The notes under the pieces: model-generated | Told to the model about the DNA's origin: nothing | The model's database searches: none | The model's input: only the letters and a program-made list of their open reading frames with translations | Part shown: positions 1 to 64,000 of the stretch, one piece after another | Layout of the letters: every line of letters begins with the position of its first letter | How positions within the stretch are numbered: the first letter of the stretch is position 1 | NCBI GenBank assembly: GCA_010405405.1 | Contig: MU004237.1 | Span: forward strand, 1,809,345 to 1,873,344 | DNA: 64,000 nucleotides | Direction: 5' to 3' | DNA from: Microthyrium microscopicum | Lineage: Eukaryota; Ascomycota; Dothideomycetes; Microthyriales; Microthyriaceae | Program-made: the position numbers and the translations under genes

Positions 1-735
1 GATGTATAAACCATGCCTCCCGAACGATGAATACGATATAGCCACGCCTTCCACAAAACTTATGCCTACTTGCTAGCAAGGCAGTTATCATCGTGGCGTT
101 CTACCACGGAATTTCGCTTAAGGTCATACGGGCGACTTCTCCTGTCGTAGCTGCAGCTTTTCGCTTGAGCATACTAGTTGCGCTCTGAATCTCAACCTCA
201 CGGGATTGTTTAAGCCTCTCTCACACGCATCAAATGTCCTAATCTTATCCAGCATACCACGTCAGTCAAATTCAGTCTCTTCCACCGTCAATGACTAAAG
301 TACGCCTAATTATAGACTTAACAATCGAGTATGCGTCCGATGCTACATGCAGACGAATTTTACTTCCTGCAGGAGTATAAGGAACCAACGCCACGAGACA
401 AGGTTTCGAAAGACGACCAAGGTAAAACTCGAACATTCATTCTCGACCATCATCGGTTCATTGTCTTGTAATGTCTCTAGAGTGCAAGGGTTAGTCCTAT
501 CATGAAGAAGCAGCCTGAACATCAAAAGAAATCTTTCGGCTATTCACCATGTTCAGCCTCGTATCATGTCGGGGAGAGTCATTGTCAAGCGTCCTTCATT
601 CTCTAGCGTAACTACAGCCTGATGGGATAGTTCTCTTCTGGGAGAGAAAAGAGACGGCAGAACAAACGGCAGAAAGGAGCGGCAGAGGATGAATATTCTT
701 CAGATACTAATGGTTACCTAAAGGTACCAAAGAGA
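1..735. other. Intergenic region upstream of laccase
   Basis: I see no convincing coding region, RNA gene or repeat here. The only long frames are short and lack the codon character of the neighbouring genes. The right end is the laccase promoter. Confidence 0.5.
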
Positions 736-743
736 TATAAAAG
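736..743 (+). promoter_or_regulatory. TATA box of the laccase gene
   Basis: The octamer TATAAAAG lies about 90 bases before the laccase ATG at 828, a normal spacing for a TATA element in a regulated fungal gene. No other core element is clear. Confidence 0.5.
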
Positions 744-827
744 GACTGGTTGGTCGTACGTGCTTTGATAGATCAAGACTTCAGAACTCAAGCAATTATA
801 TCTACTGTCATATCTCGGTAAACAATC

Positions 828-2842
828 ATGTTACTGTCTACTAAAGTCTTCACTTATATTCTTCCATTTGCTAGTGCTATATCCGCTAGTTATCTTCCCG
901 ATGTGTCTTATGCACAGGGACCAGATCTCGTAAAGAGACAAGTTCTTCCATCTTGCAACACTCCCGCCAACAGAACTTGCTGGACGGCTGGCTTTGACAC
1001 CAGCACTAATGTAAGTTTATCAACTCTAACAATTCTCCAATCATATGGCTGGTGCTCTGAACACTTCTGTTCCAACGGGGTAGAATGAAATATGAATGGC
1101 ATTAGTTTCCGCTGCCAACATCCCATGAAGATTATATACTGACGATTTTCCAGTACTACCAAAAATGGCCAGCAACAGGTCAACAACTCACATATGACTT
1201 GAGAATTACAAATGGAACCTGCAATCCAGATGGACACAGCTCAAAGACTTGCTTTCTTGTGAATGGCCAATATCCTGGACCTGCGATTCGTGCTTCCTGG
1301 GGAGACTCCGTCCGAGTCACAGTTCACAATGATTTGCAAATCAATGGAACTTCTATTCACTTTCATGGCTTGCGCCAGTTCCAGACATGTCAAAATGATG
1401 GCACAAACGGAGTGACAGAATGCCCTATAGCTCCTGGAGAGAGTCGGAGCTACCAATGGACGGCAACAGAATATGGCACGTCTTGGTATCATAGTCATCA
1501 TTCGGTTAGCGTTCCATGCCTCTGCTTCGAAGCCGATTTCCTAATTGTCGCAGGTTCAATACAGTCAAGGTATTCTTGGTCCTATCATAATCGATGGCCC
1601 AACAACTCAAAACTATGACCAAGATCTTGGTGAGTTACCAAGACCATTCCAATCAATACCGGAGCCCAATCTAATAATGCCTTAGGCGCTCTACCATTGA
1701 CTGATTGGTACTATGATGATACATTCATGCTCCTCTGGAGAGCTTTGTACGGAGGCGGAGCGCCACCCCCAGCACAGAACGTTCTTGTCAATGGCAGCAT
1801 GATCGACGGTTTTGGCCATGGCAAGTATTCTGTCATCAACGTGGTAAAGGGTCAGACATACAAACTTCGCCTCATCAACGCTGCGACAGACACACTGTTC
1901 CATGTATCAATGGATAATCATCCATTCACTGTGGTGGGCGCAGATTTTGTTGCCGTCGATCCATATCAGACGACAGATCTGAAGATGAACATCGGCCAAC
2001 GCTACGATATTGTCTTCACAGCAAACCAGACGGCCTCTAATTACTGGCTTCGTGTTCGACCCGGCGCTGCCGTCTGTGGATCACCACAAATATACAACGC
2101 TACTCACTCAGATGTAGTCGTTGGCGCCATCCTTCGCTATAGCGGAGCTCCCGCAGCAAACCCGACGTCCACTGGCTATACTATGGCAGCGACTTGTGAA
2201 GACGAAACCTACTCCAACCACCTCAAGCTCAACGTCCCGTCCACCACATTTGCAGCCCAAGAGAAGCCAATCGACATAACTCTCGGAACTGGCCCCAAAA
2301 ACATCGCAAACTGGTTCATTAACGGCAGCTCCCTCGACGTCGACTGGCAGAATCCCACCCTCGCCTACATCTTGAACGGTACAACCAACTACCCCAAGTC
2401 CGAAAACGTCTTCCTCATGCCGCAGGCAAACGCATGGTATTTCTGGGTCATCATCAATCCTGCAACACCACCACTGCCGCATCCAGTACATCTGCACGGC
2501 CACGACTTTTACAAGTTGGGCTCTGGAACTGGGCCATTCCCAGGCGTTTCAGCGCTGAACTTTAACAATCCGATGCGAAGAGATGTGTCGACGTTGCCGG
2601 GTAGTGCGACGGGCGGATGGTTGGTTTTTGGCTTCCCGGCTGATAATCCAGGTGTTTGGCTTACGCATTGCCATATTGCATGGCATGTGTCTGAAGGATT
2701 TGGCATGCAGTTTGTGGAGCGTGCTACGGAGATTCCTGGGACGATTGGGCAGGTTGATGAGTTTAATCAGGGTTGTCTCGATTGGAGGAATTATTGGAAT
2801 AAGCCAGGTCGTCTGGGAGTTGATGAAGACTCTGGTGTCTGA
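828..2842 (+). CDS. Secreted ascomycete laccase (multicopper oxidase)
   Basis: Oxidises phenols and reduces oxygen to water outside the cell. Four exons: 828-1010, 1154-1504, 1554-1629 and 1686-2842, giving 588 residues, the usual laccase size. The N terminus is a hydrophobic signal peptide, followed by a Lys-Arg site (VKR then QVLPSC) that suggests Kex2 removal of a short propeptide. The four copper-binding stretches are all present: HFHGLRQ near residue 130, WYHSHH near 173, HPVHLHGHDF near 468 and HCHIAWHVSEGFGMQF near 531. The protein ends in DSGV, the short C-terminal plug known in ascomycete laccases, where it reaches into the trinuclear copper site. Introns are 143, 49 and 56 bases with canonical borders. 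A TATA box precedes it. It could belong to melanin or quinone chemistry or to lignin or phenol breakdown; the sequence cannot decide. Confidence 0.95.
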
Positions 2843-3138
2843 TGCTGTCAGGTACCGTTACCAAGTTCGGTTGTGTTGGGACAAGGCGTTCAGGTATGAT
2901 GGTTTTTTGTTGGGCTGACATAGGATTAACCAAAACGTTCTTTTTCTTTAATGCCGTTTTGAGGATATTCGATCTTGATCAGTTAGTGTTCAGTGACCCA
3001 GAGGCTCAAGTTAGCATAATCAGATATGGACCTAGTCACGACGCATGGAGCCTACACAGGCTTAATAGGCAACACTGCAGCATTGCTGATGACTTGCCAC
3101 CCAAATCTAGGGAGATACTAACAATCCAAGAGCTATGC

Positions 3139-3351
3139 CAACGGCACGGCAAAATAAATGGCGTACTCCCATCAACTCTAATGGCGCCCAGACGCTACGG
3201 TCTGTTATCGAGTGCTTTATTTGCCATAAAGGGCGTTCGCATTGGGAATATTTATTAGATACGATGGGGATTAAAGCACCTTTTGGTTAGCAGCGCTGGT
3301 GGTAGCCATTAGAGCTGATGGGAGTACGCCATTTATTTTGCCATGCCGTTG
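3139..3351. mobile_element. MITE-like inverted-repeat element, 213 bp
   Basis: Bases 3139-3184 and 3306-3351 are 46-base inverted repeats with two mismatches, enclosing about 120 unique bases. The outer ends read CAACGGC and GCCGTTG. CTATGC immediately flanks both ends (3133-3138 and 3352-3357), a likely target duplication of 6 bases; if the border is shifted by one base it becomes 7-8 bases with a mismatch. There is no transposase. A non-autonomous DNA transposon is the best reading, superfamily uncertain. It lies between the laccase and the transcription factor. Confidence 0.75.
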
Positions 3352-3775
3352 CTATGCGTTCGTAGCTTTCTCAACGTATCTGAAGGTGAAAGATCTTGCC
3401 TTGAATTGCACTAGTGAATAGGGGTAAGTTAGTGGCGAGACTCGGATCCGATCTCGGGATGTGGTCCACCAGTGCCGCAAGGACCCGGTGGCCACCCGAC
3501 TACTCACTCAACGGCGTAAGCTTCGCTATTCCCTACTACTCGTGAGGATATTGAAGGCTGATGCACGAAGTGATGGCCAATCCGTTCGCTGAACGGATGG
3601 AAGTCGACCCGAAAGCCGACATACGTTGAATTGAGACGACCTGGTGGGCTTCGTCACCAGATTCTGTAACCTGTTAACAAAGGAGCTTCAAGACAGCAGG
3701 ACCACAAGCCGATTTCTAGGAAAACACATTGACTGGTGTGTTTTAACTACAAGAAAACACAGGCTCAACCTCCCG
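3352..3775. other. Leader region of the transcription factor gene
   Basis: A reading frame enters the factor gene from an ATG at 3644, but the 44 residues before 3776 do not resemble the family, so I read this stretch as 5' leader and promoter. No other feature is visible. Confidence 0.4.
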
Positions 3776-6301
3776 ATGTTCCAATGTGGAGTATGCAAAT
3801 CCGGATACGATCGATCGGACCACTTGATCCGACATATTCGAAGTCATACCAAACAGCGTCCATTCGTTTGTTCAGTCTGCACGAAAGGCTTTGCTAGACA
3901 GGATCTTCTGAAACGACATCTAGGAACCCACAACAGAGACGAATCAACCACGTCTGATAGGGAGACTCCTGTCATCAATCAATCAGGACGACCAAGTCAA
4001 CGCGTTCAGCAAGCATGTCGTTCCTGCGCGGCAAAGAAGCTGAAGTGCTCGGAGCTAAAGCCTTGTGGGCGCTGTATAGAAAAGAATGTTCGATGCGAGT
4101 TTGAAGCAGAGGAAGAAGTGTCAGGTGAGGATGAGACTATACAGCATATCACTGAGCTGCTCCCGTCACAGCCAGGAGACAATTCGTTTGATCAACTTGG
4201 GCAGCCTACGGAACAAGTTGTTCGATCTGGGCTCGAGTTCCAAAATGGCCCTTTGGAGTCCAACGCAGCTCCATCTCTGAAGGCGAATATGCAAGCAGAC
4301 CAGTTGTATACATCTGAAGACGACTTCATGACTGGCATTCTGTATGGGACTTTAAACATTCCAGATATTGGTGAATTTCTACAACAGGATTCGGAATCAA
4401 CACTTGGAGACCTTGATTTCTCATTTCTGAATGAAATGAACTCATTCAACTCCAATCCCCAAGTTTCTCTGCCGTCACTGTCACCAAGCTCCTCTTCAAG
4501 TCCTCAACCAAAAACCGTGGGTTTTGGCAGAGAAGCCTTCCGCAAATCTAGCGTCCACACCAGCTGGGAACCTAGCCTTGACGACAATCGCAGGCTAGAA
4601 TATCCGAATTTGATACTTCAAAAGAAGCTCATACCACAAGATATTCGTTGCTCCTTTGACAGCTCTCTGCTTCGGAGCAAAAGCATATCTTTGCTAACGA
4701 GAGACCGGATTCTGGCCATGATTTTGCGTTCATCATGTAGTTCAGCTACGGAACGTATCCTCAGGTCTTTCCCTTCACTTGAAGTGCTCAATGGTCTTAT
4801 ACAAGTCGCTTTTTATCACATGAGCGAGAATCAAGTCATTCCATTCATACATGTCCCTTCCATTGATCTCGACAATCAACGACCTGAATTTCTAGGGGCT
4901 GTCATAGCATATGCATCTGTTTATTCTCCTTCCCAGCCAGTACAAAAATTCGGATATGCTCTACAGGAGATAGTACGTGGATCAATATTAATATTGGTAA
5001 GACTTATGTACAGTGTCCAGATGAAACACTAAACTTTCCAGGTTGAAGAAAAGCATTCTACACTTCGAGAATCCGGAGTCTGCCAGGCTTTTTACATCCA
5101 ACTTGATCTAGCGTTGTACAGCTGCGTTAGTCGCAAGATGGAAATGGCAGAAGGCTATTCTATGCTAGGAACCACCATGCTTCGACATGGCAAACTGCTT
5201 TCTGAGGAAGCTTATTCCTCTCCAGGAAAAATCTTGGCAATGCCAGATCTTACCATTCAGCAGAAGTGGCTCATGTGGGCCGAACAGGAGACTCAAAAGC
5301 GGCTCGGCTACTTTGCTATGACTCTGGATGCGCATAACTCGATTGTCCGGAAGACCAAGACGCTCTTTTCCTATGCAGAATTGAGAGCACCTCTTCCTTC
5401 ATGCAAACAACTTTGGGAAGCGGAGACAGCGACCTCTTGGCTTAACATTCTGCAACAAGATGTCCAAATGCCAATTGAGCAACCACTCTCCTTATACAAA
5501 ATCCTCCGCCAACCACAGCTCATTGCCCCCCAAAAGTTCAATATAGACATGAAATCCGCCTCGATCATTTATCTAGCAGGTCTCTGGTCGTTGATCTCCG
5601 AATATCAGCAAATGATCTGCATTATCCCCAGCACACAACAAAACAACGACTTCGTAATGAACTCAAGACATGCAGACCTAACCTCCAATCTAGAATTGTT
5701 CAAAATTGAGTCTGCCAATCTTGGAGCGGATTTCCCTGAAGTGTTGATTCAGCAAGAGCTCATGTCACTACATCTAAATGCTCCCCTATATTCGCTCTCC
5801 TATTTCGTCGGGATGGGAAGTGAGGTAAAGGCACAGAAAGCATCACCTACTGCCCATCAATGGTTTGAGAGCCCAAAGTCTCGTGTCGCATTATGGCATT
5901 GTGGGCAGATATTTCGAGCCGCTTGGCTTTTCAAGCCCAAAAAACTTGCTGAGATACACGTCCTCGCTCTCTACCAGGCTACGCTGGTTTTATGGGTCTG
6001 GGCTTTACTTCGCAAAGCGCAAGGAAATCTCACTGCCTCGAGCAAAGAAAGGGTCATGCTGGACGGTGAAGAGACACTGATGACCACGAAATTCCTAAAG
6101 TCATATCCTGCTGAGCCAGGTCTAACCAGTGAATCTGGTAGCTTTCTCTCGTTAGATAACCCAGTGATAGCTCCTGATATCGCAAACGCGATCATTCAAA
6201 AGAACTGGAACTCACAGCAGATGCCGCGGACGGCAGAAGAAGCATCACGAATGCTGCAGAGCTTCTCTAGCATATGTAGGGAGAAATTTGATATTCCCTG
6301 A
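3776..6301 (+). CDS. C2H2 plus Zn2Cys6 fungal transcription factor
   Basis: DNA-binding regulator, presumably nuclear. Exons 3776-4996 and 5042-6301 give 826 residues. Two C2H2 fingers come first (C4, C7, H20, H24 and C32, C35, H48, H52), then a Zn2Cys6 cluster (C81, C84, C91, C97, C100, C107), a Ser/Pro-rich linker, and a long C-terminal region like the fungal-specific transcription factor domain (LQEIVR near the intron, then RKMEMAEGYS). I chose ATG 3776 because the first finger follows at once; an in-frame ATG at 3644 would add 44 unlikely residues. The intron is 45 bases (donor GTAAGA at 4997, branch ACTAAAC). A second donor at 4973 is also in frame, but the longer exon fits the family better. 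Targets are unknown; the neighbouring laccase, cupin and NmrA genes are candidates by position only. Confidence 0.88.
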
Positions 6302-6365
6302 ATTTCATCGATTCGATTGAAAATGCGGATTCGCTTCTATTGATTTCAAAACATCCAAATCCTAT

Positions 6366-6890
6366 CTAATACTGCCATTCATCAATAAGCTTCTTCTCCC
6401 CAACATGTACAGCATCCGCGGCAGCCTGTATGAAAACTACCCAGCGTGCCCATCCATTATTCGGCGTAACATTCACCCAACCATGCATCGTAGCCCTCTG
6501 CACAAGGCTATCGCCTGTTTTGACGACCCTCCTTTCGCCCGAGTCCAAATGTACTTCAATTTCACCTTCAATGACCACTAGAACGTCCAGTGTCATTGTT
6601 CGATGCATTGGCGCACCACCGACCCCCGCGCCAGGCTTCAGCGACATGAGGCAAATTGATGTGCCATTGTCCGGGCAGATGCGACGAGTGGAGGAGAACA
6701 TTGGTTGTAAGCGATCATGTTCATACTGCCCGATGTCGTTTTCAGTGGAGAGATCTATTGGAAATTTGTGGCTTGAGTAGATGAGTCGGATGTCGCCGAT
6801 TGGAATGTCTCTCTTTGCTGGCCGTTCTGTGAGTTTGTTGGAGAATACTGCTTTTCCTTCGGCGTTGTGGGTTGTGATGTGGAGAGACAT
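6366..6890 (-). CDS. Small single-domain cupin protein
   Basis: One exon, 174 residues. The centre carries the cupin pattern: GAPMHRTMTLDVLVVIEGE, then a GDSLVQRATMHGWVN stretch, which is the two-motif barrel of the cupin_2 class with its metal-facing histidines. The MHRT...D form with GDxxVQR..MHxW recalls small fungal cupins found in secondary-metabolite and oxidative gene groups. No signal peptide is seen, so it is likely cytosolic. It ends 64 bases from the 3' end of the transcription factor (convergent) and its start lies 293 bases from the NmrA-like gene (divergent, shared promoter). Substrate unknown; it could be an isomerase, a dioxygenase or a binding protein. Confidence 0.82.
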   Translation of the reverse strand: MSLHITTHNAEGKAVFSNKLTERPAKRDIPIGDIRLIYSSHKFPIDLSTENDIGQYEHDRLQPMFSSTRRICPDNGTSICLMSLKPGAGVGGAPMHRTMTLDVLVVIEGEIEVHLDSGERRVVKTGDSLVQRATMHGWVNVTPNNGWARWVVFIQAAADAVHVGEKKLIDEWQY

Positions 6891-7183
6891 GTTGCAACGA
6901 CGAGTGACAGAGACTTTGCTGCTTTGGGGTAATTTGAAGCAGTGTTTCTGGAAGGATGAGTGCTGGAGAGAGGTGAGGCCTTGATTCTGAAGTATTTATC
7001 TCCCTCACATCGGCTTGTGGCCATCCTGTCAACGCCAGATCGGGTCCTCCACTTGGATAGATGTCCGGCATTTTCGGGACCACTTCGAAAGTTTGCGTAT
7101 AAAACTGACAGGCAGCCGGTCAATTGAAAACACTCAGCAACAAACCTCCGTCATACCAGAATTTTCTCAATACAACATTCATC

Positions 7184-8009
7184 ATGGAAACTGTCCTAGT
7201 CGTCGGCTCTACCGGCAACATCGGCACAGCAGCCGTCAAAGGTGCTCTGAACGCCGGCTACAAAGTGCTAGCAATCGTACGAAATTCGACATCCGCGAAC
7301 AAGTTATTTCAAAATGCCGGAAAGGAAGGTATAACCACCGTTGAAGCCGACATCATGTCCGACAATGGCATCCAGTCTGTGGTCGAACAAGTGACGGCCG
7401 GCAAACTTCCCGCATTCCAGCATGTATACTCAACTGGTTAGTACTCTTCAGTCCACAACTGCAGCCATGTGCTGTGCTAACGAGCTTTATAGTTGGCGGT
7501 TTATATGAGGAGACTGCCTTGAAGAACGTCACCGCTAAACAGATGCGTGACGCAATGAATCAAAATTTTACACCAAATTTATGTAAGGCTTCGAAACAAT
7601 CCATGCGATGCCATAAAAAAGCTGACGTATAGCAGACGCATACATTGCTACCATTCCCTATCTCTTGGAGCAGAACAACCCGAGCAGCACCTGGACGTTG
7701 TGCACAGGTGCTCAAGGCGACTACGGATTTCGCGCCGTGCCTGCCATGACGGCAGGGTCTTTGTTCTCCATGGCAGTATCGGCGTGTCGTGAGCTTCACG
7801 AAACGAATATCCGCTTCAACGAAGTTTACCTCGCCTTCCGAGTTGAAATTGATTCCAGCGCGGAGAAGTCAGCGTCAATGAAGGCTTCTGACTTTGCGAA
7901 GAACTATCAGGCGATCTTGGGCAATACTAGTGTGAGAGGATGCCGTGTTCGAGTGACAAATCATGAGGAAGTGACGAAGTTGAACTATGCACCGAAGTTG
8001 GATTTGTAG
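7184..8009 (+). CDS. NmrA-like NAD(P)-binding Rossmann protein
   Basis: Exons 7184-7436, 7493-7582 and 7633-8009 give 239 residues. The N terminus METVLVVGSTGNIGTAAVKG holds the GxTGxxG dinucleotide-binding loop of atypical short-chain dehydrogenases. The rest (STVGGLYEE, IPYLLEQ, WTLCTGAQGDYG) matches small fungal NmrA-family proteins. The catalytic YxxxK pair of classical SDRs is not evident, so a regulatory or weak reductase role is possible. ATG 7184 was chosen since it starts the first beta strand; 7124 is in frame but adds 20 unlikely residues. The last acceptor is a tandem TAGCAG, so the third exon may start at 7633 or 7636, changing one residue pair. Its stop lies 14 bases from the end of the convergent neighbour. 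Confidence 0.85.
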
Positions 8010-8023
8010 ATATATGTCCATGG

Positions 8024-8605
8024 TCAAGATGGGGTCGTTTTCATGAGGTCCATCAGATCCAATCCAAATCCAGTTGTTGAGTTGGCGTCAGATTTGCTCT
8101 TTGCTAGCATAGAATGCAAACTACTCTGTCTTTTGTTTTGCTGCTGTTTCTGTTTACGACTGAGTTTGGCTTGATTTTGCTTATCTTCCAGAGTCGCAGT
8201 TCCGGTTGTGATGGATGGGATCGGTTTGACAGAACCATCTCTTCCTTGTCCACGTCGAGCTGCTGGCACTGACAAAGGAAGTGCAGTGCGTGACTTGAAT
8301 CCACAAGCTCTACAATCGAAAATTACTGCCTTAGTCCTTGTGGTCGAACACGTGTCCGAGGAGCTTTGTCGTGTTCCTCGAGTTTCTGATTGAATGTGCA
8401 TGCCGCAGCGTTCATTGTCAACAAGGCTGCCACAGGAACCACAGGCTGCATATGTTGGAGTAATATCATGCGGCGAGTCGAAAGCCAGTTCCGAGTACTG
8501 CGACCGCAAATGCGCTGAGACAGCTGGAGATTTCGGTAGCAAACATCGTGACGCCGCGTCCAGGAAGCGCATTCGCGTCGCGACTAGATCATCCTGCTTT
8601 CCCAT
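8024..8605 (-). CDS. Rpr2/Snm1-type RNase P/MRP protein subunit
   Basis: One exon, 193 residues. The pattern fits the Rpr2/Rpp21/Snm1 family: an N-terminal helix rich in Arg and Leu (TRMRFLDAASRCLL), a zinc ribbon made by CGSCGS and CRACGF, and a basic tail (KLSRKQKQQQNKRQ). Family members bind the RNA of RNase P (pre-tRNA 5' processing) or RNase MRP (rRNA processing) in the nucleus or nucleolus. Whether this is the Rpr2 or the Snm1 paralogue cannot be settled by eye; the long insert between the two Cys pairs and the Lys/Gln-rich tail lean towards Snm1. The gene overlaps nothing but nearly touches the NmrA gene at its 3' end. Confidence 0.72.
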   Translation of the reverse strand: MGKQDDLVATRMRFLDAASRCLLPKSPAVSAHLRSQYSELAFDSPHDITPTYAACGSCGSLVDNERCGMHIQSETRGTRQSSSDTCSTTRTKAVIFDCRACGFKSRTALPLSVPAARRGQGRDGSVKPIPSITTGTATLEDKQNQAKLSRKQKQQQNKRQSSLHSMLAKSKSDANSTTGFGLDLMDLMKTTPS

Positions 8606-9063
8606 GATGGAAGGCTTTCATTGCAATCTTGAAAAGGCTCGTGACATGTCGAAACGTAGGAACAAGAGACGAAAACTTTTGTACGCTTCTGGAGGTGGTG
8701 TTGGAGAAAGGTGGGGGGCTAGGTAGCACCACTACAATACAACCACCATTGAAGTCTCTTAAGCCAGCTTGCTTCATCTATACTTTCACCTGTAAATCCC
8801 CGAGTCGATCCTGGGGTTCGGCAAGCTAAGGCAGATCCTGTTATAGCTAGCGACTTGTATTTGAGGTGCGCAAGTGGCGCTAGTCCAGCGAGGTCTCGAC
8901 AAAAAGCACGATCTTTCCCTCGAGGTTCAAACAAGCAGTATCAAACTTGATTGCCATGAATCACTGCGACATTTCAGCGCAATCTTTTTGGATTTCTCCA
9001 GAATCAAGAAGTCCGAAAGCTGTCATTCCATCAGACTCTTAACCGTCTCGTCGCCAATCAAAT
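8606..9063. other. Shared upstream region of two divergent RNA-processing genes
   Basis: The stretch separates the Rpr2/Snm1-like gene (minus) from DBR1 (plus) and must hold both promoters. No clear TATA box, uORF family or repeat stands out. Confidence 0.4.
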
Positions 9064-10771
9064 ATGGACGCCAATACCGAAGCTGTGCGAGTAGCCGTAG
9101 AAGGCTGCGTAGGTCCATCCTCCATCGAGTTATACCAACCACTAACAAAACCCTCAGGGCCATGGCAAACTCGACGACATCTACGCATCAGTCGCCCACT
9201 CTGCCGCGCTCAAGAATTGGCCCACCGTGGATCTGCTCATAATCTGCGGCGACTTCCAAGCAACCCGCAACGCCCAAGATCTCAACACCATGTCCGTCCC
9301 CATCAAATACCGCTCCATGGAAGATTTCCACAAGTACTACAGCGGTGAAAAAGTCGCCCCCTATCTCACCATCTTTATCGGCGGGAATCACGAAGCAGGC
9401 AGCCATCTACGCGAACTCTATCATGGGGGCTGGGTAGCGCCAAATATCTATTATATGGGTGCAGCGGATGTACTAAGCGTAGGTGGTCTAAGGATTGCGG
9501 GCATGTCGGGGATTTGGAAGGGCTTTGATTATCGAAAGGGGCATATTGAACGGTTGCCGTTTAGTCAGGATGAGGTGCGGAGTTTTTATCATGTGAGGGA
9601 GATGGATGTACGGAAGTTGTTGCAGATTCGGACACAGGTTGATGTTGGGCTGTCGCATGACTGGCCGGATGGGATGGAGTGGTTGGGGGATTATAAGCAT
9701 TTGTTTAAGATCAAGGCGCACTTTGTGGATGATGCGAATAGTGGGAAGTTGGGTAGTAAGGCGGCGACGTATGTGCTCGACTGGCTACGTCCTCCGCTTT
9801 GGCTGAGTGCTCATATGCATGTACGATATACGGCGGTCAAGAAGTTCGAAATGCAGGCACCAATCGGTGAAGCAAGCAACGCACCAGGGAAAGAGGCGAC
9901 CCAAACAGCAAATGCCTCAGCCCCGACTGAGCCAGAGACCAAGAACGAGGACGAAATCGACCTTGATATGGACATGGACGACGTTGATATCACTGAGCCT
10001 ACAGTAGCAGAACCTACGAAAGTAGACACGCCTCCTGCAGCAGTCCCAGAGGACATCCGCGCCCAACTACCCTCCTCCTTCGCCGCGCCCACCAAACCCA
10101 CAAACCTGCCCCGACCAACCGCAATAGGCAATACCACAACATCGTTCCTAGCTCTCGACAAACTCGTGCCTAATCACCACTTCCTCCAGCTCCTCGAAAT
10201 TACACCCACCACCCCATCTACCTCACCAACCACAACCCAACGGCCCCTAAAACTAACCTACGACCCCGAATGGCTCGCCATAACCCGCGCCTTCGCTCAA
10301 CACTCACCCCTCCAACCCTTCCCACCAGATCTCGGCACAGCCCACTACGCACCCCTCATAGACACAGAGAAATCGTGGGTTGACGAGCACATCACGTCCA
10401 AGGACAAACTAGTCGTCCCAGAAAACTTTGAACTCACAGCACCAGTACATGATGTGGAGTCTGGCGAGCGTGTAAAAGGCATGCCACGCGAGTACAGTAA
10501 TCCGCAGACGATAGCGTACTGTGAGATGCTAGATATACGGAACTGGTGGCATGAGGAGGAGGAAGTGCTTGTTGAGCGGTGGAAGAATCAGCCGGAGGAG
10601 GAAGAGGAGCAGGGGCATGGGTTTAGGGGTGGTAGAGGTGGTGGGAGAGGACGGGGACGAGGTCGTGGTGGGCAGGGAGGAGGGCGTGGGCGTGGGCAAG
10701 GACGAGGAGGTGGTCGGGGAGGGCTAGCGGGATTTCGAATTGGACTTGCTGGTGGGCCGGATTGGCGGTAG
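9064..10771 (+). CDS. DBR1: Lariat debranching enzyme
   Basis: Cleaves the 2'-5' bond of excised intron lariats in the nucleus. Exons 9064-9108 and 9158-10771 give 552 residues. The metallophosphoesterase motifs are in order: VEGC/GHGKLDDIY, LLIICGDFQATRN, IGGNHEAG, GLSHDWPDG and SAHMHVRY. A long acidic linker (EDEIDLDMDMDDVDI) leads to the DBR1 C-terminal domain, and the tail is an RGG/GRG-rich stretch likely to bind RNA. The only intron is 49 bases and splits the first metal-binding motif between its Cys and His. Apart from the RGG tail the domain order and length fit fungal DBR1 well. Confidence 0.95.
10621..10737 (+). repeat. RGG/GRG-coding low-complexity tract in DBR1
   Basis: Purine-rich, imperfect GGTGGTAGAGG-like units encode the Arg-Gly-rich tail of DBR1. 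Such tails commonly bind RNA and are arginine-methylated, which is inference here. Confidence 0.8.
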
Positions 10772-11082
10772 CTGAATTGAGGAGATAGAGTAGTGTGGTG
10801 TTTCTCATGGGTAGAAGTTTAGCGTGTGCTGTTTAGCCAGCGTATGATAAATGCAGTACCTATGAAAGAGAAGTTCAAGTTCGGCACAGTCAATTCATAA
10901 TCGTTATCATTACTATTATTTATTACTACGATAAATATATCGTTACAAGGTATGCACATCCTCCTGCATCCAAATCAGTTCTGCCATATAAAGCAGCGTA
11001 GTCTTCTCATGAGCCATCAGTACTGCTCAGTCTCTAGCGACTACGCGACGCTTAGTTGTAATCATACACATCATAGCCTCCC
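10772..11082. other. Spacer between convergent genes
   Basis: AT-rich 3' flank shared by DBR1 and the next minus-strand gene. No coding or structural signal is seen. Confidence 0.5.
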
Positions 11083-11722
11083 TCAATCAGCCCTGCCCTC
11101 CCCAATGCCCACCGGTCTCAACCGTGCCATCTCAGCACCCTGCTCACTTCTTTTCCGTCCCGCAAACAGCGTGAACGCACCATTCTTCTCACCCGGGCCA
11201 TCCGATAGTCTGGCGAAGAGACCTCGTTTGCGTACTAGTGCTGGCTCGTCGAGAACTACTTCTTCAAAATGACTCTTCTCCTCCTCCCATTTATCGCTTC
11301 GTCGCTCAAACACTGGGGTCCGTGCAGGCGTATTTGCAGAGCTCTGAACAGGTTCACGCGCCCCAATGTCAAAAGATCGTCTATAGCTATCGAAAGATTC
11401 ACGAGAAATGCGGAAAGGCTCGGTATCGTCTAGTGAGTGTGTAGCGGAACGGGTAGAGGAATTGGATGTTGAGGGCCAGCGGGTTGGACGGATTGGGGAG
11501 TCGTTTGGCTGTGCCATAGATGTTAGCTAACAGTCGGGAAAAGAGCGTAGGCGGAAAACGTACCGGGAGAAAAGCGCCATTGGAATCGATGTCGTGGAGT
11601 TGGACTTCGATTGTGGGATGAGGATGATCAGGCGTCGACGTTCCAGTTGTGGGTGTGGATGTGAATGCGCTAGAATCACTATGCTCGAGAGTGTTGCGCT
11701 TGAAGGGATTTCGGAGTGGCAT
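11083..11722 (-). CDS. Small unknown protein, Ser/Thr-rich
   Basis: I do not recognise this family. Two exons on the minus strand, 11564-11722 and 11083-11508, give 194 residues starting MPLRNPFKRN. The 55-base intron has donor GTACGT, an exact GCTAAC branch site and acceptor CACAG. The N-terminal half has a short hydrophobic-polar segment (IEVQLHDIDSNGAFLP). The rest is rich in Ser, Arg and Asp (STRSATHSLDDTEPFRISR, RRSDKWEEEKSHFEEVVLDE), looks disordered and carries many possible phosphorylation sites. The run WEEEKSHFEEVVLDEPALVR, followed by KRGLFARLSD, looks like a conserved short motif. No signal peptide or membrane segment. Confidence 0.7.
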
Positions 11723-12330
11723 TTTGTTGGGTTGTTTGTTGACTAGATATTATGGGTTTGGATTAATGGTTAAGATATGGGTTTGTGATGATTATGGGCA
11801 ATATGGGTTGGAGTGACAATGCATTGTATAACCTCGAAGGACAGGAAAGGGATCATGATGTTTTCATCGAAAGTTGGCAATTCGGCAAAGTCGGAAGTTG
11901 TGGTCCAATGCAGGACGTCAGTGGTGATCTGCGACCACGATTGGGTGGCTGTGAAGTTGCATCTCGTTCCTGGCAAAATCTGATGACCTGCTGCCAATTC
12001 CGAGATATTTCCTTCTTGTTCGTATTTCGTATTTATCGCATCACCGAAAAACTGTCAGTTTTAGCATTTTCTGCACTACATTCTGAATTTCTGATGAATT
12101 TCAAGGGTCTGCTAGCCGCAGAATCTTGCACGAAAACCAACTTACTCCTTTTCAGATAAGCAGCTGAAAAGTGGTTGGTGATGTCATACATCGCGGTTCG
12201 CGCCGGCAACCGAGGCGATTCGACCCTCTTGTTAGGCAGTCAAGTTCGACTTCATCTCCAAATGAGAGTTCTTGCGAAATCCATACTGAACTCTTTGCCC
12301 CCGAAGCTCTGATATGATTCAAAGGCCACA
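11723..12330. other. Intergenic region
   Basis: An open frame on the plus strand (11785-12159) has no recognisable domain and lies in the promoter of the minus-strand gene at its left, so I do not call it. Nothing else is seen. Confidence 0.4.
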
Positions 12331-12667
12331 CTAACATAAACTCTGTAGAAACACAGCTACCACCAACCAAATCGCAACAGTCCATAAAACCCCATTTCCA
12401 CCTGTTCTACCTGCACCCGAAGAACAGATGACCACAGCCGAATTCTCTTGCGCATCAGTCATCCTACCTTGCCTACCCAAGCAATCCCTCAATTGAGACT
12501 TGATTTGGCCAACAACTTTGCAGTAGATGTTACAATCGTCCTGGGCTACGATATAGTCCGCGCCGTTACAGCAGGCGTGCATGTCGATGCTTGCGTTTTG
12601 GTATGACTGGATTGCTATACCGTTGTAACGAGGTGTAGTGATATTGATAATGATATCGAGCACGAGG
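12331..12667 (-). pseudogene. 5'-truncated cell-wall/GPI-type small cysteine-rich protein
   Basis: The minus-strand frame encodes a mature-looking part of a small secreted protein: ITTPRYNGIAIQSYQNAS, HACCNGADYIVAQDDCNIYC, CKVVGQ, then a Ser/Gly stretch and a C-terminal hydrophobic tail (VLWTVAIWLVVAVFLQ) like a GPI-anchor signal. The expected signal peptide is missing: the first residues of the open frame (MQMKQKLR) are encoded by the inverted repeat of the adjoining MITE, inserted at a TA around 12668. Reading across the site without the element gives a short hydrophobic run (ILILYLVLDIII) but no start codon before a stop. The gene is therefore probably dead. An undetected upstream exon is the alternative. 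Confidence 0.55.
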
Positions 12668-12669
12668 TA

Positions 12670-12888
12670 CCGTAGCTTTTGTTTCATTTGCACGTTTAAT
12701 TAAGCCTATTTGGGATTTCAAATTTAGGCTTACCAATATATTTCACCAATGATAAGTAGAGGTTTGATGTTTCACGTGTGAGCAAAAGGGACATTTCCTA
12801 CACATAATATCGTAAAAGATATTAGTAAGCCCAAATTTGAAATCCCAAATAGGCTTAATTAAACGTGCAAATGAAACAAAAGCTACGG
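12670..12888. mobile_element. TA-flanked MITE, 219 bp (Tc1/mariner-like)
   Basis: Bases 12670-12733 and 12825-12888 are 64-base inverted repeats with a single mismatch, starting CCGTAGC and ending GCTACGG, with TA on each side (12668-12669 and 12889-12890). The centre is about 90 AT-rich bases without coding capacity. TA duplication is the mark of the Tc1/mariner superfamily. Near-identity of the arms suggests a recent insertion. It cuts the 5' end of the cell-wall-type gene at its left. Confidence 0.85.
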
Positions 12889-13098
12889 TACAGTATTAGG
12901 ATTCTTGAAGATTCTCTGCCTTACTTGAACCCTTCATCTCTTTGTATCAGAGCACGGCGCAGCGGCGCAGCGGCGCTTATGGCTTTCATACCCAACATAT
13001 TCTCTCCAATATCGTGCCAATGGATTTATCTATATTCTAGAGGCTAAGAGCCAACAACAACAGATCAGCCTGGGTACTGTCCTATGCCGCATTCTGTA

Positions 13099-13325
13099 CC
13101 GTTTTCTGACTTTGAGTTTACGCATTCTAGCGCCGGATTTTACGGTGATGGAAGCTTTTAGGCCTGCGCCAAAAGGGGCAAAAGGGGGTATCTAAACTCT
13201 TTAAAGGGACAACTTATGAAACTTTGTAGAGGTTTCCTCATAGAATTAGGGGTATGAAAGCCAATTAAGCCACCAATTTGGTCCAGCCCCGCGCTAGAAT
13301 GCGTAAACTCAAAGTCAGAAAACGG
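13099..13325. mobile_element. TA-flanked MITE, 227 bp (second family)
   Basis: Bases 13099-13133 and 13291-13325 are perfect 35-base inverted repeats, starting CCGTTTTCTGAC and ending GTCAGAAAACGG, flanked by TA at 13097-13098 and 13326-13327. No coding capacity. It shares only the first CCGT with the MITE at 12670. A 14-base string (TGGCTTTCATACCC) inside it also occurs in opposite orientation at 12980-12993, so the sequence between the two elements may itself be repeat-derived. Confidence 0.82.
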
Positions 13326-13327
13326 TA

Positions 13328-14392
13328 ACTCAGAGTATCGCGCGCTAGCAATACGGCGGCTAGACCATGTATAGGATTACCTAAAGGTTGGAGCATTTAA
13401 AATACAAATCGGTGTATCACTTTGTAAAAGCCTTCGGGCCAACGTTCATCGAGCCTCGACATCCTGTTCAAGAATGGATTTGTTACTTTTCGGAAGTGCA
13501 AAGATGAAGTTGTGGTTGTGTCATACAGCGTCCTCGGCGCCGAGAGTCGCCCAACTTCATGTCCAGTCAACTTCATCTCTCCTTTTGCATCACAACCTAG
13601 ACAAGCACTTTCCAAGTTCCAGCAGCTCGAAAATACAGGTAGAAGGATATTCATGGTACAACCCTTGGGCCATCAACTTGAACTCCCCCTCCAAGGCGCT
13701 AGAGTACCCAAAGTTCTTGATATAGAGCAACAAGCTCAGGGGTAGCTGAGCTCGAGTTTCGTGGCCTCGAGTTTCTAGCTCTTTTAAGCTCTGTTGTTCT
13801 ATTCGTACTTGTAGAGGTGTTTTGGTTCACAACAGTTGCAATAGACTTGTACGAATGTCGAGTTGCCAGCCTTTTGATAGATGGTCATTGCTACGAACAG
13901 CTGTTTGTGTTGCAAATCGAATCAATGCTATCGACTTGTTTGCAGAATGATAACAGATATTTTAGCTATGAGAGTATTTCCTTCTAGCTGACCATCGAAG
14001 TCTGGATAAAGCCAAGAGTGGGAGGATCCCGCACTTGTTTATTCGCCTCCTGATCGTATCGATATGATTCGTCCTCGACCACGATGATATCGTTCAGAAT
14101 CATCCAATTCGATCAGGCTGTCGAGCTAATCGTCAACTAGAATCGAAATCTGCTCTTGGAATACCATGATGATGGTTGAAATTTACCTCAGCGGTACCAA
14201 TATAATGAGCTCCTTGAAGAAGGGGCACCGGAACTCCCATGACCGTACTGAACTTCATCTTTGTAACGAGCCATCTTCAGGTGAGATTGTACATTACAAC
14301 AATACTTTCGACAGATCACAATCACCTTTTTCGTACAAAAACTCTTTTAGCAGGCGGTTGCTTGGTCGCTCCTCGATTCCTGTTTTCACGCT
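13328..14392. other. Intergenic region before the chitin deacetylase
   Basis: Several short overlapping frames on both strands show no domain and no consistent splice signals. The right end is the promoter of the next gene. No repeat beyond the MITE to the left. Confidence 0.4.
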
Positions 14393-16675
14393 ATGCGTTC
14401 TTCACTTCTGTTCGCGGCATGTACATGTCTATGGACCCTCGTTGCGGCGCAAGAAAGTATAGGAGGCCACTCGGTCGGCGGACATGGCCATAAACACATG
14501 CACAGTCGAAATGTCAACCACGACAAACCTAAACCCAAGGCCAAGAAGCGTGAAGCCAAGAAACAGCCTCCTGTCCCTGGAGCCAACTCACAACAAAATG
14601 AGCACAATAGGAAAATCGGAGCAAAGAAGCGAGGTACAGAGAAGTATGATTTCTCATCTCTGCTTTGGGTCAAGAACGCGTCTAAGGTAGCTGCTAAATC
14701 TCATCCAAACAGAAAAAATGGAGCTAGAAAACGATCTTTGCCGAAGTATGATTTCTCATCTCTGCTCTGGGTTAAGAACATTTCCAAGGTTTTGAGCCAG
14801 CCTCATCCAAATCGAAAGAATGGAGCGAAGAAACGAGAGATTGGAAGACGCCAGACTTCCACAGATGGTTCGTGTGGAGCGGGAGTTGGTACTTGTCCTG
14901 CAGGTCAATGCTGTTCAGCTTCTGTAAGTATTATGACTTCGCAATCGAGCTTAAAGCATAGCACTGATCGAATCAGGGATGGTGTGGCGTTGGTATACAG
15001 TATTGTGCTTCTCCAGATTGCCAATTGGACTATGGTCCAGGCTGTGATGCCAACACTATACCTCCTGGAACCACAACCTCAGGTGTAGCAAGGACACAGT
15101 CAACATCTCCGAAGATTCTTTACGGTGGTGCCGGAATATATCATTGCACAGTATGCATTGTCAACACACTCAGATTCTGTGTCTAACATGCTACAGGTCC
15201 CTGGTACCATTGCCATAACTTATGATGACGGACCATACAACTATACAAGCAACGTCTTGGACTTGTTCGACAAATACAACGCAAAAGCCACGTTCTTCAT
15301 CACCGGCAACAATCTCGGAAAAGGCGAAATTGACGACCCATCCACCCCATGGCCAGCCATAATCAAACGCATGGAAAGTTCAAACCACCAAATCGCCTCA
15401 CACACTTGGAGTCATGAAGATCTGTCCGAAATCACAGCCACGCAGCTCCAAAACCAGATTTATTACAACGAAATGGCTTTCCGCAACCTTTTAGGTTATT
15501 TCCCAACCTACATGCGTCCACCCTACTCATCATGCACATCCGCCTGTTCAACTTTCCTCGGTACAGCAGGCTACCACATCTGCTATTTCGATCTCGACAC
15601 TGAGGACTATCTGCACAACGACCCAACGCAAATCCTTGTCTCGCATCTCGACGTCACTGGCAACTTATCCACCGGCAATAATCCTAAAGTCAATTCATGG
15701 CTCAGCGTCTCTCACGACATTGACTATGAGACGTCGTATGACTTGACGGAATTTATGCTCAAGACTTTTACGACCGCTGGCTTCAACATGACAACTATAG
15801 GCGACTGTCTCGGCGATCCCAAAGCAAACTGGTATCGTACGGCGGGAGGCGCCGCTGCATTCACACCAAAAGCATCAGCAACTTCATCTGCTGCCGCAAA
15901 TGCTACGGGCACAACAACAGACGGATCCTGTGGTGCCGCAAATGGTGGCTCATGTGCTAATTCCGGCTTCGGTAATTGCTGCTCAGCAAGCGGATGGTGT
16001 GGAACTGGGACAACGTACTGCGGTGATGGATGTCAAGTTGGTTACGGCACCTGTGGAAACTCCACCGCTACCTCAACCTCAGCAGCGCCAGTCAGCACAA
16101 AAGTCTCCACTGACGGGACCTGTGGCGGGACGAATGGCTACACCTGCACAAACAGTGGTTTTGGCAATTGTTGCTCAGCCGGCGGCTGGTGCGGCTCAAC
16201 TTCCGACTACTGTGGTGCAACCTGCCAGACGTCTTTCGGTACTTGTGGCTCTTCGAGTGTCGTTTCATCTGCTGGTGTGGTAGTCTCTTCTGCTGGCGCC
16301 TCTGCCGTTGGAAAAGCATCGTCAGTTGTCGGTGGCCTTGTCTCATCAGCTGGCACATCAGCGAGCACTACATCAGCGACATCGAAATCCAGCTCTGTGA
16401 CATCCTCTTCCTCGGCAAAAACAACCAGCACCACATCGTCCACGACATCCACGACATCAAAGACCTCATCCACCACTTCATCCACTGCTGCAGCTAGTAC
16501 ACTCAAAGTCAGCACGACCGGACAATGTGGCGTGGGCACTGGACTGACGTGCAAGGGATCCACCATTGGCACTTGTTGTATCCAAGCAGCGGACTTGGTT
16601 CCTGGATTGTGTATGTCTAGTATATCGTGTACGCTAATGTCTGCGTTTTGCAGGACGGCTTATGGAACTTGTTAA
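14393..16675 (+). CDS. Secreted chitin deacetylase, NodB (CE4) domain with CBM18 modules
   Basis: Removes acetyl groups from chitin at the cell wall. Exons 14393-14923, 14977-15150 and 15197-16675 give 727 residues. Order: signal peptide (1-19); a basic pro-region with two 34-residue repeats (81-114, 115-148), each ending in a dibasic site and containing KYDFSSLLWVKN; a first chitin-binding module (about 157-200, split by intron 1); the NodB domain with TYDDGP, SHTWSH, RPPYSS, DTEDY and SVSHDIDYET; two further CBM18 modules (TTDGSCG and STDGTCG); a Ser/Thr-rich linker; and a last eight-cysteine module. That last module has odd spacing. A 45-base GT-AG segment at 16609-16653 could be spliced in frame, but reading through keeps all eight Cys, so I left it in. 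CE4 metal and catalytic residues appear intact. Confidence 0.92.
14633..14836 (+). repeat. Two 102-bp tandem units coding a Kex2-bounded peptide repeat
   Basis: Units 14633-14734 and 14735-14836 encode 34 residues each with the shared cores KYDFSSLLWVKN and HPNRKNGA followed by RKR or KKR. A partial copy of the unit end (NRKIGAKKR) precedes them. The three dibasic sites are exactly 34 residues apart. Confidence 0.88.
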
Positions 16676-17088
16676 TTTGATAGAGTATTGAGGACTGGAA
16701 TATGAAGATGGGAGGATTTGTATGTTTGGTCTCTCGTTAAATTGATATAGCAATTACGAAATAAAGAAGAATCTTTTGATGTCCACTGCCTTTCTGACTG
16801 CAAGCTTCTGGAAAACCGGGACCATCACTTTTCGTTCAGCCTTATGCAGGGCGTGCATTTCGAAATCAGCTATTGAGTCCCCTATTGTTGCCATAGCAAA
16901 CTGCAATTGCCCAGAGTTTGGTGAGAAGTGACGGATAATCTTGGAGGTGTAAAAGCATCATCTTGCCTTCCAAAGTTTTTTTGACCTTCCAATTACCCCA
17001 CTGTGTTCTCTGCCAACTCAATAACTCGACCATTTATATTGGAATTACATCTTAGGTACCAACCCATCTGGAAATTTCAACGACGGCA
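16676..17088. other. Intergenic region
   Basis: 3' flank of the deacetylase gene and promoter of the next gene. Nothing else is seen. Confidence 0.5.
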
Positions 17089-18456
17089 ATGTCTCATCCA
17101 GAGACCGCCATCCTCTATGCCAGTCCCGACGATCGCATCTTTGTGATCGATATACCCACCAGCATCCAACTCGCCCAAGGACGCACGCAACGTCTACTTT
17201 CGCAAGAACCACGCGTGACACCATATCCATCCATTGAGCCAAAGACCGCTAAAGCTCGTACGAATGTTCTTGAGAGTGGCCAAGGTAAGCATTTTCCCAG
17301 ATTGGGTTCGAATAGTCCTCCAGTCAGTCTATAGCGACTACAACGAATGTTACAAGAACAACTTACTGTTACATTTCCATCAGATATATCCCTCTTTACT
17401 CTATACAACATCTATCGACCTAGACTAACAACCACAGGCCTCCTAGGCGACGACACAGCCCGCGAAGCAACCATAACCAACGCTCTCACCCACATATCCA
17501 ACCTAACCATCCCATTCCTCCACCCACGAGCAACCCCAAAAACCCACCCAAAACTCCCACCCACCCTCTTCCCATCCCTCCTAACAGCCGCCCAAACAAT
17601 CCACGCCGCCACAAAACCAAGCTCCTCCCACGACAAAGCAACCTGGGCCCCCTGGACACCACACCACATCAACAACACCGACTCTTCCCTCCCCTTATAT
17701 ATCCGCACACCACCACCACCGCCATCCACATCTACCAGCGATCATACCCCAACAGTACAAACATTCACCCTCCCACCAAACTCAAGCACAACCCAAACAA
17801 CCCTCCCCCTCCCAACCCCAACCCACGCCCCCACACCCACCACCGGCTTCCACCTAATAACCCTCGACGCCCCGTGGCCGAACCGCTCCGCCCGCCGCGC
17901 ACACCACTATGCCACCACGCGGCTCAAGGATGTGCGGACGTTACTTTCCGGCTTGAATTTGGATGCGCATATGGCTTATGATGGTAGGACGGTTGTTGGT
18001 GTGTGGGTTACGAATAGTTTGGCTGTGAGGGAAATTGTCTGCGGCGAAAGCGAGGGAAGTATGAATGGAAAAGGTGGTGGTGCAGGCGATGCGGGCTGGC
18101 TAGCAGAGTGTGGATTACGGGTATTTGAAGAGTGGGTTTGGGTGAAGACTACGAGTGCAGGAGAGGCGGTTTGTAGTGTGGAGAGTGTATGGCGGAAACC
18201 GTATGAGATTTTCGTGCTTGCGAGGGAGTTTGATGGTGAAGAGGGTGAGGAGGAAGAGGAGGTTGTTAGGAGGGTGATATTTGGGTGTGCGGATTTGCAT
18301 TCGCGGAAACCGCATTTGAAGGAGTTGTTGGAACGGGTGGTGGATTTGCCGGATGGTTATGAGGGGTTGGAGATATTTGCGAGGGGTGCGACTGCTGGAT
18401 GGCATGCCTGGGGAGATGAGGCACTGTTGTTCAATTGGGATGGGTTTTGGGAATGA
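17089..18456 (+). CDS. MT-A70 family (METTL4-like) adenine methyltransferase
   Basis: Exons 17089-17284 and 17438-18456 give 404 residues; the 153-base intron is long for this window. The C-terminal half carries the family landmarks: DAPWPNRSARR at residues 209-219 in the place of the DPPW motif, a central FEEWVWVKTT strand, then SRKPHLKELLE and LEIFARGATAGWHAWGDEAL near the end, as in METTL4-type proteins. These use S-adenosylmethionine to methylate N6 of adenine in RNA or DNA. The second motif residue is Ala instead of Pro, so activity is uncertain; the metal-free Asp and the Trp are kept. The N-terminal half is Pro/Thr-rich and variable, with a hydrophilic insert (EEGEEEEEVV) before the last strands. 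No organelle signal is obvious. Confidence 0.82.
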
Positions 18457-18532
18457 AGAGATTGTATTATTATATAGTGTGTGATTACTGCTTAGCGATG
18501 GCTTGAGAAAGCATGTACTAGTACCTGAAAAT
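18457..18532. other. 3' flank of METTL4-like gene
   Basis: Short AT-rich spacer. Nothing is seen. Confidence 0.4.
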
Positions 18533-19930
18533 ACCCATTAGCATAATGATCATCAACAATTTGAGATAGTTTGATGGGTTTGTGTGGTTGTCAGGTCTCC
18601 AAGGAAATACTCTACATAAAAGTTCGGAAAGAACGCAGCGATTTCTTTTTTCTCATCATCCAAAGGATTGGGGCGGAAAGGGTTGAGCTTACCTTTCTTG
18701 TCAACCTACAGGTTGGGATATCATTCATTATCTGCCAGTAGAAAGTGTTAGTCAAACGCTCACAGACACAGTTTTGTGCGACGGCTATGTTGATATGCCA
18801 CAGACAGCAATTGCTATCTTGAGTCAGGCTGTAAGTTGTTAGTCATTGGCCACGTCAAATGTGACGGGATTGCATACCTCATTAAATCAGAATTTTCAGT
18901 GTTGATAATATCACAGAGGAAGTGTTGTTTAGGCACGACCAAATCAAACAGTGTGAATGTTGATCATCATACAAGGCAATGTGTTGCGTTGAGAAAGACT
19001 TTTTACTCACTGCTCCAAGTTAGCAGATAGTCTCGCAAAGCTTGAAGCAAAGATGGCATGTTGAAGTTTGAAAATCAGCTGACGAGTTCTCAACAAGTAC
19101 TTCCCGCCCGTCACCCACAGAGTTTGTACGCTCTGATACGAGGAGTGGGAGCTAAGGGGTACACATCTGTCCGCCCGTTCGTTCAAAGTTCGTCATGTAG
19201 AAGGTTGGTTGGGGTTGAGGAGTTGATGATGGCATACCTATCGTCAACAATGTTAGCTTTCAATCTTGGCATGGAGAGAAGAAATCTGTGCTGTTTGTTT
19301 GCGGTTCATACAAGGCTGAAACTTATGCAGGAAATATCGACATGGAAATTCAGGACGAGGAATGCCAATTCACGGTCCGGTATAATCAAAACCAAAGAGT
19401 GTGTGGAGAATGAGATGGGGAAAAGCTTACCTTTACAATTTAACTACGTGGCGGGCATGGCGACAAGGACTGAATGAAAGCTCTATAATAGCGTTAGCTG
19501 ATGCAGAATGTTGCCAACATGAATGGAAAAGAGTTGAATGAGTTCAGAGTAATTCTAGAGTTAATTATGCTCCTCATAATTTTTAGGAGTTGGATTGTTA
19601 TACGTTCATCCTTGTGTGGGGAGGGTGGAGATGGCGGTGTCGACTTACCAAGTCTTTGTGAGTAAGAAAAACATGCTCTAGAGCTTTCGTATCAATGGCC
19701 AGCCATGATAGCGATGACAGGGCCAAATGCGCTGATGGCAAGTTGGTTGGAGGCAGTGGATGGTGGAGTGAAAAAAGTTTGGAGCTGGGGCTTCGTGGTG
19801 CTGAGGTTGGGGAAATTTCGGAGAGCGCTAGGCCATTTTAGACTTAGCGTCAATCGTTGACTTCTAGTGTAATTTCCTGGTCTCGGTCGTAAGTTGTAAC
19901 CATCTGACCATTGCAGTATCAAGACGAACA
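18533..19930 (-). other. Possible intron-rich transcript, coding status unresolved
   Basis: No long frame fits a known family, but the minus strand holds an unusual number of matched splice signals. Donors: GTAAGTCG near 19650, GTAAGC near 19430, GTATGC near 19235 and 18878, GTAAGC near 18693. Acceptors with branch sites: GCTAACGCTATTATAG near 19483, GACTAACAACTTACAG near 18830, GACTAAC then GGCAG near 18735, and GCTAAT then TTTTCAG near 18533. A short start frame at 19059 reads MPSLLQALRDYLLTW up to a GTGAGT donor. This could be a small multi-exon protein gene or a spliced noncoding RNA. I could not assemble one continuous frame. An open frame on the plus strand (19058-19477) looks accidental. 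Confidence 0.25.
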
Positions 19931-20164
19931 AATGGCCCTCGTGTAATTACCATTCATGTGGGATCGTCAATATTACAGTATACAGATGAAACATATATCA
20001 CTAGGCTATCATTTAGTAAGTTGCTACTAACATAAATTTTCCCAACCATGGTATCAAAATCTCCTAGAAGAGCAAACAGCCACCCAAACCGTGACCCATA
20101 GACCATCCATCGCAGATCCAACGCCGAACGCAATGCATACCATTTTTCACATCCCTATCATAGC

Positions 20165-21554
20165 TCAATTCGTCAACAGATCTCTCACACTCATACTCCG
20201 CCCACCGCCAGCCTGACCCTGCCCACCACTCGCAGAAGCCGAACTCGCACTCCCGCGCTCACTCCAGCTCCTCCGATCCGTATTCAGCAAAAGTAACGCC
20301 GCCGTCGCCTCCTGGTCTTCACTCTGCGGCGCGATGACCGGACTTGTCAAATTCAACGGCGCAAAACCTGAATGCGCATGACTCGTAAACACAGGACTTG
20401 ACAGCGCAGACCCCGCGCCAGTAGGCGGAGGCGGTAGATAGGCATATGAGTTGGCGCGTGTATGTGGACTATGGCTCATTGGTGGTAGGGTAGGTGAGAT
20501 GGATGGTAGACGGCGTGATGATTGTTGGGGTGGTTGAGGGTGGGAGAATGGGTTTTGCAGAACAGAGGGGTTTTGCTGCGTGTTTTGCTGCGCGTTCTGC
20601 TGTGCAGTGGCGAGGACTTGGCGGATTGGTGGGAGGTCTTTCATGTCAGTGTCTTGTTGGTGGACGACGGATGAGGAGCGTGTGGAGGGATGGGTTGATG
20701 GGTGGGTGGGGACGGATGGGCATTGGTCGTGTGCGGATTTTAGGTCTGAAAGACAGGATTCTAGGTAGCGCATGTATTCGATGCTGGCCTGAGAGAAGGG
20801 TTAGTCTCAGGTAGGAGTAGGAAGGTAGGATAGGACGTACTTGAAGGATGGCGAGTTTGTGCATTTCTTGGCCCGTACATGCTGGTATCATATCTTTCAA
20901 GACGCCGAATTCTTCGTTCATCTTGGATCGTCTTCGTCGTTCGATCAGGCTGTGGGCAGTCTTGCGGGCCATCTTGCGGCCGGCGGCGGTGTTTGGTGGA
21001 CCGGATGGTTGTTTTCGTTTTGTCCCTGATGGAGGGTTGGTACCAGTGGCTGTTATAGTTGTAGTAGTCGAGTTCTTTGAAAGAACGACCGCTGGTGCAA
21101 TCATGGTTTGTGATTTTGAACCTCGAGTATTGGTGGATTTGGTAGATATCAATGGCTCTGTAACTTCGTCTTGTTCGTTCCGCGGTCTCATCTGAATTAT
21201 TTTACGATTCCTGGTTGGAGGAGGTGGTAGAGTATAGTCCATTTGTTGAGAGTTTGGTCCATTAGAAGCACTGCTTTTACGCTTAGAGGTACTCGAATTC
21301 CTTGCTTTTGGCCCGGATGGGGGCGGTGATACAGGGGAATATGAAGAGTCGGAGGTTTGATTTCCACTCGATATGATTGATGGGGTACGAGTATTTGGGG
21401 TACTTGAGATAGCAGCTGGCGGCAAAGCAAAAGAGCTATCAACTGGAGATGCTAGAGATACAGACTTTGCTTGTATCTCCGAGGAGGGAGCTGGTGTTAA
21501 AAGTCCAGCATTGGATGCTGAAGAAGCAGCTGCAGAAGTTCTTGGTTTTGGCAT
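20165..21554 (-). CDS. bHLH transcription factor
   Basis: Exons 20841-21554 and 20165-20788 on the minus strand, 445 residues. The N-terminal 200 residues are Ser/Pro/Thr-rich. The bHLH domain follows: basic region AHSLIERRRRSKMNEEF with the His-Glu-Arg residues that read E-boxes, helix 1 GVLKDMIPAC, loop, and helix 2 MHKLAILQASIEYMRYLES. A 52-base intron (donor GTACGT, branch GACTAAC) cuts helix 2 after ILQ, in phase 0. The tail is Gln/Pro-rich and ends in RSMSVRDLLTN. The domain resembles fungal developmental bHLH proteins such as Aspergillus DevR and fission yeast Esc1; which orthologue is not decided. A 2.6-kb gene-free region upstream may hold a long regulated promoter. Confidence 0.9.
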
Positions 21555-24174
21555 GGTGAATATATGTTGGTCAATATCTCATACGACAGAGGTCTCGGCC
21601 CAATCGATGTATCCAAAAACTCGTTTGATAGAAGGCTAAGGTGGTGTGTTGGAGTAAGTGGCGTTGAAGTATCAATTCGTCAATCTTGTGGGTTATGGCG
21701 CCAGAGGAGGCAGTATTCAGCCGCACAGCAGTGTAGACGATCTAGTTGGAGTAACAAGGCTGAGATGCGCTATTGACTTGAGAGATCACTGATGAAGAGG
21801 ATGAGTATGGAAATGAAGAGAAAGATAATTGCAAGCAAAACGATTTGAAGCAAAGACTAAGGCAGAGGGGCTGAAGTTAGAATAGTTGAAAAGCTATGGG
21901 GTGGAGTGTCTGGTGCTCGTGTGAGCTTGGTTTGGAGAAGTTGAGGTGCATTCTGGACGACACGCGACACATGCCATAACCAACGAATTGTATTGGCTGA
22001 CGGAATTGATGCATGTGTTTTCGTAGATGGAGGCGTGGGGTACATTGGTGTCTGGATTCGCCAGTTTTCTCTCTCTGTCCAGACCATCGACATCTACTCC
22101 TATCAAATCCATTCCCAGCCTTGGACCAAAAGGTCGCATGGTCACATATTGCTGGGAGATTGGATAAATGACCTCAACTGTCCTTACTGACTCTAGATGC
22201 ATTACTGGCGGTGCGGCGTAACATTTAGCCAGTCGCAGATGCACGATGCCTAGTTCTCTATCAATAGACGTTCGCCTCATGCAGCCGTGAATAATAGCTC
22301 TTCCATCTCTGTGAACTCCTGCAACCTTCAATAGTTGATCGGCGGGATGACAAGCTCCATCGTGGTGTTGGAGAAAAGTTGATTGTCTCCAAAGCACAAG
22401 CGTGGGCTAAAGGCTTGTGCTCAAGTCTCGACCTTTCTACCGGAACTCATCTTTACGTAGATTCGGTTGTACGAAAGCCAATGCAAAAGGCACGAGATCA
22501 TCTGTGCGCCATTGATATCCTTGGACCCCGGTGGCTTTCGCTTGGCATTTTGATGTCCTTCATTACTACATCCGGATAATGCGATACACCTATAAAGCTG
22601 ATTGCGCATACCTTATTCTCGAGTTCATTGCTTGTACTGCTAACTGGAGAAGGAGCAACTCTCGAAAGAATAAGAGGCTCTGTCTTTGCCCCAATCAAAT
22701 CCAGTAAGACTCTATGGAACAAAAGAAAATCAAAGCCAGAAGATGGAAAGCACAACACAGGGCTGGGTTTGCACCCAGACACGTGCCTGGTATTTCCGCT
22801 GGTTACGTCTCAAGTTAAACCTGGGAGCACGCAAATACTTATCCATTGATCTTCAGGGCACCAGCGCATTGATCAGGTTCAAAGAAACTAATTATCTCAA
22901 TTTGGAAATGAGTCTAGCCAGTTAGGATGTGCAAAGAAAAAATCAGTCGACAACGCGAAAAGTTCAGAAACATGTTTCGCGCTTGAAGTTTGAATGATTT
23001 TGCTTGCCATTTCCAGGTCTCATAAACAGCAATCGTTACTTCAAGTCCACGTGCCAATTGGGGGCTGGTAACTGCGCTATCGGCGTCAGTTTGCCACGCA
23101 CGACTCGAGATGTTGGAGATAGCAGAGCAGCAGCAGCAGATAGGAACGATGATTCTTCAGGGTTCGAAAGGCAGCATCAGTAGTAAGGTGCGATGTAGGA
23201 CGATAGGCTAGCCACGTCGCAATGATGACGGGAAGCGGATGTTTGTTTATATGGAAATCAGGATGTTTCTTTCCTTCTGGAAATAGAAGAGATTGCAGTA
23301 TCCAAAGTTTGTATGCAGACCTTCCAGGAAAGTGGTTGTGATGGAAGAGGTGGATGGCCCCCTTTTAGTACCGCTTCCCCTCATCCGATGGCCTTCCATA
23401 TTTGCGGTTGCCGTCAGAGGCTGGGGAAGTGGATAAACTTGGAGAATTATGGAAAGGCTGTATGACATCTTTGTCAGGAAATCTAGCATTGTTTATTTGC
23501 AAGCTGAGAAAGTTGTTGGTACTCACTCTTTGGAGCAAGATGTATGCCAGGAACCTTCATACCTTCAGCTGTACTCGGTACCAGATAATCAAAGACATGT
23601 GCAACTGTAGTAAAGAATCACTAGATGGAATAGAAGGGGATGAAAGATTTATTTGGGCTCAAGCTCGACGCGAATCCTGAGAGCGATCCGACAATTGATA
23701 GACGTTGGTTGCAACTTGCAAGCAAGTGGGCAGGTACGGAGCAGCCCCAGTCAACCCTGATAACGAACCCCCGAGTCCTGAATCTCTCATCCTCCATGTC
23801 CCTCAAGCTGCTCACTGCTCACGCAAAACTGCTCACTCGCACCTGAACATTGTCACCATCATCGTTAACCCTCCCTGCACTACTTTTCTGCTCTGCTACT
23901 CCTTGAACCTTTCAAAGACTTAATCTGCTCCTTCTTCCCTATCAATTCTGCTCCTACTGTCCCAAGCTGAGCCTGTTTACCTGTCCCTCTCCCGCCATTC
24001 AGCCAGTCTTCCAACTCTCATCCTCCATCTTTCTGTCATCACCACCACTGATCAACTCTCTCGGCCCATTCGTATTATTTCTCATACAATTACTCTCCTG
24101 CGGCCTTCTCTATCACCACAGTCTTACGACTCACTTTATTACCTCACACGTTCATCATACACATACTACTTGAC
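21555..24174. other. Long intergenic region between divergent genes
   Basis: Holds the promoters of the bHLH gene (minus) and the ubiquitin-fold gene (plus). Frames such as the minus-strand one at 21894-22397 lack domain character. Pyrimidine-rich sequence from about 23870 to 24170 looks like a leader and core promoter for the plus-strand gene. No tRNA or repeat seen. Confidence 0.45.
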
Positions 24175-24864
24175 ATGGCGTCATCATCGCAATCCAAGGG
24201 CATATCATCCGGAGCCATAGGTGTTCCGGATCAACCTCTACATCCAACTCAAACTGCTACTTCGTCCGGAGCAGAAAGAGGTCTATCTACAAACGCTACT
24301 TTGACTGGAGCAGAAACCGGTCAAACAGGTCAAACTGCAGGTACTTCAATAACTCCCATCACCAATGCCCCAGCACCCGCACGCTCAAATTCCAGTGCCA
24401 TTTTACCGGCAACTGATGCTCCACCCAATCCCTCTGCTCCCACAGAACCCATCAAACCAGGTGATGCCGCAACAATCCGCATCAACCTGCTCCTCACCAC
24501 TGGGAGTCGTCACCCATTCACCATCAACCTCAAGTTTCTTAATAGACGAGACATCAAGGCTGAAAACAATGACCCCTGGAATATCAGTGTGTATGACATG
24601 AAGAGTCTGATTTGGCATGAATGGTTTGAAGAATGGGATACTCGTCCAACTTCACCAGGCTCCATTCGTTTGATTTTTCTCGGTGGTCTTTTGGACGACA
24701 AGCTTGCTCTCAAGGATTGTCGTCTCAACCGGAATGAAGTTAACGTTGTCCACATGACTGTCAAACCACAGGACACACACGAAGAAGAAGAATACAAGAG
24801 CAAGGAGCAAAAAGGCTCTGGAAGCAATGGTCGAAGCAGCTCCGGCTGTTGTGTCATACTATAA
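24175..24864 (+). CDS. Membrane-anchored ubiquitin-fold (MUB/UBL3-type) protein with CAAX tail
   Basis: 229 residues read without splicing. A low-complexity N-terminal third (Thr/Ala/Pro-rich) leads to a ubiquitin-like fold at about 98-200: TIRINLLLTTGSRHPFTINL, then VYDMKSLIWHEWFEEW, and IRLIFLGGLLDDKLALKDC with the typical FLGGLL-DD strand. The protein ends SSSGCCVIL, a CaaX box (C-V-I-L) with a neighbouring Cys: prenylation, probably geranylgeranyl because of the final Leu, plus possible palmitoylation would hold it at a membrane. Such proteins in plants and animals recruit E2 enzymes or sort cargo. The stop is directly followed by a long frame, and a possible 50-base intron (24851-24900) would remove the CAAX residues VIL and join the two; see that entry. 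Confidence 0.82.
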   Translation: MASSSQSKGISSGAIGVPDQPLHPTQTATSSGAERGLSTNATLTGAETGQTGQTAGTSITPITNAPAPARSNSSAILPATDAPPNPSAPTEPIKPGDAATIRINLLLTTGSRHPFTINLKFLNRRDIKAENNDPWNISVYDMKSLIWHEWFEEWDTRPTSPGSIRLIFLGGLLDDKLALKDCRLNRNEVNVVHMTVKPQDTHEEEEYKSKEQKGSGSNGRSSSGCCVIL

Positions 24865-24869
24865 AATTG

Positions 24870-27800
24870 ATGACTATTGCTAACAGTGTTTTGATTGCAG
24901 TGCCAGTGCAGACAGGATCGGAAGAGGATAAAGGAGGGGAAAATCAACAGTCGGATGAGACGCCCTCCGGTCCCCACCGCAGCAGACGCTGGCTTTGCTT
25001 TGGACGAAAGGCCAACTCCTCGGCTGACAGCTCACGATCTACCCCTGACCCCAGACGCAACGCGGACTCTCCATCAACAGACCAGAAACCGGGCTTTTGG
25101 AGTGAGGTCAAAAATGATGTGCGAGCCCATCATCAGCGAAAAGAGCAACAGCGAGAAGACGAGCGACGAAAATTTATTGCGCGGGTAATGCGAGACAACG
25201 CGGAGAATGAAGAACGTCGGCGCGCATAGCAGCGGCCGTTAGATGAGGAGCAAGCAGCTCTACAGCAAGAAGAGAATCGGCGAGGAGATGAACGGCGAGC
25301 AGAACGAGATCGAGCAGCTCTAGAGGAACCGCATCTACAGCGAGTTGCAGCTCAAGAGCGAGCAGCTCAACAGCTGGCTGACCAACAGCAACGAGATCAA
25401 GAGCAAGCAGCTCAACAGCAACGAGATAAACAGCAAAGGAGGCGTCGTTTGCCAGGCTTCAAATCCCTAACAAACACAACACATCGCACAACCGGTACCC
25501 CCGGTCAGCCTACGCCAACCCGACAGCGACTCAGGGACTTTTTTCGCAATCATCGCCCATTAACCCGTCGAGAGAAAGATGATAATGACAAAGACAGCAA
25601 AGACAAGAACGACAAAGGCGATGACAAGAACCGCCCTGACAGCAAGGATGATGCCAACACGAACAACGATACTACCGGCAATGCTACCACCGGCAATGCT
25701 ACCACAGGCCATGATGCCAAAGGCAGTGACTCCGATGGAAACAACACTACAGGCAATGACTCTAGAGGCAATGACTCCAATGGAAGCAACACCACAGGCA
25801 ATGATTCCAGAGGCAATGACTACAAGGGAAAAGGCAAGCAACGCGCATATCCCATCAGGCCTGATTCCTCCGAGTCGCCAAATCCCTTCCTAGCACCAGA
25901 ACATTCTACGGGACAAACCCCACAGGGGCCAATCGGACCTGTGTCTGATAGTGGTTTTGACTCGGAGAACATGTCAAGGCAGCGTCAGCTTGTCGAAGGG
26001 GATCGTCTCGTTCTCCCAGGAGAACCAGACAATGTTGATGAGGACCCGGATGCGATCACTGAGGTGGACCCAACGATCGCTAGACTTCCCAGAATCACAC
26101 TTACTGATCCGGGTCCTGTTCCGGGTCCGAATGGCCTACGAATTCTCGAGCATGAATTCACGATTGAAAGCATGAGGTAAGTAGTCTTGTTTGTCACTTC
26201 TCATCGAATTGTCAAAATGGTTGCATTGTCTACTGTACAAGCCATGCTAAGAGTCCTCTTGAATCTGCCATGGAGCCTGTCACAATTTGCATACAAGAAA
26301 AGCAAAACGACTAGCCGAAGTTGCTACCATTTTTTCCATCACTGCCGCTTTTCAAATCTCAGCAGATTTGGCGCGTTTGGATTGCGGATACAACCATAGC
26401 GCCTGTCATACATTTGCAAAGCCAATACTAACAGATACTAGGGGTGCTCCATTAGAACGGGAGCAACTGGCACAATATAGGCGGGGCGAACTCCATCCAT
26501 CGCAGATTGAGCTCATGTCTCAACGCATTGCTTCAGCTCCAACTTCCGAAAGTCTAGATGCTACCCAACGGACCCAGATGGGGATTCCATACTTTCCAGC
26601 GCATGATCGCGCTTTGATTGAGTTTTTGTTCGTGGAAACCATAGACCATCAACTACCCTGTACTCCTCAGCGTGCTCTGGAACGAAGTCTCAACTATATG
26701 CGTTACCGTCACCCCAATACCTTCTGGTCATACTTTGATGCATCAGTTGGAGCATCACTATCTTCGCCTCCAACTTCAACAGCTGCTGGAGCGAGTTCCT
26801 CTCTACGGCTATCACCTGCAGAATGGCAATCGGTATCGCAGTCCTTTCAACGAATTATCTCGGCAGGAGTTCCACTATTACGTCGTCGTTCATCTGCTAG
26901 ATCGTCATCGGCAGGTCCTTCAGCGGTACGATCAGTGGTAAGAGCTCCAATCTCAGGACCATCCAACGCAGGACTCCCACTGCCAGAACTTCGTAGAGAA
27001 CTTGGAGCATGGGGACTTTTGGAAGGAGAAACAGATTATGAAGTGCCACATATTATACCACCACCATTTCCTGAAGGACCGTATGTATCGCCATCAACTG
27101 AATCGACATCAATTAGCTCGGGCTGGGTTGGAACGTCAACAGTTGGATCGCCGGTAATTGGATCGCCACGCGCATCAACTGAAGGGCCATCAACTGCAGT
27201 AACTGCACCAGCAGCTACTACTGCGCCATCAACTGAAGGACCATCAACTGCAGCACCATCAACCGCGGGTCCTTCAACTGCGGCTCCTTCAACTACAGCC
27301 CCATCAGCTATGGCGCCTTCAACTGTAGCGCCATCGACTACCGCGACAGCAACTGTGGTACCTGCACCGGCGGCACCAGCAATGACAGCATCAGTACCAC
27401 CAGCGGCTACGGGGTATTTCGATATGGGGCCGTCGACTGCAGGACCACCAACAACTGCAGGACCACCAGTCGCAGGATCATCAACAACTGCAGGACCACC
27501 AAATACCGCGCCAGCAACTGCAGCACCTGCAACGGCGGCACCAGTAACGGCAGCCCCAGTACCACCACCAGCTACAGACTATCCCACCATGGGCTCGTCA
27601 ATTGCAGGACCTAGGGCGCCACCACCACCCGGCAATCGAGGTGGATCTGGTGATGCCCATCACGACTCTTGGTGGTCAAACTTCTCCTTCGCCAGAGCAG
27701 CATCGCAGCTCTCATATAGTCGTCTATTCCACAGTCCCCGCTACCTTCTCAAGCGCAATCAGACAAATCAGACCAACTATCAGACTCCTCAGCCAACTCC

Positions 27801-28065
27801 AGGCGTGGTCTACATCTCCAAGATATCACCCAAATTGGACCTGCCCACTGCAGTTACCACGCCATTGGGTCTTGAAATGGCTCCGCTTGACAACGAATGC
27901 TCTATCCGTGTTCTCAGTGATGCCGAGCTGGCTGGTCTGCAACAGGATGGTGGGTATGGTCGAAGCCGCACTCCGATCTCTTGTGATGAGGTCTTTGATT
28001 CGATCCTCATGTGCTACAAGCGAGATGTTGCTTTGTTGCATGCTAGTCGACCTGTTGGATTGTGA
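24870..28065 (+). CDS. Long low-complexity protein or alternative C-terminal extension of the ubiquitin-fold gene
   Basis: No known family recognised. As a separate gene it would start at ATG 24870, six bases past the previous stop. As an extension it would join exon 24175-24850 to 24901 by a 50-base intron with a GCTAAC branch and TTGCAG acceptor but a weak GTGTCA donor, giving 1,224 residues in one frame. An in-frame TAG at 25227-25229 is the last codon of a potential 45-base GT-AG intron (25185-25229, phase 0). Another intron, 26177-26297, has a strong GTAAGT donor. Order: charged region; Gln/Glu/Arg coiled coil (about 25230-25440); Asp/Asn/Gly-rich repeats; a segment with acidic and hydrophobic motifs; a helical part after 26298 (KRLAEVATIFSITAAFQISA); Pro/Ala/Ser/Thr repeats; and a conserved-looking C terminus (SCDEVFDSILMCYKRDVALL). 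Function unknown. Confidence 0.6.
25255..25440 (+). repeat. Gln/Glu/Arg-coding repeat tract (AGCAGCTC-like)
   Basis: Imperfect copies of CGAGCAGCTC and CAACAGCAACGAGAT encode a predicted coiled coil rich in Gln, Arg and Ala. The units differ in length, so the repeat is old or drifting. Confidence 0.65.
25668..25830 (+). repeat. 15-bp-type repeats coding TTGN/DSRGN units
   Basis: Repeated ACCGGCAATGCTACC and ACAGGCAATGACTC-like units encode a run of Thr, Gly, Asn, Asp and Ser. Low complexity, likely disordered in the protein. Confidence 0.75.
27175..27570 (+). repeat. Pro/Ser/Thr/Ala-coding repeats (TCAACTGC-like)
   Basis: Many imperfect copies of CCATCAACTGCAGCA-like units encode APST and AGPP runs. 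Mucin-like composition, but no signal peptide is present, so glycosylation is not implied. Confidence 0.75.
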
Positions 28066-28705
28066 GTAGGTGTTGTTTAACTCGGAATCGGGGTTATATT
28101 GGGTTTTGATAAATTCGCTTCATTCGCCATTGTCAAGGGATTTCTGTACACTTCAGTCACTCTCTGTCTGTTTTCATGTTTTTTGTTTTGTTTTGCTTTG
28201 AGGTTATTGGTCATTCGTCAGCTTGGTGTTTGGGAATTGAGGGATCTTACATGGTGGATTACATTATTCTTCGTTTGGTAATATGCTTTACTCAGTCAAT
28301 TCATTCACATTCCTTCAACTTTCCCGTTGACGTGACATGTTTTATCGCTCTGTGTGTGTCGTCTACAGGTCCTAGGTTGGTCATCTGAACGATTTTCAAC
28401 CTGTCTGATTTGATGGAGTATTGCATCAGGCTATCTGCCTTCTTACCTGATATAATCGGCTACTGGACACAAAAAGTTTTTTCATCGTTCATATATGCAC
28501 CGCAAGAGATGTTGGCTAACGGATGATGTAAAGATGGGGACCAAGTATACTCACTACATTCACTGATACATATTCTGCTCCGACTTGACGTTTAACGTGA
28601 TATATTCACTCGCTTTCTATCTGCCTCGCAATCTTCATTTCTCTAGACATGAACAACCCCCTCCTCTCTCCCTTCATTTTCTCCTCTTTCCTCTCATGCC
28701 TCAAC
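28066..28705. other. Spacer between convergent genes
   Basis: T-rich 3' flanks. A few short frames only; nothing supported. Confidence 0.5.
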
Positions 28706-29238
28706 CTAAGAAATCCGCGCCCCCTTAACCATCTCACTAAACAAACTCGGTCTCTCCCTCATCTCCTCCCCCGCCCCAAAAACATCCTCCCACGCAACCT
28801 CCGTCTCCTTCCCCATCAATATATCCTCATGCACACTCTGTCCACCCCCTGGCAATCGCCCCAGCACAGCTGGTCGCCAGCTGCCGGCGCGCACGGCGTT
28901 GAGTTCCATGGCGCGTTTGATGGGTGCTGCGAGGCCGTAGGTGTGGCGAAGCGCTGTGGATGTCATTTGTTCGCGCGTGGAGACCCAGGCGGTGAGGCGC
29001 GCTTCGAGGGGGTGGGTTGAGTCGAGGGAGTTATTGGTGTGGGAGGTGCATGTGGTGGTGGGGATGCCGGAGATGGGTGCTTCGGCGATGGAGGCGCGGA
29101 GGGTGTCGTGGACGCCGGGGGCGGAGGGGGCGGATAGGAGGGGGGTTGTTTGGGTGTTGTGGGGTTTTGTTGGGACGATGCGGATTGACTGTGTGATGTT
29201 AGTTTGATGATGGTGGGGATGGAGGGGAGATGGACCAT
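28706..29238 (-). CDS. UMP1: Proteasome maturation factor
   Basis: Chaperone of 20S core assembly, degraded once the proteasome is finished. On the minus strand, exon 2 (28706-29188) encodes 160 residues beginning SIRIVPTKPHN and containing the family core: HPLEARLTAWVSTREQM, LRHTYGLAAPIKRAMEL, GSWRPAVLGR, SVHEDILMGKETEVAWEDVF. The start codon is most simply ATG 29236-29238, followed at once by a 47-base intron (29189-29235) with a CTAAC branch, so that exon 1 contributes only the Met and the protein begins MSIRIVP, as in other fungal UMP1 proteins. The donor GTCCAT is weak, which is the uncertain point. Total 161 residues, normal for the family. Confidence 0.88.
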
Positions 29239-29914
29239 TGTGATGATGTTTTTGAGGAGTTGGTCTAAGTGTTCTTGGAGGGTGTAGATGTAGAAGAGGT
29301 TGTACGGGCAGAGCCGTGTAGTGGTTGTGAGAGATTGGTGGTGTGATGGAGATGAGTTGGTGAGAAGAAGATAGAGTTGTGGTGTTGAGCTTGAGCAGGC
29401 CACCATGAGCTTCGTAGACGTCTGGTTGAGAGCTCCAACAGGGTTGCTAACGCTGTCAACCCTAATCCTTCGGTGCTTGAGCTAGGGCCGCATTGAGCCA
29501 ATGAGCATGCATCGCGGCCGCGACTTGAGTAGCTAATTGATGAGGCGGCCTTGACCGTCATCGCCAACAATCCTACAATCACCATACACATACACCACCA
29601 CCCGGCATAACCATCAACCCAATTCTCCCGACTTCACGTTGCTTGACCAGGCGACCAGACTCCAAACCCGTCACTCAGAGACAGTACATCGCCCAGATCG
29701 ACCGGATCTCTTTGATCGCAATCAGCCTAAATATCAGGCAACGTTACAACGTTTCTCAAGCCTACGAAACCTCATACAGCCATTGAGATACAGAACTTAC
29801 CCTCTGCGGGCCAACTAGCCGCATTGGCGCTCTCTTTCTGAGGCCCAAGAGCCTCCATCTGCCTTGATCCGGGTCGATATCAGATCTTCCGTGGCTCCAG
29901 CTCATGTCGCCTGG
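29239..29914. other. Bidirectional promoter region
   Basis: Lies between the start of UMP1 (minus) and the VPS9-ankyrin gene (plus). A palindromic GCGGCCGCGAC cluster near 29515 is GC-rich. No TATA box is evident. No coding feature. Confidence 0.4.
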
Positions 29915-32900
29915 ATGCTACCGTTAAACCCATACCTGCGGGCATTTTTTCGGAGCAGTACACTACCCTCCCAGTGCTCGCCCGTATCTCAACACGTATG
30001 CGCTACTCTTGCACTTCCAAGACTCGAGCTGGAGTTTGTTTTCGAGGATCTGACAAGGCTGACATGTGATCTTGACTTTTAGGTTCTTCTCGTGCCAACT
30101 ACCGAATACCTTTTCACACACCGCGATCGCGATACTCAAGTTGCATATTCAGATCTTGCAAATTCGGAAGATTTTCTTGCTAGCCATGTTTTGCGTGTCA
30201 GTGGGCCCTCCCCATCGTCGGGGGGAAAAGAGGGGACGCCGAGTTTGCGCGAGACGAGGGGGAAGGCGAAGCAATATACAACACTCAATGGACGAACGGT
30301 GATATTGAAGGACTCTTTTATCTACAGCAACAAAGGTAGACACTGGGGCTTTGGCATGCTGCGTTCGATAACTGACCAGTCTGTACAGGTTTTAAACATC
30401 TTAGTCAAGCGCAAGTCCTTAGCGATGCGATTTTCATTCCCGATACCCCTGAACAGCAGCCATGGGTCATATACTACATATCGCGACCGCTTGTTGGATT
30501 TGCGGAACCCATTACATACAAAGCTGGTCAAGTCAATACAGTCGCTTTGGCAGATGCGCTCAAGTCGCCAACATCCCCGGCTGGACCTGCCACTCCCAAG
30601 AAGATAATCAAATCATTCACGGACTTGATGAACCAGTTTCCAATGATATCTCGACAAATGCAGCCAGGGCTGGAGCGGATCTTTAACGAGTTTAAGCGAG
30701 AAATCGAGAAGCCATTACCATCATTACCATCATCCGGGTCTACTGGATCAGAGTCATCTCGCAAGTTGGCCAAAAGGAGAAATTCAATATCGTCGATAAC
30801 TAGTCTATCAAACTCAACGCATAGTGCTGTTACAAGTGAATTGAATGGCGCCATCTATCATTCCAGTTTGGAGTTGTCCCATATGGAGGAGGATTTGCGA
30901 CATTCGTTGGAGATCGCGATCACTGCGGCAATAGATCTCTTTCAGATGGTTGACAAGCAACAATTATCACTCTTGGGTTCAAGCACCGATCTAACTGGAG
31001 CCATGGTGGAGCGAATGATTGAACGATACGTAACGGAACATCTTCACGACACTATGCTCTTTCCTCGGATATGTACGTCTCGAAAATCCGAGGATTCCGA
31101 ATTGGAAGCACGAGTACGACAAATGGTAGACATTGATATATCTCAAGTTGGTATCTCGATAGAAACTGGAAGAGCAGGGAAGCGAGAACTAGCTCTCAGA
31201 CTCGCTTCAGGGGTCAACATTTTCAAGAACATGGGTGTCTCTAGCAGTCCGCAGGAGATGCTTGACATTTTGGTTGAAACCGAAAAAGCAATAACACATC
31301 AAACGTCTCCAAAGAAGCAGACGAATGGTGATACCGAGTCAGGTTCTGAAAAGAAATATGCTATTATGGCTATCAGTGCTGATACTTTGGTCTCATTATT
31401 ACTAGTTGTGGTTATCCGCTCACCAGTACGACACTTACAAGCTCGATTGCTGTATATGCGACATTTCATCTTCATTGATGATGTGGAGAGCGGCGAGATT
31501 GGATATGCGCTTAGCACGTTTGAAGCGGTTCTGTCATATCTTTCCCATGATTCTAGTGGACTTCGGAGATCTAGTCTGCGGAATCGCAGGCTATGGCGCG
31601 CAACAAAAGATGGAAAGATACCTGATATGCGAGAGATCCTGGAACCGGACGTTTCATCGGATGCAAATGAGTTTGCGGTATCATCAAATCCCTCAACGAC
31701 TGACTTGAAATCCATGGCTGGTACAACCTTGGACGACAATGCTTTCGCCCCGATTCACAGTATGGCGGCAAAAACAAACGGCTCACTCAATCATGTCTTT
31801 CCTTTTCAGAATCACACAATAGTTCCAGATATCGAGGAACCTTTACCCTTGGAGCCTCGACCAAAAATCAAGAAGAGAGTGTCTGTCCAGTCTCGCAGTG
31901 CTTCCATATCATCAGTCTCCTCGGTCCGATCAATACCACTAACAATAAACTCTATATCCTCCAATTTCGATGGAGACCTGTCCATGGAAACTCTAGCTCA
32001 AACTCAAGGGCCAGATGGCGAGTCTGTCCTCATGATGGCCATACATAGCCGTCAAGCAAAAGCGCTCAAATATCTCCTCAACCTTCACACCTACTTCCCT
32101 ATCAACGCCGTACTTGATGACGAAAATAACGAGTCCACAACTCTCCTCGGCGCAGCAATGCAGACTGGCCATCGACAGATTACAGATATGATTCTTAGTT
32201 TCATCATCGACAATACCGATGACATGGACGTCCTCAAAACCTATCTTGCAAGACAAGATGATAATGGGAGATGCGCTGCGCATTTTCTCTTTGACTATCC
32301 CGGTCTTATGGCAAAGATAGGAGATTATGTTTCCTGGCGACTCAAAGATAAGAATGGTCAGACACCACTTTTTGCTTTATGTCGATCATATGATCATGAG
32401 GAGTATAAGTGGATGGTGGAGACTGCCATAGAATTTGCAACCAAATCTCAGCGCGATGGCGACCGACTCCGACTGAGTGATCACATTGATAATAAGGGGA
32501 ACACATTGCTCCATATCATCAATGAGCCTTCATTAGCTGCCCGGCTACTTCTTGAATGCGATTCGGATGTCAATGCCGCCAATGACAAGCATTTTACGCC
32601 ACTCATGGTTGCTAGCAAGTATGGAAGAACTGAAATGGTACGCACGCTATTCAGTGATCCAAGAGTTGATCTCTACGCAAGAGATCTACGAGGTCTTACA
32701 GCCGTCGAGCTTGCGAAAGACGACGAGGTTCGCAATCGTATAGACGATCTAGTTCTTCTAGGCACACCACCAACCTTTGATCAACGCATAACGAGAGTTG
32801 TTCGTTCATATTTTGTCGAAGACGGCACAGTACGCTTCATCATAAAATCTGCTGCAAAGAATCCGAACTCAACCGTCACAATCACCACTTGCCGCCGCAC

Positions 32901-33927
32901 TCTTATCGATTTTGAAGATCTAGCTCGTTGGCTTGGTCTCGAACTTCCAGCCTCTTGGCTTCCAAAACCAACAGGCTTTCTCTCCGCCTTCCTACTGCCA
33001 TCCCGTCCATCACGAGCCGTCGCACGCGATACTCAACTCCGCCTCGACTCATTTCTCCGCATCCTACTATCCCACAGCACCTTCTCCACCCATGAAATGG
33101 TCTGGGAATTCTTCCTCGTTCCCGATATGGATCCTACCATCCTAGCCGAACGCTCCAAAACCAAAGCAGACCTCCGCACCGAAATGGTTCGTGACGACTA
33201 TGAGCCGTCCACAGATCTTCGCGAAGTCGAGCTTTTTGTCGCATACGCCCGCGACTCTGTCCGCGCTCTCCTATCTGCTAGCAAATCCGTCTCCCGTACG
33301 CTCAACGCCCTCCGCACTGCCCAATCTGATCTCGCAGACGCAGTCTCCCTGGCCGGCACACACTTTCTAGCTCTTCCCATGCTTGCACCTCCTCATGCAG
33401 GCGCTATCAAAGCTATGGCTGCAACACTCCGTCTCCCGGATTTTGCGCCCGCTACTGCTCTTGCGTATGACTTTGCTGCAATCACATCCACCATCGCCGC
33501 TCTCCTCGCTGCACTATCTCGTCCCACTGATCTGATCGCACGCATCTCCGCCGCCCAGCGCGCAACGGATCGAGCAGCGCAGAGCGTTCGGCGGGTCCAC
33601 GAACGGGCTTGGCCACTACACATCGGCCTTCTGGACGATGCGCGTGCCCGCGCCAAGGCCGAGGCCACGAGTAAGCGAGATCGTGCGGCCGAGGCGGTAG
33701 ATGGGCTAGGCAAGGAGTTACGATACACGCAAACTGTCGTGGCAGGCGAGATGGCGGGATGGCAGGAGGAGCGGGTGAAGATGGGCAGGGAGGCGGTTAA
33801 GAACCTTGCGAGGAGGATGCTAGTTGTGGAGAGAGCGAGATTGGAGGGCTTATTGAGAGCAGGACGAAGTGTAGGTGTTATCTTTGGGAGAGATGGACGA
33901 CGGGTCAAGGAGGATAGTGAGCCATAA
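29915..33927 (+). CDS. VRL1: VPS9-ankyrin-PX-like protein (Vrl1/VARP-like Rab5 GEF)
   Basis: Exons 29915-29995, 30083-30335 and 30389-33927 give 1,290 residues. Order: a short N-terminal region (MLPLNPYLRAFFRS), a VPS9 domain at about 320-505 (HDTMLFPRIC, ISADTLVSLLLVVVIRS, ARLLYMRHFIFID, EIGYALSTFEAVLSYL), a Ser-rich linker, ankyrin repeats at about 649-903 (GESVLMMAIHSRQAKALKYL, GNTLLHIINEPSLAARLLLE, HFTPLMVASKYGRTEMVRTL), a PX-like fold at about 915-1030 (FEDLARWLGLELP, LRLDSFLRILLSHS, WEFFLVPD), and a long helical C terminus that could be BAR-like. VPS9 domains activate Rab5-class GTPases on endosomes; yeast Vrl1 (VINE complex) and animal VARP/ANKRD27 have this order. The gene symbol is by domain order, not by tree. 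Confidence 0.85.
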
Positions 33928-34153
33928 GCGGCCTTTGCTTTAATGTTCGCTGTATATAATTGCTGCTTGGGGTTTTTGGCGGGAGCGATGAATGAAACGC
34001 TTTTACGTTCTGGCTTGGGTCTATGATATGGAAGTTCTCGGTCTTCTTTAACCTCAGACTATACGAACGAGAAATGCTAATTACAATGATGAACTAGCTC
34101 TCAGCAATAACCGACATCGCTCCTTGATCATGTTGTTTCTCACGTCATATCAA
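33928..34153. other. Spacer between convergent genes
   Basis: 3' flanks only; nothing seen. Confidence 0.5.
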
Positions 34154-35979
34154 CTACATCCCCTTCGCACCAGCAACCATCTTTGGCGGCACGCCCTTCC
34201 CCATATACAACAAAGGCCACGACGTCCTCGCCTTCTCATGCTCCCCTTCATTCGCATTATCCGACTTTGGCGCCATATCCTGCGCCAACTTGGCCGGTGC
34301 TCCCTTCACTCGACACAGCCGTCCTTCTTTCACCTCCATCAAATCCGCATTAATGCCTGGCGTCACATAGAACACAAAGTCAGGATCCCACTTCGTCTTC
34401 AGTTCCGCCAACTTTGCGTAATTCGCGCCCCAGAAATCATGTTTCCAGTTTGGATTCTTAACACTCGCTTCATTCACGTACGCGCCCATATTCGGCGAAA
34501 TATCCCGCATAGCTTGGAGGTTTGGCTCGCCTGCCGCTGCCGCAGCAATCATATGTACATACGTCTTTCGCCACGCCGGTAAAACAGACGTATTAGGATC
34601 GTTCTTCAACACTGCACCGCCGCCAGTCAAATGATTGCGTAGTTGGGCATTTGGCAACGTGCCGATGGCTTTCTCGAGCGCTTTCGCGAGATCTGGATGT
34701 GTGAGTTCGTCGGCTCCGAGGAGACGTGAGTCCATCGCGATATTTCCTTTTGCCATGGCGCGCATTTCGCCTGGCCCGTGACGGCGGACTAGATGGGCTG
34801 GGGGTTTTGGTGGAATGCTGCTGGATTGTCCGCCGTCGCCGGATTGGAGGGAGCCTAGGGCGGTGGTGTTTAACACGGTGGGTGGGATCTTGATGAGGCT
34901 TTTCGCGTTTATGCCGGGCATGGCGGTCATTTTCGCAATGATTGGATCCATGGCGGCGATGATGGCGGATGCGTTGGCGAATTCATTGGGGATGAGCCAG
35001 TTGGCGGAGAGCGCGTTGCGGTGGATGTAGTAGTAGCCCTGGATCCCGTTCTCCTTGTTGAGGCGAGGGAGTTGGCTGAAGAGGTAGGCGGCCGGCGTGA
35101 AGATGGAGTGTGTGTCGTCGTAGTCGGTGGTGTTGAGCCAGAAACTGTAGCTTATGATTTTGGGAAATGGATGGACTTTGACGGTGGCTTCTACGACGAC
35201 GCCGAATGTGCTTGGTCCGCCGCCTCGAAGGGCCCAGAAGAGATCTTGGTTGTTTGTTGGGTTTGCGATTACGAGGGAGCCGTTGGCGGTGACGACTTTG
35301 TACTCTAGGACTTGGTCGACTCCGAGTCCGTAGTAGGAACTCAGGGGTGCGTGGCCGCCTGATTGTGCCCAGCCGCCGGCGACGGAGACGGAACCGTGGG
35401 CTGCGCCGATTGCGTAGAGATTGCTTGGTTTGAGAGCTTTGTTGAGTTCGTCGATGGTGATTCCTGCGCCAATGGTTACGGCTGCTTGCTTTCCTGCGAT
35501 GGGCTTGATTGTGTTGACCTTGGTGGTTTTGTCAACTGACTCTGCGCCTTTTGGAGTCGGTTGAAATGATTCAAGAATACGAATCCCTTTCAAGTCGGTG
35601 ACGGACAGTCTGATACCTGACGGGGCATCATTTCTATTATGTATGAGCTTGTGCGTTCGATGTGCTATCTTCAAACTCACCGAGCGACATAATCATGGCC
35701 ACTGTTGATGACACTGAGCCTTACATTGTGCTTTGCAGCAAATTTCACAGCAGTTTGAACATGAGGAACTCTGGAAGCTTCAAATGTATAATCTGGTGCA
35801 GTCCAACTTTTTTGAGGACCTCGTGGTTCATTGCCCTTCAACTCGGTATTCCATACATCCACTGAAGGCCAATCGGAATCAACCGAAAGCTTTTTGCAAC
35901 CTTCCGGCGCTGATGCTGCTAATGCTGCTAATGCAGAAGATATCAAAAGCCAACATACTACAACACGAGAGCAACACAT
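34154..35979 (-). CDS. Secreted FAD-linked oxidase, berberine-bridge type
   Basis: Exons 35681-35979 and 34154-35633 on the minus strand give 592 residues. The start at 35979 (MCCSRVVVCWLLISSALAAL) makes a clean signal peptide; an in-frame ATG at 36030 would add 17 residues in front of it. The FAD_binding_4 region follows: the VNSGHDY-type motif (SVINSGHDYVAR) supplies the His commonly bonded to FAD, then GAGITIDELNKAL, AAHGSVSVAGGWAQSGGH and LFWALRGGGPSTFGVV. The C terminus has a BBE-like segment (NPNWKHDFWGANYAKLAELK then WDPDFVFYVTPGI). Such enzymes oxidise sugars, alkaloids or phenolics with H2O2 release. The second, Cys-based flavin link is not evident (GSVSVAGGW in place of a GxC motif). 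The 47-base intron splits the flavin-binding stretch. Confidence 0.9.
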
Positions 35980-36617
35980 CTTAGCAAGTATGAAAGGAAT
36001 ACTTCTGAATGCAGTTGCTTGCCACTGCAAATGTGGACTTTGGTCTTATATTGTGAAATTTAGCTGTATGCGGTCCAAAATCTTGTCTTTGCCTATAATG
36101 GACTTCATTGCGAGAAGTATATAGAGCAGTTCATACATGGATGTGGCTAGTCGTACTCAACCCTTTCCTAAATGGCTCGGGTGGTTAATATAATTATATA
36201 AATAGTTCAACAGGAAAACAGCAAACTCCAATCAATTCACCCGTGGATAAAATAGGTTTGATCATGAGTTCTGGACGGTTGAAGAAATGTATGTGTAGAA
36301 TTCATAAACAGTTCAAGTTATAAACAAGATATTGTGAAGTTTCTGGTGCATATCCAGTGCTACTATTGTGCTGCCGTCTTGGTAAGAGAGATTTTGTGTG
36401 TTGCTTTCTTCACTGCTCTAGTGTCGAAGCTTTACACATTTGAGTTTGACTGCTGCAGTGACAGTGCCAGGAGTTTAGACCATTGCAGGCTCAGTTTGCA
36501 AAGCTACCGGCGGGCTATGTTTCTTGACTTGATTTCCGGATTTATCGATAACCACTCCACTGTTCACCACTGAAAATGGTTTCTGTCGCCTGTTTTTCAA
36601 CCTCTGAGGCGAAGTAC
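35980..36617. other. Intergenic region
   Basis: Promoter of the FAD oxidase (minus) and 3' flank of the DUF3431 gene. AT-rich, no supported coding frame. Confidence 0.45.
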
Positions 36618-37664
36618 TCAAGGATCAAGACATTGACATTTGTCGTCATTCGTATCCCCAGGCCCTCTTCTCGCAACCAAAGCTCCAAATCCTTTCCCAC
36701 AAGTCTCAGCAATTCTCGGATAATGACAATCCCACAAAATGCCATACGACCGTTCCAAGGTATGACCAAAATAGGGGTTTTCGACAGTATCTTGGAAATT
36801 TTCGTGGTGATAGTCCGTATGTATAGGATGATCCATCTCAGACTCGAGTGTATCTTTGAGATATTGATATATTTTTCTCGAGTTCAATTGAACTCTTCTC
36901 CTTGAAACGACGATCTGCCCAAGATAATCGATCGCAATCTGTGCCGGGCAAAATTCTTGTTTGACAAGCGTGTAAATCTCCTGTATTCTTGAAAACCTGC
37001 GCTCCTTGACCCACGGATCGTAGCAATCCTCACTCGAACAAATCTCGTGAAATCCAATGTTCAGAAATCCGGTGTTGGGTCGGAGATAGTCGACGAGTTT
37101 ATCTCTTGCATTGTCGTGATGGTGTAGTTCGGCTTGCATGAACAAATTGTGATCTGCTAGGTCCCACCAGTTGTTGATTATGTGTGTGAAGTATGCGCCG
37201 GCTTCACGGCCACGGTTGGGAATTAGGAAGACGTTTTGGGTTTGGAAAACCATGCGGAGCTCGTCCAGGTTGGCTTTTTCGTCTTTCACGTAGATAAATG
37301 TCCGTATTCTGGTATATACTTTCATTGCGTCTAATGCCTTTAATTCGGCCATTTTTTTACGAACTTCGCGTGTGTCTTCTTTGTAATAGCTGATGATGAA
37401 ATCGAACGTGTGGGTCAGATCTGGCGTTTCAAGTGGTTCGTTTGATTCGAGAGATGCCGACGGTTGAAGGGATTGGTCTACATCAGAGAAAGGCGTATTC
37501 GTAGGGGTCGGAAGGTCTTCAACAGATGTCGATATATTGGCATGTAGCGATGCGAGGTAATGTGAGCCGGTGAAATGAGGAGCCCAACTGGATTGGAAAG
37601 CACGGAAAAGAAAGAGTATGGCTGCGGCCAAAGGTATGAGCTTTTGCCATGATGTGATATACAT
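36618..37664 (-). CDS. DUF3431 protein, type II membrane, glycosyltransferase-like
   Basis: One exon, 348 residues. An N-terminal hydrophobic segment (residues 8-24, LIPLAAAILFLFRAFQS) looks like a signal anchor, placing the rest in the Golgi or ER lumen. The body matches the fungal DUF3431 family: FDFIISYYKED, RTFIYVKDEK, LIPNRGREAGAYFTHIINNW, LADHNLFMQAELH and the C-terminal YGILWDCHYPRIAETCGKGF. The family is thought to be glycosyltransferase-like but its reaction is not established. It is divergent to the GT90 gene with an 846-base shared promoter region, which supports joint action on glycans. Confidence 0.85.
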   Translation of the reverse strand: MYITSWQKLIPLAAAILFLFRAFQSSWAPHFTGSHYLASLHANISTSVEDLPTPTNTPFSDVDQSLQPSASLESNEPLETPDLTHTFDFIISYYKEDTREVRKKMAELKALDAMKVYTRIRTFIYVKDEKANLDELRMVFQTQNVFLIPNRGREAGAYFTHIINNWWDLADHNLFMQAELHHHDNARDKLVDYLRPNTGFLNIGFHEICSSEDCYDPWVKERRFSRIQEIYTLVKQEFCPAQIAIDYLGQIVVSRRRVQLNSRKIYQYLKDTLESEMDHPIHTDYHHENFQDTVENPYFGHTLERSYGILWDCHYPRIAETCGKGFGALVARRGPGDTNDDKCQCLDP

Positions 37665-38510
37665 GGCTGTCTACGCTCTTAAATTGAGTCTATTCAGAGT
37701 ATTCGGACTGGTAATGTTTCGCAAATATCGATTGTGAAAAGTGTAGCAATGAGCAAAAGAATGACTGGAAGATTACTTGACGACTTGACGACGTGGCAGA
37801 CGATAACGATACATTTCAGGCTGATAGAACTCCCAATGACAGTTCAGTCGAAAAATGCAAGACGCCGGAAAGAGTGTGGGATCAAAAATGGCCGAAAGCA
37901 TAAAAGATGTGATGGTCAGCCTGAGGGAAACCACCATCAGTAAGTACCTCCCACATCCTAAGATATTAACAGCCACGCAACGACTAGGGAATTAGCATTT
38001 GCAGATTAGCATAGCAAAAAGCAATAGTCGCATTATCAGGGCCGAGTTCATTTCCATCATTTCTAGAAATGTCACTTTTGTAAGACTGATTTGTCTCATT
38101 TGTGAAGATCACCAATGGTTCAGGAGGCCACCAACGGAAGCGCTATATAAGTGCAGATGTTGGGTTGGCGACTGGTAGGGCGGATTCAACCGATGAGGCT
38201 GAACTAACAGGACAAGTCTAAGCACTCTTATACTTCATTGGTGGTGGCGCTCTCAAAGTGTGGGCCCGATTCTACGTCGAGCATGAGTGGCAGCATGGCT
38301 ATCCTTGGTTCCAGATCTCGACCTAGGTGACTTTTAGGAGATCTATTTACTACGCCACAACAACCACGTCTTTTACCCCCTTTTTACTTTAAGGAGCTTT
38401 GAGGGGAAAGTCAGCCCAGTGGAAGAAGTGTTCGCCAGAACTTTGTAAAAATGGAATACAGATGGTGATGCTTCGTCGATAGCCCAGTGGATTTCGTTAC
38501 ACTATCTGAA
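37665..38510. other. Shared upstream region of DUF3431 and GT90 genes
   Basis: Divergent genes flank it, so both promoters lie here. No TATA box is clear. No repeat or coding frame is supported. Confidence 0.45.
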
Positions 38511-39868
38511 ATGATAACCTCCTTCGCTCCATCCACGAAGGGCTCCAATAATGCCTACACGTTCCTCTTCGTCCTTGTGATATTGATCACAGTCTATTCG
38601 TACTTTCCCTCACCAGTACCTGACAAATGGCAGTTTGACGCAGCCAAAGATGGGAGAAACTACACCCTATCTGCCGAAAAATGCGACCAAGCCTTTCCTG
38701 GCTTCTACCACGAGATCGATAGAGCACTTAAGTGGCATACAGACAACAAGAAGTCGCTGAGTGTCGACGATGTTGCTGAAGCTTACACTCGGGAGAGCAT
38801 TCGTGTTGTCATATACGAGCGACAGGTAACATTGCTTTTCATAAATCCATCATTTCGTCAGCTAACGTATTGTCCGTATTGTAGATGTACATCATCGACG
38901 AAGATACAGGACCTCATAAAAATCGAGCCGGCTCTATCCTCCTTACCATGAACCGAGCTATCCAGGGCTACAGCGGCGACGTACCGAACGTCGAATTCGT
39001 CCTGGCAGTTGGCGACGGGCCTTCAAAGCCAAATCAATGGGCCCTTACCAGAAAACTGGGTGATTCGAAACACGACTCGATATGGGTGATGTCAGATCAT
39101 GGCTACTGGTCATGGCCAGTCCCTCTGCTTGGCGAATATACTCAGCTGCGGAAGGAAGTGGAGGTTGCTGAGCCTTCGTGGAAAGACAAGATACCGAAGC
39201 TCGTTTGGCGAGGTGTTCTTGGGAATGCGAAAGTCAGAGATGACTTGATTGCGGTGACAAAGGGCAAGGAATGGAGTGATGTTCGTTCAATGACTTGGGC
39301 TGGTAAAGGAGGAACGGAGGGAGCTACCAAGGAAACGGAAGATATTGCGCTTCATATGGTGGAGCAGTGCAACTACAAGTTCTTGATGTACACGGAGGGT
39401 TTGTTACATCTGCAGTATTTGATACAAGTCGTTGCTAATTTGTTTCTCCCAGGTTCCACATACTCTGGACGATTCAAGTACCTCCATCAGTGTAACAGCG
39501 TCATATTTACCCATGAGCTCGCTTGGGCGGAATTACACGGCTCACTGATGAAGTTCGATGGACCAAATCAGAACATGGTACTCGTCAAGAGGGACTTGTC
39601 AGATCTCGAGAGCAAGGTTCAAGAGCTATTATCGAATCCAGCAAAAGGTCAAGCGATTGCCGAGAACAACAAGCGAGATTTCAGGGATAGATACTTCACC
39701 CCAGCAGCTCAAGCTTGTTATGCTCGCAAGATGATTTACAGCTGGTCCAAGATACAAACATTCAAGCCAGAACTATGGACCAAATCTCCAGCTACGGCTG
39801 CTCATCCACAGAGGATGACAACACGAGGAGAACCGTTTGAGACTTGGCTAATTAAAGCGCTTCTTTGA
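38511..39868 (+). CDS. GT90/CAP10-family glycosyltransferase
   Basis: Exons 38511-38825, 38885-39398 and 39453-39868 give 414 residues. ATG 38511 starts a short cytosolic tail and a membrane segment (AYTFLFVLVILITVYSYF), so it is a type II Golgi protein. The CAP10 region follows: SDHGYWSWPVPL, KIPKLVWRGVLGNAKVRDDL, CNYKFLMYTEG, STYSGRFKYLHQCNSVIFTH and MVLVKRDLSDLESKV, with the WRG, EG.SYSGR and N-terminal SD motifs typical of GT90 xylosyl- or glucosyltransferases. The second intron (54 bases, GTTTGT donor) does not shift the frame if retained, but its 18 residues break the TEG-STYSGR motif. Its stop is 58 bases from that of the convergent acyltransferase gene. Confidence 0.88.
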
Positions 39869-39926
39869 GTTTGGCATTTGATCACTGCAATAATGAATAA
39901 CAAGAATTGTCAATGTAAGAATTATT

Positions 39927-41291
39927 TCATGGTGCTTTTCTACGACGACATATCTTTTCCATAAATCTTGCGAATTCAACGGATTTGTTATCTACAACCC
40001 GCATGAACAGATCGGAAATCCAGATATTGAAAATGCCCATAATAGCAATCTCGGCTAATATAGCAGCGATATTCCGAGGCCATCCTGTACCAGTAGCTCC
40101 AAAAAATAATCTGGTGTGGTATGCAATCCTTTCTCTCCACAGCATAGGGAAACATCCATGCATAATATACAGAGAGTATGAGATGTCTCCCAGATACTGA
40201 ATTGGTTCTGCCAAGAAAGGTCGCTGAAATATGGGTACTCTGAACAAACTCTCGATGATGAGCATCGATGAGAATACAAACCAGAAACATAATGGAACGT
40301 CCCAATTGCCGTGAGTGAGATATATGGCTGGAGTATATGGGTAGAGTTGGCCAAGAACGGGAACATCGGGCGTATCGATCGTCGACCATCCAGCAAGGTA
40401 AAGTCCAGCAACAAGAGCGCAAGTCCAGAAACAGGTATTGAGAGACTTGAGGCCTTCCGAAAGCTGAGGAGACCAGCTGCGTTTTGTAGACATCTCGTCC
40501 AGCTCATCTTCCTCTAATGCAGCTTCTACTTCGGCAATGAAGATTCCTCCAATGAATTCGGCAGGGCCCCATTTGCCGGCACAAAGTGAATGGTAGAAGA
40601 GTATGACAAGGGCCAGCATGCGGACTTGAGTCTTGGCTCTTGATAATCCCAGGATAAGGAGGAAGAGGAGTAGAGAACCGGCCATTTCGATTGGAATCGT
40701 CCAGAGAAATTTGAGATTGTAGTCCATTTCATCCCACCTCCACAAGTGAACGAGCAAAGTCAGACGATTCCAGAGTCCACGACCAAGACCTGGGTGTATG
40801 CCGATAATGACTGTCCACTCGAGATAGACAAGTCCCACGATACAAGGTATAAAGAGTCGGAACGGTCGTCTGAAGATCGAAGAGAACAAGGTTTCGGAGA
40901 GCTTTTCAAAATTTCCTTGTCGAACCAGTCTGACGTGCTTGATTGATAGGACATATCCAGAAATAACGAAAAAGATATGCACCATTCCCGGGCCTGAATA
41001 GATCAATCGGAAGATAGGCAATTGTGTAAAAAAGTTGATTTCTGATCTGCCATATGCTGGCATCAGCCATCTGGCATCGCTCATGACCGTGTGATAGAAG
41101 AACACAAAAAGAGCTGCCAATCCTCGCACGCCATCAAGAAAAGAGGTTTTATGTAGTTTGCGTACATTGTCGGACTTTCGTATTCGTTTCTGTATGAAGG
41201 AGGGTAGAAGGAATAGCAGGGTGCTTTGAAGATTTCGTGACAATGCACCTCTCGAGGCCGATTTCGAGGATAGAGAAAGATAATTAGACAT
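39927..41291 (-). CDS. Acyltransferase 3 (OafA-like) membrane O-acyltransferase
   Basis: One exon, 454 residues, about ten hydrophobic segments. The N terminus holds LDGVRGLAALFVFFYHT, the acyltransferase-3 signature in which the His is catalytic, then FFVISGYVLS, RRPFRLFIPCI and the C-terminal YLGDISYSLYIMHGC. The family moves acetyl or other acyl groups across membranes onto glycans or lipids. Convergent with the GT90 gene, with 58 bases between stops. Together with the DUF3431 gene it suggests a small unit that builds and O-acylates a surface glycan. Confidence 0.9.
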   Translation of the reverse strand: MSNYLSLSSKSASRGALSRNLQSTLLFLLPSFIQKRIRKSDNVRKLHKTSFLDGVRGLAALFVFFYHTVMSDARWLMPAYGRSEINFFTQLPIFRLIYSGPGMVHIFFVISGYVLSIKHVRLVRQGNFEKLSETLFSSIFRRPFRLFIPCIVGLVYLEWTVIIGIHPGLGRGLWNRLTLLVHLWRWDEMDYNLKFLWTIPIEMAGSLLLFLLILGLSRAKTQVRMLALVILFYHSLCAGKWGPAEFIGGIFIAEVEAALEEDELDEMSTKRSWSPQLSEGLKSLNTCFWTCALVAGLYLAGWSTIDTPDVPVLGQLYPYTPAIYLTHGNWDVPLCFWFVFSSMLIIESLFRVPIFQRPFLAEPIQYLGDISYSLYIMHGCFPMLWRERIAYHTRLFFGATGTGWPRNIAAILAEIAIMGIFNIWISDLFMRVVDNKSVEFARFMEKICRRRKAP

Positions 41292-42160
41292 GGCGTAGTT
41301 GAACCGCTAAAACGAGTGTATCAAGAATCAAATATCATAGCCGCACAGTGTACCGCACAATGGCTATTGACAGAAGGCGATGTTCTTCTTTGAAGTTCAT
41401 AACTCTACCATCCAAATCTCCAAGCGGGCAGGATGGAAAAGGGGGGTAAGGAGAATCATTACCATTTGGCATTATCCATTATTGGACTAAAATGGTTGCT
41501 CTTTTTCGATCAACGCCTTAAGCTCCGGATTTACGGCCGATCCGGCACTAAAAAGCCTAAAAAACAATAAACATGGATGAATCATGGATAGGGGTTGGCT
41601 AGGGGCGCCACCGCTAAACAAGGAGGGAGGCTCTGCAGTCCTGAGGTTGCATGTCTAACTTCACCAGCTTGAGTGCCTTTTATATGATCAAATAGACATG
41701 CATCAATTTTCGTAATGTGATGATTGTACTTGTGATACAGCTGCTAGACAGCTCCTCACCATGGTTTTTGGCTTTCGGAATCGGCCCGCAAGGTTTTTGT
41801 GTGCCTAACGGGTACTACCTAGAAAGCCTTCGTGATCGGGATCATTCTGCGAAATGACTTAGTAAATTAGCTGCGTCCGATTTCAATTGCTACAACACCC
41901 GAATAACATTGTATTGTTTCTGAAGTATGGCCTATGAGACGATCTATACGAGGACCAGACAGGTAGGTTTTCCCCGGCTTCTGAGGGGTCTTAAATGGCA
42001 CAGCAGTCAGATATGATAAGAGCATGGAAAGAACGGCAAAATGTGATTGCTATTGCATGAAATTCTGGCTACGATGCTGTTGCGCTAAAGGCATACTCTA
42101 TGAGAAGCGATGCAACGAAATCCACCGTCAGAACAGCACGTATGTGTTTCAGAGCATCAT
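41292..42160. other. Intergenic region
   Basis: Promoter side of the acyltransferase gene. A GC-richer patch near 41510-41570 (CCGGATTTACGGCC and neighbours) has palindromic pieces but no complete inverted repeat. No coding frame supported. Confidence 0.4.
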
Positions 42161-42736
42161 TCAGTTCCCATTTACCATAAATTTAACGATATCCTCACAG
42201 ACCAACTCGATCTCTTCCCAAGTATCATACTCTTCCTGTGGCACTTCAGCCCCTCCCTCTCCAAATAAGGCACTTTTCATCTTTCTCGTCCACTTCAGCT
42301 TCTGGGGCTTTGCCTTCAACCTAAAGACATGATCCTTCTTCCGCTCGGCGTAGACCAATGGATCACACAGAGGATTCACAGCGTCAAGAAGAGATGTAAT
42401 TACCAGCGGCTTCCCGGGATGCAGTTCCAAGCAGTCAACTTTGAAAACGCCAGGCTCGCATCCCCATTCATCGTCTTCATTCTGGGGTGGTTGGAATACT
42501 TCATCTGCAGTTTCGTCGTACCAATTGAAAAGGTTTAGGCGAAACACCTCGCAGAGAATTGTGCCGCTGACAGAGTTCCATTGTCCTTGGTTGTGGAGAG
42601 TGATAGGATGTGGGAAATTGAGAGTTGCGGTTACGACAAGATACATGTCTTCATTTGTGCCGGATTGGTATGTTTCATGGGTTGCTTGAAGGTTTAGCTC
42701 GAGCTTTGGGTGTGTCTCCATCGTCGTCTTTTGCAT
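42161..42736 (-). CDS. Unknown protein, beta-rich
   Basis: Not recognised. One exon of 191 residues (start MQKTTMETHPK; a second Met at 42721 is possible). Alternating hydrophobic segments (MYLVVTATLNFPHPITLHNQ, VSGTILCEVFRLNLFNWYD, FKVDCLELHPGKPLVITSLL) suggest a beta sandwich, and DPLVYAERKKDHVFRLKAKP a basic strand. The C terminus is acidic and Trp-containing (EEYDTWEEIELVCEDIVKF). No signal peptide. Codon usage and composition look like real coding sequence. Confidence 0.65.
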   Translation of the reverse strand: MQKTTMETHPKLELNLQATHETYQSGTNEDMYLVVTATLNFPHPITLHNQGQWNSVSGTILCEVFRLNLFNWYDETADEVFQPPQNEDDEWGCEPGVFKVDCLELHPGKPLVITSLLDAVNPLCDPLVYAERKKDHVFRLKAKPQKLKWTRKMKSALFGEGGAEVPQEEYDTWEEIELVCEDIVKFMVNGN

Positions 42737-43182
42737 ATATCAGTATCATTCGTCCACTGGAGTGGCAGACTTACTCTACTCAATGTCCAGAAGAAGTGAA
42801 GTAATCAGATGGATAAGTGGATGAGCGTGATCTTCTTGTTTGCGATCATGCTGTTGAGAAGATCTTACAAACTTCAACTACCCGCGTAAGAGGTTTATGC
42901 ATGGTCTAAGCCTACCCAATTGCGTAAATTTCTAAACAACTAACCAACAGCACGGCTGTGAGCAGTGAAAGATCTTTCAAGATGTGTCATGACTCACGTA
43001 TGGTAACATGACCAATCTAGCTTAATGCAGTAGTGCGCCTTAATCAGTCTTAGCAACTCGATCTTGAAGTACCTCATTCAATATGATATATTGTGCTTTT
43101 CTCAACTCACATCCAATTCAATATACCAAGATATGCGGAGGTGATTTGATATACGATGGCCAGGAGCACAGCGAGCTAGTTA
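42737..43182. other. Intergenic region
   Basis: Promoter of the unknown gene to the left and 3' flank of the decayed DUF4419 gene. Nothing else is seen. Confidence 0.45.
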
Positions 43183-44577
43183 CTAACGACCATCTTCACC
43201 TTCCGTCCTAAGATCGCAAGTTGTCATATTGAAGACTTGAAAAGGATTCGTCCGGTTCAGTTGTACACATGATTGTCGCCCTCTGATCCACTTTGAAATT
43301 GATTCCAAAATGCCATGTTGCTCTTCAGCGACTGTAGAAGGAAGAACAGCATCGATCCTTCGTAACGCGGCAGCGTAGCCATTTGGTATGCCTGGTTTAG
43401 TCTTTTGTCCGATCATTCCAGCCGCGAAATCGCCAAGCAAGGAATCGTAGTTCCCCTGACATTGACCCTTTGACGGATTGGCAGATGGTAGTATGCACGA
43501 GGCGCCTTCAAGACGTCCTGCGCTGGATAAGTGATGTTATCTAGTGTATATGCTGCTGCACTAGCAGTGGTGGTTGGCAAAATGCCGGAAGCATTCCAGT
43601 GATGGAAGCTGCTGATCCAACCATCTACATCTGAGGTCAAGTTGCACAGACATGGTCCATCGCAACCATGGTGGTTACTTTTGACGATTGAATCCCAGAA
43701 GCTACGGATCTCGGGCGCATCTGGTGTATCATATGACTAGAAAGTTGTTAGTATATCAAGAACTATATATATCTCGTATGATATAATCGTCCGGACATGT
43801 CATACAATTGAAAAATAGACAGATCTCCTTACTTGTACAAAGCGGGAGATAATAAGCCGGAGCTTATTAGGATAGCTCGCAAAAAAGGACACCATGTCAG
43901 AAAGCCGTTCCATCGTGAATAAAAGCTATTTCCAATCATCTCGAGTCCCTAGCAACGTAAAAGAAGGCATCCCGCATTGCGAGGCGTTCTTTACAGTTCC
44001 CCGATACAAAATGAAGAGATCAATAAAGCCAGTCGTCTCAGAAGAGTAGTTTGCGCGGCCCAACAACATGAGCTATCCAATAACACCATGTTCATAATGA
44101 TTGCTTGTGCTAAAATTCGTCTGCGTCAATTCATTGAAGGCCTTGGATTGCCATCTTGATTGAATCAAAGCCGAAACGTTCTACCCTGGACTCGCAAATA
44201 TGCTATCCATCAATGGCTCGACGATGATTCGCTTGCGGTAATCAACCAAAGACCGCGCCTCTTACATTCTGGCGGTCTGACAGGTACAAGTTTAGCTGGC
44301 CTAGGATCGTGAGCCATACGCTTTCTGGTCTGATGACAAAGTGGTGGTTCGAAACCCAGGCATCGATGACCCCGTGGACGAAACTGTCATGCGTTGGATA
44401 GATACGTTTGTCTATTGTGACTTTGGTGTTGTTAGCATCGAGGTCAGCCAGCCCGGGCAAGTTGGTGTACATGTTGAGAAATAAATCAAAGGTCGAGGAA
44501 GCGGGTCCTGATTTCGCCTCATATTTTCTGTGGCAAATAGTTGGTGCCTGGGATAATGGTGACTGAGGAGACGACAT
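43183..44577 (-). pseudogene. Decayed DUF4419-domain gene
   Basis: Minus-strand pieces follow the DUF4419 order: SFVHGVIDAWVSNHHFVIRP then VWLTILGQLNLYLSDRQNV near 44270-44400, CGMPSFTLLGTRDDWK and MERLSDMVSFFASYP near 43880-43990, APEIRSFWDSIVKSNHHG and CNLTSDVDGWISSFHHWNAS near 43600-43730, and NGYAAALRRIDAVLPSTVAE near 43340. At least one intron is clear (GTAAGG donor, CTAAC branch, TTTCTAG end, about 43738-43833). Between the pieces I see two in-frame stops (near 43924 and 44068), and the last two pieces are in different frames near 43460, so the gene appears dead. Expanded, decaying DUF4419 copies are common in moulds (general knowledge). An alternative with unrecognised introns cannot be fully excluded. 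Confidence 0.72.
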
Positions 44578-45471
44578 GGCTGAGGAATAGTCTGATGGTG
44601 AATTGTATCAGAGACGGTATCTTGTGTTCGCTGTTTTCTTTGTGGCTTACAGCTTGAGTGATGTTGTAAACGTTCAACGTCACTTCAGAGCTCTAAAAGA
44701 CGGCGGACGACTAGTGATCTATATCTGATGTGTAGCATAGCTAAAAGTTCGGCCCCAAAAACATTCTGATACTTTGAATACCATAATCAGTCATATCAAT
44801 TTCATACTCTCAGCCTTGTGACAAGGCGTTGGCACTTCTCCTGCAAATAGATCACTGCCCCAAAGATGAGTAATAGATGAGAATCCTTCTGAATCCTTCA
44901 ACGACGGACGAACACCTTGAAACATCACAAAACTATCCAAAAAGCCAGATCAAAAGCAACACAAAAATGAATTAAAATATATTCCCCACCAGCTAAAAGA
45001 TATAAAATGCATCATCAACCATCCCATCTACCCTGCCAAAAAGCCATCATAGCAACGCTCAAAATACATCCACAAACGCTCAAAGTTCTCCAAGAACGTC
45101 TAAAGTATCATCATCTGACCTAGAAAATAAAAAAGAATATACAGATTGTACAGTGGAAGAAATGTATTATGTTCTGTTTTTGAGTGGTGTTTCCTAGTGA
45201 TAGGAAGTGTGTGTCTTGCGTGTAAGAATAGTTCGCAATGTACAGTGTAGTTTTTCTGTGGTCGTAAAATTTCGTCGTGATTGTTGCGAAGCCTGATAGC
45301 AAGTCGGAAATGCTTGGTTGATTATATAAAAATGTGAAAAAGAAGAATGTAGAAAGGGTATCGTTGAGTGTTCAATGGTTCAAACTGGCTTTGCTGTACT
45401 GCGATAAAAAATCCAAATAAAATCCAAAATCAAAGGAGTGAATCGAAGGGAATGTAAAGTTGGTGGTCCTT
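44578..45471. other. Intergenic region
   Basis: AT-rich, probably the 3' flank of the WD40 gene. A short minus-strand frame at 45120-45302 is not supported. Confidence 0.45.
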
Positions 45472-48400
45472 CTAAAACGGCTTTCCCTCCATAAACGCCG
45501 CTCCTGGCTGTGTGCTCATTGGCGGCATGTTCGCACGTATCTCCTTGTGGTTCCTATAATGCTCCATACCTCTTGGCAGCTGTACATTACTCGTTGGCGC
45601 GGTCGTCGCTGGTCGTTCGGGCAGATATGTTGTTGATGGCAATAGTGGTCCACCAGCATCCATGCCGAATTGCACTTGTTCTGCCGTCATGGCTGCGCGG
45701 ATCGCTTTTGGGTCACGCGGAACGCTGTTTTGGTTCTTGCGGGGGGCTGCGTAGGTTGTTGAGGGGAGGAGAAGCATTGGCGCATCGGTGGCGGCGTCGA
45801 GGGATGAAGATGCGTGGTGCATTGTCATGGGCGGGGCGCTGCCGACGCGCTCAAAGGGCGGTGGGTCGTGATAGGCGTGGGATTGGAGGGTTTCGTAGGG
45901 CGCGGGTTGGGTGGACTCGTAGGGTGCGCGGTATTGACGGCCGGGAGAGGTGCCGCGGGTGCGTGAGGCGCTGCGGTCTGGTGTGAGGCGGTCGCGGACA
46001 CCGCGGAGTTTGCTGGAAATGCCATTGTCGGATTTGAGGGAGGGTGCAATGCTTGCTGCGTCGGCGCTGGGGACGCGGCGATGGCCCATTGGTGGTGAGG
46101 AGTTACCGCCGCCGAGGGACATGTGTGGGTGGTGAAAGGGAGGAGATGCTTGGGGTGTAGCGGCACCAGTGAAGTTATCAATGGCGATGTCAATCACGCC
46201 GGCGTCGCTGGTGGACATATGCGAGACAGGGCGGAAGCCGACTTGCATGGCGCCGGGGTCAGCAAGATGTTGGAGCTGAGGGAGAACGTTGCCAGAGTGC
46301 TCATCGACCATGTCTACGCCAGCACCAAGGACAACAGGCTCGACAACGACGACACCTGCGGGAACCGGTGGAGGTGGTGGAGGAGACTGGACAATCTCAT
46401 TGAGTGATCCCATACGAGAATGAACTCGAGCTTCATTGCTGTTTTGACGGCTGGCGCGACGTCTGTGGTCAGATGGCTGCGGATTATACTTCTCCGGTGG
46501 TGCAGAGGCAGCTCGGCTAGGAGGTTGAAAGGTGGAAGAAGGCAGCGTAAAAGTCGTCGAAGGAAGCATTGGCATCTGCTGATCGTATGGAGAAGGTTCT
46601 GTATGCGTGATACTAATCGGAATCTGAGGAACTGCTGGCGCTTCCTGCTCATTATGCTTAGGATGTCGCATTGCTCTTGGAGTAGCTGGAAGACCAACTT
46701 GACGTCGTTCTGCGTGTGGATCAGCAGTATGGCTACGGATCATCTCGTGCTCTGTAAGGATCCGAATATCAGAAGCGTTGGACACGCTGTTCAGACGGCT
46801 GTTATGCATCTCTGGGTTGACGGTTTGGCTGCGCATTGAATCCCATTCGACAGGCGACATTGGGAAGCCTTGGCTTGTTGCTGATCGAGGAATTCGAAGA
46901 TCATTGGGATGTGGGATAATCGGCGCATCGTCTTTACGAGCCAATGAACGTCGTCTAGCCTCGAGTTCCTCCTGGGCAAGATTGCGCGCCTTGTTCCGAA
47001 GTGGAGCAGAACCTTCCGAGAAGTCGGTTTGTAATCGTGGCATAGCCGGTCGAGAAGTCTGTCGTGACCCAGTCCGTCTTGGGGGCGACTCAGCACGATA
47101 ATCAGCCGGTTTCGCGCTTTGAGACCGAACTCGACGAGGAGCAGTATGATCAGGCGAAGGACCACGACTCGTACTAGTTCCTCTAACTCTCGATCTCAAT
47201 CTATCCGGAGACTGCTGTTGTCTGTTCGAACTGGTAGCTCTAGCACGAACTTTTGCACCAACACTCTGTTCACGCGGTTTCCGTGCTCGAGACTGGTCAC
47301 GATCGGCACCACCAATAGTCATAGAGACTGGTGAGCCAGGAGAGTGACGAGATCCCATGTCTGCAGCTCGGCTTCGTCCACGACGACCAACGGGCTCATC
47401 TGGGCTGACAGGGCGACTCTCAGCGCGCTCTCGTCTGACACGCGAAGCTCCTCGAGTGCCTTGTCGTGGATCAACAGACTCTGCACGTTGTTTCGTAGCT
47501 CGAGATGAGGTGCGGCCATTTCCATGGCTGACAGAATTTGCCTTGTTTCGTCCGCGTCTAGAGTTGGTTGTATCCGTAGTCATTCTTGACATGGTGCTTT
47601 CCGTTGGGGATGTGATACCACGATAAAGTCTCTCTGCATCCGCATCGTCTCTTGGGAACGCCGAAATCTGGATTTGTGGATCATCAGGCGACATAGAAAC
47701 CGGTGAAGAAGGAGAGCGCTTCGGCGGCTTGATGTAGCGTCTACTTCCAGTCTCTGAGGGCGCACGACTGCGACTCATGGTACGAGATTCTTTCGGTTGC
47801 GGTTCTGCTTGGCGAGCACTAGCTTCAGCACGATACTGAGCGTTTTCAGCTTCGAGACTGTTTATATACTCATCCAACGAGCGTATTTTGGCACTCATGG
47901 GCACATTGGCATCTCCAAATGCAGGACTCCTGGCACCTTGTCGAGACATCATAGGCGAGGCGGTCTGATGAGAAGTGCCAGTCTGGAAAGAAGATACTGA
48001 GCTTCCGCTGGGTAGCGATGGGTCGATAACAATAATATCATTTGTTTCAAGCTGTAGGCCTTGCGGCTTTCGGTTTTGTGATCCATTGCGGGTACGACCT
48101 TGAGCTCTCTGTTGCGTGAATACTCCAGATGCAGGCGAAGGTAGATGGTCTTCGTCATATCTCCTATTCGGAATCAAGAGATTTTGCTGGGCGCGTATCT
48201 CACGAGCTGATGACGGTATCGCGGTTCGAGCGTGATCATTGACAATTGGCGTGACGAGTTCATCAACCCAGCGGCCTCGTGATGGCATTCTTCGGCTTGT
48301 AAGGCCACCTGGGGTTGCTGTGACTGAGGACATTGGCTCTCTAAACTGAGGTCTCGAGCGACCGGGAGCAGCTGAATACGTTTGATCCATTGGCGTAACA

Positions 48401-51014
48401 CCATCTCGTACCATTGGTGTCTTGTCATCACCGAGTGCAGAGCGAGGAAGTTTGCCTTGCTTGCCGCTGAAATCGGTGATCAACTTCAAGCCTGCCGATC
48501 GAGGTGCGACTCGCTTTGGTAGTGGTCCAAGGGAAGACGATGGGCTACTGCTGTCCGCCGGACTCATTCCTGGACCCATATATTGCATCTGCGCCTCATA
48601 TACAGCATCTTTGGCAGCAGGTGAGAACCACTTTTCGCTCGACTCCACACTTGTGCATGCAAAGCATCGTACAGCTAGCTCTGGTTGTTTCTGCTCAATA
48701 GATTGCTCGCCCCAAAGTCGAACAAGATGGGATTGTCGTTGCCAATCATGTGGAGTCATCAGACAGCACAGAAGAACGGCTTCAACATACAGCTTGTTGG
48801 ACACGTAGATTTCGATCGCCTCATGGATTTCGCCGAGCCCAAGAAGGATAGCAACAGCCGGATGTAAATCGCCTTTCTCAAGAAGTCTCTGAACAAACGC
48901 GTCACCGACCTTCTTCTGCGCATCGCCACCTACAGCACTCAGTGCGAGCAACATCCAATCAGAAGAAGTCATCGACTCTGATCCAACCATGGATGCCGCG
49001 AGATCAGCACCAAGATCGCCGAGCCATTTTGCTAAGAGAACAGCACAGGATGAATTGGGCTCGTGAAGCGACATCTCCTCGCGAATGAGCTCTTGAACGT
49101 CTCCATCCCAACCAAACACAGTTTTGAACATCTCCTGTCGCAGCATTTCTGGTGTGCGTGGTCCATCTGGATATCGTGGTGGCCGGAAAGGAATGTCAGA
49201 TAGCCGCGCCTTGACGTGAGGAAACAAATCGGCAGGTCCAGAAGGTTTGACTTCCTGTGGACTGCGAAGAACTTCTTGCCGTAGCTTCGATGTCCGCGAT
49301 TTGCGCGTACTACTGGCTACAGAAGATGTCGATGAAAACACCGTTGTGCCACCACTTCTCGTCGATTGCATTCCAGGAGATTGTGGTCGCAGTCTTGAAC
49401 TCGAAGCACGCTCATATCGATTAGGATAAACCGGCTTTTGCTTTTCCCGGTTACGATCAGAAGCGCGATCAGAATTCCGGGAAATGTTGGACGATCGACT
49501 CGATACCGGGCTCAATGGGCCAACCATGTCCCTCTCTTCCTGCTCCTCTTCCGATTGCTCACTCGCTGATTCATCGTTCGCAATTCGCTGCAGTGGCGAC
49601 ATCAGTCCATATCCTTCACCTCCTTCACTGCTAGCAGCATCCATATACAATGGCAGATTATTACTACTCCTTTGCTCCGCAGGCGGTTGATTTATCGGCG
49701 GCATCCGCATATGATCCGTATCCGTCATCGGCGGGCTCGGCGGCAACGTTGACGGAACATGCTGTACATTTCGCACCAACATCGGCGTCCCATTTGGATT
49801 TAAATCATACTGCTGCACCGTATGATTTCTACCAATCGTAAACAGCACCGCTTGTGGTCCGTAGTTTGCGATTCCAACCACACCCTCGATCGTCGGTACG
49901 GATTCGTATGTCACCTTCTTCGTCCTTACATCCCAAGCAAGTGTTTGACTATTGAACAACGCATTAGGTTGAGCTCTCTAAAATTAGGCCGTAGACGCGC
50001 GATGGTTACACAACATGGCGCGCCTAAAGACAGACTGCAAGGGGCGGAATATATTATTTGGACAACTCACCTGTCGATAAATTGTACGATTCGGCCATTC
50101 TTTGACCAGGCGAACCAGCAAGGCCCTGCTGTACGTTCCATGCCGCCTTGCTGAAAGTTTCGGATTACGGATGGTGGTTCACCATTGGCGGACTTGGGTA
50201 TGCTCCAGACGCGAAGGTCGCCATCCATGGTTTGGGATGCTAACATGTCGGATTTTGATTTTGAAGATGAGCCGTGCCAGGCGAGTTCGTTGATTGGAGA
50301 GGGATGCCGTTGGGTGCTGAGAGTGTGGATCATGGTGAAAGTTGGATGGAGGGCGGCGATGAGGATGGAACCATTAGCGTAGCCTATTGCGAAAGTTCGG
50401 CAATCTGTTGAAGGTGCTAATGCTGTGATGGGGTCGTATATTGTTTTTCTAGAGAGATGTTCTTTTGTTGTTGGGTCGAACAATATGATATTGCCCTGCT
50501 CGTTTCCTAAAAGTTGTTAGTAAAAAGTCTCTGTATGATGAACTTTACTAGACGTACCAAAAGCGATTTCTCCATTCTTCATCCACGATGCAACCCTTAT
50601 TTCTTCATAAGAAGCAAAACGCGCCAACTCTTCTCCGCCTATTACATCCCACACGATCGCCGTTTGACTTGCATCGTAACTGACAGTCAGTCTCCCAGCT
50701 CCTCTATCACTAACATTATCGACCTTGATCCAGCGCACATCCTCCCGATGTCTTTCGAACCTCCGATCGATATCCAGGGTATCATGATGTAAGCACAGAA
50801 TGACATTGAGCTGCGCATATAAAAAATATGAAGCCGTCGCCGCACAAGCTTCAAACATTGAATCATTTGAAGGCGTTAAAGTCGGCCCTGCCATGGCGCC
50901 ATAACTACCTGAAGCTGCACTTGGTCCGCGAGGTCGATCGGAACGGTTGCCTTGACTTTGTCGCGACTGGCGCGAATTTACAGAGTTGGAACGTTGGCGC
51001 CCGTAGTGTGACAT
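45472..51014 (-). CDS. WD40/alpha-solenoid scaffold protein with long disordered tail
   Basis: Exons 50558-51014, 50071-50506 and 45472-49975 on the minus strand give 1,798 residues. A Ser/Arg-rich start (MSHYGRQRSNSVNSRQSRQ) leads to about six WD-like blades (RRFERHREDVRWIKVDNV, LTVSYDASQTAIVWDV, GNIILFDPTT, MDGDLRVWSIP, GIANYGPQAVLFTIGR, VQQYDLNPNG). After a disordered stretch comes a helical solenoid (MFKTVFGWDGDVQELI to AVRCFACTSV) with the GDLHPAVAILLGLGEIHEA pattern seen in TPR-like parts of Gemin5 and COPI-type proteins. Then about 1,000 Ser/Arg/Pro-rich residues follow with one short coiled coil (SLDEYINSLEAENAQYRAEA). Fungal proteins of this build exist but their job is unclear; an RNP or vesicle-coat role is a guess. 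The second intron ends in TTTTAGAG and only the second AG keeps the frame. Confidence 0.82.
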
Positions 51015-53895
51015 GTTGGTGGTAGTGCTCCCTCAATGGGAATTTGCAGACTTGTTGGACTCGAGTCCGTGTCCACGGGGGGTAGATGGGATAACCGCAC
51101 GATTGCGGGAAGAAGATGGGTTGAAACCAGCGGCGAGGTTGGTTGCAGGAAAACACAATGCGATCAGCTTTTTACGAAAGTGCAAGTGGTTATGGCTTTT
51201 GTGAAATCAGGTCCTGCAGCGCGACGCTGGGAGGGGTTACGCCGCGTTCAGTACCGGACGGAGTATTAAACAACGGCGCAGAGCATTGGGTTGGATGTTT
51301 CTTTTTGTTGGACTGCTTTCCCTGGGTGCGGCAGCCTTCTGATGCAATACAACAGGACCGGGTAATACTGCTGCAGGATCAGTACCCGTTGTAGATGCAG
51401 AGATGGGCTCTGTCGAAAAGCTGGAGGAATCAAGAGCGATTGTGGCTGGGAAGAACGTGTAGAGAAACGAGAGATCCCTGCTTGATCCAACTGCAGGGCG
51501 TTTCGGTCGGGTATCGATTAAGGCGAATAGGTGGGATGGAAAAGAATGCAAAAGAGGAAGAATAGGTGTACGAAAGGAGAAATGGGAACACGGCGGCTAG
51601 AGGTAACAGCAAGATTGAACAAGTTGAGAGTAAAGAAAGAGAATTGTTGGTGCTGAGCAACAAAATGGAGACAGTTGGGTGGAATCACAGCACGGCGCTT
51701 AATAGTGGTGACCAGTTGGAGCAGCAATCCGATTCGACCAACGAGGGGTGACAAGACAAGAACACAGCGAATGAAGCGGTAACTAAATGCACTCGACTTG
51801 CAAAAACGACTGGGGACGTGCTGACGGATCCAGGAACTGCAGAATAGTACAAATGAACTGCAGATATGATGTTGTATTAAGCCTCGAGGGTCGAGTTGGT
51901 GAGAGTTGAGAGACTCGAGAGGGCAGGAGATGTAGGTAGTGGAGAGAGTGGCAGCATGGGTTGGTTTTGAACGATTTCCAAATGCTTGACGGGCCGCACC
52001 AGCTACACGGACAAGTTCATTTTTACTTGACGAACCAAGAGCATTTGTTCTGGGTTGATGGACAAGCTTAGCAGCAAGAAAAGAGCTGCAATGCTGTTTG
52101 TGTGCGTACTGCACGGCCAAAGCCACGGTGCAAAGATGCAGACTGCCTCAACAATTTGCAGCCAGGAAGCCTGCAAATCCCATGATGGATAATCGATGGC
52201 ATACAATCCACCAACAAGAGCATCAGAATGACAGCCGCGGTTGATAGAAGCTCAGCGAGACCCGATGGTGGCCGAGCGAGGCGTATAGTCTAAAGGATGA
52301 CTTGCCGTGAGTTGCGGAGGCGATTGCGACGGCTTCTTCTTCTTTGACGAAGCATTTCATGATTCTCTCTCCAGACTTGGATTCTGCTTCAACGGGAGTC
52401 TGTGCAGCTCGACTCGTGCCGTATGTTGCAGACCCAATCACAGCCCGCAGACATGGAATTGCTAGGATGTACTCCCAGACCACTTGCAAATCCACACTGC
52501 CCGCCAACTGAGAGAGTGACCAAACACAGCGACAGCCTCACTCCGCCAGGGTCCTCGCCGTGTTGGTCCAAGGGCCTTGTTACAACTGTTGCTGCCAATG
52601 GCCAAAGAGAACCTCCAACATCAAAAACGACTTCAACTGGATGCTGACCATTGCTCTCCTTTTTGACAAAGATTGCAAAGAAGATCAAGTGAAGTTAGGA
52701 TTGACCACGAGGCCGCTATCGACGGACACGACGGGCCAGTCATCCGTCCCATAATAATTCCATTGACCAATTCAATCTCGGGCCCCGCTTGTGCACCGTT
52801 AATTCCCAATACCGTATCTCTCCAACGACTTTGACATTTGTACCAAACTTCAACAACTTACTCAAGCTACTACTAGTACCCAGTACACATCTCAGCGTTC
52901 CCACACGACAACAAGTCACGAACCGTTATTCAGAAATAGACCTGTCGGAGAAAACTACACCTCACCTCCAACGTCCAACTAGTCCACAGACAGGTCCGCG
53001 GCCCTGCCGATCATCCTTTGGGCCTGACTAATTCACTAGCCTCCCCCATTCTTTATCCTCCATCTGCATCTTTCTGCGTACCAAACATGTACCAAGTAAA
53101 CTTATCCAACATCCAACTCGGGCGAAGCCGCATGTCAATAATACAACCATTATTGTGCAGTTGCACAGAGAATAACCCGGTCCACGGGGCTAAATTCTCA
53201 AAATCCTCCCAATCTCCACGGACCACTTACTCATTGCAGACAAACACCATCACACAATCCTCCCCAAATAGGCAGTCCAGCAACTTCCGCTGACTCTGTC
53301 TTGCTCTGGTAGTCTGTACTACAATGCTGTACCTTCAATGACCAGTCCATTGGATATCCCACCATGTACCATCCACATGCCCTCCATACTCCAAACCTCG
53401 CTTCAATGCTGCTGAGGGGCAATCAGCGCACAAGAAACAACATCCCCCCATCATCACGAAATTTTAGAAGACCCCTTCCAAAAGCAAACAATCCCTACCT
53501 AGCTGCCAGATATCCCTTCGTCCCGTAAGATCTCACATACATACCTACATACTTGTTGACCTTCCCGCTGAGCCCTTACGACTCCTTGCAAGTAGCCAGG
53601 GATCCTTGGGCCTGTCCTGTTCGTTCCCAACGGTTTGGAATTTTCTCTTCAGGTTTTGGTCGAGTCACTCGCGGAGTACCTATCTAAACTGCGTATTCTC
53701 TTGTACTTGCCCCATCTTCCAAGTACAGATGGTCAAGGAAAAGATAGGAGGGAAACTCCTCTTACTAGAAAATTGATAGTACTTTGTCTAGCTCAGTGAT
53801 GGCGTGGACTAGCAGTTTTTGTCGGCTCTGTAAGAACTAAGTAATAAGGATAGTGTCAAAGTGCTGGGATCAAGTGAATCAATGTCATACATGAG
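51015..53895. other. Gene-poor region upstream of the WD40 gene
   Basis: Holds the WD40 promoter and probably a long 5' leader; a 202-codon minus-strand frame (51518-52126) has no domain and reads like leader sequence. Pyrimidine-rich runs are common near 53000-53500. No tRNA, repeat or gene could be supported. Confidence 0.4.
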
Positions 53896-53901
53896 CTTCA
53901 G

Positions 53902-53966
53902 CCAATGAGAGGGAGGGAAATGCTTGATTGGCTATTTTTACTTGGTTGATTTTCGTGGGTATATAA
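53902..53966 (+). promoter_or_regulatory. Promoter-like cluster: CCAAT, ATTGG, TATA
   Basis: CCAAT at 53902-53906, its reverse form ATTGG at 53927-53931, and TATATAA at 53960-53966 are spaced like a core promoter pointing right. No convincing gene follows: the ATG after about 54010 opens only a few codons. It may drive a short or noncoding transcript, or be accidental in this AT-rich stretch. Confidence 0.25.
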
Positions 53967-54231
53967 TCTAGGGGGCGGTTTGGTGTTCTCCTATAATTTG
54001 AGGTGTATCAATGATTGTCAGGTGGAGTTGAAGTCAATTTAGGCTTGAGACAGTTTGTGGTAGATGGTCTGGATTGGAGAGAGACATGTCTTTTGTCTTT
54101 CAGCTCTGGAAATGACTTGCAATGCGATTACATTCGAATTGTCGGGCAGAAGTCTACTTTATCTTATTATATCACGGTAGGAGAAATATTGGATGATGAT
54201 TCCCACGACTGAAAGAGAAGAAACGGATAGA

Positions 54232-54550
54232 TTAAGAGGTAGATTTTGGCGTGTCTATCTGGGTCCAAAGGGAACTATTCAAGAACTCCAGCTTGCGATT
54301 TTCAGACTCTAGCTTACCATGGCCGATACTTAGACTGCGAATTGCGGAACCTCTCTTGTAGCAGAGCACTCTTCTCAAGTAGTGAAAGCAACTCGGAGAC
54401 CCGGCTCTCATGTTCGTGTCGCTGGGACTCGAGAGGAGCTAAATGGCCAGTGAGTACTTCATCCACATCCCCTTCTAACGCTGGTGTACTGATACCTTGG
54501 CCACCCGAAGGAGATGTTTGCTGTATCTGATGGGCGCGATGTGCCTTGTC
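54232..54550 (-). pseudogene. Coiled-coil coding fragment, probably a gene remnant
   Basis: Not recognised as a family. After an acceptor-like GATTTAG at 54551, a minus-strand frame of 78 codons reads DKAHRAHQIQQTSP, then LEGDVDEVLTGHLAPLESQR and RVSELLSLLEKSALLQERF, and stops at 54314. A GTAAGC donor overlaps that stop. The next frame continues the same character with KLESENRKLEFLNSS to 54232. The heptad-like Leu/Glu pattern on both sides suggests one former coiled coil broken by a frame change, or an exon with a missed small intron. No upstream exon with a start codon was found. Confidence 0.35.
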
Positions 54551-54570
54551 CTAAATCGGATCAGGCTGAG

Positions 54571-57136
54571 ATATTCACGAGATCTGGAAGAAATCCTATC
54601 AAGCAACTACTTAGAGCCTTTCCGCCAACAGTGGAAGAGCTGATGTATTGGGTATTGGCAACCAGTATGAGGCTCGATGCATTGCAGTTAGAGTCCTTAT
54701 GTCGATAACAAATATGGCAGAACAGTGCGCGCAAAGAGAATAGACACTTCCCAGATCATGTTTACATGGCAGCTTTTCCATCTTTCAGGAGCTTGGGAAA
54801 TGTAAATCGTCACTCAAGACATTGATGCCAGTTTCTCGGAGTACTTATCGATTGCCATGATACACTAGTCTAGGGTTGTAATCCACTGAATGTCCGTCAG
54901 TCGGATTGCTCTCCTAGACGTCAAGACAGTAAAAAAGCAAAACATTGTTAGTTATCGACAGAGCAGATCAAAGATGGGGTGTCATCGACAATGTGTTCTC
55001 TTCACGCGGAATCCGGAGGGCAAATCATCCACGCGTGGTATGTCATAGTGGGAAACTGGAACCACGATGTTCAAATATCAAGAGTAGGGAATTTGTGTCT
55101 TAGGAGTGGCAGGTAAAGTATCAGTACTAGTACAGGTATGCAATATATGCTGTCTCTCCTTTAAGTAACTGCTATGTACGCACATCTCATTTTTATCGTC
55201 TCAAGCCAAGAATCTTTCAAAATCCGGTTCAGATGCGGTATCATGAAAATGGATTTCACCAATTGCCTTCTTTTGGACGTCATCAAGACGACTAGTTATA
55301 GACTCGATTGAGAAATGTGTCTCCGTGAACTTTGACGAATGATATCCTACTTAAAATGAAATAAGCGAAAATACTGATTCTTAGGTAGACAGTCAGTCAA
55401 CGTTCAGAAATTTGACAAACAGTTCAAATACACAGTCTCGCCATCTTGTTGAACTCTCGGCGGAATTAAAGAGGCTGGACTTTAAGGAGCTCTGACAATG
55501 GAATTGTATTTCTTAAGATAATAACTAGTGTTCAGTATAAAAATAATACATATCTCGCAAACATCTATTGATTTTTATATTCAGCTTTTATCACAACTTG
55601 TCCAACACATTTATTGTTTTCCGTTGTGCAGTAAAACCTCTCAAATTTTATGATTATCAAAATTCAACCTTGCAGCATATATACACACAATCCGCAATAT
55701 TTTTCTGTCTACTAACAAAACAGGTGGCCCCGTCTGTCAAAGATCATGTTGTTGAACTCAGATTCCTTCTCATCTTACTAAGTCAGATTGAGGGCCAGAC
55801 TAAGAAAGTCCCAACAGATAGTGATTACACTAGTCTTAGACGGGCAAAGTAAAATTATGTAAGTCTGTCTGGGCCAGCAGTAATTTTCGTACCTGCCTGA
55901 TCTACAATTCCCGTTGTAGGTTAGGCAGGGAGCTTTTTGCTGGGCAGGTGTTCGATTTCGGTAGAGGTCTTTTCTTGTTTTGTTATTTTTTTGGGTTTGA
56001 TGAATTGCAAGGTGTTAGTTTGCATTGAATTGGTGTTTATTTTATTTTTTGAGATGTTGTGGAGGAGGTAGTGGAATTATTTGTGTGCCGGAAGGTTTTG
56101 ATATTGACTTATTATCTGAGAAAACTTTAAACACTGCGTGTTATTTCAAGCAACCCCGAAATGATCTTTGAAAGGTTTTTGAGTGTGGAAACATAATCGT
56201 AGTATATGAAAGTTGTCTAGATATCATAATTATTAAGTCTGATGAAGCTTCTACTTTTAAATATAATGATGTTCGGTGACTTACACTATGAAGTTGCCCA
56301 CATAAGCACCTTTGATTGTTTGAACGCTCAGCCTGATTCAGTTCATTTTCCAAAAATCGAAAGCTTCTAAATCATCACGCATTGCATTGCTTTAAGCATC
56401 TAGGTAGCGCTCCTAATCACACTATGTATGTAGGTAGTATATGTAGTCGATAATGCCGGGCAAGCTTCCCACGCACCTTGATACAAGGCTTTCACAACAG
56501 ACAGTGCCGGATGGAGTCTATTTTGAGTCATCATTTGACCGAGTAATGCAGCAAACGCATCCAGAATACCCTCCTTTTAATAGGTGTTGGAAGTAGACGT
56601 CCACATACCTTTATGATTAGTACTGGGGTCGTAATTGGATGCCTCCATTATGCACCTGTCAGCGGTCGGCGCCTTCCCTCTAATTATTCACCAATAACGG
56701 CAAGATTATACGCGACCTGTGGTTTTTCAGCCCCAAACATATGTGCAGGGCAGCAAAAATGGACAGCGAACATGTGGGAAGACCAGCCACCCTTAAAGGT
56801 CGTCCGACTGCTTTGCTGTGGAAATTTCCAAGGCTGCCAGACCGCAAACAGTCACTCGATTAAGCATCAATATTTACTATCAACTTCACCCTCCTATTAT
56901 TGTATCAAGCTCACCATTTGCTCTGGTGATTGCGGGCGGTTCAATCTCGAAAGCACTCAAGAAGTCATTCTCGTCATCATTGATTATCTAGCCTTGCCTC
57001 CACTGCTCCAGGTGGGCGACAAAAGATTTGCATGTTCCAATCTGTACATATGTAAGTATTTACGTGTCATGGTAGTCATTTATTGTTTTATTGAATTCTT
57101 GATAGCGACAGATAGGCACACTGGGTTTACAACACC
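54571..57136. other. AT-rich gene-poor region before the ankyrin gene
   Basis: Frames at 55568-55852 and 56613-57155 lack domains; the second is probably leader sequence of the ankyrin gene. A stretch near 55629 (CAGTAAAACCTC) resembles the terminus of pogo-type elements, but no partner repeat was found. Confidence 0.4.
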
Positions 57137-60105
57137 ATGGAACCATCCGACATAATAGCCGAGGAATCACAGCTTGGAATTTCGCCGCCTAATAGATCCG
57201 ATCTCGATGATTTCGAACGGTATATAAAAAGCGGTTCAATTGAAGGCGCGAAAAAATGTCTTGATTCAATTCGGGCGCGTGGCGGGAATGTCAACACCCC
57301 ATTGAGTACGATAGGAGACACATTGCTGTGGTGGGCAGCATTTAGAGATAATACGGACACAATGCAGTATTTGCTTCAGCAAGATGATGCTGATGTCAAC
57401 GCACGCGACGACACGAGGCAAACTCCATTGATGGTGGCTGCTAAACTTGGAAATAACAATGCGATGAATTTCCTCCTGGATAGAAGCGATATCGAAATCG
57501 ACTGGCAGGACTCCTTGGGCGAAACTGCACTAATGCGCGCAGTGGAATACGCAGAGATTGAAACAACAAAACTCTTACTACAATATGGCGCACTTCGTAG
57601 CCCACGAAATTGGGAGGGCCTGACAGCAATTGGACTGATGCTGAAAAACAAATCGGAAGCCGGGTCGCGGGCGGAATTCGAAAGTGAAGCGGGCTGGACA
57701 GATTCTCACTATGAAAGATATCCAGAGATCCGAAAGATAATGACAGAAATACCTGGTTCGCCACTACCCCCTTCGAGACTGCAGGGGAATGTTACAATGG
57801 ATTTGAAATTGGATCGAGCTTTCTATATACATTCTGTAGCGCCCAACGTGCTAGGGATCAACCACTGGTCTAGCCTATTAGTCCTACAACCTGACATGAA
57901 ACTTATATATGATAAGTCAAGGTACAATCCGAACGAGTTCTCAGAACAAAAGACCCAGAGTGGTCATTGGAAATGGATTCATGTTCCAGCTAACAACGTA
58001 AGTCTTGTGCCGCCCGAGAAACTCTTACTGACCCGAAATTAGATCCTTTGGGCGAAAGTTAGTAGCAAGAAAGGATCCAAGTATTTGTCTTGCAACTAAC
58101 ATTTTAATGCAGTGGGTGGCAGAGTCTTTGACCGCAGCACATGCTGAAATTGTAAATAACGATACCAACATGATAGCCGAGATTGATGCAGCTGTTACTG
58201 AGGTCAATAAATCTAGATGTGCTCGTCAGTTCCATTGGAAGACATTCAAGAGTGACAAGGGAACTTACGATTGTTGTTCGATAGTGGTAGGTTATGGGAA
58301 CGTCGTTCTCTCTTTCCGTTTTGGCAGATAGTGATATCATGATATGGGGCTGACTTATCGTATAGCTGCCATATCTCTCGACAGAGTCCGAAGACTTCCT
58401 TGAATATGCAAGAAGCTCCGATGCACCCCAAGGCGCCGCAAAAGTAGACGAGCTCGTCAAAAACCAGCCAATTCGATTCAAAGACCTTGACAGAAGAGCT
58501 AAGATTGCCGAAGCGAATGGCGCTCCATTGGGAGTAAAATCATTTTCGCAGGGAACCAGGATGAATCGTTACATGCACAATCCACAAACACTGGATCGAT
58601 TTGAGTCTTCAGTCCCTGGCGGCGTAGATGAACGCGACGCAGATCAAGTACTCTACCGGTTCACTAACGATCAAAAAGCCACCGAAGTGCTACGGAATAA
58701 GGATTCCAGTCCTCACCTATTAACGGTAGGCCAGCTATGGCTCTGGAAGATTAACAGTAAGTCCCAGAAGCGGATCGCAGCGGACCGTCTGACCTAACAT
58801 TCACCTAGATATAGTGATTACAGCTTTTCCAAAACCTTGGTCAATTCAAAGTGAAGATACATTACGCCTACGAGTAGAAACCGCTTGTAAACATGGGCTC
58901 ATCAAACAATCCAAGGATCTCGTAGATGTATTAACAAGTATGTGCTTAAAGCTACCGGATGAACCTGGAAGCTGGGGTCTTCCTTCTGAAGAGAGCTGGA
59001 TAACAATTTTCGAGAAGAGTATTCAGAAAGCAGTGAGTAATACCCGAGCTCGTTACCGTCATGTCGACGCTGACCAGAGAGTAGAGATTTGAAGAAGAAG
59101 AACACTTAAGAAAGTTGGGTAAGTGAGCTATGTCAGGAATTTGCATGAAGGTCTAACGACGATTATCAAAGGTGCGGATTTAAAGGCAAAAGACTCGGAA
59201 ACACTTTATAACATTGCGAGTGAGGTCGAAGCGCTCCGAAAGGCCAAGGACATCAGCGACGAGTTGCGACTAATTGGCCGCGTCTATGAGATTCAAAAAC
59301 TCGTCATCCAGGCGAAGCACGCCTCGCTGCAGGAGCCAGATGAGGCAAGTGTGCAGAGAGTAGAGCTTCTAAAACGACAGAGAGAGAAGCTCAATAGCCT
59401 AAAAGCAGATGCTGCCGCAGTTGAACGTCGTGTGAGTACTATAAGAACCGCATCAAGTTACCTCAAGCTCATTATTCGCAGTGGAACCAGCTTTTAGATC
59501 TCAAGCAAAAGCAAGGTAGCTTGGAGCAAGTGCGACAATCGGTTATACATGCTAAAGAACTGGCCATACAAAACGAGGAACTCGTCAAGCAGACAAAGCA
59601 TTCGGCCGAGCAGGCTGATTTCTTAGCGGCTCTCGGGGTCAAGGCGGATGAGAGAAATTTGGAGAACGAGAGACAGTCAGCTTATTTGTTTGTATTCACA
59701 ATCATTACCATTATATTTGTGAGTATATCGGCCAGGATATCAAGGGATACTCTAACACAACTTCCAGGCGCCTTTGAACTTTGTCGCTGCGTTCTTTGCC
59801 ATTCCTAGTACAGACTTCCCTCAAATGGGCTCTGGTAGCGACCAGAAGGTGAACTGGGACACAGGAAGGATTATAGGAGGTCTTGGTACGTTTTGGATCC
59901 TGTTCAGGATTCCACAAAACCGAGATAAACTGACTGACATCGCACTATAGTAGCATCATTGATTATCACCTTTGCGCTCATCGGTATATGGTACGCTGTC
60001 CTGCATTTCTATAGCCTAGTGTATGGAAAACGACGACAGGGAAAAAAGGCAGCTGGTGAAGCCAGTAAGAACATAGCAAAAGCAGATGGTCAGGAGCATG
60101 TATAA
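57137..60105 (+). CDS. Ankyrin-repeat protein with C-terminal CorA-like membrane domain
   Basis: Ten exons: 57137-57997, 58043-58057, 58113-58286, 58366-58756, 58809-59032, 59085-59118, 59172-59431, 59482-59718, 59768-59885 and 59951-60105, giving 822 residues in one frame. Ankyrin repeats lie at about 55-170 (GDTLLWWAAFRDNTDTMQYL, RQTPLMVAAKLGNNNAMNFL, GETALMRAVEYAEIETTKLL). A middle region (TVGQLWLWKINNIVITAFP) matches fungal CorA-like proteins, then a long coiled coil (FEEEEHLRKL onward). Two membrane helices close the protein (AYLFVFTIITIIFAPLNFVA and VASLIITFALIGIWYAVLHF). The GMN signature of true Mg2+ channels after helix 1 is replaced (FFAIPS), so transport is doubtful. Exon 2 is only 15 bases (ILWAK). 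The introns are 45-79 bases, several with CTAAC branches. Confidence 0.85.
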
Positions 60106-61475
60106 AGACAGACAAGCTAAATCGGTCAATCAGTCTCCATTCCTACTCCTCATAGCGTGCCACGGGGTTTGAAGGAAATACCTCTAGGCACTGGCTTCAG
60201 AGGAAAGAACCTCTACACGATACTGAAAGCACTTTCCTAGACATTGCTACAATGCCTATATTTTGAATTATATCAAAGTTATGTCGACATCATGGCAATA
60301 TTATCGAAATCATGTTGCTATTATAATATCGAGCCGGTACCTAGTACGTATTTCCTATACCCCTCGATCTACCCCATGGTAGGTACTTAGGTTGGTAGAC
60401 ACGAAGAGATGGTTTTCGTAGGTTTAATGAAACGATGAGATACATATAGCCTTTAAGAAAATCCTTGAGCTAGCATGATTACTATTGCTTCAGCGATGAA
60501 TACACCCAAACCTAGCATGTGATTGCTCTTAGACCCTCTCTACCTATATTCTTCTCGGTGTTTAGGTATGAGCTAAATTGGCTAATCAACAGCCTAGATT
60601 TGATATGTCTTTGGGACCAACCAAGGCTAGCATCGATCGTCCAAAGAACATAAAATATTCTTTGAGCATGTTTGGATAACAAGACCATAGAAAGACCTCA
60701 AAAGGTGAAGGGGAGGGAGGTTCTAGGTGCAACCACATTGTAGGTTTGGATGTAAGGAAAATCATTCGAGTAAAGAAGAGAAGATGTGTTACAGTGAAGT
60801 ATATTCAAGGGAATCAAAGGTTTGACAACTAGGTATGTACCTTTCAGCTCAGTTTAAACCCTTATTCTAACCTCCAGCAGGCATACTTGTTGTGTTGATA
60901 ATATAATTTTCCGAGTTCAGTTCTAGGCAAGACATAACCACCAGCTTTCATAGTCGTTGGCTCTCTGAAGCTTTAATCCTAGGTGGTCAATAATAACTTG
61001 AAGTTAGACTCCCTAGGTTTACATCTATGTTCTACATAGTATCTGCTACTTCGAGGTAAGTTATAAACAAAAATAGGAAGGCAAAAGCTCACAATAACAT
61101 GACTGTTTTAAAGCACCCCTTAGAATCTGCTATAATCCCCCGTAGGACTTTATAATCTCCTACATTGTGGAAGTAATATAGTAACTATAGCGACAAAATT
61201 TAGCCTACAAATAGAACAATGAAGTAGCTTCCTTACAATACATAGTTCATGAGGCTTTCAAGAAGTAAAAATTACTACTAATAAGATAACTTGTGCTTAA
61301 TATCTAATCTATAAGCTCGCGATATTCTGTCCTCTCTTTACCCGTAACTCTAAAGCTATTAAGCAAATATATTCTTCGTCTCCTCTGATGCCTAGAAAGA
61401 CAAAGAGCTTATTGGTTCGCTCAAGTAAAACTTAAGGTAAGGAAGCTAAGAATGAATGGGTGGTTGAGGCCGCGA
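60106..61475. other. AT-rich spacer
   Basis: No gene supported. From about 60250 on the sequence is rich in TA steps, as in mutated repeats of moulds, but I could not assign it to an element. Confidence 0.4.
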
Positions 61476-61477
61476 TA

Positions 61478-61623
61478 CCGAAAACTTCTGTTGAAAAGTA
61501 ACATGCTAGCGTGGTTTTTCTTGCAGGGGGCGCTGCTTATTTAGGGGATTCCCGCTATTGCTTAGGGACAAAACGTCGCTAGAAAACCACGCTAGCATGT
61601 TACTTTTCAACAGAAGTTTTCGG
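61478..61623. mobile_element. TA-flanked MITE, 146 bp (third family)
   Basis: Bases 61478-61519 and 61582-61623 are 42-base inverted repeats with one mismatch at the inner end, starting CCGAAAACTTCTG and ending CAGAAGTTTTCGG, flanked by TA at 61476-61477 and 61624-61625. No coding capacity; the centre is about 60 bases. Sharing of CCG ends and TA flanks with the two MITEs at 12.7 and 13.1 kb points to the same superfamily. Confidence 0.85.
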
Positions 61624-61672
61624 TATGGGCACTTTGGACGAAGGGGATTTTAGTAGATACTTTGGTGTGATT

Positions 61673-62092
61673 TCAGCACCGGTCCAATAACATTAGAATC
61701 ATTATCACAACCACCATAATTAACACCCCAAACAGCACCTCCACCATCAAATCCATCCATGATTCCATGTGCACCAATACCCCCCCAAACAATCCCATCA
61801 CACCAGAAATCAATATCAAATTCCAAAATCCCCAAATTAGCAACACCCAAAAAGCCCCCATGATTGGCCACCCACCCGCGCCCCGTCCAAATCCCACACC
61901 AAAACCTAACCACTCAAATCCTCGCCTCGAACCAAAAGCACATCTACGGCCCCTGATTCGCCCAGTACACAGATTCCCCACACCAATCCCACAAAGCCAC
62001 CAACAACCCTCAGGACGAAAGAAGGAAGCGGAAAAGGAATCAAGGCCCGCCGCCCGTCTCCTGCAGAAGCGCCTCAAGTCCTTCAGATGCAC
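61673..62092 (-). CDS. Possible small membrane protein
   Basis: A 139-codon minus-strand frame. The second half is strongly hydrophobic (PIMGAFWVLLIWGFWNLILI, GVMGLFGGVLVHM, VLFGVLIMVVVIMILMLL), like two or three membrane helices; the first half is Arg/Gly/Cys-rich. No known family, and neighbouring frames on both strands are also open because the DNA is low in stops here. Listed as tentative. Confidence 0.25.
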   Translation of the reverse strand: MHLKDLRRFCRRRAAGLDSFSASFFRPEGCWWLCGIGVGNLCTGRIRGRRCAFGSRRGFEWLGFGVGFGRGAGGWPIMGAFWVLLIWGFWNLILISGVMGLFGGVLVHMESWMDLMVEVLFGVLIMVVVIMILMLLDRC

Positions 62093-62788
62093 AAGTAGAT
62101 GGAAATAGACATTGTAGGGAAAAGCTTCGTTATGGTGATGTTAATAATGTGATTCAAATGCTAAACTAAAAGTTCCACGACCGGTAAGGTTCTGTGGTAA
62201 AGTGCTATGCTAGGGGTATCATAATCGAAAATGTAATCAAAATGAACCGAAATCGGTAGTGCAAAATGCTGAAAGAACCGAAATGCTTCGGGGAATCTTT
62301 CCCAACCTCTATCCAAAAGAAAGCGCCACTGGAGGCGAAAACGCCACAGAATTTCCAGGGCTGTGGTTGTCCCACGCCTCAATTTTGCTTTTTGGCAAAG
62401 GGGTAGACCGGGGAAGTGTGTTCCCCGACCCGTGGGCAAGCCTAGGGACCGTTGGCTGGCCCGTAATCTTGCTTTGAGACAGGGCGTTTGGGGGTTGGCT
62501 GGTCGCTGGGAGGAGGTTTTGGTTGACGGGGAATAATTGGCGACGGTGGAGGGAGGGGACCGTGCTGAGATCCGGAGAGTTGGTATCACGATTGTGATGG
62601 AGAAGTTGTATGTGTGTGGCGAAGACGCGTTTGGTTTGGAAGGACGCGTTTTTCTTGTGGCAGTGTGATACTGCGAGGGATGTTGTTTGCCTCTGGTTGT
62701 GCTCTGGAAGTGAGTCACATGTGATTGTGGTTTGTGAATTGTGTGATGTATTTGGTAGAGTCGGCGACCAGCACCAGCTGGAAATCTT
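62093..62788. other. 3' flank of the Ser-rich gene
   Basis: A 214-codon minus-strand frame (62161-62805) runs here but overlaps the end of the next gene and reads like untranslated sequence (no domain, His/Arg/Thr-rich). Not called. Confidence 0.4.
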
Positions 62789-63301
62789 TCACTCTGGAGC
62801 CGCAATGGGACACTCGGAGATTGGTGTCATGGGCTTGCCCATAGGACGCGATTTCTTGGAACTGCGTCTTCGTTTCTTGAATGTTGGTTTTGCTGGCGCG
62901 AAGAGAGGCATAAGAGGTACTGCGGCTGGTGGTAGAATGTAGTCGCGTGGTGGTGCTGGTGCTTCATCGAGGAATGGCACGTCGCATTCGTCTGCGAGAT
63001 CTTCTGGGAAGAGGTCGAAATCGCTGATATATGAACTTGGCGCGTTGTTGTTGCTGCTATATGATGCTGCAGAGTCGCTCGCTTTGAGTGGTGGGCTCAA
63101 AGAATTTCTTGAAGGCCAGGATGGGAATGCGCAAGACATGCTGGTCTTGTATGAGCTGCTGCTGGTCCAGGTGGTGGAATTTGTGGAGTAAGTACTTGAT
63201 ACTGAGGATGCAGCAGAATTGTTTGAAGAGGGTGGTGAAGTGCTAGGCCATCCAACACATATGGGTGAGGATGACTTTGGTGAAGAACTGAAAGACTGCA
63301 T
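62789..63301 (-). CDS. Ser-rich unknown protein with basic C terminus
   Basis: One exon of 170 residues. The N-terminal half is almost only Ser, Thr, Asn and Pro. The second half looks constrained: SSYISDFDLFPEDL, PFLDEAPAPPRDYILPP, VPLMPLFAPAKPTF, then a basic run KKRRRSSKKSRP that could be a nuclear signal, and KPMTPISECPIAAPE at the end. I know no function. The acidic DFDLFPEDL motif beside a basic tract would suit a regulator or adaptor, but that is a guess. The promoter would lie in the last 700 bases of the window. Confidence 0.7.
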   Translation of the reverse strand: MQSFSSSPKSSSPICVGWPSTSPPSSNNSAASSVSSTYSTNSTTWTSSSSYKTSMSCAFPSWPSRNSLSPPLKASDSAASYSSNNNAPSSYISDFDLFPEDLADECDVPFLDEAPAPPRDYILPPAAVPLMPLFAPAKPTFKKRRRSSKKSRPMGKPMTPISECPIAAPE

Positions 63302-64000
63302 TTTGGGCAGTGGCGTTGACTGATAGTCAGGTTGGAAATCCGGGGATGGTAATCCGGAGATGTTTTGTTTATAATGTACTAAGCAGCAGCAAGGCTGTCA
63401 GTAGGAGAAAGCCGGACCGATATGATGGCGATGGATGACGTGAAGACTGGAGTCGGAGCTAGCCAACAGATCTCGGAGCAGTCCGCAGTTGGTTGGTGGG
63501 CAAGGCTGCAGCTGAGAGAGAGCCTTGGAATGGTTCCGCAGGGTGGGTGGCGCAGGCAGATTGACAGGATAAACAGGATTTACTGAAAGCGATGCTAGGC
63601 AGCTGTAACATTTGTCGGGCGGAGCAAGGCAAATATATGTTGGTGAGCTGACTTGAGAATCCGGGGTGGTTGGATTTGAAGAGTTGTTAATAGGGGCGAG
63701 ATCAGGAGGAAGACTTGGGGGTTATTTGAGGCAGAGACAAGGCTTGTTGTGGGAGCAAATGGACTCTTGATGTGACAGAGCTTTGGCGTTTGAATCAATA
63801 AATAATGTGAGAGTGGGATGTGACCAAGTCAAGTCCAAGGGAGTTTTCAGCGTGGGACTATTGTTGTCTCGCACATGGGGTTGGTTTTTTGGCACGGGTG
63901 AGTACTGTGGACACCTCGGAGTAGTTGAGTCTTGAAGATTGATAACAATCAGACAAGGTCAAGTAAGAACAAACGTGAGAAGGAGCAAAGCAAAACAGGA
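63302..64000. other. Upstream region of the Ser-rich gene to window end
   Basis: No supported coding frame; short frames at 63595-63798 are not convincing. The sequence may hold the leader and promoter of the Ser-rich gene. Confidence 0.4.

Follow-up and report, generated by a model that had tools for sequence, protein, structure and literature searches.

A gene for a predicted CE4 protein with chitin-binding modules occupies positions 14393 to 16675 on the forward strand of the window, by which we mean the whole 64,000-nucleotide stretch of Microthyrium microscopicum DNA that was analyzed. By frame-based translation, the product has 727 residues and is spliced from three exons, with two short introns lying between exon 1 and the part encoding the CE4 domain. 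Four splice combinations keep the reading frame; the one adopted was picked by eye for its Cys pattern and its fit to a sister gene, L003. The exons, and the parts of the N-terminal region encoded by exon 1, are listed below.

14393 to 14923, forward strand: exon 1 of the CE4 gene, read from the translation; signal-like segment, pro-region, and start of a chitin-binding module.
14393 to 14449, forward strand: putative signal peptide, residues 1 to 19, placed by eye from the translation with cleavage at AA↓Q.
14450 to 14551, forward strand: His-rich leader QESIGG...KPKAKKR, with 6 His in 34 residues, closing at the first Kex2-type site, AKKR↓EA.
14552 to 14632, forward strand: spacer of 27 residues; it holds the tail a third time, as HNRKIGAKKR, without the core, and closes at the second site, AKKR↓GT.
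14633 to 14734, forward strand: repeat unit 1, residues 81 to 114 (34 residues), with the sequon N95-A-S and the third site, ARKR↓SL.
14735 to 14836, forward strand: repeat unit 2, residues 115 to 148 (34 residues), with the sequon N129-I-S and the fourth site, AKKR↓EI.
14837 to 14851, forward strand: EIGRR, with the fifth and last dibasic site, IGRR↓QT, preceding the predicted mature N terminus at Q154.
14977 to 15150, forward strand: exon 2; remaining part of the N-terminal chitin-binding module, judged by eye, plus a linker.
15197 to 16675, forward strand: exon 3; CE4 polysaccharide deacetylase domain, further chitin-binding modules, Ser/Thr-rich linker, and Cys-rich C terminus, stop included.

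The CE4 protein matched PF01522 (Polysacc_deac_1) with an E value of 3.3e-33 and PF00187 with one of 8.7e-12, the latter in three stretches across the whole protein, with two PF00187 places falling within exon 3. Its best match in the PDB was 2iw0, a chitin deacetylase (E 5.1e-49). The motifs TYDDGP, SHTWSH, MRPPYSS, DLDTEDY, and SVSHD, which correspond to CE4 catalytic motifs 1 to 5, were read by eye in the translation and are all intact. Judged from its sequence, the gene product is most likely a secreted, wall-directed CE4/CBM18 chitin deacetylase. A Ser/Thr-rich stretch (16245-16520) separates the chitin-binding modules from the Cys-rich C-terminal segment. A Pfam scan of exon 1 alone returned a single match below the cutoff, to CTX_RstB (E 0.15), which was regarded as chance.

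The pro-region comprises 134 residues and is basic, with 34 K/R versus 8 D/E, 9 His, and a predicted pI of 11.2. Within it lie the two units GTEKYDFSSLLWVKNASKVAAKSHPNRKNGARKR and SLPKYDFSSLLWVKNISKVLSQPHPNRKNGAKKR, which are identical at 25 of 34 residues and end in ARKR and AKKR, respectively. The first-pass annotation of this DNA had placed two 34-residue units with a common core, closed by RKR or KKR, at 14633 to 14836, and these coordinates proved exact. It had also seen a third dibasic end in front at a spacing of exactly 34, and this too is present, the ends falling after residues 80, 114, and 148; the foremost copy, HNRKIGAKKR, consists of the tail without the core and brings the tail repeat family to three copies that are 102 nt apart. 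Two further dibasic sites (AKKR after residue 53 and IGRR after residue 153), the His-rich leader, and the presence of one sequon in each unit were additional to what had been described. In 5,000 shuffles of pro-region residues 21 to 153, the number of identities never exceeded 15 of 34 (mean, 7.9), so that a chance origin of the 25 seen is ruled out. The pro-region contains five dibasic sites versus 2.7 expected, and 10% of the shuffles reached five; their number alone is unremarkable in so basic a stretch, and it is the regular placement and the common context that are unusual.

To look for relatives of the repeat, the genome (36.9 Mb in 20 contigs) and other collections were searched. A protein search found the repeat block nowhere else in the genome among the best candidates scored, and exact degenerate DNA patterns for the core and for the tail gave two genome matches each, both within the CE4 gene. 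PDB sequences gave 0 matches to the repeat, and the pattern matches in prokaryote genomes (32) and viral contigs (5) included no relative, as expected for a fungal gene. A search for the CE4 family returned 14 matches; with this gene set aside and L013 and L015, which are neighbors on one strand, merged, 12 other CE4 genes were counted. N termini were cut out by eye for eight of the 12 (L002, L003, L005, L006, L007, L008, L010, and L013), the other four being L009, L011, L012, and L014. In each of the eight, the mature part is preceded by exactly one KR/RR site, and a pro-segment removed by Kex2 therefore looks usual for the CE4 family in this genome. The position of the EIGRR site corresponds to that of this single site. 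The repeat is absent from all eight N termini read, and among these paralogues it thus arose in, or survived only in, the one studied here. None of the eight sister pro-segments was significantly similar to the repeat-bearing one, the best being that of L005, whose score was matched by 17% of 500 shuffles. The nearest paralogue among seven sisters compared is L003, which shares 134 of 213 residues (63%) of the CE4 domain and has a single-site pro-segment with no repeat. In four of the eight sisters (L007, L008, L010, and L013), the pro-segment opens with HPGH or HLSH and continues to a KR site, an arrangement that echoes the His-rich leader.

Comparison of unit 1 with unit 2 (NG86) gave 13.2 synonymous changes at 23.3 sites and 15.8 nonsynonymous changes at 78.7 sites (dN/dS 0.22). 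As the differences between the copies are mostly synonymous per site, the protein sequence of the units appears to have been kept. The synonymous excess was significant across the whole unit (Fisher p 0.0012) and in the core plus tail (p 4e-5), the tests being made on rounded counts and the division into core and tail being picked after the data had been seen. In the core, KYDFSSLLWVKN, all 12 residues are identical, with two synonymous changes and zero nonsynonymous changes, and in the tail, HPNRKNGAxKR, 10 of 11 residues are identical, with five synonymous changes and one nonsynonymous change (K/R at P3). No synonymous excess was seen in the middle of the units or in their first three residues (p 0.37). 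At the DNA level, the core (14642-14677 versus 14744-14779) is identical at 34 of 36 bases, while the middle and tail show high synonymous divergence; local gene conversion in the repeat core is possible.

These counts bear on whether the repeat could be a neutral or slippage-born duplication in a disordered basic pro-segment, cut or uncut and without function. There are only two copies, no relatives were found elsewhere in the genome, and none of the eight sister pro-segments read was significantly similar to this one, all of which would suit such an origin. However, nonsynonymous change between the copies lies well under synonymous change, and with synonymous divergence high outside the core the copies look old and constrained. 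We consider a functionless duplication improbable.

Exon 1 has five [KR]R sites, whose last residues are 53, 80, 114, 148, and 153. Their P4 residues are A, A, A, A, and I, aliphatic in five of five cases, and an aliphatic P4 is preferred in the extended Kex2 motif (PMC8528282). At P1', they have E, G, S, E, and Q; acidic or small P1' residues are over-represented after cleaved Kex2 sites, and the same source reports that some good-looking sites stayed uncut (PMC2515848). Kexins of Ascomycetales were there expected to select more strictly for charged residues at P4 and P1' (PMC2515848), whereas none of the P4 residues found here carries a charge and only two of the five P1' residues do. The genome contains one kexin-like gene, identified by a single P_proprotein match (E 1.4e-25) in an open frame of 891 residues, and the D, H, and S motifs of the subtilisin triad were read by eye within 842 residues of this frame. 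With an aliphatic P4 at every site and a kexin-like gene in the genome, the earlier suggestion that Kex2-type dibasic sites bound the repeats was upheld, and Kex2 is predicted to cleave at them. The same observations weigh on the idea that the pro-region is left uncut, so that a basic, His-rich block remains on the enzyme as an anchor to the wall or substrate. The predicted pI of the pro-region would favor this, as would the "His-Box" found ahead of a Kex2 site in yeast Sun4- and Scw10-like proteins, for which a role in wall attachment has been speculated (PMC2515848); the His-rich leader likewise precedes a Kex2-type site. Set against five plausible Kex2 sites, a kexin-like gene, and chitin-binding modules that already supply anchoring, such a role is very improbable.

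Only two N-x-S/T sequons occur in exon 1, N95-A-S and N129-I-S, at the same position in each unit. Their middle residue differs between the units, and the Ser codon has changed synonymously. The sequon is weak evidence, since 31 to 35% of shuffled units contain one; among the eight sister pro-segments, only that of L005 has any (two). One N-glycan per unit is weakly suggested. To our knowledge, the yeast alpha-factor precursor, which offers a parallel, has no enzyme domain. Its pro-region is N-glycosylated at three sites and cut by Kex2, and its peptide units have Kex2 ends, as predicted for the units here (PMC12141369). However, its product is a 13-residue pheromone and its glycans are in the leader, whereas here the sequons lie inside the repeats.

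Taken as a whole, the arrangement is best read, at a probability of about 0.5, as a pro-region dissected by Kex2 at multiple sites, whose main job would be in making or holding the enzyme. The signal would be removed first, and Golgi kexin would then cut after AKKR53, AKKR80, ARKR114, AKKR148, and IGRR153, freeing the mature enzyme from Gln154. As is to be expected of a Kex2-processed pro-domain, IGRR↓Q lies ahead of the first chitin-binding module in a genome with a kexin-like gene. The pro-region would thereby be split into the His-rich leader, the spacer, and a pair of basic, near-identical peptides, each trimmed by carboxypeptidase to about 31 residues (GTEK...KNGA and SLPK...KNGA), which may be N-glycosylated. 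Computed monoisotopic masses of the predicted peptides are 3402.78 for GTEKYDFSSLLWVKNASKVAAKSHPNRKNGA and 3522.91 for SLPKYDFSSLLWVKNISKVLSQPHPNRKNGA. The 34-residue module would have been born by duplication and then held by selection, and the role of the pro-region would most likely be in folding, exit from the endoplasmic reticulum, latency, or wall targeting. The peptides, one per unit, would be cosecreted and could have activity of their own. The last site alone suffices for a leader, yet the sites between the units have been kept, which favors release of separate units.

That last point leads to a tentative alternative, a dual product like that of Kex2-processed repeat proteins (KEPs). 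The two released peptides, each of about 31 residues, would themselves serve as signals outside the cell, as structural peptides of the wall, or as interaction factors, with the enzyme as the second product. Each unit has a cleavable end of its own, the spacing is exact, and core and tail have remained at 12/12 and 10/11 identical residues despite synonymous changes. In addition, a peptide is known to be released from a mushroom GH128 protein, where it was detected by mass spectrometry (MS) (PMC9769878). This protein, Coprinopsis cinerea 365456, is the closest precedent for the present gene that the comparison offers, having a signal sequence and a Kex2-flanked peptide, followed by a carbohydrate-active enzyme domain, GH128, that could remodel the wall; in its authors' view, the absence of repeats keeps it out of the KEP class (PMC9769878). 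It differs in having one short, unrepeated peptide and a GH128 domain, whereas here a repeated 34-residue module with five sites accompanies CE4/CBM18 and release is a prediction. Against a dual product, there are only two full units, which make up 9.4% of the protein, under the 15% cutoff of one KEP survey, and the helical amphipathicity of the peptides is at the shuffled level, being reached by 40 to 65% of shuffles. An antimicrobial or membrane-active helix is accordingly unsupported, as the helical moments are no higher than those of shuffled peptides. Knockouts of kep genes in C. cinerea had no detectable phenotype (PMC9769878); release of a peptide does not, then, imply that the fungus itself depends on it. 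The proposal of the first-pass annotation that one gene delivers a wall enzyme plus a peptide thus gains a precedent in the mushroom GH128 protein, but a bioactive peptide is no more likely than a duplicated propeptide.

KEPs are secreted precursors, as the present protein is predicted to be, and likewise have near-identical units between Kex2 sites in one compact block (PMC6339444, PMC7329392). Both surveys that define them ask for at least three similar fragments between Kex2 sites (PMC6339444, PMC7329392), and one also asks that repeats make up at least 15% of the protein length (PMC6339444). In contrast, the CE4 protein has two full units and one tail-only partial copy, in a block that covers 68 of the 727 residues of a large enzyme, or 11% if the 27-residue tail-only fragment is counted (3 × 27/727). 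The gene lies outside both definitions and, on the criteria as stated, would be passed over by either pipeline. One KEP type, S-6 (Neocallimastix and Piromyces), was annotated with Chitin_bind_1 (PMC7329392), so the mere presence of a chitin-binding module in a KEP is no novelty.

A likeness to pheromone and dikaritin precursors had also been drawn, and this comparison was not supported. Dikaritin precursors have a short repeated core with a Tyr for cyclization. The present units each have one Tyr, but they are long and have no partner UstYa gene close by: among the 22 genome matches to UstYa/DUF3328 listed, none lies in the window, and the nearest, on contig C8, is about 980 kb away. A dikaritin (ustiloxin-type) RiPP precursor was rejected because none of the listed UstYa matches lies near the gene.

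Kex2-processed pro-domains are also described for the K2PP effectors (PMC8528282) and the Sun/Scw wall proteins (PMC2515848), which share an N-terminal pro-segment closing with a Kex2 motif; however, the available parts of these two sources describe no tandem Kex2-bounded repeat within it. Among characterized chitin deacetylases, PcCDA (PMC5794925) and PaCDA (PMC6415152) likewise have a CE4 domain flanked by CBM18 modules. PcCDA differs in being described as mature directly after removal of the signal (PMC5794925), and the word "propeptide" is absent from the available texts on both proteins. No described CE4 protein with such a block was found in the literature covered, which was mostly titles and the starts of abstracts and included few subscription journals.

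If the block is a leader only, it would still be a clear example of a pro-region that was duplicated, kept by selection, and dissected by Kex2, in which the function of a pro-domain could be tested simply by deleting it. Should the peptides be genuine products, secreted fungal enzymes would be an unscreened source of signaling or wall peptides made in a fixed ratio to a chitin-remodeling enzyme. The fullest version of this idea, which we regard as rather doubtful, is that one gene yields a chitin-modifying wall enzyme and two near-identical (glyco)peptides of about 31 residues at a fixed 1:2 ratio, released by Kex2 and active outside the cell. It would then belong to a class of repeat-bearing, dual-product carbohydrate-active enzyme precursors that the KEP surveys would filter out, because both need at least three repeats and one also needs 15% of the length.

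In the surroundings of the gene, 10 of the 50 listed frames of at least 150 residues were scanned. The matches were to a multicopper oxidase, pieces of C2H2/Zn-cluster and Fungal_trans domains (the latter an example of the fungal gene content), DBR1, MT-A70, HLH, Rad60-SLD, and VPS9/ankyrin; one frame had a subthreshold match to Rpr2 and another had no match. Some 1.1 kb before the gene, at 13097-13327, inverted repeats of 40 nt that are 98% complementary lie 151 nt apart and have the look of a small MITE-type element. Another palindromic element on the upstream side, at 12667-12891, has inverted repeats of 80 nt that are 95% complementary and 65 nt apart.
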